This document shows positions 1-64,000 of a stretch of 64,000 nt of DNA, piece after piece. Origin of the DNA: an uncultured Flavobacteriales bacterium (GTDB lineage: Bacteria > Bacteroidota > Bacteroidia > Flavobacteriales_D > Sanyastnellaceae); assembly GCA_938085105.1 (NCBI GenBank), contig CALKGK010000036.1, positions 62,001-126,000 on the forward strand, read 5' to 3'. The position numbers and the translations under genes are program-made. Every line of letters starts with the position of its first letter. The stretch's first letter is position 1. The notes beneath the pieces are model-generated. The model had not been told where the DNA came from. It searched no databases and saw nothing but the letters and a program-made list of their open reading frames with translations.

Positions 1-411
1 CAGCGTCCGAGCACTAGAGTATCCATCTCCATGGAAATGCCCGTGATATATATGCTCAGCACAGAGAAAAACTTGGATCAGGAAGAGCAAAAATGGCTCG
101 CCTCGGCCATGACAAAAAAACTCAGCTCTGAGGGGTATGTATTCACTGAGCGCATCGATCAAGCGGATTATCTTGTATACATTTCAGCTGAAACCAGAGA
201 AGGCGGAACATCTCAAGGTTTTCATGTGGCCTACTTGAACATGAATGTACAAGTGAGAACCCACAACGATGATATTATATATCAAAGTAATCTGAACGAC
301 ATTAAAGGTTTGCAGCTCAATTACCGCGCAGCAGGCATTGAAGCATTTAAAAAAGGCGCCAAGCAACTAGAAAAAGACATCTGTAAAGATATTGTAGATG
401 CAATTTTTTAA
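1..411 (+). CDS. Hypothetical protein, C-terminal part (5' end outside window)
   Basis: The reading frame is open from base 1 with no stop before the first ATG at 31, so the gene very probably begins to the left of the window and this is its last 136 residues. The visible part is a mixed alpha/beta domain with a YLVYISAETREGG stretch, a strand-rich middle and a final amphipathic helix of the type A..AF..A..QLE..I, which resembles small periplasmic domains that accompany LPP20/CsgG-like lipoproteins. No catalytic motif is visible. An LPP20 lipoprotein starts 41 bases downstream on the same strand, so the two are likely co-transcribed and may act together at the envelope. The function is not recognised; the envelope assignment is inferred from the neighbour. 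Confidence 0.65.
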   Translation, partial: QRPSTRVSISMEMPVIYMLSTEKNLDQEEQKWLASAMTKKLSSEGYVFTERIDQADYLVYISAETREGGTSQGFHVAYLNMNVQVRTHNDDIIYQSNLNDIKGLQLNYRAAGIEAFKKGAKQLEKDICKDIVDAIF

Positions 412-451
412 TTTGGCACAGTTTATGAATTATCCGAATCAAACAAGCGAC

Positions 452-1042
452 ATGAAAAAATTCACTTCAACCAGAAATTTGAGCTTCCTATTGGGAATGT
501 TCATTTTATCAATAGCTTTCACAAGCTGTAAAAGAAACAAAGGAACAGAAGAGCCAAAACAGCCGGCTGGAGAAGTTCTTATTAACGAGTATTGCTCAGG
601 AGACAAGTACTATTCAGACAACAAGACTTTTAGAGCTTCAGCTACTGGAGAGTCCATGAGCAGAGAAACGGCGAAGAAAAAAGCACGTTCAAATGCTGAA
701 GACGAATTAGCAAGAACCATCTCTTCTACGCTTCAAATTGTAACTGATAATTACGTAAACTCTTCTACCTTCAATAACAAAGAAGAAGTTACTGAGACCT
801 TCAACAACTTGGCAAGAACTGTAGTTGATCAGAAGCTTAGAGGTGCCATCACTATTTGTGAGCAAACCACTCAGAAAGCCAATGGTAATTACGTGAATTA
901 CATCGCCCTTGAATTATCAGGAGATGACATTGCACAAGCTTACAATGAAAGCTTATCGAAAGACGAGCGCATCAAAGCAGAGTACAACTACGAAAAGTTC
1001 AAGGAAACTTTTGAAGCAGAAATGGAAAAACTAGGAAACTAG
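452..1042 (+). CDS. LPP20 family lipoprotein
   Basis: Predicted 196-residue lipoprotein. The start at 452 is preferred over an in-frame ATG at 398 because it directly precedes a lipoprotein signal peptide (MKKF, a hydrophobic stretch, then a lipobox ending FTSC). After Cys comes a charged linker and a domain with the LPP20 pattern: ASATGESM, then A..KARSNAEDELARTI, then a region with T..VV.Q.LRGA and a final IALELSGDDI strand. LPP20-type proteins are surface or outer-membrane lipoproteins without a known reaction. The gene follows another envelope-type gene and is closed by a strong terminator at 1065-1094, so the two form a short transcription unit. Confidence 0.75.
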   Translation: MKKFTSTRNLSFLLGMFILSIAFTSCKRNKGTEEPKQPAGEVLINEYCSGDKYYSDNKTFRASATGESMSRETAKKKARSNAEDELARTISSTLQIVTDNYVNSSTFNNKEEVTETFNNLARTVVDQKLRGAITICEQTTQKANGNYVNYIALELSGDDIAQAYNESLSKDERIKAEYNYEKFKETFEAEMEKLGN

Positions 1043-1064
1043 TTCCCGAGCTTATCGTATATTT

Positions 1065-1094
1065 AAAGACCTCCATTGTGAGGTCTTTTTTTTT
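1065..1094 (+). terminator. Rho-independent terminator
   Basis: A perfect 9-bp stem (AAAGACCTC pairing with GAGGTCTTT, loop CATTGT) runs into a stretch of T. It ends the LPP20 lipoprotein unit just before the promoter of the next gene. Confidence 0.9.
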
Positions 1095-1107
1095 GCTAAC
1101 CTAAACT

Positions 1108-1139
1108 ATTGTGCCTCAATACCTCTTTTCGTATTTTTG
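1108..1139 (+). promoter_or_regulatory. Bacteroidota-type promoter of the GCTD-repeat T9SS gene
   Basis: ATTG at 1108-1111, a 20-bp spacer, and TATTTTTG at 1132-1139 fit the Bacteroidota consensus (TTTG, about 19-20 bp, TAnnTTTG) with one mismatch in the upstream box. Initiation about 7 bases later would leave a leader of only about 10 bases before the ATG at 1156, which supports that start. Confidence 0.5.
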
Positions 1140-1155
1140 GGGTCTATATTATAAT

Positions 1156-4100
1156 ATGAAAAACCGGTCTACCCTCCTCCTTTTCATTGCTGCCTTTTGT
1201 GCATTCTCCTTGTTACCGCACTCCTCTTTTTCTCAAGTTTTTGGAACGCCCCTCTATGAATGGAACTTTACTTCTGGAATTCCGGCAGATTGGGAAAATG
1301 AAAGTGAAGATGGCGTTTCTGAATGGGAGTATCGCGGACCGAATACGACTCCTTCAAATGCCATTGCATCTCGCGGCTCTTGTGCTTCCAGTTCCGTTCC
1401 TTTGGCCTCTGAAACTCTCGCCGATGGTTTTCTCATTTTCGATTCGAATTATTGGGATGATGATGGAGGTGCATGTGGCGGGAACATCGGCGGGGGCCCA
1501 GCACCTGGACCACATCTAGCTTGGCTTACGACCAATAGTTTTAGCCTTGCTGAAAACCCAGAAGCAACGTTAACCTTTCAACAACAATATAAGCACTACC
1601 TCTCTGGAGGAACCACCTCCACAACAAAAGTATATATATCCATCGATGGAGGTGAGTTTGAACTCTTGCTTGACAATAGCTCGGAAGGAATTTCAAACTC
1701 AGAAAATGTGGAGTGGGTTTCGATTCCTCTTACAACCATCGCCGGAGGTTCAAGCGATGTTCGAATACGGTTTGAATTCTCTGGTTTCTACTACTGGTGG
1801 ATGATTGACAATGTAGTTGTTTTTGAACCGAGTGAAAACGACCTTGTGCTCTACAATGCGAACTACAGCACCTTCGTCCAAAATCTTGAAAATATCTTCT
1901 TTGATCAGGAGTACAATTTCTATCCACTCAACATGATCCCGCAGTTGGAACTCAGTGCACGCGGACAAAATATTGGCGGACAAACACAAACCAACACCAA
2001 ACTTTCTGTAGAGATCAATCGTGGAATAACCAACGTACTTTCAGCAGATTCTCCACTTGAAGATTTATCGCCAGGACAAAATAACAACTGGCAATTACCA
2101 CCTTGGACCCCTCCATCAGTTACAGGAAGATATACCATTGATTTTGCCCTTCAACAAGACCAAATCGATCAAACCATCGGTAATAATTTGGCCAGCAAAG
2201 ACTTCCACCTCACAGAGCACACTTTGGGGCTCGATGAAGGTGTAATGGAAGACCAGTTCATGCCCAATGCAGGTTATCAAAACTCTGCTTACCGTATCGG
2301 TAACGTATATGTGGTGGAAGAACCCAACCTACAATTGCACAATGTTGCTGTTGCTTTTGGCGATAGTAGTATTGTAGGAACCCAAGTCCGCGCTCAGGTA
2401 TATTATTTCAACAACGACAGTATTGTTTACGGAGGCAGTGAAAATTATGAGATCAATTCCTTCGACCTAAATGGGATCGGAGATGACTTCATGGTTCACA
2501 TCCCTTTGATTGAACCCATCACCCTGGTGGAAGACACCAACTATTATGTAACCATTGAGTGCGACACCAACGAAGGTGAGCGCATGGTTGTTGCTCGAAG
2601 TGGAAATGCCATTCCTTTCACATCCTTCGTTAATTACGAGTTGAACAATTTTGGGGGCTACATGCTGAAGTATCCTATGGTGCGGATGGAACTCTTCTCC
2701 GCAAATGAAACACCTGGATGTACCAATCCGCTCGCGTTCAACTTTGATCCGAACGCAGATACGGACGATGCGTCTTGTCGTTTTGCTGGATGTACTGACC
2801 CCGAAAACAACAACTACGATCCCACTGCCAATTGGGAAGACGGATCGTGTTTTGTGGTGGGCTGTTTGGATGAAGAAGCTGACAATTACAATCCTGAAGC
2901 AGAACAAGAAGGTGATTGCATCTATTCTGGTTGTACAGATCTGAATGCCACAAACTACGACCCTCAAGCCAACGAAGATGATGGTAGCTGCTTTCGAGAA
3001 GGATGTTTGGAACCTGAGGCAGACAATTATGACCCATTAGCTGACACTCCTGCAGATTGTATTTACTTCGGATGCACGGACGAAAGCGCTGTGAACTATG
3101 ACCCCAACGCCAATACGAATGACGGAACTTGCTTTTTCTCACAAGCTGCATTTGAGCTTAATGCTGATGTTATTTGTTTGCCCGGACAACTCATTCTTTA
3201 CAACCAAACCAATCTCGATCCTGAAGCCACTTGCGAATGGCGCCTCGACGGTGAAGTGATCAGTACAGATTGTGTGGACAGTTTGGTTATTGATTTGGTG
3301 AATGAAGGAGAATATAACCTCGCTTATTCCTATACCTTGAACGGCTTTGAAACAACGTTTGAGATAAATGGAGTGATTGGAAGCCTCCCTCCTAGTGATG
3401 CCGAAATTCAAATCACCCCAAATACATTTGAACTATCCTGTGCTAATTGTCAAGCAGAAAACGAACTTGCTTGGTTCCTCAACGGAGAATTACTGAACAA
3501 CACAGAAAGTTCCATCACCCCTACTTCCAGCGGAAATTACAGCCTTCAGCAAATCAACAATGTGGGATGTGGTGGAAGTTTGAGTTCCCTCGACGTGAAC
3601 CTTCCTCAAGGTTGTTTGGATGAAAATGCCACCAATTATGATGAGGAAGCGCTCGAAGATAATGGCACTTGTTTTTACGAATCCGCAGAATTTGCGCTGG
3701 CGAGCAATACCATTTGCGCTGGCGCAATTCTCGAAGCATTCAATAGCACAAGCGTGAACCCAGAAGCCAGCTGTTCGTGGTATGTCAATGGAGAACTATA
3801 TTCAGAAGATTGTGGATCTACGGTTGAGTTTATTTTCGACCTACCCGGAACCTATAGTATTGAGTACGTTTATTCGCTTTTCGGTTTTGAAAGCGCTTTT
3901 CTTATTGAAGATATTAGCGTACTGGAATTACCAGAACAACCCGTCATTCTTTTTGATGAATTGAGCAGTACGGTTTTCTGTGTCGATTGTAATGGTGAAA
4001 GCTACCAATGGCTGAACAACGGAAGTGACATCCCAGGAGCAGACGAAGTGGTTTATACTCCTTTGGAAAATGGGAGTTACAGTTTAGTTGTGAGTGATGA

Positions 4101-4398
4101 AAATGATTGCACTAGCAGCTCCGAAGAACTGAATGTCATCATTAACAGTGTAGAAGTGCTAGCGCCGGCCAACTTCCGATTGTATCCTAATCCAAGCAGT
4201 ACGTACACTTGGGTGGAATCCAATGAAGTTATGCAAGTGATTACACTTCGAGACGCACAAGGAAAAATCATTGAAGCGTGGGATGTGAATTCAATGACCT
4301 TTGAAATAGACACCCAGAAGCTCTCCTCAGGATTGTATTTCCTTGACCTTCAAATTGAGGGTAGACTCGAACAACTTAAACTACTCGTTCGCCCATAA
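1156..4398 (+). CDS. T9SS type A sorting-domain protein with GCTD calcium-loop-like repeats
   Basis: Predicted secreted protein of 1080 residues, using the ATG at 1156, which gives a clean signal peptide (KNRSTLLLF to SSFSQ). The first 240 residues form a jelly-roll-like domain (WNFTSGIPADW, WWMIDNVVVFE) like those often found in Bacteroidota adhesins and hydrolases. At residues 521-659 (bases 2716-3132) are six tandem repeats of about 22 residues of the form GC.(D/E)..A.NYDP.A..DDG.C; a seventh stands alone near residues 820-840. Their spaced Asp/Asn and paired Cys recall thrombospondin type 3 calcium loops. Ig-like segments follow. The end (LYPNPSSTYTW to GLYFLDLQ) is a type A sorting domain for export by the type IX system. 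A cell-surface binding role is likely; no catalytic site is seen. Confidence 0.85.
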   Translation: MKNRSTLLLFIAAFCAFSLLPHSSFSQVFGTPLYEWNFTSGIPADWENESEDGVSEWEYRGPNTTPSNAIASRGSCASSSVPLASETLADGFLIFDSNYWDDDGGACGGNIGGGPAPGPHLAWLTTNSFSLAENPEATLTFQQQYKHYLSGGTTSTTKVYISIDGGEFELLLDNSSEGISNSENVEWVSIPLTTIAGGSSDVRIRFEFSGFYYWWMIDNVVVFEPSENDLVLYNANYSTFVQNLENIFFDQEYNFYPLNMIPQLELSARGQNIGGQTQTNTKLSVEINRGITNVLSADSPLEDLSPGQNNNWQLPPWTPPSVTGRYTIDFALQQDQIDQTIGNNLASKDFHLTEHTLGLDEGVMEDQFMPNAGYQNSAYRIGNVYVVEEPNLQLHNVAVAFGDSSIVGTQVRAQVYYFNNDSIVYGGSENYEINSFDLNGIGDDFMVHIPLIEPITLVEDTNYYVTIECDTNEGERMVVARSGNAIPFTSFVNYELNNFGGYMLKYPMVRMELFSANETPGCTNPLAFNFDPNADTDDASCRFAGCTDPENNNYDPTANWEDGSCFVVGCLDEEADNYNPEAEQEGDCIYSGCTDLNATNYDPQANEDDGSCFREGCLEPEADNYDPLADTPADCIYFGCTDESAVNYDPNANTNDGTCFFSQAAFELNADVICLPGQLILYNQTNLDPEATCEWRLDGEVISTDCVDSLVIDLVNEGEYNLAYSYTLNGFETTFEINGVIGSLPPSDAEIQITPNTFELSCANCQAENELAWFLNGELLNNTESSITPTSSGNYSLQQINNVGCGGSLSSLDVNLPQGCLDENATNYDEEALEDNGTCFYESAEFALASNTICAGAILEAFNSTSVNPEASCSWYVNGELYSEDCGSTVEFIFDLPGTYSIEYVYSLFGFESAFLIEDISVLELPEQPVILFDELSSTVFCVDCNGESYQWLNNGSDIPGADEVVYTPLENGSYSLVVSDENDCTSSSEELNVIINSVEVLAPANFRLYPNPSSTYTWVESNEVMQVITLRDAQGKIIEAWDVNSMTFEIDTQKLSSGLYFLDLQIEGRLEQLKLLVRP
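2716..3132 (+). repeat. Six tandem GCTD-type repeats within the T9SS protein
   Basis: Six protein repeats of about 22 residues, pattern GC(T/L)(D/E)..A.NYDP.A...DG.C, lie head to tail. The DNA copies differ strongly from each other although the protein pattern is kept, which suggests an old array under selection and not a recent expansion. Successive Cys probably form disulfides and the Asp/Asn positions probably bind calcium (inference from similarity to thrombospondin type 3 loops). Confidence 0.75.
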
Positions 4399-4461
4399 GT
4401 AGATTCAAGGCAACTTAATTGCGCAAGATTTCGTTATCTTTAACGGATAAGCTAAGAACTA

Positions 4462-5382
4462 ATGCGCGCTCGAGTCTACCTGCTTTTAATTGTTGTTTCT
4501 ATTGTTTCGGCACTTGCTTCTTGTAAAAAGGAAGAAGTGGTGTTTGAAGACAATACCATTCCACCCTATTCGGAGATCCCAACAGTGGTTGTTCAGAACT
4601 ACGTGAACCGGCTGTTCATCGACCTTATCGGGAGAGAACCCTTGGACTCAGAAATGGAACTTGAGGTGAGCCTTCTTGAAGAAGCCAACCTGAGTACTGA
4701 ATCTCGGGTGAACTTAGTGAATCAGCTGATGTTCGATACGGCTCCGCTCCCTGGTGACAGTTCCTACACTTTTGCATATCACGTCAAGTTGTACGACGAT
4801 TTGAAAGCACGTTTTTTAGAAGGTGCTTCAGAAGATGTTTTGAATTTTGAATATGGAATCTTCCGTGGGCAAGCCATTTCCGACTCCATCAACGGAAATT
4901 TTTCTGCTTATACCTTGAATATGCAAGAAGCCAATCGCATTGCTTTGGTGCAATCATCCCGTTCTGAACTGCAAAATGGTGAAATCTTGATTGATGAAAT
5001 GGTGAAACGGATGCTCATCAACAGCATTTATGACCAAATCAACATGAACAGCTTCAATTTCATCAATGCCACGTACAACGACCTCTTTTTCCGATTCCCA
5101 ACAGCGAGTGAACTTGATCTTGCCTACAACGTGATTGAATTCAACCAAGCGGCTACGATCTATGGTAGCTTGGCACAAACGAAAACGGATTATGTCGACA
5201 TACTCATCTCCAATGGTGAATTTGACGAGGGAATGATCATTTGGGCATACGAGTCTTTACTCGTCCGAACACCGAGCAGCAATGAAGTTTTTGATCAGGT
5301 CATTCCGTTCAGCAACAACTACAATTTTAAAGAAGTACAACGAACAATTTTAATAAGTGATGAATATGCAGGCTTTGATTAA
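4462..5382 (+). CDS. Lipoprotein with DUF1549/DUF4214-like repeats
   Basis: A 306-residue lipoprotein: a signal peptide ends in the lipobox ALASC, followed by KKEE. Three segments share a pattern of an aromatic or Leu-rich helix, then R.P(T/S/L)..E and a second helix: YVNRLFIDLIGREP near residue 48, YNDLFFRFPTASE near 205, and YESLLVRTPSSNE near 265 ending in LISDEYAGF. The first resembles the start of DUF1549, found with DUF1553 and DUF1501 in Planctomycetes; the later ones resemble DUF4214 modules. It is the first gene of a closely packed operon running to 13085, and its end overlaps the next gene. The function is unknown; the link with a DUF1501 gene downstream supports a joint envelope role. 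Confidence 0.7.
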   Translation: MRARVYLLLIVVSIVSALASCKKEEVVFEDNTIPPYSEIPTVVVQNYVNRLFIDLIGREPLDSEMELEVSLLEEANLSTESRVNLVNQLMFDTAPLPGDSSYTFAYHVKLYDDLKARFLEGASEDVLNFEYGIFRGQAISDSINGNFSAYTLNMQEANRIALVQSSRSELQNGEILIDEMVKRMLINSIYDQINMNSFNFINATYNDLFFRFPTASELDLAYNVIEFNQAATIYGSLAQTKTDYVDILISNGEFDEGMIIWAYESLLVRTPSSNEVFDQVIPFSNNYNFKEVQRTILISDEYAGFD

Positions 5383-5860
5383 AAATGGTTTGGTTCTGAT
5401 TGTGCTCACGTGCACGCTCTTTTCCTGCAAACCCGAACCCGAAGCGAGTTTCATCTTAAACGATGTTGAGCTCTACCCCTCCAATGCAGGGAAAACCAAA
5501 GAGAAAACCAACGAACAGTTTGTGGCCATTCTTCATGCCAACCTCTTTCAAACTGCCCTTTCCGCTAATGACGTTTATGATGTGAACCGTTGCATAGAAA
5601 GCATAGGAGATAAAGAATTAGCTCGCGAAGTCATCATCAGCAATTTCATGAACGATCCCGCAGTTCAACTACCCAGTGTGGAAGAAATGAACGCAGATAT
5701 CGACCAATTCATTGAGGACACCTACGTTCGCTTTTATGTTCGCTACCCAACGGAAGCAGAGAAAACCTATTTGAGAAACTTCATCCAGAATAACCCATAC
5801 GTAACGCCAGAGATTGTTTATTTCTCCTTTGCCTTATCGGATGAATACATGTACTACTAA
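5360..5860 (+). CDS. Lipoprotein, small companion of the DUF1549-like protein
   Basis: A 166-residue lipoprotein that overlaps the preceding gene by 23 bases (ATG at 5360; an in-frame ATG at 5366 is equally possible). The signal peptide ends LFSC before KPEPE. The C-terminal third repeats the pattern of the upstream protein (YVRFYVRYPTEAEKTYL, then FALSDEYMYY), so the two probably arose by duplication or by splitting of a longer DUF1549/DUF1553-like protein. The overlap indicates translational coupling. No enzymatic motif is seen. Lipidation at the cytoplasmic or outer membrane is inferred from the signal alone. Confidence 0.65.
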   Translation: MNMQALIKNGLVLIVLTCTLFSCKPEPEASFILNDVELYPSNAGKTKEKTNEQFVAILHANLFQTALSANDVYDVNRCIESIGDKELAREVIISNFMNDPAVQLPSVEEMNADIDQFIEDTYVRFYVRYPTEAEKTYLRNFIQNNPYVTPEIVYFSFALSDEYMYY

Positions 5861-5871
5861 GCCCAGCCATT

Positions 5872-7206
5872 ATGAAAAGAAGAGAATTCATCAAAAAAGC
5901 CGGACTCACCGCGGCAGCTGCGGCTAGTTTACCTTACATCCTTCCGAGTGGACGACTATTTGCTGCGAGTGGACGACAAATGAGTCAGCACGTGGTTTTG
6001 GTTATGTTTGCCGGTGGAGTTCGACAACAAGAATCTGTTCTGCAGCGCTATCTAGACGATAGTCAGGAGAACGAACCCTACCCCGGGAACATCATGTACA
6101 ACATGTTCACTGGAGATGCACCAACGCAGAAAATCGTATACGGAACAGGTCAAGGAGGAATATCACCCATCCCTTCCATTCTTTCTTCCAGCCTACAAAA
6201 TCAAGGAACCCTATTCTCCGAAGTGAGGGCGCTGAGTGCCGGACATTATGGAGGATTGAACAGCATGATTCAGGGGTCCATGGTCACCACTCAGGGATTG
6301 AAAAACCGCCCAGTAAACCCAACGCTTTTTGAATATTTACGCAGGCACGGTGGCTTGAGCGCAACCGATACTTGGTTTGTTGGAAATGGAATTGCGAACT
6401 CGGTTCCCTTGTTGAATTACAGCGCACATCCTGATTATGGGGCACAATACGGAGCAAACTTCTTTGCGCCTTCCATCACCTTTAACAACGTGGGGCAAAC
6501 CTTTTTGGGAGACGCGAAAGTATATCACCCAGAAAACGAACTTTCTCCAATGTACGCATTGAAGCAATTTCTCGACAACTCCTTTGAGAACTATGGATCG
6601 GGACTTCTTGCTCTTGGAAACACGGAAGATGAAAAACAGAACATCAAAGCCTTCATGGAAGAAATGTTCACCAAAACCGAGAACGGCACCATTGCTCATC
6701 CTCCGGTAATGGATAATAACGATACTGCAACGCTGGGGTACACCTGTGAGCTTTTGAAGTGGTTCAAGCCCGCGCTCACAGTGGTTAACTTGAACAACGT
6801 TGATGGTTGTCATTCCGACTTCACTGGCTACCTACAAAGTTTGCACCGAGCGGATCATGGCGTTGGACACCTTTGGAATTTCATTCAGAACGAAATCCCG
6901 GAAATGGCGGGAAATACCACCATTATCGCAACACCAGAATGCGGACGAAACCTCAATCCAAACAATATTCTTGACGTGAACGATTGGAGGGCCTATGATC
7001 ATTCCGACGAAAACTCACGCAGAATATTTAGTTTGATGGCCGGACCAACAACACCATCCAATTTGGTGATTGGCGGTGAAGGAAATCCCATTGGACAAAT
7101 TAGCGATACGATGATGACCGTGGCCGACATTCTTGGGGTGATGCCGGAAGTTCAGAATGCCGGACACACTGCACCAGGAACGCAAACACTCTTCAACTAC
7201 ATCTAA
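5872..7206 (+). CDS. DUF1501 family protein with Tat signal
   Basis: A 444-residue exported protein. The N-terminus (RREFIKKAG, then a hydrophobic Ala-rich helix to FAASG) is a twin-arginine signal, implying export in folded form, often with a metal bound. The body matches DUF1501, a branch of the alkaline phosphatase/sulfatase-like superfamily: QHVVLVMFAGG near residue 40, GCHSDFTGYLQSLHRADHGVGHLW near 315-340, TTIIATPECGRN near 355, and DHSDEN near 380, which supply His/Asp/Glu as possible metal ligands. The GGVRQQES stretch is unlike the GGNDGLN of many DUF1501 proteins, so catalysis is uncertain. It lies between two lipoprotein genes and a cytochrome-like lipoprotein, with a 1-base overlap (TAATG) to the latter. 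Confidence 0.8.
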   Translation: MKRREFIKKAGLTAAAAASLPYILPSGRLFAASGRQMSQHVVLVMFAGGVRQQESVLQRYLDDSQENEPYPGNIMYNMFTGDAPTQKIVYGTGQGGISPIPSILSSSLQNQGTLFSEVRALSAGHYGGLNSMIQGSMVTTQGLKNRPVNPTLFEYLRRHGGLSATDTWFVGNGIANSVPLLNYSAHPDYGAQYGANFFAPSITFNNVGQTFLGDAKVYHPENELSPMYALKQFLDNSFENYGSGLLALGNTEDEKQNIKAFMEEMFTKTENGTIAHPPVMDNNDTATLGYTCELLKWFKPALTVVNLNNVDGCHSDFTGYLQSLHRADHGVGHLWNFIQNEIPEMAGNTTIIATPECGRNLNPNNILDVNDWRAYDHSDENSRRIFSLMAGPTTPSNLVIGGEGNPIGQISDTMMTVADILGVMPEVQNAGHTAPGTQTLFNYI

Positions 7207-8174
7207 TGAAAAGAAACATCAGAACCGTCGTCCTGCTTTTTATGGGGGCACTGCTCGTTTTCTTCACAGCGTGTAAAAAAGACGAAGTTGAAAATCCTTA
7301 TGAAGAAATTGAGCGCAGCGTTGCAGTGGACAATCCCAGTGTTGATGACATTCCTGTGGGCAATTTCGCTTGGCTTCATGGAAAGATTTTTGCGCCCACC
7401 TGTGCCAACTCAGGGTGCCATGATGGAACCTTTGAACCTGATTTCAGGAGTATCTCTTCTTCCTACAATTCTTTGGTGAATCACCCCGTGATCTCCAACA
7501 ATGCCGAAATGAGCTTTGAAGTCAGAGTACTCCCAGGAAATGCTAGTGCATCACTCCTGAACGAGCGTCTAACGGCCAACATTCCCAACTCTTCAGGAAT
7601 CATGCCTTTGGAAGTCGATGAGGCATCAGATTGGGACAGCTTTTCATCAGCATACATTTCCAACATTCAGGCTTGGATCAATGGCGGAGCTTTGGACATG
7701 TATGGGAATCCACCTTCAACGGGGTCGGGCAACCTACCTCCGAGTGTCGACGGATTGGTCGTATTCCCTCAAGGAAACACCACCGACCCTTTCGGACGAA
7801 ACCCCGATGAGCCAGGAATTACTCCCATCGAAGTGAATGCCGGAGTGATAGATGTTTGGGTGAAGGTGAGTGACGACCAACTTGACCCAACAACTTTAGG
7901 AACGAACGAATTGCTTTTTGCCTCCAGTACAAGTGAACTCGAGAATGCAAGTCCTGTTGTTTTCAACAGCACCAATTCCATCATAGCAGAGGATTTTGGC
8001 GGAAATCCGGCTTCTTTTTATCATCGCGCCAGCATTGATTTGACTGGAGCTGCTGTGGGCGACACCTTTTTTCTTCGAACCCGTTTTGATGATGGTGTAA
8101 ATCCTGAAGTTTCCATCCCCAACGAGGGAAGTAACCCTTTCATAACCGCCATTTTTGTAATCAAAGTCGTATGA
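7206..8174 (+). CDS. c-type-cytochrome-like lipoprotein (CX4CH motif)
   Basis: A 322-residue lipoprotein (lipobox FFTAC, then KKDEVE). Near residues 62-70 the sequence IFAPTCANSGCHDG gives a Cys-four residues-Cys-His motif, one or two residues longer than the canonical CXXCH heme site, followed by FEPDFRS and, 70 residues on, SSGIMPLE, whose Met could be the second axial ligand. This layout (IF.P.C...GCH to MP) is typical of single-heme cytochrome-like modules in large Bacteroidota and Planctomycetes proteins. The last 130 residues are an Ig-like domain. Start and stop are fused with its neighbours (1-base overlap before, 4-base ATGA overlap after). Heme binding is plausible but unproven. Confidence 0.7.
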   Translation: MKRNIRTVVLLFMGALLVFFTACKKDEVENPYEEIERSVAVDNPSVDDIPVGNFAWLHGKIFAPTCANSGCHDGTFEPDFRSISSSYNSLVNHPVISNNAEMSFEVRVLPGNASASLLNERLTANIPNSSGIMPLEVDEASDWDSFSSAYISNIQAWINGGALDMYGNPPSTGSGNLPPSVDGLVVFPQGNTTDPFGRNPDEPGITPIEVNAGVIDVWVKVSDDQLDPTTLGTNELLFASSTSELENASPVVFNSTNSIIAEDFGGNPASFYHRASIDLTGAAVGDTFFLRTRFDDGVNPEVSIPNEGSNPFITAIFVIKVV

Positions 8175-8617
8175 GAAACTACTCCTTCCATTTTCTGATC
8201 CTATTGCTGCTTTTGCTCACATCATGTAAAAAAGAGGAAGTGCTTGACCCCGTGCCAAGCATTGAGTTCAAGAGCATTTCTGCGAGTGAGGTTGAGAACT
8301 TCAACAATCAATTGGTGGTGAAAATTGCTTACCAAGATGAAGATGGAGATCTGGGGGAACAGGATCCGGACAGCTATTCTTTGAGAATTCGCGATGCCCG
8401 TTTGAACGATTTTGATTGGTATCACATTCCCCCATTAACACCAGATAACGAAGCCTTGAATATTGAGGGGGAATTTGAAATTGAGTTGAACGCCCTCTTT
8501 CTCCTAGGAAACGGAGATCAAGAAAGCACTACCCTGTCATTTCAACTGCGGGACCGCGAGGGAAATTGGAGCAACACCGTTCAATCTCCGCTCATTCTCA
8601 TTCTTGACAGCCTCTGA
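8171..8617 (+). CDS. Small hypothetical lipoprotein
   Basis: A 148-residue lipoprotein with a signal peptide ending LLTSC and then KKEEV. The remaining sequence is a single beta-rich domain with an acidic AYQDEDGDLGEQDPD loop, likely to bind calcium, and a closing LSFQLRDREGNWSNT stretch, which is the look of a one-domain cadherin/Ig-like fold. It overlaps the cytochrome-like lipoprotein gene by ATGA and is followed two bases later by the large adhesin gene, so it belongs to the same operon. No known function. Confidence 0.65.
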   Translation: MRNYSFHFLILLLLLLTSCKKEEVLDPVPSIEFKSISASEVENFNNQLVVKIAYQDEDGDLGEQDPDSYSLRIRDARLNDFDWYHIPPLTPDNEALNIEGEFEIELNALFLLGNGDQESTTLSFQLRDREGNWSNTVQSPLILILDSL

Positions 8618-8619
8618 GC

Positions 8620-11600
8620 ATGAAAGCGAAACGCTGGATACATACCGTTTTGTTCTTGGTGTTGACCATCGCCGTCAGCGCCCAGCTTCCAGAATACAAC
8701 ATGGACAACCTCACAGTGAGCGATTGTGATGGATACCTTTATGACAGCGGTGGCCTGGACGACCCCTACGGAAACAACGAAAACCTCACCTTTACGATTT
8801 CCACTGGAGCAACAATAACTGCTGGTTTTTTGGAAGAAATCTGCATTGAAGACGGCTTTGACTTTTTGAACGTTTACGATGGCCTTGACGATACTGCCCC
8901 GCTCATTGCGAGCATAACAGGAGCGAATTTCACCCCTGGAGACCTCGTTGCAAATTCAGGAAGTATGACCTTTGTTTTTAGCTCAGATCAATCTGCGAGC
9001 TATTGTGGTTTTGCCTTAATATGGAACACCAATGCCATTCCTCCCGTCCCACCCAACTTGAGTTTGGGAGAAGCGGTGAGCTGCGAGGATGGGATTATTT
9101 CTATTGACTTTTCAAGCAACATCGCTTGCTCTTGGCTCTATCCAGACAGCATTCAAATTGTGGGTGAAGACAACCTAAGTGTCAATCTTCTGAACTTAAA
9201 TTGCAATGCAGATAGCACAAGCAATGTTTTGTTTGATACCACCCCTGCTTTTGATCGTAATTGTCCTTATGTACTTGACCTCGTGCTGGGAATTCCGGAC
9301 AACTGTGATTCCATTTGGCTTTTTCATCGAACGCTCCCTTTTGAGGTGAGTGATTGCGGCATCAACGCTAACCTAATTCTCGATCCTGAAGAAATTTGCG
9401 CTGGACAGTGCACGAGCATCACAGCAGAAGTCGAAGGCTGTTACACCTATTCTTACGATTGGACCCCTACCCTAGCACCTGGACCAGGTCCTCACCTCAT
9501 CTGTCCAGAAATCAATACCACATATAGCGTGGTAATTACCGAAATCGAGACGGGTAACTCAGAGGTTTTCTCCATAGAAGTGGACGTCACCAACGCCGGT
9601 ATTCAATTCGAAGATCAGTCGCTATGCCAAAGCTTACCGGGATTTGAGCTGAGTGCATCTACTTCTGGGGGAGAGTGGTTTGGAAACGGCATTCAAGATG
9701 AAGAAACTGGTTTTTTTGAACCCGACTCAGCGATGGCGGGAAGCAACACCATTTACTACGTCATTAGCGAAAGTTGTTTTGACAGTGTGCTGATTGACAT
9801 CATTCCCATCGATGCTGGAATTGCCGATGCTGCATGCCCTGGCGCAGACCCTTTTCAATTGGTAGGAACTCCTCTTGGGGGAATTTGGGACGGCCCGTTC
9901 ACGGATCCTGGAGGAGTTTTTGATCCTCAGAGCGCGGGAAGTTATGAAGTCTACTACAATCTTAATGGTTGTGAAGACACCTTAGAGGTCAACGTTGAGG
10001 AGATCTTGGGCACCTTCGATTTGGGCGAGATGTGTCAGAGTCTGTTTCCCGACACTCTTGATTTCTCTCCATTAGGAGGTACCTGGATTGGACCGGGCTT
10101 CGAAGACGATTTTTATGGCGTGTTTGCTCCGGAAAGCGTTGACCCTGGAAATTACGATTTGCTTTATCAAGTCAATGGCTGCGACCAAATCTTCACTGTA
10201 GAAATCAAGGAAATTGATACCGGACAAAGAGTAAGGACCAGTTGCCCTGAGCAAGACGCTTTTATCCCCTTCTCCAATTTCGCTCCTCTCGGTGGAACCT
10301 GGGAAGGAACGGGAATTACCGATCAAACAGCGGGAACCTTTGACCCTGGAATTGTTCCCGACGATTTTTGGAGCGAACTGATCTATTATGCTCCCAACGG
10401 ATGTACTGACACCATTTTCAATTACAACCGACAAACCGTGATTGGATTTGATACCGCCTATGCCTGCATCGACGAGCCAGCGCTTGGCTTGTATGAAGAC
10501 AATGTGGGTAACCTTCCTTGGAATGGGGTATGGACTGGAAACGGCATTACCAACCCCGAAAACAACTATTACGAATTCACAGCAGAATTGGCAGGAATCG
10601 GAAGTCATCTCCTCACCTATGAAGTGAACACTTGTGCCGACACTGCCCGAGTTTTTGTTTTCCCCAACTCCTTGCAAGTGGAGAGTTACGAACTCTGTTC
10701 GAATGAAGCACCATTCATTCTTGACCCAAGCATCAACACAGGCGGAACTTGGATTGGCGAAGGAGTCATTGATGCATCAAGTGGCCTATTCGATCCTGGA
10801 CAAGCATCGGAAGGTGAACATTACATTGTTTGGGACACACCATCCGGATGCCGCGACTCTTTGCTGGTTAGAATAGAGACCTTTCAGCAAGCTACCATCA
10901 GTGGATTGAATGAAGTGTATTGCTACCAAGACCTAGTACTTGACATCGACTTGAGTCCGCTAGGAGGAGTATTTACTGGTCCGAGCGATGAGAACAATAT
11001 CAACCCAGCCACACTGGGAGCAGGAGAGCACACTTTCGACTATGTCTATGAGGGCGATTATTGTGCCAGCGATACTAGCATTACAATCCTTGTGCATCCC
11101 TCCATCGACCTTTTCATTTCAGCCAGCGACACCCTCATTTGTGACAATTCAGGCAGTACCATTGAAGTGAGTGCAACAGGCGGAATACCAGAAGCTTTGT
11201 TTGAATACTCGTGGTCTGACGGACTCCTTTCTTTGAGCCAAAATAATGTTCAGCCGGAAGAAAGTCAGTATTACTATATTGCCGCCAATGATGGCTGCTC
11301 AGATCCTTCTTTGGACTCCATCTTAATCTCAGTTCTCCCTCCAATCCAAGTGGAGGTTTCTGTCAACGACACCCTGTGTTTTGGTGAGCCAAGCAGCGCT
11401 CTTGCTGAAGTTCTTTCTACAGGAAACTACTCTTTGACTTGGGCGAGCAATTCAGGGAACACCGCCTTAGTGGATGCTGGTGCCAGTGTAGGACTTGAGG
11501 TGATTGACCTCGACGAAGGCTGTAGTTTTGACAGTTTGGTTTACGTCCCGAGCTATTCTCCAATTAGCGCTGCATTCAGTCTGAATCCCAATTTGGATTG

Positions 11601-12090
11601 TGTTCCTTTTGAAGCTCAGCCTATTGAGATCATTGATTTGAGTCAAAACGCACTTATTGGAATTTGGGACCTTGGGGATTTGGGCATTTTAGAATACGGT
11701 GAAAGCAATCCTTCGCTCAGCTTTGACACCCCCGGGGAATATCCCATTTCGCTCTATGTTGAGAACGAAGGCGCTTGTCCAGACAGCGCATCGCTCAGCA
11801 TTTGCATTGAAGACCCCGCCCGCTTGTTCATCCCCGACATTTTCAGTCCGAATGACGATGGGTTGAACGACGTTCTTTACGTGAGAGCACAAGGCTTGGC
11901 CTCCTTGGATTTCATGATGTATGACGCTTGGGGAAGCATGGTTTTTAGCAGCACCAACGCTGATCATGGTTGGGATGGGAGATTGCGCGGTGGAAAAGCA
12001 CCAGAGGGTGTCTATGTGTATTTTTTGCAGGCTCGCCTCAATGATGGCACCTTGATTGAGCAACATGGTAACGTAACTCTTGTGCGATGA
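8620..12090 (+). CDS. CUB-domain adhesin with T9SS type B (gliding-associated) sorting domain
   Basis: A 1156-residue secreted protein. After the signal peptide (to VSAQ) comes a CUB domain at about residues 27-140 (SDCDGYLYDSGG, DFLNVYDG, YCGFALIW). Residues 349-815 hold seven repeats of about 65-80 residues built on GG.W.G.GI.D...G.F.P......Y...N.C, separated by Cys-rich linkers. Ig/PKD-like segments follow, and the end (IPDIFSPNDDGLND to GVYVYFLQA) is the gliding motility-associated type B C-terminal domain recognised by the type IX system. Such proteins are large surface adhesins. The next gene, overlapping by ATGA, is a PorP/SprF protein, the usual partner of type B substrates. No enzymatic motif is seen. 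Confidence 0.88.
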   Translation: MKAKRWIHTVLFLVLTIAVSAQLPEYNMDNLTVSDCDGYLYDSGGLDDPYGNNENLTFTISTGATITAGFLEEICIEDGFDFLNVYDGLDDTAPLIASITGANFTPGDLVANSGSMTFVFSSDQSASYCGFALIWNTNAIPPVPPNLSLGEAVSCEDGIISIDFSSNIACSWLYPDSIQIVGEDNLSVNLLNLNCNADSTSNVLFDTTPAFDRNCPYVLDLVLGIPDNCDSIWLFHRTLPFEVSDCGINANLILDPEEICAGQCTSITAEVEGCYTYSYDWTPTLAPGPGPHLICPEINTTYSVVITEIETGNSEVFSIEVDVTNAGIQFEDQSLCQSLPGFELSASTSGGEWFGNGIQDEETGFFEPDSAMAGSNTIYYVISESCFDSVLIDIIPIDAGIADAACPGADPFQLVGTPLGGIWDGPFTDPGGVFDPQSAGSYEVYYNLNGCEDTLEVNVEEILGTFDLGEMCQSLFPDTLDFSPLGGTWIGPGFEDDFYGVFAPESVDPGNYDLLYQVNGCDQIFTVEIKEIDTGQRVRTSCPEQDAFIPFSNFAPLGGTWEGTGITDQTAGTFDPGIVPDDFWSELIYYAPNGCTDTIFNYNRQTVIGFDTAYACIDEPALGLYEDNVGNLPWNGVWTGNGITNPENNYYEFTAELAGIGSHLLTYEVNTCADTARVFVFPNSLQVESYELCSNEAPFILDPSINTGGTWIGEGVIDASSGLFDPGQASEGEHYIVWDTPSGCRDSLLVRIETFQQATISGLNEVYCYQDLVLDIDLSPLGGVFTGPSDENNINPATLGAGEHTFDYVYEGDYCASDTSITILVHPSIDLFISASDTLICDNSGSTIEVSATGGIPEALFEYSWSDGLLSLSQNNVQPEESQYYYIAANDGCSDPSLDSILISVLPPIQVEVSVNDTLCFGEPSSALAEVLSTGNYSLTWASNSGNTALVDAGASVGLEVIDLDEGCSFDSLVYVPSYSPISAAFSLNPNLDCVPFEAQPIEIIDLSQNALIGIWDLGDLGILEYGESNPSLSFDTPGEYPISLYVENEGACPDSASLSICIEDPARLFIPDIFSPNDDGLNDVLYVRAQGLASLDFMMYDAWGSMVFSSTNADHGWDGRLRGGKAPEGVYVYFLQARLNDGTLIEQHGNVTLVR
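9667..11065 (+). repeat. Seven GG.W.G.G repeats in the adhesin
   Basis: Seven imperfect protein repeats, each with a GG(T/E/I/V)(W/F).G..GI.D motif, a FDP or FEP motif and a closing Cys (for example GGEWFGNGIQD, GGTWIGPGFED, GGTWEGTGITD, GGTWIGEGVID). The DNA copies are well diverged. They probably form stacked beta-domains extending the adhesin from the surface. Confidence 0.7.
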
Positions 12091-13085
12091 AGAAATGGGG
12101 AATGACCATATTTTTCGCCATTGGAATGGTTATAGTGAGCTTTTCGCAAGACGCTCGCTTTAGCCAGTTTGCCTTCACTCCTACCCTCATCAACCCAGCA
12201 GAATCTGGAGCCATAGAAAATGATTTCCGAGGGCAAATTCACTACAGGCAACAGTGGGCTGTTTTGGGTGAAGCGTTCAAGAACTACGCCGCCATCGGAG
12301 ACATGGCTTTCTTCCGAAGTAAAAAGAGCAACAATTACCTTGGGAGTGGATTTATCGTTCAGAGAAGTGAAGCCGGAAAATCTTCTTTAAGCGAACTACG
12401 GGCCGAAGGACAGGCAGCTTACCATCTTAGCGGAAGCAAGAAGAACATTTGGTCGGCCGGACTAGCGCTCGCTTTTATCCAACGAAGCATTTCATTTGAC
12501 GGTTTGATCTGGGATAGTCAGTACAACGGTGTGGGCGTTGACCCAAGTCTTTCGAGCGGAGAAATATTCTCCAATGAGACCAGAAGCACCTTTGATGCGG
12601 GAATGGGTTTTTTGTGGAGGCACCGTGGAAGGCAGAAATACAGCATTGGCTACTCTTGGAGGCACTTTTTGCAGAATCAAGGCTTTTTAGACAACACCAG
12701 TTCACCATTGTTCCCAACACAGAGTCTTTCCGTGAAGTGGATGGAGCAAATGAATTTTGTTGACGTGAACTATGATTTGTTGCTCATTCGTCAGTCGGGC
12801 GCCATGCAAATACTCGCTGGTGCATTATTGAAATACCGTTTTGGAATGGATTCGAAGTACACCACGTCCAAAACATCGAGCATGCTTTTGGTGGGATGTC
12901 ATTTGCGTTATGGCGATGCGCTTATCCCAAGCTTGGGCTATGAATTTCAGCGAAGTTTTCAATTTTTAGCCAGTTACGACATCAATGTTTCTGGACTCAA
13001 TGAAGTCTCACAACGCCGTGGCGGGATGGAGATCAGCTTGATCTATCTCGGAAATAAAACTTCCCAACGAAGAAAACTTCGCTAG
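12087..13085 (+). CDS. PorP/SprF family type IX secretion membrane protein
   Basis: A 332-residue outer-membrane beta-barrel protein of the PorP/SprF family. The signal peptide ends at SFSQ and is followed by the family hallmark DARFSQFAFTPTLINPAESGA and then QIHYRQQWA. Aromatic alternating strands continue to the end. PorP/SprF proteins capture type B sorting-domain substrates at the cell surface and are usually encoded next to them. Here the gene overlaps the upstream adhesin by ATGA and closes the operon. The stop codon TAG shares the palindrome CTAG with the stop of the convergent small gene. Confidence 0.92.
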   Translation: MKKWGMTIFFAIGMVIVSFSQDARFSQFAFTPTLINPAESGAIENDFRGQIHYRQQWAVLGEAFKNYAAIGDMAFFRSKKSNNYLGSGFIVQRSEAGKSSLSELRAEGQAAYHLSGSKKNIWSAGLALAFIQRSISFDGLIWDSQYNGVGVDPSLSSGEIFSNETRSTFDAGMGFLWRHRGRQKYSIGYSWRHFLQNQGFLDNTSSPLFPTQSLSVKWMEQMNFVDVNYDLLLIRQSGAMQILAGALLKYRFGMDSKYTTSKTSSMLLVGCHLRYGDALIPSLGYEFQRSFQFLASYDINVSGLNEVSQRRGGMEISLIYLGNKTSQRRKLR

Positions 13086-13243
13086 CGCAGAATCACAAAC
13101 TTGATCAGCATGTAAATGAGGCACAACAAGAACATGAAGATGGAGATCTTATTGATTCCGTGCATCATTCGCAGATTGAGGTCTGCTTTCTCCCGCTTGA
13201 ACAAGTTTTTCGGGTTGAGGTAATAGAGAAGTTTCTCGATCAT
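13082..13243 (-). CDS. Small membrane protein, DUF6728-like
   Basis: A 53-residue reading frame read on the minus strand from ATG at 13243. It is basic at first (MIEKLLYYLNPKNLFKRE), followed by KADLNLRMMHGINKISIFMF and one transmembrane helix near the C-terminus (residues 34-52). The MHGINKISI.MF block is what I remember of the DUF6728 family of Bacteroidota; I cannot verify this without a search. The stop shares CTAG with the convergent sprF-like gene, and the start lies just downstream of ridA, so it may be the last gene of a ridA transcript. No function is known. Confidence 0.7.
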   Translation of the reverse strand: MIEKLLYYLNPKNLFKREKADLNLRMMHGINKISIFMFLLCLIYMLIKFVILR

Positions 13244-13279
13244 AACAGCAAAACAAACAAGGCGTTTAGATGTTCTCGA

Positions 13280-13657
13280 TTAGATCGCAGCGATGGCTGA
13301 AATCTCCACATTCACTCCTTTGGGAAGTCCTTTCACGGCTACGGTCTCTCGAGCTGGAAAGTCCTTTTCAAAATAGCTTCCATAAACTTCATTCACCTCT
13401 TGAAACAAAGCCATGTCTGATAGAAAAATGCTGGTTTTGATGATTTTAGACAAATCACTTCCCGCCGCCTTGAGCACAGCTTCCAAGTTCTTCATAACCA
13501 GATGTGCTTCTTCTTGCAAGGTGTCCATTTCAAGAACTCCAGTTTCTGGATTGATGGCAATTTGTCCGCTGGCATACACCATACCGTTGAAGGCGACTGC
13601 TTGGTTATAAGGGCCGATGGGCGCGGGAGCACTATTGGTTCGAATGATCTGCTTCAT
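13280..13657 (-). CDS. ridA: RidA family reactive-imine deaminase
   Basis: A 125-residue RidA/YjgF/UK114 protein that hydrolyses 2-aminoacrylate and related enamines/imines formed by PLP enzymes. The start at 13657 gives the typical MKQIIRTNSAPAPIGPYNQAV; an upstream in-frame ATG at 13696 would add 13 unrelated residues. Visible signature parts are GPYNQAV near residue 14, GMVYASGQI near 28, the Arg of FPARETVAV near 102 that binds the substrate carboxylate, and the closing VEISAIAA. It is divergent from pabA, with the start regions only 31 bases apart. Confidence 0.95.
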   Translation of the reverse strand: MKQIIRTNSAPAPIGPYNQAVAFNGMVYASGQIAINPETGVLEMDTLQEEAHLVMKNLEAVLKAAGSDLSKIIKTSIFLSDMALFQEVNEVYGSYFEKDFPARETVAVKGLPKGVNVEISAIAAI

Positions 13658-13688
13658 TGTCGTAAATTTGCCAACTAAACTACACATT

Positions 13689-14255
13689 TTGTCCATACTC
13701 GTCCTCGATAATTACGACTCCTTCACCTACAACTTGGTGCACTACATTGAGCAATTTTCGGAGGACCTCCTTGTTCGGAGGAATGATGAAATTGACATCT
13801 CCGAAATCGAAAAAATGGATGCCATCGTACTTTCTCCAGGACCAGGCCTCCCGAAGGATGCGGGCATCATGATGAAAGTACTTGAAGTGTTCTCTGAAAA
13901 GAAGCCCATCCTTGGTGTCTGCCTCGGTTTGCAAGCTTTGGTAGAACATTATGGAGGGGAATTATACAATCTTCCTTCCGTTAAACATGGGATTCAGAGC
14001 AAATGCTCATCTTTCGACAATGCTGTTCTTTTCCAAAACATCTCCTCTCCTTTTGAGGTTGGACACTATCATTCTTGGGTGGCGAAGAAACCTCTGCCCG
14101 ACATTCTGGAAATCACTGCAGAAAATGAGGACGGATTGATCATGGGAATCAAGCACAAAACTTTACCCATTGAAGCAGTCCAGTTTCACCCAGAATCCGT
14201 AATGACCGAAAGTGGTTTAAAGATGATTGAAAACTGGTGTAAAAGCTTGACCTAG
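13689..14255 (+). CDS. pabA: Aminodeoxychorismate/anthranilate synthase glutamine amidotransferase subunit
   Basis: A class I glutamine amidotransferase of 188 residues that supplies ammonia to a chorismate-using synthase for folate or tryptophan. The TTG at 13689 is chosen as start because it gives (M)SILVLDNYDSFTYNLVHYIE, exactly the family's usual N-terminus; the only upstream in-frame starts add about 25 unlike residues. The oxyanion PGPGLP, the nucleophile in GVCLGLQAL and the His-Glu of FHPES are all present. No trpE, pabB or trpD is in the window, so it is an orphan subunit and PabA cannot be separated from TrpG by sequence alone. Its stop shares CTAG with the stop of lptD. Confidence 0.9.
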   Translation: MSILVLDNYDSFTYNLVHYIEQFSEDLLVRRNDEIDISEIEKMDAIVLSPGPGLPKDAGIMMKVLEVFSEKKPILGVCLGLQALVEHYGGELYNLPSVKHGIQSKCSSFDNAVLFQNISSPFEVGHYHSWVAKKPLPDILEITAENEDGLIMGIKHKTLPIEAVQFHPESVMTESGLKMIENWCKSLT

Positions 14256-16873
14256 AAGACCACCCCATCGGGTCCGCCACGGGCTTGAAGCTTAAGATCT
14301 TGAAGCAGGCTGGATTTAATGTTGAGTTGTAAACTAAAACTCTGGCGCTCCCCAAAAGGCACCCAATTGAAGGTAAACTCCCAGCAGTGGAGGTCCCAAT
14401 ACAAGTTGAGAGTTGTTGTTGTAAATTCCTTCCCCACGAAGTCATAACCGCTGTTGAAGCCCAATTTCCAATTCTTTAGCACGGTGAGATCTCCGTTGAA
14501 ACGGACCGACTGATTAATGTCGTTCGTATCTGCCTGAAGTGCGGCGTCGAAACGTTTGCTGAGGTCCATCGTGTAATCAACATTCAACGACCAAGGGATG
14601 TTAAAATCAACGAATTGCCCTGGATTGTTCTCTACAAATTCGAGCTGCTCATCTGTGGCATTCTCCGTATTTCGTTTCCCCTTTCGTTGAGAGCTCCTGA
14701 AAGAAGTTCCGAGAGAAAGGCGGGCACTATTCATTCTCAATAGTCGGTTTTGAGAGTCGATGAGGTAGGTATCGATTCGTTGTCCGTTTTCATTCCGATC
14801 GTAGGCCGAGTGACTGCTCGAATAGTTGATGTTCACCTTTTGGAAGAGTGTGGTAAAGGCCCGGAAGCTGATATCACTTAAATTGAGAGAGTCTGCAATC
14901 ACATTGTAATTCCCAGAGATGGCAAAATTATCAATCAGCTTGATCTTTTTGAACGGATTCTTTTCGCTCGTTTTGTCCCTCACCTTCATTTCCACATTAT
15001 TGGCAATGCTTGCGTTGATGGACCAACTTTCCCCTGTATTTCCTGGAACAAACCTCCCTGGTGAGAAAGGATTGTAGCTTGAAAAAGCACCATCATCGCC
15101 GAAATAACCATAAACATTTCGATCAAAAAATGGCGTATATCCCATACCAATGCTCGGAGTAATGACGTGGCGAATGGCCTTGATGTTTTTGGCTCGTCTT
15201 AAGTTGAACAATCCGTAAAAACGGGTGGTTGCTGAAACGCTGGTGCGGTAGTCTCTAGCTGTTGTGAAAGCTGCAACGGTATCTCTTTTCGCCAAGCCGG
15301 TGTCAGGATCAACATTCACTTCTAAGCGCTTGAAGTTCCAGTACTCGTTGTAGGTGAAGTTGGGGGTAATGGTTACAAACTTGGCCTTGAGCTGGGAGTT
15401 CAAGGAAACCGTTTGCCTTACTCCGTTCTTCAAATCACGAGACAATGGTTCAATGTTGTCGAAACGAATGCGGCTCTGATCTGCTGAAAGGAGGTTGTCG
15501 ATGTTGGCAGAATAAGTAACCGACACCAATTTATCCAACTTGTCTTTTGTGCTGCGGGAAGAACCCAAAACACCCAAGGGCAAGAAGGTTCTGTTCCTGT
15601 TCAAAGTTAGGGATGGTAGGGTGAGGTCTACCGTTCCAGTGGCGCTATTTTGTGAATGACGAGCACTCAATGTGAGGTTCCACGGTCGGCCCGGAAAACT
15701 CTGATTATACTGAATGGACGAGTTGAACGTATTCGTAAGGAAATCGTCTTGCGAACTGTTGATGTTTCTACGGAAGTTGTTTCTTGACCCCAAGTTGACA
15801 TTCGCCGAAAACCGACTATTTGGTCGTGCTTTGGGATCTTGATTATGGGTCCAGCGAACGAAGAACTCGGTACTTTTTGAGAAAGAAGGCAACTCTTCAA
15901 ATCCTGATTTAATGACCGTTCGACTAATATTGAAATTCCCTGAGTAGCGGTATCGTTTTTTATAGTTTGTAATGTTCTTCAATCCCCAAGAACCTCGAGA
16001 ATAGATATCGCCGAGAATACGGGTGTCAGCAAAATCTCCAATCGGGAAATAGTATCCACCGTCCTTCAAGAAGAAGCCCAAGTTGTTTGCATCTCCGTAT
16101 CCCGGTATGATCACCCCGTGGCTACTTTTATTCTTTGTGGGAAACCAACCGAAGGGCAAACCTAGGGGAACCGGCACCTTTCGCACCTTCATGTAAAAGG
16201 GTCCTGTCACCACCTTATCGTCGGGAACAATAATGGCCTTGCTCAATTCAAAGTGAAAGTGAGGATTATCGGCCGTGCACGTGGTGAACTTTCCTTTTCG
16301 AATATGAATCCATTCGTTTTCATGCCTTTTGGACACTCCCGCATGAAAGACCGCCTCTCCTTCTTGCGTAACTGAATTTCTGCTGAAACCCTGTTTCGTT
16401 TTGAAGTTGTAGCACATTTCTTCTTGGGTGAAGGACTGTCCGTTATCGTTCACCTCAGGCTTTCCTTGAAGCACATTGAGGGAATCAAGTACCCCATTTG
16501 CACAAGCGAGGTTATTCTTGAAATCGTATTGCACGTAGGCCGCCTTCACCTCAATACCTTCAAACTTCACGATCGCATTTCCATACAAATGGACGACCCC
16601 ATTAACGATATCGATGATCATGGAATCTTGCGCATCATAAAAAATGGAAGAATTCACGCCAGAGCCGCTATTCGTATCGAGCTGAATACTATCCACCTCC
16701 GTTGAATCGTTCGTTAATTGAAGGTCTGGAGACACTTCTGGCAAGGTGATTGGTATTTCAGGAGAGAGCAGGGTGCTATCTACGGATTGTGAGTGCACGT
16801 CCAAGCCCCCGCTTATTAACAGCAAAGCGAGGATAATTTGATAGAACATACGTGGCCTAGCGACCTGGATCAT
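14252..16873 (-). CDS. lptD: LptD-like LPS assembly outer-membrane protein
   Basis: About 873 residues from ATG at 16873 (an ATG at 16849, directly before the signal peptide MFYQIILALLLISGG, is an alternative). After the signal come an acidic linker, a small OstA/LptA-like beta domain at about residues 70-200 (VHLYGNAIVKFEGIEVKAAYVQYDF), then a long barrel rich in alternating aromatic strands, with PLGLPFGWFPT near 240. This is the Bacteroidota form of LptD, which inserts LPS into the outer leaflet. TAGCTTTG at 16914-16907 (minus strand) is a good downstream promoter box. It is divergent from the amidase gene, a common pairing in this phylum. Confidence 0.88.
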   Translation of the reverse strand: MIQVARPRMFYQIILALLLISGGLDVHSQSVDSTLLSPEIPITLPEVSPDLQLTNDSTEVDSIQLDTNSGSGVNSSIFYDAQDSMIIDIVNGVVHLYGNAIVKFEGIEVKAAYVQYDFKNNLACANGVLDSLNVLQGKPEVNDNGQSFTQEEMCYNFKTKQGFSRNSVTQEGEAVFHAGVSKRHENEWIHIRKGKFTTCTADNPHFHFELSKAIIVPDDKVVTGPFYMKVRKVPVPLGLPFGWFPTKNKSSHGVIIPGYGDANNLGFFLKDGGYYFPIGDFADTRILGDIYSRGSWGLKNITNYKKRYRYSGNFNISRTVIKSGFEELPSFSKSTEFFVRWTHNQDPKARPNSRFSANVNLGSRNNFRRNINSSQDDFLTNTFNSSIQYNQSFPGRPWNLTLSARHSQNSATGTVDLTLPSLTLNRNRTFLPLGVLGSSRSTKDKLDKLVSVTYSANIDNLLSADQSRIRFDNIEPLSRDLKNGVRQTVSLNSQLKAKFVTITPNFTYNEYWNFKRLEVNVDPDTGLAKRDTVAAFTTARDYRTSVSATTRFYGLFNLRRAKNIKAIRHVITPSIGMGYTPFFDRNVYGYFGDDGAFSSYNPFSPGRFVPGNTGESWSINASIANNVEMKVRDKTSEKNPFKKIKLIDNFAISGNYNVIADSLNLSDISFRAFTTLFQKVNINYSSSHSAYDRNENGQRIDTYLIDSQNRLLRMNSARLSLGTSFRSSQRKGKRNTENATDEQLEFVENNPGQFVDFNIPWSLNVDYTMDLSKRFDAALQADTNDINQSVRFNGDLTVLKNWKLGFNSGYDFVGKEFTTTTLNLYWDLHCWEFTFNWVPFGERQSFSLQLNIKSSLLQDLKLQARGGPDGVVF

Positions 16874-16954
16874 TTTACATTTGTTCGTTACGGACAAGCG
16901 GGTCGGCAAAGCTACGGAAATATCACAGCATAGCTTGCTAAAACACAACACCCC

Positions 16955-18163
16955 ATGAAGACGATGAATAAACGCTTAGTCATACTATTTCTTGCCTCAA
17001 CGCTTGGATTGTTTTGGGCATTCTCTCCTCAGCCATTGGATGAGGGTCGTTTGCAGCGCGTGGTTATTGACGCAGGCCATGGAGGTAAAGACCCAGGAAA
17101 CCTCGGTACTGGTAGATTTAAAACCACCGAGAAGGACATCACTTTGGACGTGAGTAAAATGGTGGGCAAGTACATTTCAGAGGCCCATCCTGAAGTTGAA
17201 GTGATCTATACCCGAAGTGGCGACAGCTATCCATCGCTCAATGATCGTGTTGAAATTGCGAATGAGAGTCAGGCAGACCTCTTCATATCCATCCACTGTG
17301 ATGCATTCACAAAACCCAGCGCTAAGGGGTCTGGAACATTTGTCATGGGCATGCACAAAAGTGAAGAGTCTTTGCGTGTGGCCATGAAAGAGAACGCCTC
17401 CATCTACATGGAAGATGATTACCAGAGCAAGTACGCAGGATTCGACCCAAAGGATCCCGACACCTACATTGCTTTGACCTTGCGCCAGAACATCTACTTG
17501 GATCAAAGTTTGAACCTCTCAAAACGCATTCAGGACCAATTTCGCGAGCGCGTAGGCAGGGTTGATCGTGGAGTTCGTCAAGCCGGTTATTACGTCATTT
17601 GTTTCACCACCATGCCCAGTGTTCTTGTGGAGCTTGGATTTTTGACCAATGAAGAGGAAGAGGACTTTTTGAATTCTGAAAAAGGAAAGACGTACATGGC
17701 CAGTGCCATTTACAGAGCCTTTCGGGATTACAAGAACGAACTCGAAGGCATAGAAGAAGCAGCCAACGAGGGCAACCCGATCAAAGCTCCGGAGATCAGT
17801 ACCGAAAAGGAAGAAAAAGTGGAAGACAGTACTGTGGGTGACGCCATCACAGAAGATGCGGGAGATTGGCACGAAAGCATCGTTCGTGAAAAGTTGCGTA
17901 AAGGTGTAAAGTTTCAAGTACAGATTTTGACTGCCAGCAGTGCAATGCCAATTACTTCACCTGAGTTTAACGAACTTAAGGAAGTGGATGAGTATATTAG
18001 CAACGGACTTTACAAGTATGCCGTTGGTGCTACCAGCGAGTACAAAAAAGCGCAAGAAATGCAGAAAACCCTCCGAGCCAATGGCTTTCCTGGGGCTTTT
18101 GTGATTGCCTTTAAGAACGGAGAACGCGTAGGGCTGAGTGAAGCCTTGAGCAATAATCCATAA
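16955..18163 (+). CDS. N-acetylmuramoyl-L-alanine amidase (AmiC-like) with SPOR-like tail
   Basis: A 402-residue exported amidase cleaving the bond between MurNAc and the stem peptide. It has a signal peptide (residues 1-25), then an Amidase_3 domain to about residue 265 with all zinc-site pieces: VVIDAGHGGKDPG, the Glu of TTEKDITLDV, LFISIHCDA, and the catalytic Glu in SVLVELGFLTN. An acidic linker precedes a C-terminal domain (VKFQVQILTASS, YKYAVGATSEYKKAQ) with the look of a SPOR domain that binds denuded glycan at the septum. ATG at 16964 is an alternative start. The MCE gene follows after 11 bases, probably in one transcript. Confidence 0.92.
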   Translation: MKTMNKRLVILFLASTLGLFWAFSPQPLDEGRLQRVVIDAGHGGKDPGNLGTGRFKTTEKDITLDVSKMVGKYISEAHPEVEVIYTRSGDSYPSLNDRVEIANESQADLFISIHCDAFTKPSAKGSGTFVMGMHKSEESLRVAMKENASIYMEDDYQSKYAGFDPKDPDTYIALTLRQNIYLDQSLNLSKRIQDQFRERVGRVDRGVRQAGYYVICFTTMPSVLVELGFLTNEEEEDFLNSEKGKTYMASAIYRAFRDYKNELEGIEEAANEGNPIKAPEISTEKEEKVEDSTVGDAITEDAGDWHESIVREKLRKGVKFQVQILTASSAMPITSPEFNELKEVDEYISNGLYKYAVGATSEYKKAQEMQKTLRANGFPGAFVIAFKNGERVGLSEALSNNP

Positions 18164-18174
18164 ATGATTTTGAT

Positions 18175-19206
18175 TTGAGCGTAGTAACGAGAGAGTTTAA
18201 AATAGGTGTAATTGTAGTGATCAGCATCTTTGTTTTGGTGATGGGGGTCAACTATCTCAAGGGGGTGAACCTCTTCGAAAAATCGACTCCCTATTTCGCC
18301 GTGTATGAAAATGTTGATGGACTGGCCACTGCCAACCCCGTTATCTACAACGGATTCAAAGTAGGTCTTGTTAAAAACATTGATTTTATGCCCGACGGTC
18401 AAGGTAACTTCATAGTGGAGCTCAACATCACCGAAGAGCGCTTAATGATCACCAAAGACACTCGCGCCAAAATCATCTCTTCCGATTTATTCGGGTCGAA
18501 AGCCATACAGTTGGAATTGGGAGATAGCAGCACGTATGCCGTACCGGGAGACACGCTTTTTAGCGACATTGAAGTTGGTTTGGCTGAAGCGGTTCGAAAA
18601 GAGCTCATGCCCTTGAAAAACAAAACCGATCAGTTGATTGATGGTGTGGACGACATCCTAGTGAATCTCAAAGCAGTATTTGACGATGATGCTACGAAAG
18701 GTCTGCCTCAAGCATTCGAAAGTTTGGAGCGCACCATGAAAAACTTGGAGAAAACGAGTATGCGTTTGGACAATACCATCGCTGAAAACCAAAGTTCTCT
18801 TCGATCCATCTTTCAAAATGTGGAGAGCATCACCAAGAACCTTGAGAATAACAACGAAGCGCTCACAAATGTGATGGCGAATTTCAGCACCTTGTCTGAC
18901 TCTCTCGTGAAAATCAACTTCGCTGAAACCATGGGCAAAGCGGATGCTGCATTGGCTGATTTTGCGGAGATTACTGAAAAAATCAACAACGGAGAAGGAT
19001 CCATCTCCCTCCTCTTAAACAACGACTCCTTGCACAACTCTTTGGTGGATTCGAACAAAGAATTGCAATTTCTGTTGAACGATTTGTACATGAACCCTTG
19101 GAGATACGTTCATGTTTCTATCTTTGGGAAGAAACCCAAGGAAAAGTACTCTAAGAAGGAATTGGAGCAGCTTCGAGAGCTGATCAACGAAGAAATCAAA
19201 GAGTAA
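18175..19206 (+). CDS. MlaD/MCE family lipid-transport protein
   Basis: A 343-residue protein with an N-terminal transmembrane helix (FKIGVIVVISIFVLVMGVNYLKG) and one MCE domain at about residues 36-115 (YFAVYENVDGLATANPVIYNGFKVGLV, then FGSKAIQLELG). A long helical region follows that could form the tunnel of a hexamer. It starts with TTG at 18175, since the ATG at 18164 runs into a stop after four codons. MCE proteins carry phospholipids between inner and outer membranes as part of an ABC system; no ATPase or MlaE permease is in this window. It follows the amidase by 11 bases. Confidence 0.9.
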   Translation: MSVVTREFKIGVIVVISIFVLVMGVNYLKGVNLFEKSTPYFAVYENVDGLATANPVIYNGFKVGLVKNIDFMPDGQGNFIVELNITEERLMITKDTRAKIISSDLFGSKAIQLELGDSSTYAVPGDTLFSDIEVGLAEAVRKELMPLKNKTDQLIDGVDDILVNLKAVFDDDATKGLPQAFESLERTMKNLEKTSMRLDNTIAENQSSLRSIFQNVESITKNLENNNEALTNVMANFSTLSDSLVKINFAETMGKADAALADFAEITEKINNGEGSISLLLNNDSLHNSLVDSNKELQFLLNDLYMNPWRYVHVSIFGKKPKEKYSKKELEQLRELINEEIKE

Positions 19207-19240
19207 AATCATTTGGGAATTAGAACCAAACCAAAAAGAC

Positions 19241-20608
19241 ATGTTGGAACAAATCGCTTTTGCGCTCGTCTTCATTGCTGGAGTGAGCCTTTTTGCACTC
19301 AGAATAAAAGCCATTCGAAGAAACATTCTCCTGGGACGGGATGATGACCGTTCGGACAACTCCTCTGCTCGTTGGAAAACCATGGCACTCGTTGCTTTGG
19401 GTCAATCCAAAATGGTTGTTCGTCCAGTAGCAGGAATCATGCACATCCTGATCTACCTCGGGTTTGTTATCATCAACATTGAAGTTCTGGAAATCATCAT
19501 TGATGGAGTAACGGGGCATCATAGAATATTCGCGGGGATCGGTGGTCTTTATGACTTTTTGATCGGAAGCTTTGAGATTCTAGCCCTCGGCGTATTGGTT
19601 TCTTGTGTTGTTTTCTTGGCGAGACGAAACATGCTTAGAATAAAGCGTTTCCATTCTGCAGAGATGACCAAATGGCCCAAGTCGGACGCGAACATCATAC
19701 TTATTGTTGAAATCCTCCTGATGTTCGCCTTCTTGAGCATGAACGCATGTGATGCACTTCTTCAAGGAGCACTAGTGCAAGCACAAGCTGAAGGAGCCGA
19801 AATCTCTGAGAAATTAAGCCATTATGCTCAAGCAGGAAGTTTTCCCATCTCTCAATTCTTGAACCCACTTTACGAAGGGCTCAGCGTATCGGGATTGATC
19901 ATGATGGAGCGTTTCATGTGGTGGTTCCACATCGTTGGGATTCTTGGCTTTTTGGTATATGTACCTTATTCAAAGCACTTCCACATCTTTTTAGCCTTCC
20001 CCAACACCTATTATAGTAACCTCAATCCAAAAGGCGGATTCAACAACATGGAAGCTGTAACGAAGGAAGTTCAGCTCATGATGGACCCCAGTGCGGATCC
20101 ATACGCCGCTCCAGACCCAAATGCAGCACCACCAGCCAAATTTGGAGCTAAAGATGCCAATGACCTGACATGGAAGCAATTGATGGACAGTTACAGCTGT
20201 ACCGAATGTGGAAGATGCACGAGTCAGTGTCCGGCCAACCAAACAGGCAAGCTCCTTTCTCCAAGAAAAATCATGATGGACACGCGTGACCGAATTGAGG
20301 AAATTGGAAAAAACATGGATAAGAACAAGGGTACTTTTCAGGATGACGGAAAAACCTTGCTCGGAGATTACATCAGTGAAGAAGAATTGTGGGCTTGTAC
20401 CTCATGCAATGCTTGCGTTGAAGCGTGCCCTGTAAACATCGACCCACTCGGAATCATCGTAGATTTGAGAAGGTACCTCATCATGGAGGAAAGCAAATCT
20501 CCAGAGTCCATCACCGCCATGTTCAACAACATTGAGAACAACGGGGCTCCTTGGGCCTTCCCAGCGTCGGATCGTGGAAAGTGGACCGAAGAAATGAACG
20601 AAGCCTAA
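19241..20608 (+). CDS. Membrane Fe-S oxidoreductase subunit (two 4Fe-4S clusters)
   Basis: A 455-residue protein. The first 250 residues carry about five hydrophobic helices (from IAFALVFIAGVSLFAL to FHIVGILGFLVYVPYSKHFHIFLA) with several His that could bind heme b. The C-terminal part has two ferredoxin motifs, CTECGRCTSQCP near residue 320 and CTSCNACVEACP near 386. This is the membrane/HdrE-like plus ferredoxin layout of heterodisulfide-reductase-related oxidoreductases; the CCG subunit is encoded 18 bases downstream. Together they resemble an EtfD-type quinone reductase split in two, likely passing electrons from a flavoprotein to menaquinone. The donor is inferred and not shown by the sequence. 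Confidence 0.85.
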   Translation: MLEQIAFALVFIAGVSLFALRIKAIRRNILLGRDDDRSDNSSARWKTMALVALGQSKMVVRPVAGIMHILIYLGFVIINIEVLEIIIDGVTGHHRIFAGIGGLYDFLIGSFEILALGVLVSCVVFLARRNMLRIKRFHSAEMTKWPKSDANIILIVEILLMFAFLSMNACDALLQGALVQAQAEGAEISEKLSHYAQAGSFPISQFLNPLYEGLSVSGLIMMERFMWWFHIVGILGFLVYVPYSKHFHIFLAFPNTYYSNLNPKGGFNNMEAVTKEVQLMMDPSADPYAAPDPNAAPPAKFGAKDANDLTWKQLMDSYSCTECGRCTSQCPANQTGKLLSPRKIMMDTRDRIEEIGKNMDKNKGTFQDDGKTLLGDYISEEELWACTSCNACVEACPVNIDPLGIIVDLRRYLIMEESKSPESITAMFNNIENNGAPWAFPASDRGKWTEEMNEA

Positions 20609-20626
20609 ACCAAAAAAGTAGAAAAC

Positions 20627-21424
20627 ATGTCACAAGCAATACACGTGCCTACCATGGCAGAAATGCTCGCTAAAGGAGAAACGCCTGAAGTACTTTTTTG
20701 GGTAGGATGTTCTGGTAGTTTTGACGACCGAGCAAAAAAAATCACCAAAGCCATCGCAAAAATCCTCACGCATGCTGGAGTGAAGTTTGCCGTACTAGGC
20801 GCGGAAGAATCGTGCACTGGAGATCCGGCAAAAAGAGCAGGAAATGAGTTCTTGTACCAAATGCAGGCCATGCAGAACATCATGGTTTTGAATGGCTATG
20901 AAATCAAAAACATCGTTACGGGCTGTCCTCACTGCTTCAACATCATGAAGAACGAGTATCCTGAACTGGGCGGAAATTACGAAGTGCAGCATCACACTCA
21001 ATTCATCAATCAATTGATCAAAGATGGTCGACTTCAGGTGAAAGACGGTGAAATCTTCAAAGGAAAACGCATCACCTTTCACGATCCTTGCTACTTAGGT
21101 AGAGGGAACGACGTTTATGAAGCACCGAGATCTGTGCTCCAACAATTGGATGCCGAACTTGTTGAAATGAGACGTTGCAAGAAGCAAGGACTCTGTTGTG
21201 GAGCCGGCGGAGCTCAAATGTTTAAGGAAGCCGAGCCTGGGAACAAAGAAGTGAACATCGAACGTACGGAAGAAGCTTTGGAAGTGAAGCCGAACGTAAT
21301 CGCCACGGGTTGTCCTTTTTGCAATACCATGATGACCGATGGAGTAAAGAATTTTGAAAAAGAAGGCAGCGTGGAAGTAAAAGACATCGCTGAATTGATT
21401 GCAGAAGCAGCCGACCTTCTTTAA
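20627..21424 (+). CDS. Fe-S oxidoreductase CCG-domain subunit
   Basis: A 265-residue soluble partner of the preceding gene with two cysteine-rich CCG domains: WVGCSGSFDD, GAEESCTGDPA and VTGCPHCFN in the first half, and FHDPCYLGR, GLCCGAGGAQM and ATGCPFCNTMM in the second. These Cys clusters ligate the noncubane 4Fe-4S centre in HdrB/HdrD proteins. It lacks membrane helices and would dock on the membrane subunit encoded 18 bases upstream. A fabG gene follows after 53 bases. Confidence 0.9.
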   Translation: MSQAIHVPTMAEMLAKGETPEVLFWVGCSGSFDDRAKKITKAIAKILTHAGVKFAVLGAEESCTGDPAKRAGNEFLYQMQAMQNIMVLNGYEIKNIVTGCPHCFNIMKNEYPELGGNYEVQHHTQFINQLIKDGRLQVKDGEIFKGKRITFHDPCYLGRGNDVYEAPRSVLQQLDAELVEMRRCKKQGLCCGAGGAQMFKEAEPGNKEVNIERTEEALEVKPNVIATGCPFCNTMMTDGVKNFEKEGSVEVKDIAELIAEAADLL

Positions 21425-21477
21425 TTACAAAGTCCCCTATTGAATTGCCTATCTTTGGCTTGAAATCATAAAAGCAC

Positions 21478-22224
21478 ATGAACTTGTTAGCAGGAAAAGT
21501 AGCGCTCATTACCGGCGCCTCAAGAGGAATTGGAAAAGGCATCGCTCAGAAATTTGTTGAAGCTGGAGCCACCGTAATTTTCACCTATGTATCATCCGAC
21601 GAAAAAGCGCGCGCTTTGGAAGCAGAGCTTACCGCTCAAGGAGGAACCGCCAAAGGATTCAAATCGAATGCTGCGGAGTTTGACGCTTCTCAAACTTTGG
21701 TGGATGAAATCATGAAGGAGTTTGGGCAAATTGATATTGTGATCAACAATGCCGGAATTACCCGAGACAACCTGTTGATGCGCATGAGCGAAGAGCATTG
21801 GGATGAAATTATGGACATCAACCTCAAGTCTTGCTTCAACATCACCAAAGCGGTAATGCGACCTATGCTCAAAGCAAGAAAAGGATCCATCATTAACATG
21901 AGTAGTGTTGTTGGTGTCAAAGGAAATGCTGGTCAAGCCAATTACGCTGCATCGAAAGCAGGAATCATTGGTTTCACGAAGTCAGTCGCTGCTGAACTCG
22001 GTTCTAGAAACATCCGCTGTAACGCCATTGCCCCAGGGTTTATCGAAACGGAGATGACCGGAGCCTTGGACGAAAAAGTAGTTCAAGAGTGGAGAGATGC
22101 CATTCCACTCAAAAGAGGAGGTAGCACAGAAGATGTTGCGAACCTCGCTCTTTTCTTGGCATCGGACATGAGTGCATACATTACCGGACAAGTAATCAAT
22201 GTCGATGGTGGCATGTTAATGTAA
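21478..22224 (+). CDS. fabG: 3-oxoacyl-[acyl-carrier-protein] reductase
   Basis: A 248-residue short-chain dehydrogenase, the NADPH-dependent ketoreductase of fatty-acid elongation. Visible signatures are the cofactor loop TGASRGIGKG at residues 11-20, NNAG near 88, the catalytic Ser in INMSSVVG, YAASKAG (Tyr and Lys) near 152, and the end AYITGQVINVDGGMLM typical of FabG. TATCTTTG at 21450-21457 is a good downstream promoter box 20 bases before the ATG, so the gene may have its own promoter although it follows the Fe-S pair on the same strand. Confidence 0.95.
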   Translation: MNLLAGKVALITGASRGIGKGIAQKFVEAGATVIFTYVSSDEKARALEAELTAQGGTAKGFKSNAAEFDASQTLVDEIMKEFGQIDIVINNAGITRDNLLMRMSEEHWDEIMDINLKSCFNITKAVMRPMLKARKGSIINMSSVVGVKGNAGQANYAASKAGIIGFTKSVAAELGSRNIRCNAIAPGFIETEMTGALDEKVVQEWRDAIPLKRGGSTEDVANLALFLASDMSAYITGQVINVDGGMLM

Positions 22225-22230
22225 GCCGCT

Positions 22231-24318
22231 TTGAGTCTTCTCTTTGAACATCCCGTTTGGCTGCTCCTCCCGGGGGGATTAGCGGCATTGTTGCTGGCGG
22301 TGTGGTTGTATCGCTCCGATAAAACGACACGCCATCTTTCGGGTGTTCTGCGTTTTATTCTGGGGTCTCTCCGTTTTTTGGCGCTGTTTGTCTTGATTGT
22401 TCTTTTGCTCAAGCCACTCATCAAAACGCTGGAAACCGAAACTGAAACCCCGCTCATTGTTATTGCACAAGACAATTCAGAAAGCTTGGCGGTGACCGCA
22501 GACTCTACCTTCATGAAGGAGTCGTATCCCGATCAAATCCGATCTCTTTCTTCAGCATTGGAGCAAGATTACCGCGTTCAATCTTATCGTTTTGGGGAAG
22601 GCTTGAACCCCGACTTGAATGACATCAATTACACCCAGGCCAATACGAATTTCAGTGTGCTCTTTGACGAACTCTTCAACCAATACAGTCATCGAAACTT
22701 GGGCGCAGTGATCATCGCCAGCGACGGTATTTACAATAAAGGACAAGACCCTAGCTACATGTTTAGCAAGTTAAACGTTCCCGTGTACACCATTGCCTTA
22801 GGGGATACTTTGCAACGAAAGGACGTTCTCATTCAAGACGTAGTGCACAATCGCTTGGCTTATCTCGGAAATTTCTTCCCGTTAAAAATCCAGGTAGCAG
22901 CAAAGAAATGTGCTGGTGACAAGCTGAAATTAGAAGTTCTTCGGAAGGGAAAAGTTGTTTTTAGTCAGGAAGAAACCATCAGCCAAAACAACCAAGAATT
23001 TACCATTCCCGTGCAATTGGAAGCGAAAGAGGTGGGATTACAACGCTATTCCATTCGCCTAAATCGGCTTGAAGACGAAATCAGTGAAGTCAACAATCGT
23101 CAAGACATTTTCATTGACGTATTGGACACTCGTCAGAAAATCTTGATTCTAGCAGCAGCACCTCACCCCGATCTTGCGGCTTTCAGAAACAGTATTGAAA
23201 GTAATCAAAATTATGAAGTAGAAGTGGTTTTGGCCGATGATTTTAAAGGACTAATCAACGACTACAGTCTTGTTGTATTCCACCAATTACCCAGCAAAGG
23301 AGCGCTTGGAATGGAGCAAATAGAGCAAGCGAAAAGCGCGAAAGTCCCCATGTTTTTCATTGCAGGGGCACAAAGCAACTTCGCCAAGTTCAATGAATTG
23401 GGCTTGGGGTATCAATTGCTTAACCATCAAGGGAACGTGAACGACGTCAACCCGCTCTTTGCTGAAGGCTTTAAAGTCTTCCAAGTGAGTGATGCCGAAA
23501 AGAAGTTGTTTGCTCAGCTCCCTCCGCTCCAGGTTCCTTTTGGGGAGTTTGTAAGTAGCCCAAGCACCCAAACCATCCTTTACCAAAGCATCGGTAGAAT
23601 CGCTACGGAAATCCCAATGCTTTCCTTTCAGCAGAAGCAAGATCAAAAAATAGCGCTGCTCTCGGGCGAGGGCATTTGGCGTTGGAGAATGATTGACTTT
23701 TTGAACTCAGGCAATCACGACACTTTCAACTCCTTCATGAAGAAAACGGTTCAATTTATGGCCGCTAAAGATGACAAGCGTCCGTTCCGAGTTGAGGGAA
23801 AAACGGCATTATTAGAAAACGAGCAAGTTCGATTTACTGCTGAAGTTTATGATGCGAATTACCTTCCCATCCCAGGGAAAGACGTGCGTTTGAACATCAT
23901 CAACAGCAATGACGAAAGCTTTGATTTCACCTTTACCCCTGAAACCGAGACCTACCGATTAAACGCAGGACGTTTACCTGTAGATCAATACCGTTGGGAA
24001 GCGGAAGTGAACATCGCTGGCAAAACTTACAAAGAGCGTGGTGAATTTAGCGTATCCCCCGTTCAGTTAGAGATGGTTAACCTACAGGCGGATCACCAAA
24101 TGTTGTATCGTTTGGCGCTTAAAAATGGAGGTGAAATGGTGAACAAAGAACAGATCGGCACCCTTGCTGAACTCGTTCGAAGCAACGGCGAAGTAGTGAG
24201 TCTCAGTTACGAAAGAAAAACCTTATCAGACCTTATTCGTTGGGATAGCCTGTTGATACTCCTCACCTTGCTCCTGGCAGCAGAATGGTTGTTGCGCAAG
24301 ATCAACGGAACCTACTAA
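22231..24318 (+). CDS. BatA/VWA-like membrane protein
   Basis: A 695-residue membrane protein starting at TTG 22231 ((M)SLLFEHPVWLLLPGG), the usual opening of BatA-type proteins. There are two N-terminal transmembrane helices and one near the C-terminus (LLILLTLLLAAEWLLRK). Between them is a periplasmic region with a VWA/glutamine amidotransferase-like fold (VIIASDGIYNKGQDP near residue 170; KILILAAAPHPDLAAFR near 305). It starts six bases after the fabG stop, so co-transcription is likely. Such proteins occur in Bacteroidota without a defined reaction; a MIDAS-type DxSxS is not obvious (DNSES at about residue 81 is the nearest). Confidence 0.75.
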   Translation: MSLLFEHPVWLLLPGGLAALLLAVWLYRSDKTTRHLSGVLRFILGSLRFLALFVLIVLLLKPLIKTLETETETPLIVIAQDNSESLAVTADSTFMKESYPDQIRSLSSALEQDYRVQSYRFGEGLNPDLNDINYTQANTNFSVLFDELFNQYSHRNLGAVIIASDGIYNKGQDPSYMFSKLNVPVYTIALGDTLQRKDVLIQDVVHNRLAYLGNFFPLKIQVAAKKCAGDKLKLEVLRKGKVVFSQEETISQNNQEFTIPVQLEAKEVGLQRYSIRLNRLEDEISEVNNRQDIFIDVLDTRQKILILAAAPHPDLAAFRNSIESNQNYEVEVVLADDFKGLINDYSLVVFHQLPSKGALGMEQIEQAKSAKVPMFFIAGAQSNFAKFNELGLGYQLLNHQGNVNDVNPLFAEGFKVFQVSDAEKKLFAQLPPLQVPFGEFVSSPSTQTILYQSIGRIATEIPMLSFQQKQDQKIALLSGEGIWRWRMIDFLNSGNHDTFNSFMKKTVQFMAAKDDKRPFRVEGKTALLENEQVRFTAEVYDANYLPIPGKDVRLNIINSNDESFDFTFTPETETYRLNAGRLPVDQYRWEAEVNIAGKTYKERGEFSVSPVQLEMVNLQADHQMLYRLALKNGGEMVNKEQIGTLAELVRSNGEVVSLSYERKTLSDLIRWDSLLILLTLLLAAEWLLRKINGTY

Positions 24319-24328
24319 GCCCATCGTC

Positions 24329-24964
24329 ATGGAACAAGCCAGTTCTTCATCAAAACAAAAGGCCACTCGAAAACTGCTCATCTTTGCGGCATTTCTTCTG
24401 ATTGTCTTCCTTTTCAGAAATCAAATCCTTTCCACCATGGGGAATTATCTCATCAAGGAGAGTTCCTTAGTGAAGGCCGACGCGATTGTTGTTTTGGGAG
24501 GGGCTTCTTATGAGCGAGGTCTTCATGCAAGTGAGCTTTATCATGATGGCTACGCGGAGCTCCTTATTTGTACTGGAGGAAACACCCCCTACTCTCTTCA
24601 AGCCATAGGAAAACCCATGCTCGAGGCACAAGTGAGCAAGAGCGTGCTTTTGAAACAAGGCGTTTCACAGGAAGAAATCATTTGTTTGGAAGGCGCTACA
24701 AGCACCTTCGAGGAAGCCCAAGAAATTAAGCAATTTGCAGATTCAATGGCGCTGGACCGAATCATCATTGTAAGCAGCAAGCTTCACACTAGAAGAGTTT
24801 CTAAAGTCTTTGAAAAAGCATTTCAAGATGAAGGAATAGAGTTGATTTACAGCGGAGCTCCCAGCTTGAGCTATGAGGAAAGTCAGTGGTGGAAATCGGA
24901 AGAAGGGATGATTATGGTTAACAATGAATACATGAAGCTGCTCTACTACGCGTTCATGCATTGA
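24329..24964 (+). CDS. YdcF family (DUF218) membrane protein
   Basis: A 211-residue protein with one N-terminal transmembrane helix (LLIFAAFLLIVFLF), followed by the DUF218 domain: ADAIVVLGGASYERGLHASELY near residue 50, ELLICTGGNTP near 75, and VSSKLHTRRVSKVFEKAF near 150. YdcF/SanA-type proteins act at the envelope and are implicated in barrier function; some bind SAM. It follows the VWA-like gene by 10 bases and probably ends the rightward transcript. Confidence 0.88.
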   Translation: MEQASSSSKQKATRKLLIFAAFLLIVFLFRNQILSTMGNYLIKESSLVKADAIVVLGGASYERGLHASELYHDGYAELLICTGGNTPYSLQAIGKPMLEAQVSKSVLLKQGVSQEEIICLEGATSTFEEAQEIKQFADSMALDRIIIVSSKLHTRRVSKVFEKAFQDEGIELIYSGAPSLSYEESQWWKSEEGMIMVNNEYMKLLYYAFMH

Positions 24965-25038
24965 TTGGCTTGAATCCATTCACTCACATTAAAAAGACGT
25001 TCTTAGGTTAAGTAGTTCCCGTTCAAATGGGCATCAAC

Positions 25039-25068
25039 AAAAAAAGGCGTTCCAAAACGGAACACCTT
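25039..25068 (-). terminator. Rho-independent terminator of rpmB
   Basis: Read on the minus strand: a 10-bp stem with one mismatch (AAGGTGTTCC / GGAACGCCTT), loop of five, then a run of seven T. It lies 28 bases past the rpmB stop. Confidence 0.8.
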
Positions 25069-25096
25069 CTAGTATCATGTTTGCATCACAAAACGC

Positions 25097-25339
25097 TTAG
25101 GCTCCTGTGTACAATCCTTTTGCTTTAGATCTTTTAATCGCTTCTTCGATACCCAATTTGTTTACAGTTCTAAGTGCAGAAGCTGTAATTTTCAAAGTAA
25201 CGTATTCTTCTTTTGATTCAAGGAAGAAACGTTTCTTCACCAAATTGGGATAAAAACGACGTTTTGTCTTTCTGTTTGAGTGGGAAACATTGTTTCCAAC
25301 CATCATTCTAGTACCGGTCAATTGACAAACACGTGCCAT
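25097..25339 (-). CDS. rpmB: 50S ribosomal protein L28
   Basis: An 80-residue basic ribosomal protein, full family length. It begins MARVCQLTGTRMMVGNNVSHSN with the family's conserved KTKRRFYPN next, and ends in a Lys-rich helix. It has its own promoter at 25378-25408 and a terminator at 25039-25068. In many Bacteroidota rpmB is followed by rpmG, a DUF4295 gene and ftsY; here none follows and the unit ends after rpmB, so those genes must lie elsewhere. Confidence 0.97.
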   Translation of the reverse strand: MARVCQLTGTRMMVGNNVSHSNRKTKRRFYPNLVKKRFFLESKEEYVTLKITASALRTVNKLGIEEAIKRSKAKGLYTGA

Positions 25340-25377
25340 CTCTTTCGTTTTTAAACTGTTTCACAAAATTGGGAGTG

Positions 25378-25408
25378 CAAAGATGCAACATTCCCTTTAA
25401 TAATCAAA
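25378..25408 (-). promoter_or_regulatory. Bacteroidota-type promoter of rpmB
   Basis: On the minus strand, TTTG at 25408-25405, a 19-bp spacer and CATCTTTG at 25385-25378 fit the consensus with one mismatch. The upstream box overlaps the last codons of cinA. Confidence 0.6.
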
Positions 25409-26654
25409 CCTTTCCTTCTAAAATTGCTTGCCTTAAAAGATTTATTGCGGAAAGGGTTGCTACACTTACGATGCGCTCTCGGTTGCTCCCGAGTTGAAGC
25501 TGCACTGCAAAGTGTTTTTCCCGACTGCCATAAGCTACCCAAACCGTACCTACGGGCTTGCGTTCACTCCCTCCATCCGGTCCAGCGATTCCCGAAGTAG
25601 CCATGGCATAGTCGGCATTACTCAACTTCAGTGCACCGAGGAGCATTTCCTTCACGGTTGTTTCTGAAACAGCTCCGTGAGCTTCTAGGCTAGCGCTTTG
25701 AACTCCGAGGACATCCATCTTTACATCATTTGAATACGCCACTACTCCACCGAGGAAGAAGCTTGAGCTTCCGGGGTGTTTTGAGAGCAGTGCCGCAATT
25801 CTCCCTCCCGTGCAGCTCTCCGCACAGGCAATTGTTTTCTTTCTTTCTTTCAGCACTGCAGCCAAGGCCTCTTCCATTTCTGTTTTGCCTTCACCAAAAA
25901 CTATGTCTGATAAGCGTTCTCTCAAACGTTCAAAAAGAACATCTACTTTTTCCTTCACCTGAGCCTCTCGTTCACCAGAACTCGACAAACGCAACTTCAC
26001 TCGTCCGGCAGCCGGAAGAAAAGCCAGTTTGATCCCTTGGGCGTGCATTTGCTCTTCGAGATCCGCAATCTGCTCAGCGATTCGAGACTCTCCTCGTCCG
26101 AAGGTCAGCAAAGTTCGGTGATAGATGAAGGGAGTTTTGAAATGTTTTTGAGCTCTTGGCAGCACCTCTCTCGTCATCAAACCTTTCATCTCGTAAGGCA
26201 CACCGGGCATCGAGACGACCACTTTACCATTTCTCTCGAACCACATCCCGCTGGCCGTACCGAGTGTATTGATCAACACCGTGCATGCCTCGGGCAACAT
26301 GGCTTGGAGTCGGTTTGCCTCCATGATCGGAATGCCTCTTCCTGAAAAATAAGCCTCAATACCATCGAGCACCTCTTGGTTCTTCACCAATTTCGTATCA
26401 AAATATTCGCACAAGGTGAATTTGGTCACATCGTCTTTGGTTGGCCCCAAGCCGCCCGTGATTAGAATCAAATCACTCCGCTCCAATGCATCATCGAGGG
26501 CAGATTGAATATGACCGTCATGATCTGAGATGGAAGAGATCTGATGCACGTGCATTCCAATCGCGTTCAATTGTTCTCCCATCCAAGCGGAATTGGTATC
26601 GATTGTTTGACCAATCAGGAGTTCATCGCCAATGGTAATTATCTCTGCTTGCAT
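25404..26654 (-). CDS. cinA: CinA family nicotinamide-nucleotide amidohydrolase
   Basis: A 416-residue two-domain CinA protein. The start at 26654 gives MQAEIITIGDELLIGQTIDTNS, the family's invariant opening. Residues 1-170 are the molybdopterin-binding-like (COG1058) domain, linked with ADP-ribose pyrophosphatase activity (ITGGLGPTKDD near residue 70, SMPGVPYEM near 144). Residues 255-416 are the C-terminal NMN deamidase domain (TIACAESCTGGRIAALLS, MATSGIAGPDGG, KPVGTVWVAYG). It recycles NMN in pyridine-nucleotide salvage. The gene is divergent from the DUF4197 lipoprotein gene. Confidence 0.95.
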   Translation of the reverse strand: MQAEIITIGDELLIGQTIDTNSAWMGEQLNAIGMHVHQISSISDHDGHIQSALDDALERSDLILITGGLGPTKDDVTKFTLCEYFDTKLVKNQEVLDGIEAYFSGRGIPIMEANRLQAMLPEACTVLINTLGTASGMWFERNGKVVVSMPGVPYEMKGLMTREVLPRAQKHFKTPFIYHRTLLTFGRGESRIAEQIADLEEQMHAQGIKLAFLPAAGRVKLRLSSSGEREAQVKEKVDVLFERLRERLSDIVFGEGKTEMEEALAAVLKERKKTIACAESCTGGRIAALLSKHPGSSSFFLGGVVAYSNDVKMDVLGVQSASLEAHGAVSETTVKEMLLGALKLSNADYAMATSGIAGPDGGSERKPVGTVWVAYGSREKHFAVQLQLGSNRERIVSVATLSAINLLRQAILEGKV

Positions 26655-26710
26655 AGCTTTATTATTCAGCTTCAAAGGTCGAAAACTCTGGCAAAGAACT
26701 TGTACCTTCG

Positions 26711-27469
26711 ATGAACAAAATTCACCGCATGAAGTACTTTAAACACACGCCTCTTCTTTTTGCTTTATTATTCATCTCCTGTTCAGATCTAAACTTAGGA
26801 GAATTGGCAGAAAGCATCCCTAGCACCCTTCCCACCCAAGATGCACCTTTGAGCGCCAATGAAGTGGGACAAGGATTAAAAGAAGCCCTCATTCAAGGAG
26901 TGCAAAAATCAGTATCGCTTGCCTCTATTGAGAACGGGTTCTATGGAAATGAAGCGCTGTACATTCCTTTTCCGGAAGAAGCCCAAAAAGTAAAAGAAAC
27001 CGCATTGAAGTTTGGCTTGAACACACAAGTTGAAAACTTCGAACGCACCATGAATAGGGCTGCTGAAGAAGCTTCGAAAAGCGCCACTACTATTTTCGTT
27101 AACGCCATCAAAAACATGAGCATTGAAGATGCCTTTTCCATTCTTAACGGAGAAGAGAATGCCGCATCTAACTTTCTTTTGGCCAAAACGCGGACACAGC
27201 TTCAAAATGCCTTTGCTCCCAAAGTGGAGAACGCCATTGAAAAAGTAGAACTCACCAAATACTGGGAACCGCTTATTTCAAAGTACAACATCGCTACTCA
27301 ATTTACGGGTGGTGAAACCATCAATGAAGACTTGGAAGGGTACATTACCGACCGGGCCATTGAAGGATTGTTCGTCCACATTCGCAGTGAAGAGAAGAAA
27401 ATTAGAGAAAACCCTGCAGCACGTGCCAGCGAACTCTTGAAGAGGGTGTTTGGCAGTGTAGATGAATGA
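26711..27469 (+). CDS. DUF4197 lipoprotein
   Basis: A lipoprotein of 252 residues (or 246 from the ATG at 26729, which places the basic MKYFKH directly before the hydrophobic core). The lipobox is LFISC. The body is all-helical and matches DUF4197: LSANEVGQGLKEALIQGVQKSV, the gap IPFPEEAQKVKETA, then TRTQLQNAFAPKVENAIEKV, and a TDRAIEGLF close. DUF4197 lipoproteins are widespread in Gram-negative bacteria with no assigned role. TACCTTCG just before the start may be the downstream promoter box. Confidence 0.88.
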   Translation: MNKIHRMKYFKHTPLLFALLFISCSDLNLGELAESIPSTLPTQDAPLSANEVGQGLKEALIQGVQKSVSLASIENGFYGNEALYIPFPEEAQKVKETALKFGLNTQVENFERTMNRAAEEASKSATTIFVNAIKNMSIEDAFSILNGEENAASNFLLAKTRTQLQNAFAPKVENAIEKVELTKYWEPLISKYNIATQFTGGETINEDLEGYITDRAIEGLFVHIRSEEKKIRENPAARASELLKRVFGSVDE

Positions 27470-27554
27470 CTCAAATTTCTACTTTCTTCATTCATTCGAA
27501 GTTGAGGTAAGAAAAGAAATCACTATTTTCATGATTCGAACAAAACCCTTAATC

Positions 27555-29414
27555 ATGAAACAATACTACCTCATCCTTTTGGGCCTTTTTGTGGGCTCTC
27601 ATTTACTTGCCCAGCAGGCGCCACAACAAGCGGCCAGTGAACGAATTGCCGTTCCAATGTCGAAAAAAGCCTTCACCGGCGAAGAGTTGAACGCACCATC
27701 GCAAAGCATCAAAGCCCCTGAAAACGGAGAAACACGCATTCTTCAAACCAAATCAGCCGTGATTGCTGAAACCATTATCGGACTCACCGAATATGATCTT
27801 CAGTCCAATGGAGCTGTTCAAAATCGTTTGGCGAAAACTGGAAATCAGCTTTCTGCTGCATGGACCATGAGTTTGAACCCAACACCGTTTACAGATCGTG
27901 GAACGGGGTATAATTTCTACGATAATGGCTCTTGGGATGAAGAACCTTATGATCGTCTTGAAGACGTTCGTGTAGGTTGGCCAAGCATGATTCATACCGC
28001 TGGCGGACGAGAGATTGCGATTACACACGCTGCCTTTGCTCCATTGAACATGGTGTACCGCGACATCAATTCTGGATCGTGGACGGAAACGACCATCCCT
28101 ACGGACGTTAGTGACGGAATGCTATGGCCGAGAGCTGCCTCTGGTGGTGAAGATGGAAATTCACTTCACGTGATTGCCATCACCACACCTGTTGCCAATG
28201 ACGGATCAGTGTATCAAGGGGTAGACGGAGCACTTCTCTATTACCGATCTACCGACCAAGGAGAAACTTGGGATGTTCAAGATTTGCTTTTGCCTCAGAT
28301 GGACAGCACACAGTTCGTAGGTTTTGATGGAGACTCCTATGCCATCCATGCACGAGGAAATAAAGTGGCTTTTGCTGTTTTTGGTGATTTGATGGATTCC
28401 TTTGTGATGATTTCTGAAGACAATGGAGACACTTGGAACTACACCAGCTTGGTGGACTTTCCTGTAGACCTTTACGTGGAAGATGATGGTTTGCCTGAAA
28501 CCGGAGAAGATTGGAATGAAGATGGACTATTTCAGGAATTCTTTAACACCGATGGAGCCGGAGCCATTTTGATTGATCAAGAAGGACAAGTACACGTGAC
28601 TTACGGTGAAATGTATTACATGGATGATGATTTGACCGATGGAAACTTCTCTTATTTCCCAGGAGTGAATGGACTTCGTTATTGGAATGAGTCATACGGG
28701 GCTGATTCTTCTCAGACCATCGCATTTGCTTATGACCTTGATGAAAGTGGTGTATTGGAATTGGAAGACGATTTGCCATTGTACTTTGTGGGATTGGCTG
28801 CAATGCCATCCATGGGCTGCGACGCTCAAAACAACCTCTATGTTTCGTACCATGCATTGATGGAGTCTCACTCGAGCGGAAGCCAGAACTTTAGACACAT
28901 CTACGTGGTAAATTCTGAAGACGGAGGAAGCACTTGGACCACAGAAAATGCATGCGATCTTACTCCTGACGAAGACTTTGACGAAGTGGAATACATCTTT
29001 GCTTCAATGGCACCCGAGGTGGACGATAACATCCACATCATCTATCAGCGCGACTTTGAACCCGGACTTCATGTTCGTGGAGATGAAGACCCAAGTGATG
29101 TGAACGACATCGTTTATTTGGAGATGCCAGTAGCTAGTCTTGCAGAATGCTTGAACGTTTCAGTTGAAGAGCAGCTCTCTCCAGAAAGTATCAACATCTA
29201 TCCTAACCCGAGTGAAGGCAGCATTACTTTGGTGATCTATCAAAGTGGAAGAAGCCAAGTTCATGTGCGCGATCTTCGCGGGAAGTTGGTTTACGAAAGT
29301 GAAAGCACGAACATGGTGGAAACCCATGATTTGAGCGCACTTTCATCGGGTGTTTATGTGCTTCAAGTGTTGAAAGATGGACAAATGGTAAGCAAGAAGT
29401 TGGTGATTGAATAA
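27555..29414 (+). CDS. T9SS type A protein with sialidase-like Asp-box repeats
   Basis: A secreted protein of 619 residues. The ATG at 27555 is preferred to upstream in-frame ATGs because it opens a standard signal peptide (MKQYYLILLGLFVGSHLLAQQ). Three Asp-box motifs S.D.G.TW (STDQGETW, SEDNGDTW, SEDGGSTW, at about residues 232, 286 and 455) indicate a sialidase-type beta-propeller. The catalytic Arg triad and Tyr/Glu pair of true sialidases cannot be identified, so activity is uncertain. Acidic DEDGL-type loops (for example ETGEDWNEDGLFQEF) may bind calcium. The C-terminus (IYPNPSEGSITL to GVYVLQVLKDG) is a type A sorting domain. Confidence 0.82.
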   Translation: MKQYYLILLGLFVGSHLLAQQAPQQAASERIAVPMSKKAFTGEELNAPSQSIKAPENGETRILQTKSAVIAETIIGLTEYDLQSNGAVQNRLAKTGNQLSAAWTMSLNPTPFTDRGTGYNFYDNGSWDEEPYDRLEDVRVGWPSMIHTAGGREIAITHAAFAPLNMVYRDINSGSWTETTIPTDVSDGMLWPRAASGGEDGNSLHVIAITTPVANDGSVYQGVDGALLYYRSTDQGETWDVQDLLLPQMDSTQFVGFDGDSYAIHARGNKVAFAVFGDLMDSFVMISEDNGDTWNYTSLVDFPVDLYVEDDGLPETGEDWNEDGLFQEFFNTDGAGAILIDQEGQVHVTYGEMYYMDDDLTDGNFSYFPGVNGLRYWNESYGADSSQTIAFAYDLDESGVLELEDDLPLYFVGLAAMPSMGCDAQNNLYVSYHALMESHSSGSQNFRHIYVVNSEDGGSTWTTENACDLTPDEDFDEVEYIFASMAPEVDDNIHIIYQRDFEPGLHVRGDEDPSDVNDIVYLEMPVASLAECLNVSVEEQLSPESINIYPNPSEGSITLVIYQSGRSQVHVRDLRGKLVYESESTNMVETHDLSALSSGVYVLQVLKDGQMVSKKLVIE

Positions 29415-29439
29415 TCAAACAACCCACTGAATAAACTTA

Positions 29440-29467
29440 AAGCCCGGAGATCTCTTCGGGCTTTTTT
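29440..29467 (+). terminator. Rho-independent terminator
   Basis: Stem AAGCCCG / CGGGCTT with a 10-base loop, followed by six T. It ends the Asp-box T9SS gene and separates it from the convergent peptidase gene. Confidence 0.85.
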
Positions 29468-30515
29468 ATTGAATCGATTTCCAAAACTCCAAGTCGGGAG
29501 AGCGCAAGGCCTTTTTCCGAGCTGGAAGAGCTAGACTCAATCCGAAATACTCCGAAATCACCTTTGGCGCCGCAGGAGAAACAACGTGCCAGAGCAAGGT
29601 CTTTTGAGCTAACAAGTACAGCATCTCAGCCTCGGTTTTCTGAAAAAGAAGAAAAAGCACATCACCGAAATCTGCGTATTTGTGCTCGCCGTAATGGATC
29701 TTCCTGAGTTCTTTTTCTTCTCGAGTAGCATATTTCCTCATTGACTTCGAGCTGAAGCCCATTCTACCCACCTTGATTTGAGCCAAGGACTTCAGGAACG
29801 CTTCACCCAGGGAATGCAATGCTTCAGTATCAAAGAGAGAAAGAGACAAGAACATGTCTGCGCGTTCATTCAGCAGAATGGATCCTGCTAACTCCTCACC
29901 AGAATGAATATTGCCCGCATTTAAGTCAGCAAACATCCCTTGATAGTAATGATTTGGAGCACCTAAGGGGAAAGCACTCGCTAAGATGAAGGGCGTGCAG
30001 CGTCCGAATTCATACAGTGCATCCAAATGAGCTTTGGAACACACCTGTAAATAAATCAGTTCCAGTTTGGCCGCACTTCTGTTGCTAAATACCTTGCAAG
30101 CAGAAGCCGCTTCACTTACTCCAAGCCAACGTTCTTTGGGCTGGAGGTCGACACCCAACTGATTTTCATTACCCCCATGGTCGAGAAAAAACACCGCCGA
30201 TTGATCTGCCTTACTCCACGAAGCCGTTTTCAGCAGAAAGCTCGTTAAGGCCTCTTTGGTGATGCTCGTTTGATCGATGGTCCAGAAAAGGGAATCTGAT
30301 GCTGATCGGAGAGAACATTCGAGCACGGTCCTGTCTGGAAGCGCTTTAATGATAGCGACCTCAGTAGCTCCATGGTATTTTTGAAGTTCGCCTTCGATGT
30401 ACGCCTCGTGAACCGACAAATCATTGTCGTAAGGCATCACATAGATCACCAGCCATTTTGCTTGAGCGCTGAATGCTACAAACAACACGAAGAGGAGTAC
30501 GAAAAATCGAAACAT
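29466..30515 (-). CDS. Clostripain-like (C11) cysteine peptidase
   Basis: A 349-residue exported protein (signal peptide to SAQA). It resembles the C11 clostripain family in the caspase-like clan: WLVIYVMPYDNDL as the first strand, the catalytic His in FFLDHGGNENQ (His113), and the catalytic Cys in LIYLQVCSKAHLDALYE (Cys159), where typical C11 proteins read DACLM..LE. It is shorter than secreted clostripains and has no sorting domain, so it should act in the periplasm or at the outer membrane. It is the last gene of the rsfS-ftsH-cdsA-psd operon (11 bases after psd). Substrate unknown. Confidence 0.7.
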   Translation of the reverse strand: MFRFFVLLFVLFVAFSAQAKWLVIYVMPYDNDLSVHEAYIEGELQKYHGATEVAIIKALPDRTVLECSLRSASDSLFWTIDQTSITKEALTSFLLKTASWSKADQSAVFFLDHGGNENQLGVDLQPKERWLGVSEAASACKVFSNRSAAKLELIYLQVCSKAHLDALYEFGRCTPFILASAFPLGAPNHYYQGMFADLNAGNIHSGEELAGSILLNERADMFLSLSLFDTEALHSLGEAFLKSLAQIKVGRMGFSSKSMRKYATREEKELRKIHYGEHKYADFGDVLFLLFQKTEAEMLYLLAQKTLLWHVVSPAAPKVISEYFGLSLALPARKKALRSPDLEFWKSIQ

Positions 30516-30526
30516 GGTTTCGGTGC

Positions 30527-31186
30527 TTATTTTGGCAATTTCGCCAACACCGTGGTTTTGCCACTCACCTTTTGGTCCATCTTCACACAGATTTCAGAAC
30601 CTAAAGGAAGAAAGACATCCACACGACTACCAAATTTGATGAAGCCCACCTCTTCTCCTTGCTCTACCTCTTGACCTTCCTTAATATAGAAACGAATTCT
30701 TCTTGCAACCGCTCCTGCAATTTGGCGGAAGAGCACCTCGTGTTTCCCTTGTTGAATAACCAAAGTGGTTCGTTCATTCTCTGTTGACGACTTGGGGTGC
30801 CAAGCAACGAGGAAGAGTCCGGCATGGTACTTTGCGTATTTCACAATTCCTTTGAGTGGTGCCCATTGAACGTGCACGTTGAGTGGCGACATGAAGATCG
30901 AAACCTGAATTCTTTTGTCTTTCAAGTATTCGCTTTCTTCCACCTCTTCAATAACGACCACTTTACCATCGGCTGGACAAATCAATTCTCCATCTTTTGC
31001 GCTCACCTTTCTTTTGGGAACTCTGAAGAACTGTGCAACGATAAGAAAGATGATGAGTGAAACCACCAGTAGCAAGAGGTTCTTCCAGTTCCAAAAGTTG
31101 GTGTTGACGTAAAGCCATACATTCAGTAAAGCAAGAACGCTAAAAAGGCCCAGGAGGATTTTATTTCCTTCGCGGTGAAGAGTCAT
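30527..31186 (-). CDS. psd: Phosphatidylserine decarboxylase family protein
   Basis: A 219-residue decarboxylase that makes phosphatidylethanolamine from phosphatidylserine. Two transmembrane segments are near the N-terminus, followed by the family blocks VSIFMSPLNVHVQWAP and the KFGSRVDVFLP site: self-cleavage at Gly186-Ser187 would create the pyruvoyl cofactor on the alpha chain. Its length and GSR motif place it in the short, archaeal-like PSD group common in Bacteroidota. It lies 18 bases after cdsA, which makes the CDP-diacylglycerol precursor. Confidence 0.93.
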   Translation of the reverse strand: MTLHREGNKILLGLFSVLALLNVWLYVNTNFWNWKNLLLLVVSLIIFLIVAQFFRVPKRKVSAKDGELICPADGKVVVIEEVEESEYLKDKRIQVSIFMSPLNVHVQWAPLKGIVKYAKYHAGLFLVAWHPKSSTENERTTLVIQQGKHEVLFRQIAGAVARRIRFYIKEGQEVEQGEEVGFIKFGSRVDVFLPLGSEICVKMDQKVSGKTTVLAKLPK

Positions 31187-31204
31187 AAGAATTGAATTAG
31201 GGTG

Positions 31205-32029
31205 CTAATATCGTAACAAGAAATAGAATAGCAGCATTGGTACAGCTAAAAGTACACCATCGAAACGATCGAGCACTCCTCCGTGTCCGGGAAGAATCTT
31301 GCCGGAATCCTTCACATCGTAGGCTCTTTTGAGCATACTCTCTGTCCAATCTCCAAAGTTGGAAAAGATGGAAACACAGAGTGCCATGAAAATCCAGTCT
31401 TGTTTTGCTAGAGGGCTTTCGATGGTGCTCGCGATAAAAGAAGCTGCCAGTGTCAGACCAACACCCCCCACAAAACCTTCTACTGTTTTCCCTGGCGATA
31501 TTTTCGGAATCAGTTTCGTTTTCCCTCTCCATTTGCCCATTAAATAAGCTCCAGTATCGTTCACCCAGAGAAATACAAAAAATCCGAGAGGGAGGTGATG
31601 ATTGTATTCCCCAAAAATCTGAGCTAGCCATTGAATGCTGCCAAAACTTGCTGCGATCAGGACACTTCCGAAAACATTCAGTCCAAGTGAAATGAACGCT
31701 GGTTTTTTAGAAAAAAGCTCGCTAGAAATTTGAATCACCACAAAGGGAATCCAGATGGCGATGTGCTTCACTTCAATCAAGTCTAGAGCACTTGCTGCTA
31801 TCAATCCATAGAGCACCCCCGTTGAAAGCATCATGAAACTGCCTTGAAAGGTATTTCTGGCTGGTCTACCAATAATTCTTGTAAACTCGGAAGCACCGAT
31901 GATGCTCACAAAGCCAAAAACCATTGCTAAGGTTCTTTCGCCCGATAGTATTGACATGACAAGAGCCACCACGAAGACTACTCCAGTGATGGCTCTTTGC
32001 CAAAAATTATTCAATCCTGCTTTCGCCAT
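31205..32029 (-). CDS. cdsA: Phosphatidate cytidylyltransferase
   Basis: A 274-residue integral membrane enzyme that makes CDP-diacylglycerol from phosphatidate and CTP. About seven to eight hydrophobic helices are followed by the diagnostic signature SMLKRAYDVKDSGKILPGHG, which continues GVLDR, close to the C-terminus, preceded by SNFGDWTE. It starts three bases after the ftsH stop, so translation is coupled, and is followed by psd, the next step but one of the same pathway. Confidence 0.96.
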   Translation of the reverse strand: MAKAGLNNFWQRAITGVVFVVALVMSILSGERTLAMVFGFVSIIGASEFTRIIGRPARNTFQGSFMMLSTGVLYGLIAASALDLIEVKHIAIWIPFVVIQISSELFSKKPAFISLGLNVFGSVLIAASFGSIQWLAQIFGEYNHHLPLGFFVFLWVNDTGAYLMGKWRGKTKLIPKISPGKTVEGFVGGVGLTLAASFIASTIESPLAKQDWIFMALCVSIFSNFGDWTESMLKRAYDVKDSGKILPGHGGVLDRFDGVLLAVPMLLFYFLLRY

Positions 32030-32032
32030 GAT

Positions 32033-34033
32033 TTACTCTTCCGTTCGTGGCGACTCTTTCCCCTCTTCGTCTTTTGCCTCATCCATTGAATTCAGACGAG
32101 GGTTTGGAGCTGGGGGAATAGCGTCAACTGCTGGCGCAGGGGTGTCATTGTTCCAAGCTCTTGCTCCGAAAATCGCTTCCAAATCTTCTTTGAAAATCAC
32201 CTCTTTCTCGAGCAATTTCTTCGCCAATTCGGTCAACTTCTCCTTGTTTTCGTGCAGCAATTCTTTAGCTCGAGTATATGCTTTTTCGATGATGGCACTT
32301 ACTTCCTCATCGATCATTCGAGCTGTTTCCTCACTATAAGGTTTGGTAAAGCTCGACTCTCCTCTAGAATCGTAGTAACTTCTATTACCGATTCTTTTGT
32401 TCAACCCGTAAACCGACACCATAGCGTAAGCCTGCTTGGTGACTTTTTCCAAATCGGACAAAGCTCCCGTTGAAATCTTATCGAAGATGATCTCTTCAGC
32501 TGCACGTCCACCCATGGTAGCGCACATCTCATCAAAAATCTGTTCTGTAGTGGTAATTTGGCGTTCTTCCGGCAAGTACCACGCCGCACCTAAGGATTGC
32601 CCCCTAGGCACGATAGTTACCTTCACCAATGGAGAAGCATGCTCCAACAACCAAGAAACCGTAGCATGCCCCGCTTCGTGGTAAGCAATGGTTTCTTTTT
32701 CTCTTGGGGTGATGATTTTGTTCTTTTTCTCCAAACCACCAATCACACGATCAACCGCATCGAGGAAATCCTCTTTGGTCACCATGTTTTTCTTCTTTCT
32801 CGCAGCGATAAGTGCAGCCTCGTTACAAATATTGGCGATATCTGCTCCAGAGAAACCTGGGGTTTGTTTTGCCAGGAAGTCCACATCAATGGTCTTATCC
32901 ACCTTAATTGGCTTGAGGTGAACATCAAAGATGGCTTTACGCTCATTGAGGTCGGGCATGTCCACATAGATCTGGCGATCAAAGCGTCCTGCACGCATCA
33001 ATGCCTTGTCCAACACATCAGCTCGGTTGGTAGCAGCGAGAATAATCACACCACTATTTGTTCCAAAACCGTCCATCTCGGTAAGCAGTTGGTTCAAGGT
33101 GTTTTCACGTTCATCGTTCGAACCGATGTTTACATTTTTACCACGAGCTCGTCCAATTGCATCGATCTCATCAATAAACACAATGGAAGGCGATTTTTCC
33201 TTTGCTTGCTTGAAGAGATCTCTCACACGAGAAGCACCTACACCAACAAACATTTCAACGAAATCTGAACCAGACAGCGAGAAGAAAGGCACTTGTGCTT
33301 CACCTGCTACTGCTTTAGCCAACAAGGTTTTACCTGTTCCTGGAGGGCCTACGAGCAATGCACCTTTTGGAATTTTAGCTCCCAGTTCAGTGTATTTCTT
33401 TGGGTTCTTGAGGAACTCTACAATCTCTTCAATCTCTTCTTTTGCACCTTCTAGTCCGGCAACATCTTTAAAGGTAACATTGGTTCCTTTTCCTTTTTCG
33501 AAGAGTTGTGCTTTTGATTTTCCGATGTTGAAGATTTGTCCGCCACCGGCACCGCCGCCGCCCATTCTTCTCATGAGAACGACCCATACAACGATCATGA
33601 TTCCTAAAATAATGAGCCAAGTGAAGAGTTGTTGTCCCCATTCATTTACCGGCTCAAAATGGATTTTGAAATTGTGTTCTTCGCTCAAGCTATACATCTC
33701 ATCCTTGATGGATTCCGATTCCGGGATGTAGAAGAAGTGATCGGCCGTTTGGTTCAAGTTCCCTAGGAAAGGATCTTTTTTCTGGTTGAGGGAATCCTTG
33801 ACCTCTGTTTTTAGGAAGACATCGGCTTTCACGCCATTTTCCGTCACCATGCGCACTTGATTGTTCTGCGCCATTTCACGAAACTGCGAAAAATCGATTC
33901 GGTTCTTACTTCCTGAATTATTAAAAACCAGCATGATGAGGAGGAGTGCTCCAATGGCCGCATAAATCCAATAGAAATTCATGGATTTTTTCGGCTGCTG
34001 ATCGTTTTTTGGTTTGTTATCTGTATTTGCCAT
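32033..34033 (-). CDS. ftsH: ATP-dependent zinc metalloprotease FtsH
   Basis: A 666-residue inner-membrane AAA+ protease. One transmembrane helix near residues 20-40, a periplasmic domain to about 125, a second helix ([19 protein letters not shown]), then the AAA domain with Walker [14 protein letters not shown], Walker [11 protein letters not shown] and the SRH region [20 protein letters not shown]. The zinc site is [12 protein letters not shown] near residue 448. A Pro-rich tail follows. It degrades membrane and short-lived regulatory proteins, in some bacteria including lipid-synthesis enzymes, which fits its place between rsfS and cdsA. Confidence 0.98.
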
Positions 34034-34052
34034 AAATGCTTTCTCTCAATCG

Positions 34053-34430
34053 TTATTCTACATCTTCAAAATGAGTAACCTCTGCGTCGGCCCAAAGTTC
34101 TTCAAGGGCATAAAAAGCTCTCGCTTCTTTGTAGAAGATATGTACCACAATGTCTCCATAATCGAGGAGGGCCCATTCGGCATTCCCTACCCCTTCTTTA
34201 CTCCAAGGTTTTTCATTCAGCGCTACGGCCGTATGCTTTTCCACTCCTTTTGCGATGGCGGAAACTTGAGTATTTGAATTACCGTGGCAAACTACGAAGT
34301 GGGATGCTACAGCATGTGGAATTTTTGTTAAATCGAGCACTTTGAGCTCGTGTCCCTTTACATCTTGAATTCCTTCTAGGATACTTTCGAGAAGCAATTT
34401 CGTTTGCTGACTATCTTTGGTCTTTGTCAT
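34053..34430 (-). CDS. rsfS: Ribosomal silencing factor RsfS
   Basis: A 125-residue RsfS/Iojap protein that binds L14 on the 50S subunit and blocks subunit joining in starvation. Family motifs are visible: LLESILEGIQDVKGHELKVLDLT, HFVVCHGNSNTQV, then WALLDYGDIVVHIF and an RAFYALEELWADAE close. First gene of the leftward operon to ftsH. A 15-bp palindrome at 34451-34465 lies between its start and that of the divergent birA. Confidence 0.95.
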   Translation of the reverse strand: MTKTKDSQQTKLLLESILEGIQDVKGHELKVLDLTKIPHAVASHFVVCHGNSNTQVSAIAKGVEKHTAVALNEKPWSKEGVGNAEWALLDYGDIVVHIFYKEARAFYALEELWADAEVTHFEDVE

Positions 34431-34450
34431 TCATTAAATTTCGTAGGCGT

Positions 34451-34465
34451 AAAAGTAATACTTTT
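34451..34465. promoter_or_regulatory. Palindrome between divergent rsfS and birA
   Basis: AAAAGTA-A-TACTTTT is a perfect inverted repeat with a one-base centre. On the plus strand it gives TACTTTTG, matching the downstream box TAnnTTTG, and on the minus strand TACTTTTA. The simplest reading is two back-to-back promoter boxes; a protein operator is also possible. Confidence 0.4.
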
Positions 34466-34501
34466 GAAGAAGCTTGCTGCTTGAAATATCTAAGCCCTTT
34501 T

Positions 34502-35251
34502 ATGCCTTTATCAACTCTATTTACTGGACAAAACCTCATTCGGCTTGCCATTGTTGACTCAACGAACAATTACGCTGCCAAACTGATGGAACTGCCACAT
34601 TGGGAGAACGGCACAGCCATCTTGGCAGAAAAGCAGTCGGAGGGCCGCGGACAAATGGGACAATCTTGGGAAAGCTCTAATAATAACTTCTATTGTTCCT
34701 TCCTATTCAAAATGCCATTTTTAAGCGTTTCCGAATTGGGCTTATGGAACCAAGCTGTGGCCTTGGCAGCCCATCGCACGCTAAGTAGCTTCAGTCCAAG
34801 AACACTTCACGTTAAGTGGCCCAACGACCTGTTAAGCAATCAAGGGAAAGTGGGTGGAATTTTGGTTGAAAACAGTTTGCAAGGAGATCGCATTTCTGGC
34901 TCCGTGGTTGGTTTTGGTTTTAATACGACTGCTGTTCCAGAAATTGGACATGCAGCTCTGGTTGCCGATGAACCCCTGAATAACCTTTCCGTTTTTGAAA
35001 CGCTCAGTCAGGAGCTCGAGCAAGTGTATTTGAGTTTAAAAGCTCAACGCGGAGCCCAAATCGTTCGGGAATATAACGATGTCCTTTGGAAGATGGGGAG
35101 CCCCGTTGAAATCAAAGTGAATCAAGAAAAAATGGAGGTCCTGTTTGAAGGACAAGACGCCAAGGGTCAAGCGAGTTTTCTCAGCACTAAAGGCCGGCTA
35201 TCCCTGGGAATAAAAACGTTTGAGTGGTTGACCCTCCCCTATTCGAAATGA
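34502..35251 (+). CDS. birA: Biotin--[acetyl-CoA-carboxylase] ligase
   Basis: A 249-residue class I biotin protein ligase. The start at 34502 is chosen because the longer frame from 34424 would overlap rsfS and add unlike sequence. Motifs: IVDSTNNYA near residue 19, AEKQSEGRGQMGQSWES (the GRGRxGRxW-type biotin-AMP loop, here with GQMGQ) near 42, LHVKWPNDLL near 103, and VGGILVEN near 118. There is no N-terminal DNA-binding domain, so it does not act as a repressor. The final 13 bases overlap the convergent SRPBCC gene. Confidence 0.93.
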   Translation: MPLSTLFTGQNLIRLAIVDSTNNYAAKLMELPHWENGTAILAEKQSEGRGQMGQSWESSNNNFYCSFLFKMPFLSVSELGLWNQAVALAAHRTLSSFSPRTLHVKWPNDLLSNQGKVGGILVENSLQGDRISGSVVGFGFNTTAVPEIGHAALVADEPLNNLSVFETLSQELEQVYLSLKAQRGAQIVREYNDVLWKMGSPVEIKVNQEKMEVLFEGQDAKGQASFLSTKGRLSLGIKTFEWLTLPYSK

Positions 35252-35640
35252 TTTTTCAATTCACCCGCAATGTGATCAAAAAGGGCTTTCAGCGGTTTTT
35301 CAACCATCTGTTTTAGAAAGAAATTAATGTCTGCATTGCTCACCATATAAGCCGAACTTCCTTCAGAGATCTGATCAATTTTAATGTCCAAATCAAAGGG
35401 AAACGGGCTATCAGTGTCCGATTGAAGCACAATGTTGTTCGGCTTGGAGTTCGACTTGTGTTGCAAGCCAATTTTGTAAGCGCCCATGACCTTAAAAGAA
35501 CAGTGATTTTCTTCTGCCTTGAAGTCACTCACTTTTCCCTCTGGAAGTAATTTCTCCAAATTCTGGAGGTCCATGAGAAAATCAAAAATTTCTTCTTGAC
35601 TTGCTTTTACGTCTACTTTTTGGCTTTCAATGGTCGTCAT
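35239..35640 (-). CDS. SRPBCC family protein
   Basis: A 133-residue small protein from ATG at 35640. It has the START/Bet v1-like pattern: VDVKASQEEIFDFLMDLQNLEKLLPEG, strands around FKVMGAYKIGLQ, and a long C-terminal helix VEKPLKALFDHIAGELK. SRPBCC domains enclose a hydrophobic ligand pocket; no ligand can be named. It lies four bases downstream of pyrE on the same strand, a pairing often seen in Flavobacteriales, so it is probably co-transcribed. Confidence 0.85.
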   Translation of the reverse strand: MTTIESQKVDVKASQEEIFDFLMDLQNLEKLLPEGKVSDFKAEENHCSFKVMGAYKIGLQHKSNSKPNNIVLQSDTDSPFPFDLDIKIDQISEGSSAYMVSNADINFFLKQMVEKPLKALFDHIAGELKNHFE

Positions 35641-35644
35641 CTGC

Positions 35645-36301
35645 TTAAGTATTTTGAATTCCTTCACCCCAAACTTGTGGTGCATCTCTCCATTCTGCAA
35701 GTGAGCTCACTTGTTCTTCAGAGATATACTTGCTCTGGAGAGCTTGTTGAATGAGGGTGTTGTAATCTGTCAAGGTCTTGAGTTCGACGTTCGCCTCTTT
35801 GAAGCTGTTCACAGAAACATCAAAGCCGTAGGTAAAGATGGCAATCATTCCTTTCACCGACATTCCTGCGGCACGAAGCGCAGCAACGGCGTCGAGAGAG
35901 GACTTACCGGTAGAAACCAAATCTTCAATCACCAGCACCGTTTGCCCTTCTTCCACCATTCCTTCGATCATGTTTTGGAGTCCGTGTCCTTTCGCACTTG
36001 AACGAACGTAAGCGAATGGGAGTCCTAAATCTTGGGCAACCAAGGCACCCATCGCTATTCCTCCTGTGGCTACTCCGGCAATCACATCAGGCATACCGAA
36101 ATGCTCATTGATCACCTCCACAAATTGTTGGCGGATGTAGGTTCTCACCTTGGGGTACGACAAGGTTTTGCGGTTATCGCAATAGATGGGTGATTTCCAT
36201 CCTGCAGCCCAAGTGAATGGGTTTTGCGGCTTGAGTTCAATTGCTTTAATTTGCAGCAAAAACTCAGCGACTTTTAAGGCGTGTTCTTCCCTCGAATTCA
36301 T
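35645..36301 (-). CDS. pyrE: Orotate phosphoribosyltransferase
   Basis: A 218-residue enzyme of UMP synthesis that joins orotate and PRPP. The ATG at 36301 gives MNSREEHALKVAEFLLQIKAIEL, the family's normal start. Motifs: FTWAAGWKSPIYCDNR near residue 29, VAGVATGGIAMGALVA near 73, and the PRPP-binding TVLVIEDLVSTGKSSLDA near 128. Its start codon overlaps that of the divergent NUDIX gene by two bases within CATG, so each promoter must lie inside the other gene. Confidence 0.96.
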   Translation of the reverse strand: MNSREEHALKVAEFLLQIKAIELKPQNPFTWAAGWKSPIYCDNRKTLSYPKVRTYIRQQFVEVINEHFGMPDVIAGVATGGIAMGALVAQDLGLPFAYVRSSAKGHGLQNMIEGMVEEGQTVLVIEDLVSTGKSSLDAVAALRAAGMSVKGMIAIFTYGFDVSVNSFKEANVELKTLTDYNTLIQQALQSKYISEEQVSSLAEWRDAPQVWGEGIQNT

Positions 36302-36932
36302 GGAGCAAAGGTATAAAGTTTTCATTGCCGATAGACCGGTATTTTTCCAAAGTGCTGTTGAAAAATCGAAAAAAAATCTCGAGCATTCTTTTTGCATTTC
36401 TTATTCCCTAGATTCCGATTTTGAACTTGTTTATGAGAAACTAGCATCCACACCGGAAATTCAATCTGTTTTTATTGAATGCAACTCGGTGGAAGTCGCT
36501 TTTCAAGCCTTTTTGGCGATGCATGAAGAAGTTGTTGCTGCTGGTGGACTTGTGGTGAATGGACAAGGGAAGTACTTATTTATCGAACGACTTGGTTTTC
36601 TAGACCTCCCCAAAGGCAAGCTTGAAAAGGGAGAAAGTATTGTAGAAGCTGCTCTTCGTGAAGTGGAGGAAGAATGCGGAATCACCTCGTTGGAAATCGT
36701 GAAACAGCTCCCAACAAGCTATCACACCTATTTTCACAAAGGAAAACGTGTTTTGAAGCCCAGCCATTGGTTTTTGATGCGCTCTACCGCGGCCGATCAT
36801 GATCTCGCACCGCAAACGGAGGAGGGGATTACCGCAGTGCTATGGCTGAGTGAGGATGAGGCACTTGCTAGAGAAAAAGAGATGTATCGATCGATTTCAG
36901 ACCTCTTCACCCGATCTGTGCAAGAACTTTAA
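36300..36932 (+). CDS. NUDIX hydrolase
   Basis: A 210-residue NUDIX hydrolase. From ATG at 36300 it opens MEQRYKVFIADRPVFFQS, as in other Bacteroidota members, with a non-catalytic N-terminal part of about 75 residues. The Nudix box is complete: G-K-L-E-K-G-E at about residues 107-113, then REVEEECGI. It hydrolyses a nucleoside diphosphate linked to a further moiety; the substrate is not predictable. The start codon overlaps that of divergent pyrE (CATG), and the stop shares TTAA with the next convergent gene. Confidence 0.92.
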   Translation: MEQRYKVFIADRPVFFQSAVEKSKKNLEHSFCISYSLDSDFELVYEKLASTPEIQSVFIECNSVEVAFQAFLAMHEEVVAAGGLVVNGQGKYLFIERLGFLDLPKGKLEKGESIVEAALREVEEECGITSLEIVKQLPTSYHTYFHKGKRVLKPSHWFLMRSTAADHDLAPQTEEGITAVLWLSEDEALAREKEMYRSISDLFTRSVQEL

Positions 36933-38467
36933 TCATCCCAAACCTTAATTCTAAGGTCGCGGATTTTTTGCTGAAGAAGTTTTGAAATCCAAGCCTCAGC
37001 GCCTTCCGATGGCTTTTTACTGATTGTTTGTTGAAGCATCCCTTCTGGATTGAAGAGCATGGCATATGGAAGTGCAGTAACTCCAAAATCTTGAAGCAGC
37101 AGCGGCGATGAACCACCGTAAAGGAATTGCCAACGGTAGTTGGGATGTTGGGCCAAAAAGTTGCGAAGCGCATCCGGGTTATCGTCCATGCAAATGCTCA
37201 CAAAATCAACTTGTCTGCCAAATTTTTGATGTAGTTTTTCGAGTAAAATCATCTCTTGCATAGAAGCTGTGCTTCTGGAGTTGAAAAACAGGAAATAGGT
37301 CCAATTCGTATTGTAATCCTCCGCCGTTTTCAGTTCTTCTCGTTCATTGAGCAACTGAAAGTCAGGTATTGTCATTCCTCTTCGGGCATGAAGTTCATCC
37401 TCAATAATTCGGGTAGCTTCTGGCGCTAAAGGACTTTTGGATTCAGCAAGATCGTTGATTGTTTTGAGTACCATCAGAGGTCTGAAGTCGGGGTGGTTGA
37501 TGGCCATTTTCATCATCACGAGAGCGATGAGTTCTGTATTTTCATCGGAACGCACCTTTTCCTCATCTAGCAAGACCTTTAACATTTTATCCCAACTCCC
37601 ATGCGTATTCACGGCAGCTCGGAATGTGGGGTATTCCTCACCAAATTCAATTTTATTCAAGATCGGAGCGTATGCCAATTGTAGTAATTTAATGGCTTCT
37701 GGGTGATTCAGTTTAATCAAATCCACCTCAATAAAATCTTGCAACTCACGGTAATTCACGTAAGCCATATCGTATGCGACTTGCCCGAAGACATATTCAA
37801 GGTACTTTTCCGCGTAAACCGAATTTACCAATGGTCTCAGTTCATCCACCTCGTCGCTAAACACCGCAAAAAGAGAATCGATTTTCGAGTCGGGTTTGAA
37901 TGTATCTTGGGACTTCTTTTTTGCCCGAAGTGCTGTGAGGTCGGTTTCACTTAGCCAGTTGGACCTGGAGTTTCGGTAAGCGCTTCCGGAACTTATGGAT
38001 AAAGCAAGGTCGTAACCGGCTTGTGAATAGAACCGATCGTAGGCTGCGTCACAAGCAGCTAGGATTTGATTTGAATCCGTCTCGGGAAGATCTTCAAACG
38101 CAAGCGCTACCGGGTTGAATTGAAGTCGCTGGGCTTGATCTTGCGCAAAATCCGGGAAAGTAACTAGGTAATGGGCATCGGGCTGAACGATGATCTCTGC
38201 AATTCGATTGCGCACAATCAAGAAAAATTGTTTTGCTTCCGAGAGGTCAATTTGAAAACGGAATGCTCCATTTTCTGAAATACTGCTGTTATCGAGAACG
38301 GAAAGTTGTTCCGACATCTGGAAGGGCTTTTCTGCTAGAAAGATGGTTCTTCCAGGGTCGTTTGGCGCCGAACCGACGATGGTACTTAGAGAAAACCCCT
38401 TGAGCGAAACTAAGAGTAGTAAGCTAGAAATCAGTACGGATTGCTTCAGGAACGAATTGTTTGACAT
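36929..38467 (-). CDS. Thioredoxin-fold (TlpA-like) exported protein lacking the CXXC
   Basis: A 512-residue exported protein (signal peptide to SLKGFSLS). The first 370 residues are a helical region with an N-terminal beta domain, as in other large Bacteroidota TlpA-like proteins. The last 140 are a thioredoxin fold: MTIPDFQLLNERE, YFLFFNSRSTASMQEMILLE, VDFVSICMDDN, and a cis-Pro loop TALPYAMLFNPEG. Where TlpA proteins read CGPC this one has STAS, so both redox cysteines are Ser and disulfide chemistry should be lost. It starts 44 bases inside the end of coaD, last in an overlapping operon. The role may be a binding or folding one. Confidence 0.8.
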   Translation of the reverse strand: MSNNSFLKQSVLISSLLLLVSLKGFSLSTIVGSAPNDPGRTIFLAEKPFQMSEQLSVLDNSSISENGAFRFQIDLSEAKQFFLIVRNRIAEIIVQPDAHYLVTFPDFAQDQAQRLQFNPVALAFEDLPETDSNQILAACDAAYDRFYSQAGYDLALSISSGSAYRNSRSNWLSETDLTALRAKKKSQDTFKPDSKIDSLFAVFSDEVDELRPLVNSVYAEKYLEYVFGQVAYDMAYVNYRELQDFIEVDLIKLNHPEAIKLLQLAYAPILNKIEFGEEYPTFRAAVNTHGSWDKMLKVLLDEEKVRSDENTELIALVMMKMAINHPDFRPLMVLKTINDLAESKSPLAPEATRIIEDELHARRGMTIPDFQLLNEREELKTAEDYNTNWTYFLFFNSRSTASMQEMILLEKLHQKFGRQVDFVSICMDDNPDALRNFLAQHPNYRWQFLYGGSSPLLLQDFGVTALPYAMLFNPEGMLQQTISKKPSEGAEAWISKLLQQKIRDLRIKVWDD

Positions 38468-38885
38468 CGCCGTTATTCTTTAATATTTCACGCACAACTG
38501 TTGAATTTATTGCTGCGTGCTCGGGATCAGTGAAGAGGATGACCGTTTCCAGATTTTCATCCATGTATTTGGTCATTTGTGCAATTGTGCGTTCATATTC
38601 GAAATCGCCACCATTCCTCACACCCCTAAGCAAGAATCTTGCCTCATTTTCGCGGGCAAAGTCGATGGTGAGTCCGGAATACGCTTGAATGCGCACATTG
38701 GGTAAGTCGGCGAAGACCTTTTTCAACCAATTTTCTCGCTGTTCAATGCTAAACATGTTGTTTTTGCTGCTATTGCTTCCGATGGCTACAATGATTTCGT
38801 CGAAGAGCAAGGAAGCTCTTCGCACAATTTTTTCGTGTCCTGTAGTGATGGGATCAAAGGACCCTGGAAATACTGCCTTATTCAT
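38424..38885 (-). CDS. coaD: Phosphopantetheine adenylyltransferase
   Basis: A 153-residue enzyme for the penultimate step of coenzyme A synthesis, transferring AMP to 4'-phosphopantetheine. The HXGH-type site is PGSFDPITTGHEKIVRRA at the N-terminus; RGVRNGGDFEYE near residue 90 and NSTVVREI near 128 complete the family pattern. An ATG one codon earlier (38888) is equally possible. It overlaps rsmD upstream and the thioredoxin-fold gene downstream; rsmD-coaD adjacency is common across bacteria. Confidence 0.97.
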   Translation of the reverse strand: MNKAVFPGSFDPITTGHEKIVRRASLLFDEIIVAIGSNSSKNNMFSIEQRENWLKKVFADLPNVRIQAYSGLTIDFARENEARFLLRGVRNGGDFEYERTIAQMTKYMDENLETVILFTDPEHAAINSTVVREILKNNGDVKQFVPEAIRTDF

Positions 38886-39423
38886 CATGGTCTAAGGTAA
38901 AGAAACTAAAGCGAACCCCACCATATTTTCGGCAGGATTCAAACGCAGGCAAGGAAGAAAAATCGTGACGATCATCGTGTTCCAAAACCAAAAGCCCCTT
39001 AGGTTTGAGCAATGGTTTCTCCAAAATCAGCTCAAGTAATTCGGGTAAATTCGGAAAGTCAAAAGGAGGGTCTGCAATGATGAGATCGAAGTTCAGGTTG
39101 GTTCTTTTGACGAAGGTTTTTGCATCGGAGCGCAGTGTTTTGATCTGGCTTACTCCATAGCTTTCTGCTTGTGCACGGATGTATTTGAGGCAGGCCACAT
39201 TCTTATCTACTGCACTCACTGATTTTGCCTCACGAGAAGCCAATTCATAGCTCATAGCTCCGGTGCCGCAGAACAGGTCGAGCGTAGTGGCTTCAAAAAT
39301 GGCAATTCGGTGATCGAGAATGTTGAACAAGGCCTCACGGGCGAAGTCGGTTGTTGGTCTTGAGTCGAAACCCTTTGGAGGCATAAACTTTCGTCCCTTT
39401 AGCTGTCCGCCTATGATTCGCAT
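38878..39423 (-). CDS. rsmD: 16S rRNA (guanine966-N2)-methyltransferase RsmD
   Basis: A 181-residue SAM-dependent methyltransferase acting on G966 of 16S rRNA. Visible motifs: MRIIGGQLKGRKF at the start, RPTTDFAREALFNIL near residue 22, the SAM loop TLDLFCGTGAMSYELASR near 46, and the catalytic LIIADPPFDFPN near 114 (DPPF of the NPPY class). It overlaps the DUF3822 gene by 13 bases and coaD by 8, so the genes are translationally coupled. Confidence 0.96.
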   Translation of the reverse strand: MRIIGGQLKGRKFMPPKGFDSRPTTDFAREALFNILDHRIAIFEATTLDLFCGTGAMSYELASREAKSVSAVDKNVACLKYIRAQAESYGVSQIKTLRSDAKTFVKRTNLNFDLIIADPPFDFPNLPELLELILEKPLLKPKGLLVLEHDDRHDFSSLPAFESCRKYGGVRFSFFTLDHDE

Positions 39424-40262
39424 GCAACGAGATTAAGGAGGCTCATCACCTCTTGTTTTCTGAGAGCGCTCAAACCTTTTGAGAGCTTAACGTATTCGAG
39501 TCCCATATTCACATTCACATAAGCGAAGTATTTCTTGAAGAGTTGAATCCCAGGGGAGTTGATTTTCCAAGGACCAGAAATGTGGGCTTCGAGGTGTTGA
39601 CCGTCCAATTGATATTGTTTTGCAATGTTGGAGGCATGATAAAGCACATCTTCATCGCTGCTGGTTGGAAATGCATTGCAGAAGAGCAGCCCTTTTTTGG
39701 ACAAGAGGTAGAATCTCGATTCATTTTCCTCCACGTCGATGAAGAGTTTTGGATTTTGTACAAACCTGTTTCTGTGGATCAAGGCCTCAATGAGCAATGC
39801 TTCGCTTGAGTGGAACTGCGCATTGGGATAAGCGTTCAAGAAGAACTGCTCCAGGCCTGCTTGTCGTTGGTAGATGACTTTGAGTTTGGCCTCTTTGCAC
39901 TCTCTAATTCCGAGAGACTCTGGTGCTGTTCCGTGAACTTTTTGAAAAAGGTTAGTTGCTTCCTCCTCTTGAAAAAAACCATTAGGAACCAAGCACTGCT
40001 TTTGGGACTTAAAAGCGATATGAACGGCACTATAGTCTCGGGAAATGAGCTTTTGATCTTTGAGAATCTGCTCAATTTCCAAGACAGGATCGCTTGTTTC
40101 GAGCTTATCATTTCTGACCGCCACGAGCAAGTCGAACTCTTCTGAAAGGAGTGCTGAGCGCAGTTGGTTTTCGTGAATTTCGATGAACAGCTGTAATTCC
40201 TGTTGAGGCAGCGACGCATCTTCATCCACCAGATGGAATGAATTACTCTTTCCAGTTACCAT
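39411..40262 (-). CDS. DUF3822 family protein
   Basis: A 283-residue protein of the DUF3822 family, which is confined mainly to Bacteroidota and usually precedes rsmD, as here. It has two similar halves of the actin-like/ASKHA type: LQLFIEIHENQLRSALL and DYSAVHIAFKSQKQCLVPNGFF in the first; KLFIDVEENESRFYLLSKKGLLFCNAF in the second, followed by AHISGPW. This is also how PilM-like proteins are built, but no nucleotide-binding motif is clear. It overlaps both neighbours. No known reaction. Confidence 0.85.
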   Translation of the reverse strand: MVTGKSNSFHLVDEDASLPQQELQLFIEIHENQLRSALLSEEFDLLVAVRNDKLETSDPVLEIEQILKDQKLISRDYSAVHIAFKSQKQCLVPNGFFQEEEATNLFQKVHGTAPESLGIRECKEAKLKVIYQRQAGLEQFFLNAYPNAQFHSSEALLIEALIHRNRFVQNPKLFIDVEENESRFYLLSKKGLLFCNAFPTSSDEDVLYHASNIAKQYQLDGQHLEAHISGPWKINSPGIQLFKKYFAYVNVNMGLEYVKLSKGLSALRKQEVMSLLNLVACES

Positions 40263-41118
40263 CCGTATGCCCTTCTGTTAGTGATCCAAAGCGCAAGGCG
40301 GTTTTTTTCACATTCGGTCTTCCGAAGGGGGTTGGATCTTCCACTAAGATGGTTGGTTGTTTCACACCACCGATGTCAGCAACTCCCACTTCCATTTTGA
40401 AAGGTTGTCCGCTAGAAGGAGTGTAACGCAAAGAATCCAAGCTAACCAATGGAAGTTTCTTTTCTCTTCTCACTTCTGGAGCGAACTCTTTTTGGTAGAA
40501 CGAGATGTAAGTGGTATCCAAAACTTGGTATCCATTTTCTCCTGTCTCCAATTGTTTTCTGAAAGCATCCGAGCTCAAACCTAGAGAAGAAGCTACAGAG
40601 TCCACATCTGATTTATCGAGGATATAGCCCAATTCCAATGCTGCCTCGAAAGTCGTATCCAAACGTCCCATTTTGAAGACTTGAGGAATGGTTTCTGAGT
40701 TGATGAATCTTCTCAACTCTTGGAAGTCATCAGTGTATTTTCCGTTGTTTTCATAGTAAGCGATTTGTGCTTCACGAAGGTCCTTCAATCGTTGCACTAC
40801 CGTTGCATCGATGCGTTCTTTTTTCGCTCTAAACTCAATTTCTTCTTCTACAGAGAAAACCACTCGGTAAGCGAGGTACAGCGTGATGATCAATCCAATT
40901 CCGAGAATGATTCGACTAACGCTCAAGCTGAATTTAGACAAGATCACCGGCATTGCGATAATCCCCACGAGAATGAGGGTTAATGCAGCCCAAAGCATGT
41001 CAGTTGGTTGTGACTCGATCGAGTCGCCCGATAAATATTTGATCAGAAAACTAATTCCCCCGAGGACGAGGAGAAAGGAGATAACGTATTTCCCAAGTGT
41101 TCTTCCTAAATTTTCCAT
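40243..41118 (-). CDS. Hypothetical membrane protein (pilin-like soluble part)
   Basis: A 291-residue protein with three N-terminal hydrophobic helices (residues 10-30, 42-62, 70-92), followed by a cytoplasmic or periplasmic region that begins RLKDLREAQIAYYENNGKYTDDFQEL, a pattern typical of pseudopilin-like helices before a globular head. The rest is beta-rich without catalytic motifs. It is the first gene of the overlapping leftward operon (20-base overlap with the DUF3822 gene). I do not recognise a named family. Confidence 0.7.
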   Translation of the reverse strand: MENLGRTLGKYVISFLLVLGGISFLIKYLSGDSIESQPTDMLWAALTLILVGIIAMPVILSKFSLSVSRIILGIGLIITLYLAYRVVFSVEEEIEFRAKKERIDATVVQRLKDLREAQIAYYENNGKYTDDFQELRRFINSETIPQVFKMGRLDTTFEAALELGYILDKSDVDSVASSLGLSSDAFRKQLETGENGYQVLDTTYISFYQKEFAPEVRREKKLPLVSLDSLRYTPSSGQPFKMEVGVADIGGVKQPTILVEDPTPFGRPNVKKTALRFGSLTEGHTDGNWKE

Positions 41119-41237
41119 ATTGCTGTATCTTTTCTCTTATTAAGGAATGATGGCAAACTTACCATTTTTTTTTAATCGTTGGCTCACGAATTTGAACGAA
41201 AAGTATACGTTTTAAAAGCCATATCTTTCGGCCTGAG

Positions 41238-42686
41238 ATGAAAGAAGTTGCTGCGTTCACCCTTGCTTTAAAAAAGTATTTCCCATACGCTCCCACTCCT
41301 GGCCAAGACGCCTTGCTTCATGCCCTTTCGCGCTTCACGTTTTCCAAGATGCCCCGTTGCACCTTGTTGGTGAAAGGATACGCGGGTACAGGGAAGACCA
41401 CGGCGGTTGGGGCATATGTTGGGGCTTTGCGTTTGACTGAATATGACATCGTGTTGTTAGCTCCAACGGGAAGAGCGGCAAAAGTATTGAGTCAATACGC
41501 TAAAAGGCCCGCCTTCACGATACACAAAAAGATCTACTTCCCCACGAAAAACTCCTCTGGTGGAATGGCTTATGGACTCGGGGTGAATCGACACAAAAAA
41601 ACCATTTTCTTGGTGGATGAGGCCTCCATGATTGGCGGACATTCCGGAATGAGCAGTGACCAATCTTTTCAATACCGGGATTTACTGGAAGATTTGATTG
41701 ATTTCGTTTTTCAAGGGGAAGATTGTCGTTTGATCCTTGTGGGGGATCAGGCACAGCTCCCTCCTGTTGGCAGTGATGAGAGCCCTGCACTCGACACCGA
41801 TTCACTTCGATCTTCCTTCTACCTTACCATTGCAGACATTCAGTTAACGGATGTTGTTCGGCAGGAAATGGACAGTGGAATTCTCTTCAACGCTACCAGT
41901 TTAAGGAAGGCCATCACCAGTGGGCAGGAAGGTTTCCCTCGTCTTCACCCTGAGGGATTTGCGGATGTTATTCCTGTTTCGGGAGAAGACTTGGAGGAAG
42001 TCTTGGATCAGCTTTACTCTAAGTACACACGTGAAGGAGTGATGTTGATCACCCGAAGTAACAAGCGGGCCAATCAGTTCAATCAGCACATTCGATCGCG
42101 CATTCTTTGGTATGAGGAAGAGTTGAATGCTGGCGACCTCTTGATGGTGGTGAAAAATAATTATTTCTGGTTGAATGCCTACAAAGACGCCCCTACCAAC
42201 TTCATTGCCAATGGCGACATTGTTGAAGTGATCAAGGTGGTTAGGTATCATGAGATTTACGGTCGACGATTCGCCGATGTTGAAGTCCGCTTGCTCGATT
42301 ACCCTGATTTCATCCCTTTTGAAGTGCGCATATTGGTTGACACCATCAACGTTGAAGGTCCGAACCTCCCTATGGCAGAAATCAAAGCCTTGTACCACGC
42401 CATTACGGAAGACTATCTTGATTTGAGGGACCGGAAGAAAATCCACAAGGCCGTCATGGAAGACCCCTTCTACAACGCATTACAGATTAAATTTGCCTAC
42501 GCCGTTACTTGTCACAAATCCCAAGGTGGACAATGGCCAGCGATTATTGTTGATCAAGGGTATCTCACGGAAGAAATGTTGGACATCTCCCTTTTGCGTT
42601 GGTTCTACACCGCTTTCACACGAGCTCAGGAAGAAATCTACCTCCTCAACTTTCATCCTGAATTCTTTGGTGAAGATCAGGAATAG
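41238..42686 (+). CDS. RecD-like ATP-dependent DNA helicase
   Basis: A 482-residue superfamily 1B helicase. Walker A is VKGYAGTGKTTAVGAYV near residue 44, motif Ia LLAPTGRAAKVLS near 75, Walker B with IFLVDEASMIGG near 124, motif III LVGDQAQLPPVGSDESPAL near 171, and the C-terminal UvrD_C_2 box AVTCHKSQGGQWPAIIVDQ near 425 with TAFTRAQEEIYLL. It lacks the N-terminal helix-hairpin-helix region of RecD2, making it a short Bacteroidota form (exodeoxyribonuclease V alpha-like). Probably in DNA repair or replication restart. It is divergent from the membrane-protein operon. Confidence 0.92.
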   Translation: MKEVAAFTLALKKYFPYAPTPGQDALLHALSRFTFSKMPRCTLLVKGYAGTGKTTAVGAYVGALRLTEYDIVLLAPTGRAAKVLSQYAKRPAFTIHKKIYFPTKNSSGGMAYGLGVNRHKKTIFLVDEASMIGGHSGMSSDQSFQYRDLLEDLIDFVFQGEDCRLILVGDQAQLPPVGSDESPALDTDSLRSSFYLTIADIQLTDVVRQEMDSGILFNATSLRKAITSGQEGFPRLHPEGFADVIPVSGEDLEEVLDQLYSKYTREGVMLITRSNKRANQFNQHIRSRILWYEEELNAGDLLMVVKNNYFWLNAYKDAPTNFIANGDIVEVIKVVRYHEIYGRRFADVEVRLLDYPDFIPFEVRILVDTINVEGPNLPMAEIKALYHAITEDYLDLRDRKKIHKAVMEDPFYNALQIKFAYAVTCHKSQGGQWPAIIVDQGYLTEEMLDISLLRWFYTAFTRAQEEIYLLNFHPEFFGEDQE

Positions 42687-42745
42687 CATGAATGATTGTT
42701 CATCATTTCACCAAAGCAGTATTCCATCAACCCGAAAAAAAGAAT

Positions 42746-42775
42746 AAAAAAACAGCCTCCCAAGGGAAGACTGTT
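42746..42775 (-). terminator. Terminator downstream of icd
   Basis: Minus-strand hairpin: AACAGTCTTCCC pairing with GGGAGGCTGTT with one bulge, followed by a T-rich run. It lies 23 bases after the icd stop. Confidence 0.65.
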
Positions 42776-42798
42776 TTCAGCTATTTTGGAAAGAAGGC

Positions 42799-44028
42799 TT
42801 AGGCTCCCATTCGTTGTTTTAGTTCCTGATTGAGGGCTTCGAGAAAATCCTCGGTAGTAAGGTAATGGTTTTCAGTCATTTCCTTTCCGTGAATGAGGAG
42901 TGCCAAATCTTTGGTCATTTTGCCCGCTTCCACTGTATCGATACAAACTTGTTCCAAGGTTTGCGCAAATTTTCGGAGTTGATCGTTTTGATCAAGTTTT
43001 CCTCTAAAATCTAGTCCACGAGTCCAAGCAAAGATGGAAGCGATAGGATTTGTGGATGTCTTTTTGCCTTGTTGGTGTTGACGATAGTGTCTGGTTACCG
43101 TACCGTGAGCGGCCTCTGCCTCCATGGTTTTTCCATCTGGAGTTACGAGGGTTGAAGTCATCAATCCGAGCGAGCCGAAACCTTGGGCAACGGTATCCGA
43201 CTGAACATCTCCGTCGTAATTCTTACAAGCCCAAACGAATCCGCCTTCCCACTTGAGTGCTGCAGCCACCATATCATCGATCAAACGGTGTTCGTAGGTG
43301 ATTCCTGCCTCTTCGAATCTGGCTTTGAATTCTTGATCATACACATCTTGGAAGATATCTTTGAATCTACCGTCGTATGCTTTGAGGATGGTGTTTTTGG
43401 TTGAAAGGTAGAGTGGCCATTGTTTGGCGAGCGCTTGATTCATGGACGAACGTGCGAATCCGTAGATGGACTCATCAGTATTGTACATGCTCATCGCTAC
43501 TCCATCTCCTTCGAAATTGTAAACCTCCCAGGATTGGCTTTCTCCGCCATCTTCAGGAACAAAGGTCATTGTAAGCTTCCCTTTTCCGTTGATTACGGTA
43601 TCTGTTGCTTTGTATTGATCACCAAAAGCGTGTCTTCCGATGCAAATAGGCTTGGTCCAACCAGGAACCAATCTTGGCACGTTGCTCATCATTATTGGTT
43701 CTCTGAACACCGTACCACCGATGATATTTCTAATGGTACCGTTTGGAGATCTCCACATCTTTTTGAGTCCGAATTCAGTAACGCGGTCTTCATCTGGGGT
43801 GATGGTAGCGCATTTGATCCCAACGTTATATTTTTTGATTGCCTCTGCCGCGTCAATGGTGATTTGGTCATTCGTCTCATCTCTTGCCATGATGCCAAGA
43901 TCGAAGTATTTGATTTCCATATCGAGGTATGGGAAAATCAACTTGTCTTTAATGAATTTCCAAATTACGCGCGTCATTTCATCACCATCGAGTTCGACGA
44001 CGGGATTGGCTACTTTAATTTTTTCCAT
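42799..44028 (-). CDS. icd: NADP-dependent isocitrate dehydrogenase
   Basis: A 409-residue enzyme that makes 2-oxoglutarate from isocitrate in the TCA cycle, of the dimeric, eukaryote-like type. Motifs: [14 protein letters not shown] at the N-terminus, [19 protein letters not shown] near residue 94, [20 protein letters not shown] near 246 with the metal-binding Asp residues, and the cofactor region [25 protein letters not shown] near 310, consistent with NADP. TACCTTTG upstream of the start is a good downstream promoter box. Aconitase, the preceding enzyme of the cycle, is encoded at 58376. Confidence 0.96.
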
Positions 44029-44119
44029 GGGTAGTATGATCCTAAATTACTTTTATACGAGTGTCAAAGGTATTTAATTCCTTGAACTCAGGGAAGTGAG
44101 ATGGTAAGTTAAAGGCAAC

Positions 44120-44155
44120 AAAAAAGGCTCACACGATAAACGCGAGAGCCTTTTT
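44120..44155 (-). terminator. Terminator downstream of ndk
   Basis: A 10-bp stem AAAAAGGCTC / GAGCCTTTTT with a 15-base loop; on the minus strand it ends in a T run, 24 bases after the ndk stop. Confidence 0.8.
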
Positions 44156-44178
44156 GGAAGTTTTTGATACTGCCTTAA

Positions 44179-44583
44179 TTATGCAAAGAAAAAATCTCCT
44201 TCGATTTTGGCATTTTCGTCGCTATCTGAACCATGAACGGCATTTGCAGCAATTGACTCAGCAAACTCAGCACGGATGGTACCTGGAGCTGCTTCTTTTG
44301 GATTTGTTGCACCGATGAGTGTTCTGTAATCTTCAACAGCGTTGTCTTTTTCCAAAACAGCAGCAACGATAGGTCCGGAAGTCATGTACTCCACCAATTC
44401 GCCATAGAATGGTCTTTCAGCGTGTACTTCGTAGAATTTCTTTGCTTGATCATTAGAAAGTGTTGTCCACTTCATTTCTACGATAGAGAATCCAGCTTGG
44501 ATGATTCTATCGATAATTTTTCCTGTGTTACCAGCTGCAGTTGCATCTGGTTTAATCATTGTGAAGGTTTTTGTACCAGCCAT
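44179..44583 (-). CDS. ndk: Nucleoside diphosphate kinase
   Basis: A 134-residue NDK that transfers the gamma phosphate between nucleoside triphosphates through a phosphohistidine. The start at 44583 gives [14 protein letters not shown]; an upstream ATG at 44598 would only add Lys/Asn residues. The active His lies in NAVHGSDS near residue 114, and the [16 protein letters not shown] block is complete. TACTTTTG about 25 bases upstream of the ATG is a likely promoter box. Confidence 0.97.
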
Positions 44584-44649
44584 TTTATTTTTTTTCAAAA
44601 TCTGGGCAAAAGTACAAAGATTTATTCGATCGGTGATTTAAAAAAGTTG

Positions 44650-44831
44650 GGTAAAAAATAGGCCTGGTTAACGGTTGTCGACCAGGCCTCGCCTAATGAA
44701 AAAAATCATTCTCAGACCGTTGTGCTTCGGAATTGGGGCGGCAAGCAAATTTTGCGAGGCGATCATCACTCTCTCCCAATGCTGATCTTTAACTATAGCC
44801 ACATGACCTCGGATTTTTCGCTTGCCGCTTT
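44650..44831 (-). ncRNA. Candidate structured noncoding RNA
   Basis: No reading frame explains this stretch. Read on the minus strand from about 44831, GCGGCAAGC at 44828-44820 pairs with GCTTGCCGC at 44746-44738; inside it CGAGG-TCAT pairs with ATGA-CCTCG, leaving a loop of about 35 bases. Next is a small hairpin AATGA/TCATT with a T-rich loop. The region ends with AGGCCTGGT pairing with ACCAGGCCT (44689-44660) followed by ATTTTTT, a clear terminator. A second pairing, GCCTCGC with GCGAGGC, competes with the internal stem. Size (about 180 bases), hairpin and terminator would fit 6S RNA or another small RNA, but no family was recognised and no good promoter is visible. Confidence 0.35.
44651..44689 (-). 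terminator. Terminator-like hairpin of the candidate RNA
   Basis: A perfect 9-bp GC-rich stem (AGGCCTGGT / ACCAGGCCT) with a 12-base loop, followed on the minus strand by ATTTTTT. No protein gene ends here, so it must terminate an RNA gene or an unseen transcript; ndk starts only 68 bases further on. Confidence 0.65.
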
Positions 44832-44937
44832 TCTTGAAGTAATTTTGGTTTGAGTGTTTGTACTTTGGGGTTATGACGTGAGTTATATTGGGAGGTCACA
44901 TTTTTTTTGGGAAAAAGATGATTTGGGGTGAAAAAGT
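44832..44937. other. Intergenic stretch without a recognised gene
   Basis: A T/G-rich stretch between the candidate RNA and the repeat array. TTTGTACTTTGG at about 44857-44869 resembles a promoter on the plus strand but has no well-spaced upstream box. No coding frame is seen. Confidence 0.5.
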
Positions 44938-45095
44938 GGGCTATCCATTTACGTCGCCAAAAGGTTCAGGAATGAATCTATGCTCATTTGCCCCCGTCCT
45001 CTTTCTCACTCTAAAAAAAGCTATCCATTTACGTCACCAAAAGGTTCAGGAATGAATCAACGCTCATTCGCTCTCCGTTCTCTATCTCAACTCTT
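44938..45095 (+). repeat. Two-unit 80-bp-period repeat array, left copy
   Basis: GCTATCCATTTACGTC occurs at 44940-44955 and again at 45020-45035, exactly 80 bases apart. Identity continues beyond this core: about 40 bases up to AATGAATC match with one difference, and the unit ends with a pyrimidine-rich CGTCCTCTTTCTCACTCT or close variant. The same array is found inverted at 50095-50200. It lies just upstream of the rocD promoter. It is not coding; the frame that crosses it has no support. Confidence 0.85.
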
Positions 45096-45104
45096 AAATT
45101 TGGG

Positions 45105-45136
45105 TTTGTTACCACAAATCCTTTTCAATAGCTTTG
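45105..45136 (+). promoter_or_regulatory. Bacteroidota-type promoter of rocD
   Basis: TTTG at 45105-45108, a 20-bp spacer and TAGCTTTG at 45129-45136 match the Bacteroidota consensus without mismatch. The start of transcription would fall near 45143, 20 bases before the rocD ATG at 45163. Confidence 0.75.
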
Positions 45137-45162
45137 TAAACAATCAAAAACACCAAGAGAAG

Positions 45163-46446
45163 ATGGCGGATATTATGGAAAAGAAATTGAGCTCTGAGGA
45201 GGCAATGAAATTGGAAAACGATCACGGAGCGCACAACTACCACCCATTACCAGTTGTTTTGGACCGAGGTGAAGGTGTTTTTGTATGGGACCTGGAAGGG
45301 AAGAAGTACTTCGATTTCCTCTCAGCCTATTCCGCGGTAAATCAAGGACACTGCCACCCAAAGATTGTGAATGCGATGACTGCCCAAGCTCAAAAGCTGA
45401 CACTCACATCAAGAGCATTCTACAATTCTGTTTTGGGTGAATATGAAAGATTCATCACTGAATACTTTGGGTTTGAAAAGGTGCTTCCTATGAATACTGG
45501 TGCTGAAGCGGTTGAAACTGCCATCAAAATTTGTAGAAAGTGGGCCTATGAAAAGAAGGGAATAGCTCAAGATCAAGCCATCATTGTGGTTTGTGAACAA
45601 AACTTCCACGGAAGAACAACAACCATCGTTAGTTTCAGCGATGATCAAGATGCAAGAAAAAGCTTTGGTCCTTACACTCCAGGTTTTGTGAGCGTGCCTT
45701 ATAATGATCTTGAAGCTTTGGAAAAAGCAATGAGTATGCCCAACGTAGCCGGATTCCTAGTGGAACCTATTCAAGGTGAGGCTGGAGTGAATACGCCTGC
45801 GGAAGATTATATTTCTAAAGCTGCAGAAATCTGCCGCAAGAACAATGCGCTCTTTATCGCTGATGAAGTTCAAACAGGCATCGCACGTACAGGTTCACTC
45901 TTGGCTGTTTGCGGAAATTGCAATTGTGAAGGACATTGTGAACAACAGTCTTCTTACACAAAACCCGATCTCCTCATCCTTGGCAAAGCCCTTTCTGGTG
46001 GAGCTTACCCAGTGTCTGCAGTACTTTCGGACAATGACATCATGGAAGTAATCAAACCTGGACAACACGGTTCTACTTTTGGCGGAAACCCTGTAGCTGG
46101 AGAAGTTGCTATGGCTGCACTTCAGGTTGTTACCGATGAAAAGTTGGCACAAAATGCGCGCAAACTCGGCGAGATTTTCAGAGCGGAAATGCAGAAGCTT
46201 GTTGATGAAAGTCCTCTTTTGAAAGGCGTTCGTGGAAAAGGGCTTCTCAATGCCGTTTTGATCAACGACACTCCTGAAAGTAAAACGGCTTGGAATCTTT
46301 GTGTTGCCATGAAAGACAACGGACTTTTGGCCAAGCCTACACATGGTAATATCATTCGATTTGCTCCTCCTTTGGTGATGACTGAATCACAACTCATAGA
46401 GTGTATTGCCATCATTAAAAAGACATTCTTGGACTATAAGTCGTAG
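45163..46446 (+). CDS. rocD: Ornithine--oxo-acid aminotransferase
   Basis: A 427-residue PLP enzyme that converts ornithine and 2-oxoglutarate to glutamate semialdehyde. The start at 45163 is supported by the promoter at 45105-45136 and excludes a 61-residue extension across the repeat. Class III motifs: [50 protein letters not shown], and the PLP Lys in [18 protein letters not shown]. An insertion near residues 250-259 carries four Cys as [10 protein letters not shown], which I recall from other Flavobacteriia RocD proteins and could bind a metal. The gene ends at a strong bidirectional terminator. Confidence 0.93.
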
Positions 46447-46460
46447 AATTAAGAAGAACA

Positions 46461-46498
46461 AAAAAAGCCGAGCATCTTAAGAGTTGCTCGGCTTTTTT
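46461..46498. terminator. Bidirectional terminator between rocD and the CBS-like gene
   Basis: A perfect 14-bp stem AAAAAAGCCGAGCA / TGCTCGGCTTTTTT with a 10-base loop. The symmetric A/T flanks let it act on both converging transcripts. Confidence 0.92.
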
Positions 46499-46515
46499 AT
46501 ATCATTTAGTTTGGT

Positions 46516-47496
46516 CTACATAAAACCAACGCTCTTCATCCACTCATCGTTATAAACTTTACCAACGTATCGACTCCCGTGATCATGGAAAAGTACAACC
46601 ACCACATCTTCAGGGGAGAGTTCGTCTTTCAGTTGACGCAGGCCTTGGAAAGCAGATCCACAAGAGTATCCTAAAAACAAGCCTTCCTTTTCTGCCAATT
46701 CACGCGCAACAAGTGCCCCGTCCTTATCAGTTACTTTCTCGAAGTGATCAATCACACCGAAATCAACATTTTTGGGAAGAATATCTTCTCCGATACCCTC
46801 TGTAATGTAACTGTGAATTTCATTTTCGTCAAACTCACCCGTTTCATGATATTTCTTGAACACAGAGCCGTAGGTATCAATGCCCCAAATCTTAATGTTT
46901 GGGTTTTGCTCTTTGAGGTATTTCCCTACCCCGGAGATGGTTCCGCCAGTTCCTACCCCAACGACAAAGTGAGTTATTTTACCCTCAGTTTGCTCCCAGA
47001 TTTCAGGCCCCGTTGTTTCGTAGTGTGCCTTTCTGTTGCTGAGATTATCGTATTGATTCACCCAAAAAGAATTTGGAATCTCTTTACTCAAACGCTCGGC
47101 TACGGAGTAGTATGAGTCGGGGTGATCAGGAGCAACATTTGTCGGACAAACATGTACTTCTGCCCCAACTGCTCTGAGCACATCAAACTTTTCTTTCGAC
47201 TGTTTGTCGGAAGAAGTACAAATCAATTTATATCCTTTCACGATACATGCTAGGGCCAGTCCCATTCCTGTGTTCCCACTCGTGCATTCAATGATTGTAC
47301 CACCTGGCTTGATTTTTCCTTCTTGCTCAGCATCTTCAACCATCTTCAGGGCCATTCTGTCTTTCACTGAGTTTCCGGGGTTGAAGTACTCCACCTTCGC
47401 CAAAATGGTTCCTGGTAGATCTTCAGCTATCCTGTTCAACTTGATCATTGGTGTATTTCCAATGGCTCCTAATATATTATCAAATACCTTCTTCAT
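46516..47496 (-). CDS. Cystathionine beta-synthase-like PLP enzyme
   Basis: A 326-residue fold type II PLP enzyme. The start at 47496 gives MKKVFDNILGAIGNTPMIKLNRI, with the PLP Lys in PGNSVKDRMAL, the phosphate loop TSGNTGMGLALA and GVGTGGTISGVGKYL. The stretch DHPDSYYSVAERLSKEIPNS, then NQYDNLSNRKAHYETTGPEIW, is that of the catalytic core of cystathionine beta-synthases and not of CysK/CysM. It lacks heme-binding and CBS regulatory domains. It probably condenses serine (or O-acetylserine) with homocysteine or sulfide. It lies 32 bases after the LolC/E-like gene on the same strand. Confidence 0.88.
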   Translation of the reverse strand: MKKVFDNILGAIGNTPMIKLNRIAEDLPGTILAKVEYFNPGNSVKDRMALKMVEDAEQEGKIKPGGTIIECTSGNTGMGLALACIVKGYKLICTSSDKQSKEKFDVLRAVGAEVHVCPTNVAPDHPDSYYSVAERLSKEIPNSFWVNQYDNLSNRKAHYETTGPEIWEQTEGKITHFVVGVGTGGTISGVGKYLKEQNPNIKIWGIDTYGSVFKKYHETGEFDENEIHSYITEGIGEDILPKNVDFGVIDHFEKVTDKDGALVARELAEKEGLFLGYSCGSAFQGLRQLKDELSPEDVVVVLFHDHGSRYVGKVYNDEWMKSVGFM

Positions 47497-47528
47497 TTCG
47501 AAATTTTCTGAAGCAAAGGTAGCATAAA

Positions 47529-49052
47529 CTAGTCGAAACGGATGGCCTTTACTGGGCGGATTCTTGCTACGTACCACGCGGGTAGAATCATCATTATGAT
47601 GCATATGACGAATGTCAAGACCTGAACGAAAGCGATGGAAAGGAAATCGAATTCAATAGGCACCGCAGAAACGTAATAGCTTTCCGGATCCAATCGGATG
47701 AGCTGGGTTTTGGCTTGAAGAAGCGCGATTCCGAACCCAATGAAATTACCGATGATGATCCCTTTAAAAATAATACCACCTGCATGTCGAACAAAAATCT
47801 TCATGATTCCAGAATTATTCATTCCAAATGCTTTGAGCAAACCAATCATGTTCGTTCGTTCGAGAATAATGATCAACAATGCTGATGTCATGTTCACCAC
47901 TGCGATAAGAATCATCATCCATATGATCAAACTCACATTAAGGTCTAGCATTTCAAGCCATGAAAATATTTCTGGATTCCGATCTGTGATGCTCACTGTT
48001 TGGAGATAATATGGCACCTCATCAGCGACCTTCATGTGGAGTTCATCGAGGCGTTTGTAATCATCAACCAAAACCTCAAAGCCTCCAGTATAATGAATGT
48101 AGCTCCCTTCTCCTCCAGTCCTCGTCAGCTCGTAGTTGCAGAAATCAAGAGCCCCATTTGAATTCAGAGGAAAGTGAAGATGAACTTGCGTTGAATCTGG
48201 AATGGTGGTGCTTCTGTCTGATACATGCAAAGTAATCGTAGTGTCTCCTGTCGGCATGAATATGAACGGTCCTTCTCCCCTCCACTTGGTGTTCCAATTG
48301 TAATTCAGTCTAGTTAATCCCCCATACCCTAGGCCTTCAATTTCAAACTGGCCGTCTTCACAATTGGAGTCTGAAACACGGATTTGCGCCTCAATACCCC
48401 AGGCATTTACTTTTTGAAGGTGATGAAGGTCGACAAAAACAAACTGCTGATCGAACTCTTTTAAGCCGGTATCATAAATGCCCGTTACCTTAAAGTTTCT
48501 CGGCTTAATATCTCCTTCTTGAAGCACAAAATAAAGGGTAACCTTATCGTTCAATTCAATTTTTAGTCGTTTCGCGATGGCCGAAGAAATCAGTACACCT
48601 TCACTTTTCTCTCCTTTTTGGATTTGAATGAGTTCGCCCTCAACCAGTGACTTCTTAAAGAAACTCCAATCATAATCATCCCAAACACCTTTAATGATAA
48701 CCCCTTGAAGGTTCTCCTTGGTTTCGAGAATTCCCGGTTTACTGGCGAAGGTTTGAATCCCCTTCACCCCACTAATAGAGTCGATTCGGTTGTAAAAAGC
48801 TTGTTCGATTTCGAGTCGGCTAGTTTCCTGCGTGTAGTTGTTGTTGTTTGAGAGAATCTGAATATGAGAGCCGAAGCCTACTACTTTGTTGCTGACCTCT
48901 TTTTGAAATCCCTTGACAATCGAAATGGAGAGAATCATAAGTGCGACCCCGAGAGCCACGCCGGATATGGCAATTCCGACGATTGGTCGGGAAAGTTCAT
49001 TCCTACCTGTTCGTCCCGAAATTCTTTTCGCTATCAACTTGCTCAAATCCAT
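47529..49052 (-). CDS. LolC/E-like FtsX-family ABC transporter permease
   Basis: A 507-residue membrane protein. The start at 49052 gives MDLSKLIAKRISGR, followed by the first helix (IVGIAISGVALGVALMILSISIVKGFQKEV), a large periplasmic domain (residues 60-370), and three C-terminal helices around NVSLIIWMMILIAVVNMTSALLIIILERTNMIGLLKAFGM. This four-helix layout and the ERTNMIGLLKAFGM motif are those of LolC/LolE, which extract lipoproteins from the inner membrane; MacB-like roles are also possible. The ATPase partner is not in the window. In many Bacteroidota this gene is preceded by rbfA; here an IS1595-like gene is upstream. Confidence 0.88.
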   Translation of the reverse strand: MDLSKLIAKRISGRTGRNELSRPIVGIAISGVALGVALMILSISIVKGFQKEVSNKVVGFGSHIQILSNNNNYTQETSRLEIEQAFYNRIDSISGVKGIQTFASKPGILETKENLQGVIIKGVWDDYDWSFFKKSLVEGELIQIQKGEKSEGVLISSAIAKRLKIELNDKVTLYFVLQEGDIKPRNFKVTGIYDTGLKEFDQQFVFVDLHHLQKVNAWGIEAQIRVSDSNCEDGQFEIEGLGYGGLTRLNYNWNTKWRGEGPFIFMPTGDTTITLHVSDRSTTIPDSTQVHLHFPLNSNGALDFCNYELTRTGGEGSYIHYTGGFEVLVDDYKRLDELHMKVADEVPYYLQTVSITDRNPEIFSWLEMLDLNVSLIIWMMILIAVVNMTSALLIIILERTNMIGLLKAFGMNNSGIMKIFVRHAGGIIFKGIIIGNFIGFGIALLQAKTQLIRLDPESYYVSAVPIEFDFLSIAFVQVLTFVICIIMMILPAWYVARIRPVKAIRFD

Positions 49053-49113
49053 ATCGAGACAAAGGTAATTGAATGTCTGGAAGTAGTGGAACAACCTTCC
49101 GAGTTGAAGTCCA

Positions 49114-49974
49114 TTAGTTTTGTACGGGAGATTTGGCGAGGAGTTGGTAAGAAAACCAAGGGAGTCGAACCATGGAATCTATGACCATTAAAAAATTCGA
49201 CAAATAGTTTTGACATTGCTGTTTATTGCGCCGAAAATTAAACTCACAACAGTAGTAGAACATGTGTTTTGCCGAAATATGTTGGTGAGTTGATTGAATC
49301 CAATCAACCAGCTCATTCCGATACTTTTCACACAATCGTTCATCATTTCTTCTGCCCATTCGAAGGTTGATCAACCAACGCCTTCCGCAAGCTTTCTTGT
49401 GTTTTCCTACCTCCCTTGCCCTTGAGCTTCCTTTCATGTGAATGGATGAAATAAGGGCTTTATGTATGTCGGTAGAATCGTGACCAGCAAGAATTTTAGT
49501 TTCAAAACTCACCTTTGTCACGCGGTTCAAGCGAGCGGGTAAAAGGGTTCTCAATCGAGTTAGGCTTTCGGAAGTTGTTAGATTAGATTTTTCGGTTAAA
49601 AAACTTGTCTCCACGTTAAAGAAAGCTTGCTGAACCTTTCGCTTAAAGAACCAAGCAGTCGACTGTTTTATGTCGAACCTACGTGCTATTTCCACAGTGG
49701 ATAGTCCAGCATTCGAGGAAGAAAGAAGATGAACAATTTGAAATGCTTTTAGCAATGGAAACTTGATTTTATGGAAGAGGGTGTGCGCGGTTGCAGACTC
49801 CTCATAACGGCATTTTTTGCATCTTCTGTGGTGCCATTTTCTTCCGATGGAGAATTGCGTATGATTGCACTTTCTGCACATAAAACCTGTGCTCCATTTT
49901 TTTTGAACAAGCAAGGCAAAGCAGGAACGGTCGTCTGGAAATTCGTCAGTAAAATCGGTTATGTGAAGGTTCAT
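49114..49974 (-). CDS. IS1595-like transposase-related protein
   Basis: A 286-residue protein. The N-terminus has the IS1595 zinc ribbon, FMCRKCNH to CKKCRYEES (Cys33, 36, 52, 55), then the helical region LFHKIKFPLLKAFQIVHLL and a helix-turn-helix (STVEIARRFDIKQSTAWFFKRK). The C-terminal block WIQSTHQHISAKHMFYYCCEFNFRRNK matches the end of the IS1595 DDE domain. Between them about 120 residues show none of the expected acidic motifs (no VEVDE or clear TD), and the domain seems shorter than usual, so the protein may be inactive or repurposed. No terminal inverted repeats hug the gene; an 80-bp-period repeat array lies 120 bases upstream. Confidence 0.75.
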   Translation of the reverse strand: MNLHITDFTDEFPDDRSCFALLVQKKWSTGFMCRKCNHTQFSIGRKWHHRRCKKCRYEESATAHTLFHKIKFPLLKAFQIVHLLSSSNAGLSTVEIARRFDIKQSTAWFFKRKVQQAFFNVETSFLTEKSNLTTSESLTRLRTLLPARLNRVTKVSFETKILAGHDSTDIHKALISSIHMKGSSRAREVGKHKKACGRRWLINLRMGRRNDERLCEKYRNELVDWIQSTHQHISAKHMFYYCCEFNFRRNKQQCQNYLSNFLMVIDSMVRLPWFSYQLLAKSPVQN

Positions 49975-50094
49975 TTCAGATGATTTTGAATGAAGTAAAG
50001 TTAGATGAGGGCAATGACGAAGGCAAATTCATACACAAACTAGAAGTACTCAATTACAAAGTTATGGGGGTGGATTGAGGTCGTGATCAATTCG
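49975..50094. other. Intergenic stretch upstream of the IS1595-like gene
   Basis: Short noncoding stretch between the IS1595-like gene and the right repeat array. No reading frame, hairpin or well-formed promoter was seen. Confidence 0.5.
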
Positions 50095-50200
50095 TTTTGG
50101 CGACGTAAATGGATAGCTGTTTTCAGAGTGAGAATGAGGACGAAAAGCCTACGTGCATTGATTCATTACAAAACCTATTGGAGACGTAAATGGATAGCCC
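50095..50200 (-). repeat. Two-unit 80-bp-period repeat array, right (inverted) copy
   Basis: On the minus strand GCTATCCATTTACGTC occurs at 50198-50183 and at 50117-50102, 81 bases apart. The outer unit, read from 50200, aligns over about 83 bases with the outer left unit: it opens GGGCTATCCATTTACGTC, has AATGAATC in the middle and CGTCCTCATTCTCACTCT at the end, with changes between these blocks. The inner unit keeps only about 23 bases before diverging. Both arrays point inward and so frame 44938-50200. Confidence 0.85.
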
Positions 50201-50314
50201 TAAATCAGAGCAAATGACAATCAATATCAAACGTTTCCCTCCCGCAACACCCCACCCCTAAATTCCTTTCCTTACCTTCGATAAACACAAGTACCTAAAA
50301 ACAATCACCAACAC

Positions 50315-51526
50315 ATGTTTCGCGCAATTTCCATTTCATTTCTTCTGATTCTCGCTTTCTGCAACAACACACCAATTGCATCAAAAGAAAAGCAACACAG
50401 CTCAACTAAGCAAAACACCCCCATCGTGGTTGGTGCTGAACAAATGGAAAAATATTTGCCTCTTCTCAATGGAAAAAATGTTGGGGTGGTGGCTAATCAG
50501 ACCTCCTACATCAATAACACACATCTCATCGACCATTTGATCGCTCAAAACGTCAACGTAAAAAGTGTTTTCGCTCCAGAACACGGTTTCAGAGGTGCAG
50601 CAGCTAACGGGGAAACAGTGGCCGACGGAAAGGACCCTAAAACTGGATTACCGATCATTTCGCTCTACGGAAAACACAAGAAACCCAGTAAGGAAGATTG
50701 CGAGAACATCGATGTCTTTGTTTTCGATATACAAGATGTAGGAGCCCGCTTTTACACCTATATCAGCACGATGCACTATGTCATGGAGGCTGCGGCTGAA
50801 AATAATGTTGAAGTGATTATTCTTGACCGACCAAATCCCAACGGATACTACATTGATGGTCCAGTCCTGGAAATGGAATTCCAATCTTTTGTTGGGATGC
50901 ACCCCATCCCCGTAGTTCACGGTTTGACGGTAGGTGAGCTCGCGAAAATGATCAACGAAGAAAAGTGGTTAGCCAATCAAGTCAAGTGCAAGCTTACAGT
51001 TATCCCTTGCGAGCATTATAACCATTCGAAAAAATACAACTTACCCATTGCCCCTAGCCCTAACCTTCCAAACGCACTTTCCATTCAGCTCTACCCAAGT
51101 TTATGTTTCTTTGAAGGAACCAAAGTCAGTGTCGGAAGAGGAACAGACATGCCATTTCAATGCTTCGGAACTCCCCAGAACTCCCCAGGCAGTTTCACAT
51201 TTACCCCAAAGCATATACCTGGTGTTGCTGCTCACCCACCTTATGAAAATGAAACATGCTTCGGGTCAAACCTTTCCTCTCTGGAAAATGATTTTTTTTA
51301 TGATCTGAAAGCTTTGAATCTCTCTTGGCTAATGGCAATGTATGATCAAGACAAAGAAGGGTTCTTCAAAGAAAACTTTTTTGACAAACTTGCTGGAACA
51401 CAAGACTTGAGAAAGGACATTATAGATGGTAAAAGCGAACAAGAAATCCGCTCGTCTTGGCAGGAAAACTTGAATGCCTATAAACTCATTCGCAAAAAAT
51501 ACTTACTCTACCCCGATTTTGAGTAA
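50315..51526 (+). CDS. namZ: DUF1343 exo-beta-N-acetylmuramidase (NamZ-like)
   Basis: A 403-residue exported protein of the DUF1343/NamZ family, which removes terminal MurNAc from peptidoglycan fragments for recycling. It has an N-terminal signal (possible lipobox ILAFC), then VGVVANQTSYINNTHLIDHL, SVFAPEHGFRGAAANGE, VFDIQDVGARFYTYISTMHYVMEA, IILDRPNPNGYYIDGPVLE and GTKVSVGRGTDMPFQCFG, all family hallmarks, with Glu of PEHGF a likely catalytic residue. Family length is about 400. It is followed 17 bases later by a lipoprotein gene. Confidence 0.93.
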   Translation: MFRAISISFLLILAFCNNTPIASKEKQHSSTKQNTPIVVGAEQMEKYLPLLNGKNVGVVANQTSYINNTHLIDHLIAQNVNVKSVFAPEHGFRGAAANGETVADGKDPKTGLPIISLYGKHKKPSKEDCENIDVFVFDIQDVGARFYTYISTMHYVMEAAAENNVEVIILDRPNPNGYYIDGPVLEMEFQSFVGMHPIPVVHGLTVGELAKMINEEKWLANQVKCKLTVIPCEHYNHSKKYNLPIAPSPNLPNALSIQLYPSLCFFEGTKVSVGRGTDMPFQCFGTPQNSPGSFTFTPKHIPGVAAHPPYENETCFGSNLSSLENDFFYDLKALNLSWLMAMYDQDKEGFFKENFFDKLAGTQDLRKDIIDGKSEQEIRSSWQENLNAYKLIRKKYLLYPDFE

Positions 51527-51543
51527 ATTCACATCCTCATACT

Positions 51544-52068
51544 ATGAACATGAAGAAGTACACCATTCCTACCCTCATTGCTTTTCTACTCATCGCATTT
51601 ACTGCTTGTAAAAAGTCAGAAGAATTTGTGAACCCTAATTTCGTTTGCGAATGTGGCGCTTTAACCTGGGAAGGTGAATCCTTTGAGTTGCTCGCTGCGG
51701 AATACATTTTGGCTTCAGATACCCTCCCACTTTCGAGAAAATATTACCTCACAAGCGACGTAAGAGCAGAAAACGAAACGGAAACGCATAGCATCAACGT
51801 AAGCTTTGAATTGGACAGTGTTGATCATCCCATTTTCTTTGTTCCAGAAGATACCGTGGCAGTTTTGGTAGAAGAAATCAACTTAAACAACGAACTTTTC
51901 CCATACCGTCAGTACATTTCTACTGTAGGTGTAATCAATGTGAATGGTGCCATCTTTGGCGGACGCGAAAGTATTAGTATGGACTTGATCCTAAAAGAGG
52001 TTGTCAATGGAACACCGGTTGGATTCGACATTTCATTTCAGGGAAATTTTAGTGTAAACGTTGAGTAA
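51544..52068 (+). CDS. Hypothetical lipoprotein
   Basis: A 174-residue lipoprotein (or 172 from an ATG at 51550) with lipobox AFTAC followed by KKSEE. The mature part is a beta-sandwich-like domain with alternating strands (ALTWEGESFELLAAEYIL, THSINVSFELDS) and a final FDISFQGNFSVNVE, a pattern common in Bacteroidota surface lipoproteins of the DUF6252 type, but I cannot assign the family. It probably shares a transcript with namZ. It ends one base before the convergent SGNH gene's stop. Confidence 0.65.
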   Translation: MNMKKYTIPTLIAFLLIAFTACKKSEEFVNPNFVCECGALTWEGESFELLAAEYILASDTLPLSRKYYLTSDVRAENETETHSINVSFELDSVDHPIFFVPEDTVAVLVEEINLNNELFPYRQYISTVGVINVNGAIFGGRESISMDLILKEVVNGTPVGFDISFQGNFSVNVE

Positions 52069-52069
52069 A

Positions 52070-53338
52070 TCAACGAAGAATCAACATTTTTTTGATGATC
52101 TGCTGGCTGTCCGAACTTAGTTTAGCCACAACCACTCCATTCACCTCTTCAGGCAATTCGATGCGTGATTCTCCCGAGAGAATGCGTTTTTGGAGCAGTA
52201 CCTTACCATCGGTATTGTGAATCGTTAGTATGGACGGTTTGGCAACACCACGAAGGATGATTTGACCTGAATGGGCCAACATCTCCATATAATCCTGAGA
52301 TTCATCAACCCCAACACTTGAATAGTCGAATATGAAGTCATCGCTTTGATCTCCACAATCGCTCATTAAAACATATTCAATGGTATAAGTACCATCGAGA
52401 AGATTACTGAGATCAATGTTCACTTCTTCACCATTTTCAAGCATAAACACCGAGCCATCGAGCCATAGCAATTGTATGGAAGAGACATTCAAGCTGCTCT
52501 CAATGCTGAGGTTTAAGGACGTCCCTTCAATATCATAATTGACCTCCGCATTGACGATATCGCTTTCTAAAAAATAAGTGCCTTCGTTGCCGATAATAAC
52601 ATCATTCACCGCATTTCTAATGTCTGCCGCATACAGCGCATCCATTTCGCTGGGCTCTGAATTCACCAGCAAGGTCTCATTAAACATCGACACAAAAAAA
52701 GTGCATGCCGCTAGATAGGTGCCATTGACATTAGGATGACTCCCATCACCAACGTAAAGGTCTATTTCTGGGTGATTCTCTCTTACGTAGCGCCAAACTT
52801 CACCAACTGGCGAGCAAGCGGCATCATTGGTTTCAGCCATGTATAGATAGCGTTCAGAAAGAAGATCTTGCATTCCTTCATACGTGCAGAGTGGAGGGAA
52901 AAATTCACAGTTATCTTGATCTCCATTTTCCCTTCCCCACGTCATGTAAAACAGCGGGATTGCACAAGGAGCTTTGGATCGAATTGAATCACATAAAATT
53001 TCAGCAAACGGATATGTTTGTTGTTCCACTTGTGCGTCCGGAAAAGAAGGCATTTGACTCTGTTGTTGAAGTACGACAAAATCCCAACTCTCCTCTTCCA
53101 TCAAGACCATGGAGGTGTTGTTGGTAGAGTGACCTTCTAAGGTATAACCTCCTGGAGTGTTTGAATCAAATAGAAATGAGTGACCTTCTGCCACCGAAAT
53201 ATCTTGAACCATTTCAGGAAGATTGTTGGCCGATATGTATGAGTTACCCAGAAACAATGCCTTGATACTTTGCTGAGCGCAGAAATTGGTTGTGAAAAGC
53301 GTGAAGATCGCTATTATCAAAGATGTCTTTCTATTCAT
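52070..53338 (-). CDS. T9SS type A protein with SGNH-hydrolase-like domain
   Basis: A secreted protein of 422 residues from ATG at 53338 (signal peptide MNRKTSLIIAIFTLF to NFCAQ). The domain after it resembles SGNH/GDSL hydrolases: ALFLGNSYISANNLPEM (block I, Ser in the GNS motif), WDFVVLQQQSQMP, and DGSHPNVNGTYLAAC near residue 207 (block V, Asp and His). These enzymes hydrolyse esters, often on polysaccharides or lipids. A beta domain and a type A sorting domain (ILTIHNTDGKVLLQKRI, VVVAKLSS, KKMLIL) follow. The substrate is not predictable. Confidence 0.78.
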   Translation of the reverse strand: MNRKTSLIIAIFTLFTTNFCAQQSIKALFLGNSYISANNLPEMVQDISVAEGHSFLFDSNTPGGYTLEGHSTNNTSMVLMEEESWDFVVLQQQSQMPSFPDAQVEQQTYPFAEILCDSIRSKAPCAIPLFYMTWGRENGDQDNCEFFPPLCTYEGMQDLLSERYLYMAETNDAACSPVGEVWRYVRENHPEIDLYVGDGSHPNVNGTYLAACTFFVSMFNETLLVNSEPSEMDALYAADIRNAVNDVIIGNEGTYFLESDIVNAEVNYDIEGTSLNLSIESSLNVSSIQLLWLDGSVFMLENGEEVNIDLSNLLDGTYTIEYVLMSDCGDQSDDFIFDYSSVGVDESQDYMEMLAHSGQIILRGVAKPSILTIHNTDGKVLLQKRILSGESRIELPEEVNGVVVAKLSSDSQQIIKKMLILR

Positions 53339-53408
53339 TGTTCTGCTGTTGTACATCAAAAATATTAAAACTCCTTCACATGGTTTAGAACGAGTAATTT
53401 TGAATATG

Positions 53409-54881
53409 CTAGCGGTCTTGATATTGCTCTAGAACAAATCCATTTTCGATTAACGAGAGTACGAACTTCAACTGGGTATCTTCTCCTAAAACATAGTCTT
53501 CGATGCGTTCTTGCATGAAGATGTCCGGCAATACGCCTCCTTGCCACGAATCATCTTTCACAGCCAAATCGAACAAGATTCGGGGAATATTCACTTCAAA
53601 ACCTGTATTGGGCAGTCGGAGAGTATAAAAATAACCACTTGTGTTCCCTTGATACCCACCTCCTGTTTCTTCCCCCACGAGCAAGCATTTAGCGCCATAA
53701 TCTTTAGCCATTGAAGAAAACTCTGCGGCTCCAGAAAACACTTCTCCGTCAATCAAAATGTAGGTTACTCCCTCAAAAGGCTTCTGTTTTTGCACCCAGG
53801 AATGCTGGAAGCGATTTCTTCGTTCCCATTCTCCTTCATCTGTTTTTCTAAACTCAACGGTTCTATAGAGGAGGTCTTCCAAACGCTTTGCAAAGCCTCT
53901 TTTGAAATGTTTGTAATGCCTTGCAAAAACCCGTTTCATTTGAACTCTGTCGTATTTTTCGTGGAGGTCATGACTGAGATGACTGAGCAATCGATTCTCA
54001 AAACCTTCCCTTCCCCCGCCATTTCCACGAACATCAATGATGAGTTCTCGACAATTCGACTCCTCAAAAAAGGCGAAAGCTTCGTTCAACGATTTTGAAT
54101 ACCTCCTTGCACTCCACCCCCAAAAACGAGCGACCTTCAAGTAGGCCACGTCTCCGATCAATTCATAGGATAACAGTTCATCATTTTCCTCTTCCTGCTC
54201 TTCCAGCATTCGGTTTCGATCAAGAAAATTAACTGCTCCTGCAAATACAGCTTTTCGCCTGCCAAATTGATCTAGGTATACAATGTGGTGTCTTGCTTTG
54301 AATCCAAAATGCAAACCGAAATACCACCAAAACTGTCCTTCAAGCATGTCATTTTTAGGCTCTGGACTGCACCCATCCGTGGTCATATAGTCCCTTAATG
54401 TGGGGAGTAAATCTTCGCTTGGCATTCCATCAATTGCGAGTACTTCCATTCCCTTTTCAAACTGTGGACCGCCAAAGTTCTGATCAATCAAAAGTTTTCC
54501 TTTGATGATTTTAAATGTAAATGGAACGAAACCTACTTCATGGAGTAAAGCTTCATCCTGATCGTCATTGGGCATGATGTACGTATGTCCATCCTTAATC
54601 AAATTGATTAGTGCAGACAGCTCGTAAAAGGCATCATGGAGAGGGAGGTCTTTTTCAACCTGATCGAAACTTTCGATGAAGGAAATGAACTCTAAAGAAT
54701 CGGTGTAATTAAATAGACCGGCATGGGTTTCGTTGAGAACGTCCCACAAGAGGCCAAGGTCTTCTTTGAATGCATCACTAGAAATCTCCTCATCAACCCA
54801 AAGTGTCTGGTTTTGGGCGAAGAGAGCGACGGAAACAAAAGAAAAAGAGGCGAGTAGCGTATATTTAATTAGGTTATTCAC
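53409..54881 (-). CDS. S41 family peptidase
   Basis: A 490-residue exported serine peptidase of the C-terminal-processing/tricorn-like S41 group. Signal peptide to LFAQ. N-terminal helices include IKDGHTYIMP (His99); a PDZ-like region follows; the core has YLKVARFWG and the strand LIIDVRGNGGGREGFENRL; the catalytic Ser is in LIDGEVFSGAAEFSS (Ser383), then LLVGEETGGGYQGNTSGYF. A likely outer-membrane or periplasmic protease. It lies downstream of an ECF sigma factor and a small membrane protein on the same strand (41-base gap). Confidence 0.9.
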   Translation of the reverse strand: MNNLIKYTLLASFSFVSVALFAQNQTLWVDEEISSDAFKEDLGLLWDVLNETHAGLFNYTDSLEFISFIESFDQVEKDLPLHDAFYELSALINLIKDGHTYIMPNDDQDEALLHEVGFVPFTFKIIKGKLLIDQNFGGPQFEKGMEVLAIDGMPSEDLLPTLRDYMTTDGCSPEPKNDMLEGQFWWYFGLHFGFKARHHIVYLDQFGRRKAVFAGAVNFLDRNRMLEEQEEENDELLSYELIGDVAYLKVARFWGWSARRYSKSLNEAFAFFEESNCRELIIDVRGNGGGREGFENRLLSHLSHDLHEKYDRVQMKRVFARHYKHFKRGFAKRLEDLLYRTVEFRKTDEGEWERRNRFQHSWVQKQKPFEGVTYILIDGEVFSGAAEFSSMAKDYGAKCLLVGEETGGGYQGNTSGYFYTLRLPNTGFEVNIPRILFDLAVKDDSWQGGVLPDIFMQERIEDYVLGEDTQLKFVLSLIENGFVLEQYQDR

Positions 54882-54922
54882 TCAGCCCTTCTTACGAAGT
54901 TCCCGCTTGAAAGTTTCCAGAT

Positions 54923-55168
54923 TTAACGAAGCAGCTCCTGTTTAGGCTGTGTTTCTTCTTGCTTTTCTTTTTCAACTTGGCTCCAGACCAAATAGGCAAT
55001 GAGTAGAAGAGCCAATAGTCCGATAAAAAATCTAGGATCGCGGTAAAGGGGTTGATGAAGGCGCTTTTTGGCTTTCTCTACCGGACCAATCAACTTCCCG
55101 AAATCTTTGTATCTGTTGATTTCATCCTGCTCAAGTCCTTTCTTTTTGGTGTATTTATATTTAGCCAT
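54923..55168 (-). CDS. Small membrane protein downstream of ECF sigma factor
   Basis: An 81-residue protein with a basic N-terminal half (MAKYKYTKKKGLEQDEINRY) and a single transmembrane helix (FFIGLLALLLIAYLVWSQVE), then a short charged tail. It overlaps the sigma-factor gene by 8 bases, so the two are translated together. Position and topology (cytoplasmic N-terminus, one helix) resemble an anti-sigma factor, but it lacks a zinc anti-sigma motif, so this is inference only. Confidence 0.7.
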   Translation of the reverse strand: MAKYKYTKKKGLEQDEINRYKDFGKLIGPVEKAKKRLHQPLYRDPRFFIGLLALLLIAYLVWSQVEKEKQEETQPKQELLR

Positions 55169-55709
55169 TTGAACCTCCTTCCATCATTTTCCTCAATGTC
55201 TTTAAAACCCGATAGGTTCGCATTTTGACTGCGTCTTCTTTCATACCGAAGAGTCCGCCTATTTCCTTAAAAGACAAAGCGTCGAAAAACCGTGCTTCGA
55301 TCAATTTCTGATCGTTTTCGCTCAGTTCTGACAAGGTACTGAGAAGATTCTCAATTTGCTCCTCTCTTTCAATGCTAAAATCAAACTCTTCCACCAACTT
55401 GGTCAAGTGAAAATCGTTCAATTCTTGAATTAAGACCTTTCCTTTTTTCCTGAAATACATATTCACTTCATTCGCTGCGATGCGGTAAAGCCAGCTGCTG
55501 AAGGGATAACCTTGGTCTTTGTACTTGGGCAAAGCAAGCATGGCCTTTTCAAATGTTTGTGAACAAAGATCTCCCGCGATGGCCGATGAACCCACCTTGC
55601 GATGCACAAAACGAAAAATCTTTTCGAAATGCACTTCATACAGCGGAGCGAAAAAGCGAGGATGCTTTTTGGCACGTGAAATGATATCTAACTCTTGTTC
55701 TCGGGTCAA
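55161..55709 (-). CDS. ECF-type RNA polymerase sigma factor
   Basis: A 182-residue sigma-70 family factor with region 2 (FAPLYEVHFEKIFRFVHRKVG, AGDLCSQTFEKAMLALPKYKDQ, FSSWLYRIAANEVNMYFRKK) and region 4 (LSTLSELSENDQKLIEARFF, SFKEIGGLFGMKEDAVKMRTYRVLKTLRKMM). Short linker and no region 1.1, as in ECF factors. It heads a unit with a small membrane protein and an S41 peptidase, an arrangement that may form an envelope-stress circuit. A 15-bp inverted repeat lies upstream at 55756-55770. Confidence 0.92.
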   Translation of the reverse strand: MTREQELDIISRAKKHPRFFAPLYEVHFEKIFRFVHRKVGSSAIAGDLCSQTFEKAMLALPKYKDQGYPFSSWLYRIAANEVNMYFRKKGKVLIQELNDFHLTKLVEEFDFSIEREEQIENLLSTLSELSENDQKLIEARFFDALSFKEIGGLFGMKEDAVKMRTYRVLKTLRKMMEGGSNG

Positions 55710-55755
55710 AATTCTTGCGGTCTAAAAGTACAATGCTACAAAGACAAAAAGGAAC

Positions 55756-55770
55756 AACTTGAAACAAGTT
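55756..55770. promoter_or_regulatory. Inverted repeat between the divergent sigma-factor and MORN-variant genes
   Basis: AACTTG-AAA-CAAGTT is a perfect 6-bp inverted repeat with a 3-base centre, 46 bases upstream of the sigma-factor start and 41 upstream of the divergent gene. It could be an operator or part of a promoter; no direct support. Confidence 0.35.
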
Positions 55771-55811
55771 ATTTGTATGTTCGTAATGTTTTACACACCC
55801 AACTTTAATTT

Positions 55812-56186
55812 ATGAAGGTTTTTCTTCTTTCTATCCTCCTTCCATTCAGCATATTATTCCAAAGCGATGAGATTCAGCGTCATGTTGTAAGAACCCATCC
55901 CAACGGAACGGACTATGTCGTGATGTACACCCAAGGTGTTCAAAATGAACGTGTGAAAGAGGAACTGTATTATGATAACGGCCAGCTCGATTATGTAGGA
56001 AACTACAAAAACGGAAAAGAGCACGGAGAATGGATTTATTATTGGCGAAACGGAAACATCAAGTCATTTGAAATCTACCTCAGAGGTAAAGAAGACGGTG
56101 TTCATTACGATTGCGATGAAACCGGAAAAAGGATCAAAGAATACCACTACCTCAATGGGAATTTAGTCAAAGAAGTTGATCTATAA
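55812..56186 (+). CDS. MORN-variant (YwqK-like) repeat protein
   Basis: A 124-residue exported protein (signal MKVFLLSILLPFSILF). The mature part carries three to four MORN-variant repeats of the form YY.NGQL...G.Y.NGK..GEW.YY..NG (YYDNGQLDYVGNYKNGKEHG, then EWIYYWRNGNIKSF, GKEDGVHYDCDETGKRI). Such repeats are annotated as the YwqK antitoxin family, but no toxin is adjacent, so an antitoxin role has no support here. It is convergent with pdeM, the stops being side by side (CTATAA). Confidence 0.8.
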   Translation: MKVFLLSILLPFSILFQSDEIQRHVVRTHPNGTDYVVMYTQGVQNERVKEELYYDNGQLDYVGNYKNGKEHGEWIYYWRNGNIKSFEIYLRGKEDGVHYDCDETGKRIKEYHYLNGNLVKEVDL

Positions 56187-56834
56187 AGCGAATATTTCTT
56201 CGCCATTGGTAACAAAAACCCGATCTCCCTTTTTCACTTGAATGGTGTGTGCTCCCGTGAAGTAGCCAAAGGAGGGCAATACTGCCTCTTCAGTACTAAA
56301 GTAAAAACATGGCAACCGCATGCTCTGTTTCCCCAGACCTTTTAACTTCACAGCGGGATGGATGTGTCCGCTCATCACAAAATCGGTATCGCGAAAATGT
56401 TCAGGTCGGTGATGCAAAAATAAGAAGGGCCCTTTACGGTAAGCTTCCGAATGCAACATATCAGCCAGTTTCAAATCCTTATCCGACATCATGTCGTGAT
56501 TGCCCAAAACCAGTCGAAAACGGATGTGAGCAACGTTTTTTCTGAAGTCAACAAATTCATTCCATTCTTCATTCATCGTGCTGTGAAAAAGGTCGCCTAA
56601 GAGCAAGATTTCTTCGGGTTGATGTTGAAGGATGAGTTCGCTCAGGACCCAAACGATTTGTGCATTAGCTTGTTTTGGAATGGCGATGCCGTTTTTTCTG
56701 AAATGGGCTGATTTCCCCAAATGCAAGTCGGCGAGAATCAAGGTTTTTTCTTTTTCCCACCAAATGGCCTTTTCGGCGAGCAACTTGAGCCGTTCTCCCC
56801 GCACTACGATTGTTTCACTTTGGTTCAAAGACAT
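56181..56834 (-). CDS. pdeM: PdeM-like calcineurin phosphoesterase
   Basis: A 217-residue metallophosphoesterase of the ligase-associated DNA damage response type. Metal-binding motifs: LILADLHLGKSAHFRKNG (DxH), ILLLGDLFHSTM (GDxxH), LVLGNHDM (GNHD), LHHRPEH and MSGHIHPAVKL (GHxH). In most genomes pdeM sits with an ATP-dependent ligase, an Lhr-type helicase and an exonuclease; none of these is next to it here. Its stop directly abuts that of the convergent gene. Confidence 0.88.
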   Translation of the reverse strand: MSLNQSETIVVRGERLKLLAEKAIWWEKEKTLILADLHLGKSAHFRKNGIAIPKQANAQIVWVLSELILQHQPEEILLLGDLFHSTMNEEWNEFVDFRKNVAHIRFRLVLGNHDMMSDKDLKLADMLHSEAYRKGPFLFLHHRPEHFRDTDFVMSGHIHPAVKLKGLGKQSMRLPCFYFSTEEAVLPSFGYFTGAHTIQVKKGDRVFVTNGEEIFAL

Positions 56835-56992
56835 GAATTACTCCCTTATTCTATATTGTCAGAAGGTTAATTTACTACTGCCCAGTTGGAAATCTGGCTA
56901 ATGATTTCATCACTCAGGCTTCATTTTAAATCGCTGTTCAAATCAATATTTGTGTGGAATTTTGCAGCGAAATCTAAAAAGCACAAACTGAA

Positions 56993-57337
56993 ATGCAACA
57001 ATTCAAAATTACTTTTTTCGTCTTGATGATCTCCATCTTCTTTGGAATGAATGCTGTTGAAGCCGGTTCTCCAATGAACGGAGGATTGAAAAAGGAAATT
57101 TCACGTGCAATAAGCTATCCGAGCGGTTTGCATCAAATCAATGAACAAGAAATGGTTTGGGTTCGGTTCCAAGTTGAATCTTGTGGCGTAATCACCGTCT
57201 TGGACATTGACTCGAGTAATGACGACTTTAAAAGCTACGTACTGAAGAAACTCAGCGCTTTACGCTTTAACCCTGAAGAGTATTCTGGAGAGGAACAATT
57301 CATGAAGTTCACCTTCAAAAAAGAGCAAGCGTCATAA
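56993..57337 (+). CDS. Hypothetical exported protein, TonB-C-like
   Basis: A 114-residue exported protein (signal peptide to VEAGSP). The rest, LKKEISRAISYPSG then EMVWVRFQVESCGVITVLDIDSS and YVLKKLSALRF, follows the pattern of a TonB C-terminal or energy-transducer-like domain (I.YP, then V.V.F.V...G.I..V.V), but without the membrane anchor and Pro-rich linker of TonB. It may be a small periplasmic protein of that fold. A strong terminator follows. Confidence 0.65.
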   Translation: MQQFKITFFVLMISIFFGMNAVEAGSPMNGGLKKEISRAISYPSGLHQINEQEMVWVRFQVESCGVITVLDIDSSNDDFKSYVLKKLSALRFNPEEYSGEEQFMKFTFKKEQAS

Positions 57338-57372
57338 CGTTGACGCCATTTTTAATTAATCACATCTGTTTT

Positions 57373-57408
57373 AACGGGGAGTTCTTATGAGCTCCCCGTT
57401 TTTTTTTT
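57373..57408 (+). terminator. Rho-independent terminator
   Basis: A 12-bp stem AACGGGGAGTTC / GAGCTCCCCGTT with one G-T pair and a four-base loop, followed by nine T. It ends the TonB-C-like gene. Confidence 0.93.
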
Positions 57409-57456
57409 CGATGTTGTGTGAAAACGTCCTACTTCAAGCTCTTCCCAAAACCTTAC

Positions 57457-58257
57457 TTATCGTTCGTTCGACAAGAAGATCTTTTTGCTTTGTCCCAAAT
57501 GAGGAACCATTAAAAAGTAAACCCCATCGTTCATTTCTGAAAGGTCGATCACCTCATCCCCGGAGACAATGTCTCGCGAAAGCACTTTACTTCCATCCAA
57601 ACCATAAATTTCCATCGTTCCCTCACTCAAGCCGTTCAAATAAACACGCTTTTCGTAGCTATACACATCACGCATAGAAGCATGAGCATCACTCACCCCA
57701 ATGGTGGCAGGAGAAACGGACAAACTTGACCCGGCATAGCCGTCACCGCTGTTCGCACCATTTCCGTTCACAGCAACCGAACTCGCGTAGAAGGTCACGT
57801 CTCCTCCGTCAGCAGGGGCAATCCACTCGCTAACAAAGGTGTTTTCGGTGTATACTAAACTGTGCTCGATAATGTGTCTTCCGTTCACATCCTCTAACTG
57901 AACTCCGGTTCCTGGGTTTTGGAATGTACCGGCATTCTCAAGATTATCGAGCAATGCGGTTGACTGAAAGCCGTAGCCATTTGGAGTACCGTTCGCCACG
58001 CTGATGACATATCTCACCTCATAGGTTTGTCCAGCAATGTATTCGCTTACGGCAGTGTTGGACAATGGGTCGATCAACTGAATTTCCAGAGTTGGGCTGT
58101 AGTTTTGAGCATTATGACAGCTCACTCCGCAATTTGCGGTTGAACCTGGCGCACCTGTTCGGTCTTGGTTTTGCTGTTCGGCAACCCCATTATCATACGA
58201 ACTAAATACGAGTCCTAAAGCAAGGAGTAGTGCTATTGAAGTAAATGTTTTTTTCAT
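57457..58257 (-). CDS. Choice-of-anchor V-like T9SS protein
   Basis: A 266-residue secreted protein with signal peptide MKKTFTSIALLLALGL to SSYDN. Early in the mature part is RTGAPGSTANCGVSCHNAQ, which resembles the RTGAPGE..C..CH opening of choice-of-anchor V/Reeler-like domains; here the Cys pair is spaced by three residues (CX3CH) and not two, so heme attachment is doubtful. An Ig/Reeler-like beta-sandwich follows (YEVRYVISVANGTPNGYGFQ, FYASSVAVNGNG). The end (GTMEIYGLDGSKVLSRDI, GVYFLMVPH) is a type A sorting domain. Confidence 0.82.
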   Translation of the reverse strand: MKKTFTSIALLLALGLVFSSYDNGVAEQQNQDRTGAPGSTANCGVSCHNAQNYSPTLEIQLIDPLSNTAVSEYIAGQTYEVRYVISVANGTPNGYGFQSTALLDNLENAGTFQNPGTGVQLEDVNGRHIIEHSLVYTENTFVSEWIAPADGGDVTFYASSVAVNGNGANSGDGYAGSSLSVSPATIGVSDAHASMRDVYSYEKRVYLNGLSEGTMEIYGLDGSKVLSRDIVSGDEVIDLSEMNDGVYFLMVPHLGQSKKIFLSNER

Positions 58258-58320
58258 CCGTGAAGGTTTTAATTAGGTGAATGATTGCATGTTTTTTCAG
58301 TACCAATACCATTCAAAAAC

Positions 58321-58353
58321 AAAAGTCCCTCCCATTTGTTGGGAAGGACTTTT
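58321..58353 (-). terminator. Terminator downstream of aconitase
   Basis: A 14-bp stem AAAAGTCCCTCCCA / TGGGAAGGACTTTT with one mismatch, lying 23 bases past the aconitase stop; the minus-strand side ends in a T-rich run. Confidence 0.75.
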
Positions 58354-58375
58354 GAAAATCTTGTACTCTTAAAGC

Positions 58376-60643
58376 TTAAGCGCCTTCTTGAAGTTTGATC
58401 AAGTTCAAGGCGGATCCTGCTCTGAACCACTCAATTTGCTGCGCATTATACGTGTGCGCCACTTCAAATTGATCCTTGCTTCCGTCAGCATGTACCAATT
58501 CTACCGTCAAGTTTTTACCTGGACTGAATTGAGCCAAGTCGATAAAGTTGATCGTATCGTCTTCTTGAATTTTATCGTAATCTGCTTCATTCACGAAGGT
58601 AGCACCCAACATCCCTTGCTTTTTCAAGTTCGTTTCGTGGATACGTGCAAAACTTTTCACGATAACTGCTCTCACTCCAAGGTGACGCGGCTGCATTGCT
58701 GCGTGCTCACGGCTAGACCCTTCTCCGTAGTTACTATCTCCTACAACAACGGTAGGGACACCTTCTGCTTTGTATGCGCGTTGAACAGCAGGAACTTCAC
58801 CATACTCACCAGTAAGTTGGTTTTTCACATGGTTGGTTTCCATGTTGAAAGCGTTCACAGCACCAGTGAGGGTGTTGTTGGAAATGTTATCGAGGTGACC
58901 ACGGTAACGCAACCAAGGACCCGCCATGGAAATGTGATCCGTTGTACATTTTCCATGTGCTTTAATGAGCAACTTGGCTCCCATAAGGTTCTCACCGTCC
59001 CAAGGGCTGAAAGGAGAAAGCAACTCCAAACGTTCGCTTCCATCTTTCACTTCAATGTTAATTCCGCTTCCGTCCTCAGCAGGTGCTAAGTATCCAGCAT
59101 CTTCAACATCAAAACCTTTTGACGGAAGTTCAGATCCTTGTGGTTCGTCCAATTTCACTTGTTCACCATTTTCATTGGTGAGGGTATCTGTCATTGGGTT
59201 GAAGCCCAAATTCCCAGAAATTGCAATTGCCGTTACCAACTCCGGTGAACCTACAAATGCGTGGGTATTCGGATTTCCATCTGCACGTTTCGAGAAATTT
59301 CGGTTAAAAGAGTGAACGATGGTATTCTTCTCTTGCTTTTCCGCTCCTTCTCTTGCCCATTGCCCAATACATGGCCCACAAGCATTAGCGAATACATCTC
59401 CACCCATAGCTTCAAAAGTATCGATGAAACCGTCTCTCTCAACGGTAAATCTTACCAATTCTGAACCTGGAGTAATCGTGAATCGTGATTTTGATTTCAA
59501 TTTTTTCGCGACAGCTTGCTTCGCGATGCTGGCGGAACGGCTAATGTCTTCGTAGCTCGAATTCGTACAAGAACCGATCAAACCTACCTTAACATCCAAA
59601 GGCCATCCGTTTTCTTTGGCTTTTTCTGCCATTTGAGAAATGGGGGTCGCGATGTCTGGACTAAACGGTCCGTTCAAGTGAGGCTCCAACTCTGAGAGAT
59701 TAATTTCAATCACTTGGTCGAAGTACTGCTCTGGGTTTGCGTAAACCTCATCATCTGCGGTGAGGTGTTCTTTGATTTGATCAGCCATGGCTGCAACCTC
59801 CGCTCTACCAGTAGATTCGAGGTAACGCTTCATGCTATCATCATACCCAAAGGTTGAAGTGGTTGCACCAATTTCGGCCCCCATGTTGCAGATGGTCCCT
59901 TTTCCAGTACAAGAAAGCGACTTCGCTCCTTCACCAAAATACTCAACAATTGCTCCTGTTCCACCTTTTACGGTCAGGATTCCAGCTACTTTAAGAATAA
60001 CATCTTTTGCGCTAGTCCAGCCGCTCATCTTACCGGTCAATTTAACACCGATCAATTTTGGGAATTTCAGCTCCCAAGCCATACCGGCCATGACGTCAAC
60101 GGCATCAGCACCACCAACTCCAACGGCAACCATACCGAGTCCACCAGCATTCACGGTGTGAGAATCCGTACCAATCATCATTCCACCTGGAAATGCATAA
60201 TTCTCAAGAACTACTTGGTGAATGATCCCTGCTCCAGGCTTCCAGAATCCAATTCCATACTTGTTTGAAACAGATTCAAGAAAATTAAATACTTCGTTAT
60301 TCTTATTGATGGATTCTTGAAGATCCTTACTTGCTCCAATTCTTGCTTGGATAAGGTGGTCACAGTGCACTGTCGAAGGAACAGCTGCTTTCTTTTTCCC
60401 TGCTTGCATGAACTGCAAAAGGGCCATTTGAGCCGTCGCATCTTGCATAGCTACACGGTCTGGAGCGAAGTCAACATAAGACTTCCCACGCTCGAAAGCC
60501 TGACCAGGTGCGCCATCCCAAAGGTGGCTATAAAGAATTTTTTCTGCTAGAGTTAACGGTTTTCCAACGGTCTCACGTGCTTTTGCAACGCGACCCGGGA
60601 TGCGGTCGTACACCGCTTTGATCATATCAATATCAAATGCCAT
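58376..60643 (-). CDS. acn: Aconitate hydratase
   Basis: A 755-residue aconitase, matching the mitochondrial-type length, that isomerises citrate to isocitrate in the TCA cycle. The 4Fe-4S cluster Cys are in [11 protein letters not shown] near residue 360 and [11 protein letters not shown] near 423. Other signatures: [28 protein letters not shown] near 160, [14 protein letters not shown] near 447, and the swivel domain [22 protein letters not shown] near 643 with the catalytic Ser. It is the step before icd, which is encoded about 14 kb to the left. Confidence 0.97.
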
Positions 60644-60776
60644 ATAATTGTAGTAAAGTGAAGAACTTTGCGGGGCACGAAGTTAACAAATCCACAGCAT
60701 CTTGAAAAGCCCTAAGGGAGTTGATTTCACAAAAGTTAGCCAAAAGAAGACAAAGGCTTTCTTTACATTTGGTGCG

Positions 60777-62015
60777 ATGTTCAATCAACAGTTCATAGAA
60801 AACGTAAAAGTATCACTTCGAGCGGTGCGAAGTCAATTCCTCAGAACGCTTCTTACGGTGATGATCATTGGTTTCGGAATCATGGCACTTGTGGTAATGA
60901 TTACCGCTACTGAAGTTCTTGAAGTGAAAATCGAACAAGAGTTTTCATCCCTTGGCACCAATTCCTTCACAATTAAGACCAAAACCGCCATGGGTGCCCG
61001 TTTTGGAAACCGAGAACGAGTGAGTCCGCCCATCACCTACCGCGAAGCGATGAACTTCAAACAAAACTACAATTTTGATGCTTTGGTAAGTGTTTCTGCC
61101 ATGGGAACGGCGATGGGAACAGTGAAACACGAGAACAAGAAAACCGACCCCAACGTTCAAGTATTGGGAGTGGATGAAAACTACTGCACCATATCTGGAT
61201 TCAACATTGAAGAGGGTAGAGATTTCAATAAACAAGATTTAAGTGCTGGGGTCAATTTTGTGATTATCGGAAAGGATGTCATCGCCAAAACCTTCGATGA
61301 AAATGTTGCCGCTTTGGGAGAGGTTATTAGCATCGGGAATTACAAATATCAAATCATTGGGATTTTGGAGAGTAAAGGTCAAGCCTTCGGAATGTCGTCT
61401 GACAACCAATGCTTTATCCCCGTTTCCAACCTCAAAAAGAACTTCGCTTCAGAATCAACTGCCTATCGGATTTCTGTGCAAGTGAAAGATGCTGCCGACC
61501 AAGACGCGGCTATCAACGAGGCGTATGCAGCGGGCAGAAGTGCTCGAGGAGACCGACCTGGTGATGATTCTAGCTTCTCCATTGAACAAAGCAATCAATT
61601 GGTGGAAAGCATGAGCAGCGCCATTGGCGGAATTCAAATTGCAGCCACGGTGATTGGTCTGATTACCCTTCTTGGTGCGGGAATCGGCTTGATGAACATC
61701 ATGCTCGTTAGCGTTACCGAGCGTACCCGGGAAATTGGAGTAAGAAAAGCGATTGGAGCAAGTTCAAAAGTGGTGAGAACTCAATTTTTAATTGAAGCGG
61801 TTGTAATTGGTCAGATTGGCGGCATCGTGGGCATCATCCTAGGAATACTGGTCGGGAACATCGTTGCCGTTTTCATGGACACCTCCTTTGTCATCCCTTG
61901 GTTATGGATTTTTATAGGGGTGATGATGTGCTTCACGGTGAGTCTGCTTTCAGGTTGGTATCCCGCTTGGAAAGCTTCAAAACTGAGTCCGATCGAATCG
62001 CTCCGACACGAGTAA
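60777..62015 (+). CDS. MacB-like ABC transporter permease
   Basis: A 412-residue FtsX/MacB-type permease. The ATG at 60777 gives [35 protein letters not shown], the usual start; a longer frame from 60702 is unlike the family. A periplasmic MacB-PCD domain (residues 45-260; [41 protein letters not shown]) is followed by three helices with [31 protein letters not shown] and the end [19 protein letters not shown]. Exports or mechanically moves a substrate with a separate ATPase that is not encoded here. It is divergent from aconitase. Confidence 0.93.
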
Positions 62016-62063
62016 AGTCACCCTTCAGCCAGAGAAAAACCGCTACACCATTATTTACCCCGT

Positions 62064-63350
62064 TTAATCTCTCAAGATCTGAATGCGTTCTTGACCGCCC
62101 TCCCAGAGGAGCAAGTACATTCCTTGTGGCAAATTTTGTAAATCAATCGACGTACTTTGGGCACTCATCCAAATTCGCTCCATCAACTTGCCTTGAACAG
62201 AATAAACTGAAAGCCATTGCGCTTGGCCTGAGTAGTTCACTGAGACATCCCCATTGCTCGGGTTGGGGAAGAATTGAATTCCATTTGGATTGACCTCATC
62301 AAGACCAAGGGAGCAATCCGGACCTACTCCTGGGTTTTCCTGAAATTGTCCTGACACTACTGACCAATTGAACCATTCGCCTCCCGAATGTTCCGTCCAA
62401 GTATTGAGGTCAAACCATTCACTCCCATCGTCCGGACTGTTGAAGCGCAGCACTGACAAAGCCAAAGCATTGTAATTCCAAGTAAGGCCTTCTCCTTCTT
62501 CACAAAACTCAGGTAAACCAACGTCACAATTCGGGCGAACGAAATACACATAATCTTCGTAATTCGGGGCATCTCCCCAAACTCTTGCCTGACCATTCTC
62601 ATCAATGCTCACCGCTGCGTATTCATCACAAGCGATACCCAAAGTAGGATTTCCAGTGTCCACATATTTCCGAGCTAAAAATGTTGCGTGCCGACCTCTT
62701 CGATCGGGGTCGTCATAATGCGTATCCGTCACCACATTGCTCAAAAAAGGAACCTGAAGAAAATCGTTATCTCCCAACTGCACCGTGTTGTGGAAAGGAT
62801 TATTCAATACTACATCGGATTGAGCCGAACCGTTTTGGGCAGAAAAATAATTTCCGCACAAAACCGCCATTCCAGCGCTAATTCCTCCAACGGGGCCACC
62901 TTTCACGTTGATCAGATTGTTAATGGCATCTTCAACCGCCGTGCCTTGCCAATAACTTACATAATCGTATTGATCTCCACCCGCAATCCAAATGGCTTCG
63001 GCATTCAAAAGTTGTTCAATCACATACGGATTTGTTGCTGCTGAAGCGGAATTAAAGCGGATCGTTTGCACACTATTCACCTCAACTCCAAGGTCAGAGA
63101 ATAAGTAGTCGTTGTACCCATCAGAACCGCTCGCTCTAATGACAACAACATCTCCCCCATTGGCTCTTTCTAAGAACCAGCGCATCGCATTGTCGTGCTC
63201 TCCAGCTCCTCCCATAAGGACAATTCCCGGTTGCGTTACAGTAGTTGTGTCACCTTCATCTCCCGTAAACCAAGAAGTATAGCTCTGCGCTGTAATGTTC
63301 AGTGTTAGGAATGAAAACAGAAGAAAAAATAAAGGTCGATGGTCTCTCAT
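62064..63350 (-). CDS. Cyanophycinase-like (S51) T9SS protein
   Basis: A 428-residue secreted protein with a signal peptide to NITAQ. The main domain resembles peptidase S51/cyanophycinases: PGIVLMGGAGEHDNAMRWFLERA, VVVIRASGSDGYND, AIWIAGGDQYDYVSYWQGTAVE, and the nucleophile elbow GPVGGISAGMAVLCG (Ser158), with THYDDPDRRGRHATFLAR further on. S51 enzymes cleave Asp-linked peptides; whether this one degrades cyanophycin or other beta-aspartyl peptides is unknown. A type A sorting domain closes it (FFPNPSNGDVSVNYSG, GMYLLLWEGGQE). Confidence 0.85.
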   Translation of the reverse strand: MRDHRPLFFLLFSFLTLNITAQSYTSWFTGDEGDTTTVTQPGIVLMGGAGEHDNAMRWFLERANGGDVVVIRASGSDGYNDYLFSDLGVEVNSVQTIRFNSASAATNPYVIEQLLNAEAIWIAGGDQYDYVSYWQGTAVEDAINNLINVKGGPVGGISAGMAVLCGNYFSAQNGSAQSDVVLNNPFHNTVQLGDNDFLQVPFLSNVVTDTHYDDPDRRGRHATFLARKYVDTGNPTLGIACDEYAAVSIDENGQARVWGDAPNYEDYVYFVRPNCDVGLPEFCEEGEGLTWNYNALALSVLRFNSPDDGSEWFDLNTWTEHSGGEWFNWSVVSGQFQENPGVGPDCSLGLDEVNPNGIQFFPNPSNGDVSVNYSGQAQWLSVYSVQGKLMERIWMSAQSTSIDLQNLPQGMYLLLWEGGQERIQILRD

Positions 63351-63465
63351 GTTTGGCGTCGTTTAGATGATGTCAATGCATCACAAAGGTGATGAAAAGC
63401 CAAAGATACAGCAAGTTGTGCATTCCTCCATTTCTGCCGATAAGGCATCTCAGCGCGCCTTCTTT

Positions 63466-64000
63466 TTAAGTCTTTCCGCCCTTTCTGCGAGAAAGAATCC
63501 TTGCCTTTTCTCTTGCCAACTCAAACACTACGTCCTCTTTCTGATTTAATTTATAGATGACTTGTCCGAGGGCAATGGCATCGGTTTGTTTTGGTGCTGA
63601 AACCTCGGGTAGATCTTTTCCAAGCTGTAAAAAATTCTCTTCGAAAGCCTCTTGGAGCTGAATCATTTGGTTGACTAGCGGAATCAACACCTCTGGAAGC
63701 AAAGATGCCGAAACCTTCAACCTCAACTGCATCAGCTCATGGGAGTAGTGTTCCAGAAGGGTTTGAAAACTGAGGTATTCCCAAGTGAATGGTGCTCCTT
63801 CGTCAAAAACAGCAGGACTTAGCTCCAAAATCGCCTCTTGGGCTTTGAGCAATGAACGCAAACGCTCTCGTCGTCCGGCAAACAAAACGGGGTGAATAGC
63901 TTGTCGGAGAAAAAAGTCTCTAAGTTCAAAAACCTTTTCTTCCACCTTATCCCTAACCTCTTCTTCATCACAAGGCAATTCAAGGTTAAGAAGGAGGGCT
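63466..64000 (-). CDS. Hypothetical helical protein, 5' part outside window
   Basis: Reading right to left, the frame is open to the window edge, so the gene starts beyond base 64000 and its last 178 residues are visible. The sequence begins ALLLNLELPCDEEE and is then almost wholly helical, rich in Glu, Lys and Leu, ending RILSRRKGGKT. There is no signal peptide, transmembrane segment or catalytic motif in the visible part. I do not recognise the family. A cytoplasmic coiled-coil-like protein is likely. Confidence 0.6.
   Translation of the reverse strand, partial: ALLLNLELPCDEEEVRDKVEEKVFELRDFFLRQAIHPVLFAGRRERLRSLLKAQEAILELSPAVFDEGAPFTWEYLSFQTLLEHYSHELMQLRLKVSASLLPEVLIPLVNQMIQLQEAFEENFLQLGKDLPEVSAPKQTDAIALGQVIYKLNQKEDVVFELAREKARILSRRKGGKT

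Follow-up and report, generated by a model that had tools for sequence, protein, structure and literature searches.

Seven genes at 4462-13085 of a 64,000-nt stretch of DNA (the window) from an uncultured Flavobacteriales bacterium (Bacteroidota) raise the question of whether lipoproteins, a Tat-type protein, a cytochrome-like protein and a T9SS type B protein belong to one system, and what such a system might do. No function is stated for the DUF1501, DUF1800 or PSCyt/PSD families in the excerpted text of PMC5615132 and PMC5122149, and PDB profile searches with DUF1501, DUF1800 and PSCyt/PSD returned no solved full-length relative.

Operon layout and conservation among relatives

All seven open reading frames were present at their coordinates, every one on the + strand, and the genes are real. 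In order, they encode the lipoproteins LP1 and LP2, the Tat protein, the cytochrome-like lipoprotein CYT, the lipoprotein LP3, the type B protein and a PorP/SprF-family protein. The successive junctions are an overlap of 23 bases (assuming that LP2 starts at the ATG at 5360), a gap of 11, overlaps of 1 and 4, a gap of 2 and an overlap of 4, and these recomputed values match the overlaps of 1, 4 and about 23 bases and the gaps of 2 and 11 given in the preliminary description. Similar spacing was observed in relatives, where junctions fell within -30 to +30 bases for LP1-LP2 in 66/69, LP2-Tat in 71/79, Tat-CYT in 77/79, CYT-LP3 in 71/72, LP3-type B in 47/47 and type B-SprF in 37/38 cases; these counts are biased towards small gaps because, of the possible starts, the one closest to the upstream stop was used and rows of 300 bases or more were dropped.

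The relatives named are the best 80 of 415 in a ranking on the Tat protein, with close kin among them, and a slot was counted as visible when it was not lost to a contig edge, where the other loci stop. Among these best 80 of 415, the visible slots beside the Tat gene were occupied by LP1 in 73/73, LP2 in 77/77, CYT in 73/73 and LP3 in 70/70 loci. Downstream, the type B N-terminus was found in 57 of 59, the type B C-terminal domain (CTD) in 54 of 56 and SprF in 35 of 52. Given this occupancy, the gene arrangement is therefore non-chance. The core consists of six genes and SprF is lineage-specific. Hence the genes form one unit kept beyond the source genome, as proposed earlier, but the seven-gene unit of the preliminary description is reduced to a conserved six-gene core with SprF outside it. 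Median identity to the window was 0.66 for the Tat protein, 0.37 for the type B protein and 0.33 for SprF.

Across 249 genomes of the order, the Tat gene was accompanied by CYT in 43/44 genomes (Fisher p 5e-46) and by the type B protein in 41/44 (Fisher p 8e-37), both values uncorrected for kinship; G182 (86% complete), G001 and G192 yielded no type B homologue. Three genomes of genus g9 (G116, G162 and G176) carry the core and the type B-SprF pair at separate places and retain both, which is probably a single event in one genus. The two parts are also separate and both retained in G024, whose core is of a second, paralogous kind, so in this genome the core and the type B-SprF pair may not be partners. 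The paralogous five-gene core without an adjoining type B gene occurs at three loci (L059, L060 and L061), and a core without an adjacent type B gene was also seen at L043/L085 and L131. The Tat, CYT and type B genes are all missing from the near-complete genomes G068, G140, G146 and G152 (g7), G110 (g11) and G053 (g6). Genera g7, g11 and g6 otherwise carry all three genes. The preliminary description regarded its link between core and T9SS display as weak if the DUF1501 and lipoprotein genes occurred in relatives only apart from the adhesin/SprF pair; this was not the case, and the link is borne out by the 41 of 44 genomes and by the retention of both parts where they lie apart.

The type B protein and its SprF neighbour

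The sixth gene (8620-12090, + strand) encodes a large, Cys-rich T9SS type B protein, ADH, with a CUB domain at 8767-9018 and a type B CTD at 11830-12087 (TIGR04131 38.3 bits, cut-off 35; CHU_C 55.7 bits, cut-off 27). Conservation extends over its whole length, and an alignment of 52 sequences shows 30 conserved Cys. The last gene (12087-13085, + strand) encodes a PorP/SprF-family shuttle/anchor (TIGR03519 131.4 bits, cut-off 90.55; PF11751 117.2 bits, cut-off 22.3). With these models above their cut-offs, both identities proposed earlier were confirmed. A twin-Cys CxC in the last 30 residues was found neither in the window SprF nor in any of 37 homologues, five of which have any Cys there, and SprF beside the type B gene was not found in 15 loci. 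The name adhesin is left unsupported by the full-length conservation, the 30 conserved Cys and the SprF homologues without the gliding twin-Cys (0/37).

By analogy with sprC/sprD for SprB, the five upstream genes might be accessory factors that assist in the type B protein's secretion, anchoring or movement. The layout is indeed that of the sprCDBF operon described in PMC5879114, with helper genes, then the type B gene, then sprF, and in 57 of 59 visible loci among the best 80 of 415 the type B gene comes next. However, the core is more conserved than the proteins it would serve, a core paralogue without a type B gene exists (L059-L061), the SprF homologues have no twin-Cys motif, which links SprF to GldK (PMC12635249), and a cytochrome and an alkaline-phosphatase-fold protein would in our judgement be unusual secretion helpers. 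We therefore regard this explanation as unlikely, and favour a module in which the core and the type B protein work together.

Lipoproteins LP1, LP2 and LP3

LP1 (4462-5382, + strand; lipobox Cys21 at 4522-4524) is predicted by AlphaFold to be all-helical, with a pLDDT of 91.1. Its residues 103-289 (4768-5328) appear phycobilisome-linker-like by both fold and sequence profile. Among the 50 fold matches listed, the first 39 came from phycobilisome entries (Z 10.2-7.5; next 6.5), the best with Z 10.2 and rmsd 2.4 over 116 residues, and the profile search against PDB gave E 8.7e-8; Foldseek alone gave no match with E under 0.001. The window LP1 stays below the Pfam cut-offs of DUF4214 (15.0 bits) and PBS linker (14.5 bits), and one homologue exceeds that of DUF4214 (24.6 vs 23.2 bits). 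The match to DUF1549 is weak (E 2.1e-5, Prob 77), PF07583 being reached by 3/20 members at E <= 1 (best 0.011, 16.1 bits, cut-off 29.8), and so is that of the C-terminus to the DUF1800 set (E 1.9e-4, Prob 47). On its model and profile, LP1 is best described as phycobilisome-linker/DUF4214-like with a weak likeness to DUF1549. The earlier label "DUF1549/DUF4214-like" thus stands for its DUF4214 half, while DUF1549 has no Pfam-level match.

LP2 (5360 or 5366-5860, + strand) is a small, weakly DUF4214-like lipoprotein; in many of 20 relatives its start is of the MNMQ/MSMQ type. DUF4214 was matched by 11/20 relatives at E <= 1 (best 2.5e-5), and the match to PSD1 was weak (E 0.005, Prob 7). LP3 (8171-8617, + strand) is a small conserved lipoprotein without known domain or Pfam match. 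Together with CYT, the operon encodes four lipoproteins, as first described. Three of these four carry an exact C-x-K-(D/E)2 export motif; among relatives with a recognisable lipobox it is exact in only 13/69, 7/67, 18/67 and 22/64, so surface exposure of the lipoproteins is uncertain.

CYT, a probable heme lipoprotein

CYT (7206-8174, + strand) carries a PSCyt1-like, probably mono-heme cytochrome c domain. Its profile matched the PSCyt1 end of PSCyt1-PSCyt2-PSD1 proteins by hhalign (E 2e-8, Prob 95.4, 131 columns), and the homology spans the heme domain including MP and WI..GA. A CX4CH motif (7401-7421) is present in 71/71 aligned sequences, window included, and CX2CH in 0/71. Met133-Pro134 (7602-7607), a candidate distal heme ligand, is found in 108/108 rows, duplicate loci included. 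PF07635 (PSCyt1) was reached by 1/17 members, with E 0.048. A cytochrome c assembly protein is encoded in the source genome. From its invariant motif, the possible heme lipoprotein of the preliminary description can be rated as probable.

The Tat protein and its putatively rebuilt active site

The third gene (5872-7206, + strand) encodes a Tat-type protein. Its predicted model (m94363197213f) matched PafA 5too with Z 26.2 and rmsd 3.8 over 297 residues, and the 50 matches listed in the fold search were phosphatases, sulfatases, phosphodiesterases and similar, led by sulfatase, PafA and NPP chains. On this model, the protein has an alkaline-phosphatase-superfamily fold. Its Tat-type N-terminus is supported by R3 in 93/93 and R4 in 90/93 aligned sequences; TIGR01409 scored the window protein at 15.9 bits, slightly below its cut-off of 16.7.

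The earlier assignment to DUF1501 held as distant homology and failed as a Pfam match. PF07394 (DUF1501) was matched by 0/30 family members at E <= 1 and by nothing in the source genome at E <= 0.001, while hhalign with DUF1501 gave E 2.7e-7 (Prob 93, 94 columns) against a background of E 0.09 for other proteins of this fold (A8). In that alignment E-x-G-R and DH coincide, and the His after Asp is off by one residue. A His placed 10 residues ahead of the helix Gly/Ala occurs in 93/93 Tat proteins and in the 16/16 DUF1501 members from which the pattern was read; a joint three-set MAFFT alignment left the DUF1501 His unaligned. By sequence profile, the Tat protein is a distant, divergent DUF1501 relative, closer to PF01663-type proteins.

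The usual nucleophile place is probably occupied by His125 (6244-6246), invariant in 93/93 sequences and placed opposite Thr77 of the PF01663-type set by 4/4 MAFFT alignments; hhalign differs. Across the 93 sequences, no position at 114-131 is Ser/Thr/Cys throughout, and the expected place of the first-strand catalytic Asp holds Ala/Gly (counts over 93 sequences; by-eye and 3/4 MAFFT registers). Asp311-x-Cys313-His314 (6802-6813; each residue 93/93) and Asp376-His377 (6997-7002; 93/93) supply candidate ligands of metal site 1, His377 being the candidate third. Asp311 aligns with D191 of the PF01663-type set by hhalign and MAFFT, His314 was matched by pattern only, and His377 aligns with H252 by hhalign and lies two residues off in MAFFT; not every alignment places these two His on their canonical counterparts. 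Glu356-Cys357-Gly-Arg (6937-6948) replaces the canonical Asp-His-Gly of metal site 2, with hhalign and MAFFT registers in agreement (E 88/D 5 at 356 and C 74/H 18/Q 1 at 357, of 93). The conserved candidate ligands are what make the protein a candidate metalloprotein.

With such a predicted fold, and with nearest outside relatives of PF01663 type that keep all seven canonical residues in 8/8, the Tat protein might be an active phosphatase, phosphodiesterase or sulfatase on surface polymers to which the other members deliver substrate. But the hallmarks of an active superfamily member (catalytic Asp, Ser/Thr/Cys nucleophile, two complete metal sites) do not appear in the aligned sequences, where site-2 Asp-His is Glu-Cys in most, and we consider such an enzyme improbable.

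A proposed envelope module

The reading that we put forward, at about even chances, is that the operon builds one cell-envelope module, whose core is related to the PSCyt/DUF1501 cassette and which adds a T9SS-displayed surface protein; the gene set, its conservation, the motifs and two predicted folds are shown, and its working is inferred. LP1 and LP2 would be helical scaffold lipoproteins that hold CYT, a PSCyt1-like c-type cytochrome lipoprotein with one CX4CH motif, and the Tat-exported protein, in which the catalytic site would be rebuilt and conserved residues are candidates for binding one metal. LP3 would be a small accessory lipoprotein. The Cys-rich type B protein would exit via the T9SS and, if SprF is also encoded, be held by it on the surface as a static rod, not a gliding adhesin. 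The module may carry out redox-linked binding or modification of an envelope substrate, with CYT moving electrons; among the features tested, the heme motif is the one pointer to a redox reaction. TatC, the cytochrome c assembly protein and SprA, which such a module requires, are all encoded in the source genome. That the five-gene core is unrelated to what would be an ordinary surface pair of type B and SprF proteins, the two systems merely sharing a promoter, is very improbable, since this one type B family accompanies the core in 41/44 genomes and both parts are retained though separate in G116, G162 and G176, even though type B proteins are abundant (37 CTD matches in the source genome) and the core stands without an adjacent type B gene at L043/L085, L131 and L059-L061.

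A wider and doubtful extension of the envelope module is that DUF1501 and the Tat proteins form one alkaline phosphatase superfamily branch, in which His replaced the Ser/Thr/Cys nucleophile and metal site 2 was rebuilt, working with a dedicated partner protein and, in many cases, also with a c-type cytochrome. PVC-type cassettes and this operon would then be versions of a single ancient machine of the envelope, which in this operon is coupled to T9SS surface display, with a phycobilisome-linker-fold lipoprotein arranging the heme and metal proteins. Its odds are somewhat lowered because the joint MAFFT alignment left the DUF1501 His unaligned. This compact, conserved operon is a tractable gene set for the role of PSCyt/DUF1501-type cassettes; as it also suggests how the active site may be built, with His for the nucleophile, and supplies both a scaffold fold and a partner at the surface, that role becomes testable on one operon.

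Comparison with known systems

Compared with the type B CTD and PorP/SprF proteins of F. johnsoniae, the operon likewise has an SprF-family gene directly after a type B CTD gene, both with models above cut-off, but it adds five conserved upstream envelope genes, and in its family SprF is often absent and has no twin-Cys tail. Orphan type B genes have been described (PMC12618676). LP1 shares predicted fold and sequence profile over residues 103-289 with the phycobilisome linker domain (PF00427)/DUF4214, but is a lipoprotein beside a cytochrome and, in the window, below the linker Pfam cut-off. The Tat protein resembles the alkaline phosphatase superfamily (PafA, NPP, sulfatases) in predicted fold and candidate metal site 1 ligands, and differs in that the catalytic Asp and the Ser/Thr/Cys nucleophile were not found and site 2 is rebuilt. 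As in the DUF1800-DUF1501 pair, which is reported from the neighbourhood of bacterial chitin synthase genes (PMC5122149), a partner gene immediately precedes the DUF1501-like Tat gene, but here the partners are the lipoproteins LP1/LP2, which are not DUF1800 by Pfam.

The parallel drawn earlier, kinship with the PSCyt/DUF1501 cassette, is supported by the DUF1501 (E 2.7e-7) and PSCyt1 (E 2e-8) profiles; nothing is known of the functions of PSCyt genes according to the excerpted text of PMC5615132. Like the planctomycete-type PSCyt1-PSCyt2(DUF1549)-PSD1(DUF1553) plus DUF1501 cassette, the operon encodes a heme domain of PSCyt1 type together with a Tat protein resembling DUF1501 (two proteins checked at L210). 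This Tat protein has the E-x-G-R and DH motifs in common with DUF1501; each of the two also has an invariant His at equal spacing, which the joint MAFFT alignment did not bring together. The core may be a split, diverged relative of that cassette. It differs in being divided over separate lipoproteins in another gene order, in having CX4CH where the cassette has CXXCH, in giving no Pfam-level match to the four cassette families, and in its link to a T9SS type B protein.

Gene order and conservation of the operon

The seven open reading frames on the forward strand between 4462 and 13085, encoding the lipoproteins LP1 and LP2, a Tat protein, the cytochrome-like lipoprotein CYT, lipoprotein LP3, a type B protein and PorP/SprF, were found again together with their junctions as the preliminary description had them, an observation that is right and stronger than could be known from the sequence alone. 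LP2 could start at either 5360 or 5366, and the 5360 start with its 23-base overlap is favoured because many relatives carry a MNMQ/MSMQ-type start. Domain scans placed the type B CTD and a CUB domain of the type B protein as well as PorP/SprF above the cut-off, while the remaining five proteins (LP1, LP2, Tat, CYT and LP3) had no match above it. Upstream, positions 1111-4398 of the window encode a large T9SS protein of type A in which stretches resembling 'GCTD...A.NYDP.A...DGSC' recur and which ends 63 bases before LP1; a gene matching its profile takes the same position in several close relatives (loci L033, L034, L035, L038 and L039).

Conservation was counted after a scan of a named genome collection with alignment A1 had found 415 relatives, of which the best 80 were kept (L071-L150), and the counts therefore represent the closer members of the family. 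The preliminary description had proposed looking for the same gene order in other Bacteroidota, and profile searches of these best 80 of 415 found LP1 (73/73), LP2 (77/77), CYT (73/73) and LP3 (70/70) beside the Tat gene in all visible slots. The corresponding figures were 57/59 for the type B N-terminus, 54/56 for the type B CTD and 35/52 for SprF. Two of the 17 loci missing SprF are also without the type B gene, and in the other 15 no listed next ORF gives an SprF-profile match at E <= 10, a search that a very divergent SprF may escape. Junctions are tight across relatives, by a measure that uses the start nearest the upstream stop, drops rows of at least 300 bases and is thereby biased towards small gaps. 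For the six core proteins, LP1 through type B, the pairwise distances correlate with one another (Spearman 0.52-0.83), as expected from joint descent.

Among 249 genomes of the order, the Tat protein gave matches at E <= 0.001 in 97; those in 44 genomes were strong (at least 165 bits) and confined to four families, and those in the other 53 were short and weak. The weak matches (approximately residues 279-430) were discarded as family members, as the eight inspected form a separate family of 308-365-residue proteins of the alkaline phosphatase (AP) superfamily with an intact site. A phylum-wide system was likewise dismissed, since of 345 genomes drawn evenly from the phylum only 2, including the one that contains the window, showed the Tat gene at E <= 1e-20. 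Titles and abstract starts, in a literature search covering neither most subscription papers nor any bioRxiv preprints, gave no description of this operon and nothing on DUF1549 with Bacteroidetes, on 'planctomycete cytochrome' with Bacteroid, or on phycobilisome linker with DUF4214.

Association of the core with the type B gene

In the same order sample CYT occurs in 44 of 249 genomes, 43 of them common to the strong Tat set (Fisher p 5e-46), and the type B protein (E <= 1e-40) occurs in 47, with 41 in common (p 8e-37); both p values ignore relatedness. The Tat gene is found without CYT in one genome (G207) and CYT without the Tat gene in another (G213), whose contig begins inside CYT (L223). 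Three genomes (G001, G182 and G192) hold the Tat gene but no type B protein. The reverse holds for G180, G213, G215, G231 and G233, which are 77-88% complete, and for G169, a weak match in another family. All three genes are absent together from near-complete genomes of operon-bearing genera (G068, G140, G146 and G152 of g7, G110 of g11 and G053 of g6). Co-occurrence with T9SS was set aside as evidence, because SprA in 267 of 345 sampled phylum genomes is not discriminating.

The type B-SprF pair and the core can also lie apart. Three genomes of genus g9 (G116, G162 and G176) carry the pair at a different locus from the core, and G024 carries them on separate contigs, with both kept in every case. 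The separation in G116 is no contig break, because the core continues into unrelated genes after LP3 (L226), and that in the three g9 genomes is probably one event. Moreover, a paralogous five-gene core (LP1-LP2-Tat-CYT-LP3) is present as a second copy in G047 and G031 and as the sole core found in G024 (L059-L061). As no type B gene adjoins it in L059-L061, the core can exist without that neighbour. With L062, which stops inside CYT, these loci define a second Tat subfamily, 43-45% identical and reading PEHGRN where others have PECGRN, with its own LP1-LP2-Tat-CYT-LP3 set. Downstream of the core in L060 (10418-13822), a gene encodes a protein like ActB of alternative complex III, combining molybdopterin and 4Fe-4S domains. 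This was the one core whose following genes were scanned for such a complex, which is at most a candidate neighbour of the core.

Fold and active site of the Tat protein

The Tat protein model (pLDDT 78.9, pTM 0.83) matches AP-superfamily structures, with PafA first (Z 26.2 over 297 residues, rmsd 3.8), followed by sulfatases and phosphodiesterases. Against PDB sequences the Tat profile gave at best coiled-coil chains, at E 0.02. The closest outside relatives found by profile (E 5.5e-22) belong to family f9, presumably Flavobacteriaceae; they are PF01663-type proteins of 308-365 residues that match PF01663/PF00884/PF01676 (L063-L070, e.g. L065:6558-7568). DUF1501 comes next (E 2.7e-7), and the f9 proteins themselves reach it at E 0.09. 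The 'DUF1501' label given earlier thus holds as distant kinship visible only by profile-profile comparison, and fails in plain Pfam scans (0/30 family members). The Tat protein is therefore described as a DUF1501-like AP-fold protein.

The canonical residues D37, T77, D191, H195, D237, H238 and H252 are kept in 8/8 f9 proteins. Their T77 lines up with an ENPP5 position, presumably the nucleophile, that is occupied by Thr in 5vem/5ven and by Ala in 5veo. Across 93 distinct Tat-family sequences, D311, H314, D376 and H377 never vary, Ala/Gly occupies the first-strand position, and the site-2 Asp-His position reads Glu (88) or Asp (5) followed by Cys (74), His (18) or Gln (1). Residues 114-131 of these sequences contain no invariant Ser, Thr or Cys, the best being S122 (64/93). 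His125 is invariant and lies 10 residues ahead of Gly135 in 93/93; MAFFT puts it on Thr77 of the PF01663-type set in 4/4 alignments, whereas hhalign uses a different register, with GH125 on GH81 and a gap. DUF1501 has an invariant His with the same spacing (16/16), which a joint MAFFT run did not align with His125, and the L059-L061 sequences (HYNGHTVAMTG) are intermediate between the two patterns. Loss of the first-strand Asp was read by eye and from MAFFT, because the hhalign match begins at residue 104; MAFFT places Ala47 or Gly48 there in 3/4 runs and a misplaced Thr80 in one. His377 falls on H252 in hhalign but not in MAFFT, and His314 falls on H195 in neither. From these residue patterns, the Tat protein is probably no classical hydrolase.

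CYT, LP1 and LP2

All 71 aligned CYT sequences contain CX4CH and none contains CXXCH. Heme can be carried by CX4CH, and a cytochrome c assembly gene is present in the window's own genome. A Met-Pro and a conserved WI..GA accompany the motif, the former in 108/108 CYT rows with duplicate loci counted. Against PDB sequences the CYT and LP2 profiles together retrieved only FoxE, at E 0.48, and one hit at E 0.22.

The LP1 model is all-helical (pLDDT 91.1). Its residues 103-289 resemble the linker domains of phycobilisomes: chains from phycobilisome entries fill the first 39 listed rows, several with the linker named in their titles, at Z 10.2 to 7.5 (next row 6.5), although for helical models Z below about 13 may arise by chance, and Foldseek alone gave no E below 0.001. 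Independently of the fold, a PDB search with the LP1 sequence profile retrieved linker chains (E 8.7e-8), and the assignment as linker-like is convincing because sequence and fold agree. LP1 and LP2 look mutually related by profile (E 6.7e-8, part of the match being signal peptides). Kinship of either with DUF1800, itself helical, was rejected (LP1 E 1.9e-4, Prob 47; LP2 Prob 0.1).

Type B protein, SprF and localisation

The type B protein is conserved over its full length, and 30 Cys are kept in >90% of 52 sequences. In the gliding system of F. johnsoniae, SprF ends in a twin-Cys tail through which it forms a disulfide bond with GldK (PMC12635249). No CxC was found in the last 30 residues of 37 SprF homologues, and this missing tail speaks for the type B protein being a static surface protein. 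Anchoring of type B proteins by PorP-like proteins has been proposed (PMC9143113), and F. johnsoniae is described as having orphan type B genes whose shuttle is encoded elsewhere (PMC12618676). In the window's own genome the type B CTD is matched 37 times at E <= 0.001, with 34 of these matches above the cut-off and many in open frames of >1000 residues.

The optimal lipoprotein export signal of C. canimorsus is C-X-K-(D/E)2-X, as given in PMC5080379. Of the window's lipoproteins, LP1 (CKKEE), CYT (CKKDE) and LP3 (CKKEE) conform to it and LP2 (CKPEP) departs from it. The motif is not conserved and fits only a minority of relatives' lipoproteins, so it was dropped as an argument for surface exposure of all of them, although they may face outward.

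Probable relationship to the planctomycete-type cassette

The operon is most likely a conserved envelope module coupled to a T9SS surface protein and akin to the planctomycete-type cassette of PSCyt1-PSCyt2(DUF1549)-PSD1(DUF1553) with DUF1501. The preliminary interpretation survives in the conserved unit, its tie to the surface protein and this kinship, while its labels had to be corrected by profiles, folds and motifs. CYT aligns (E 2e-8) with the PSCyt1 end of proteins that combine PSCyt1, PSCyt2 and PSD1, and the N-terminus of LP1 bears a weak likeness to DUF1549. The DUF1800 set weakly resembles the PSD1 end of such proteins (E 1.5e-4, Prob 52); Pfam scans covered a single PSCyt1-PSCyt2-PSD1 protein and a single one of the 17 partners labelled 'DUF1800'. 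This likeness could connect the two partner types of DUF1501.
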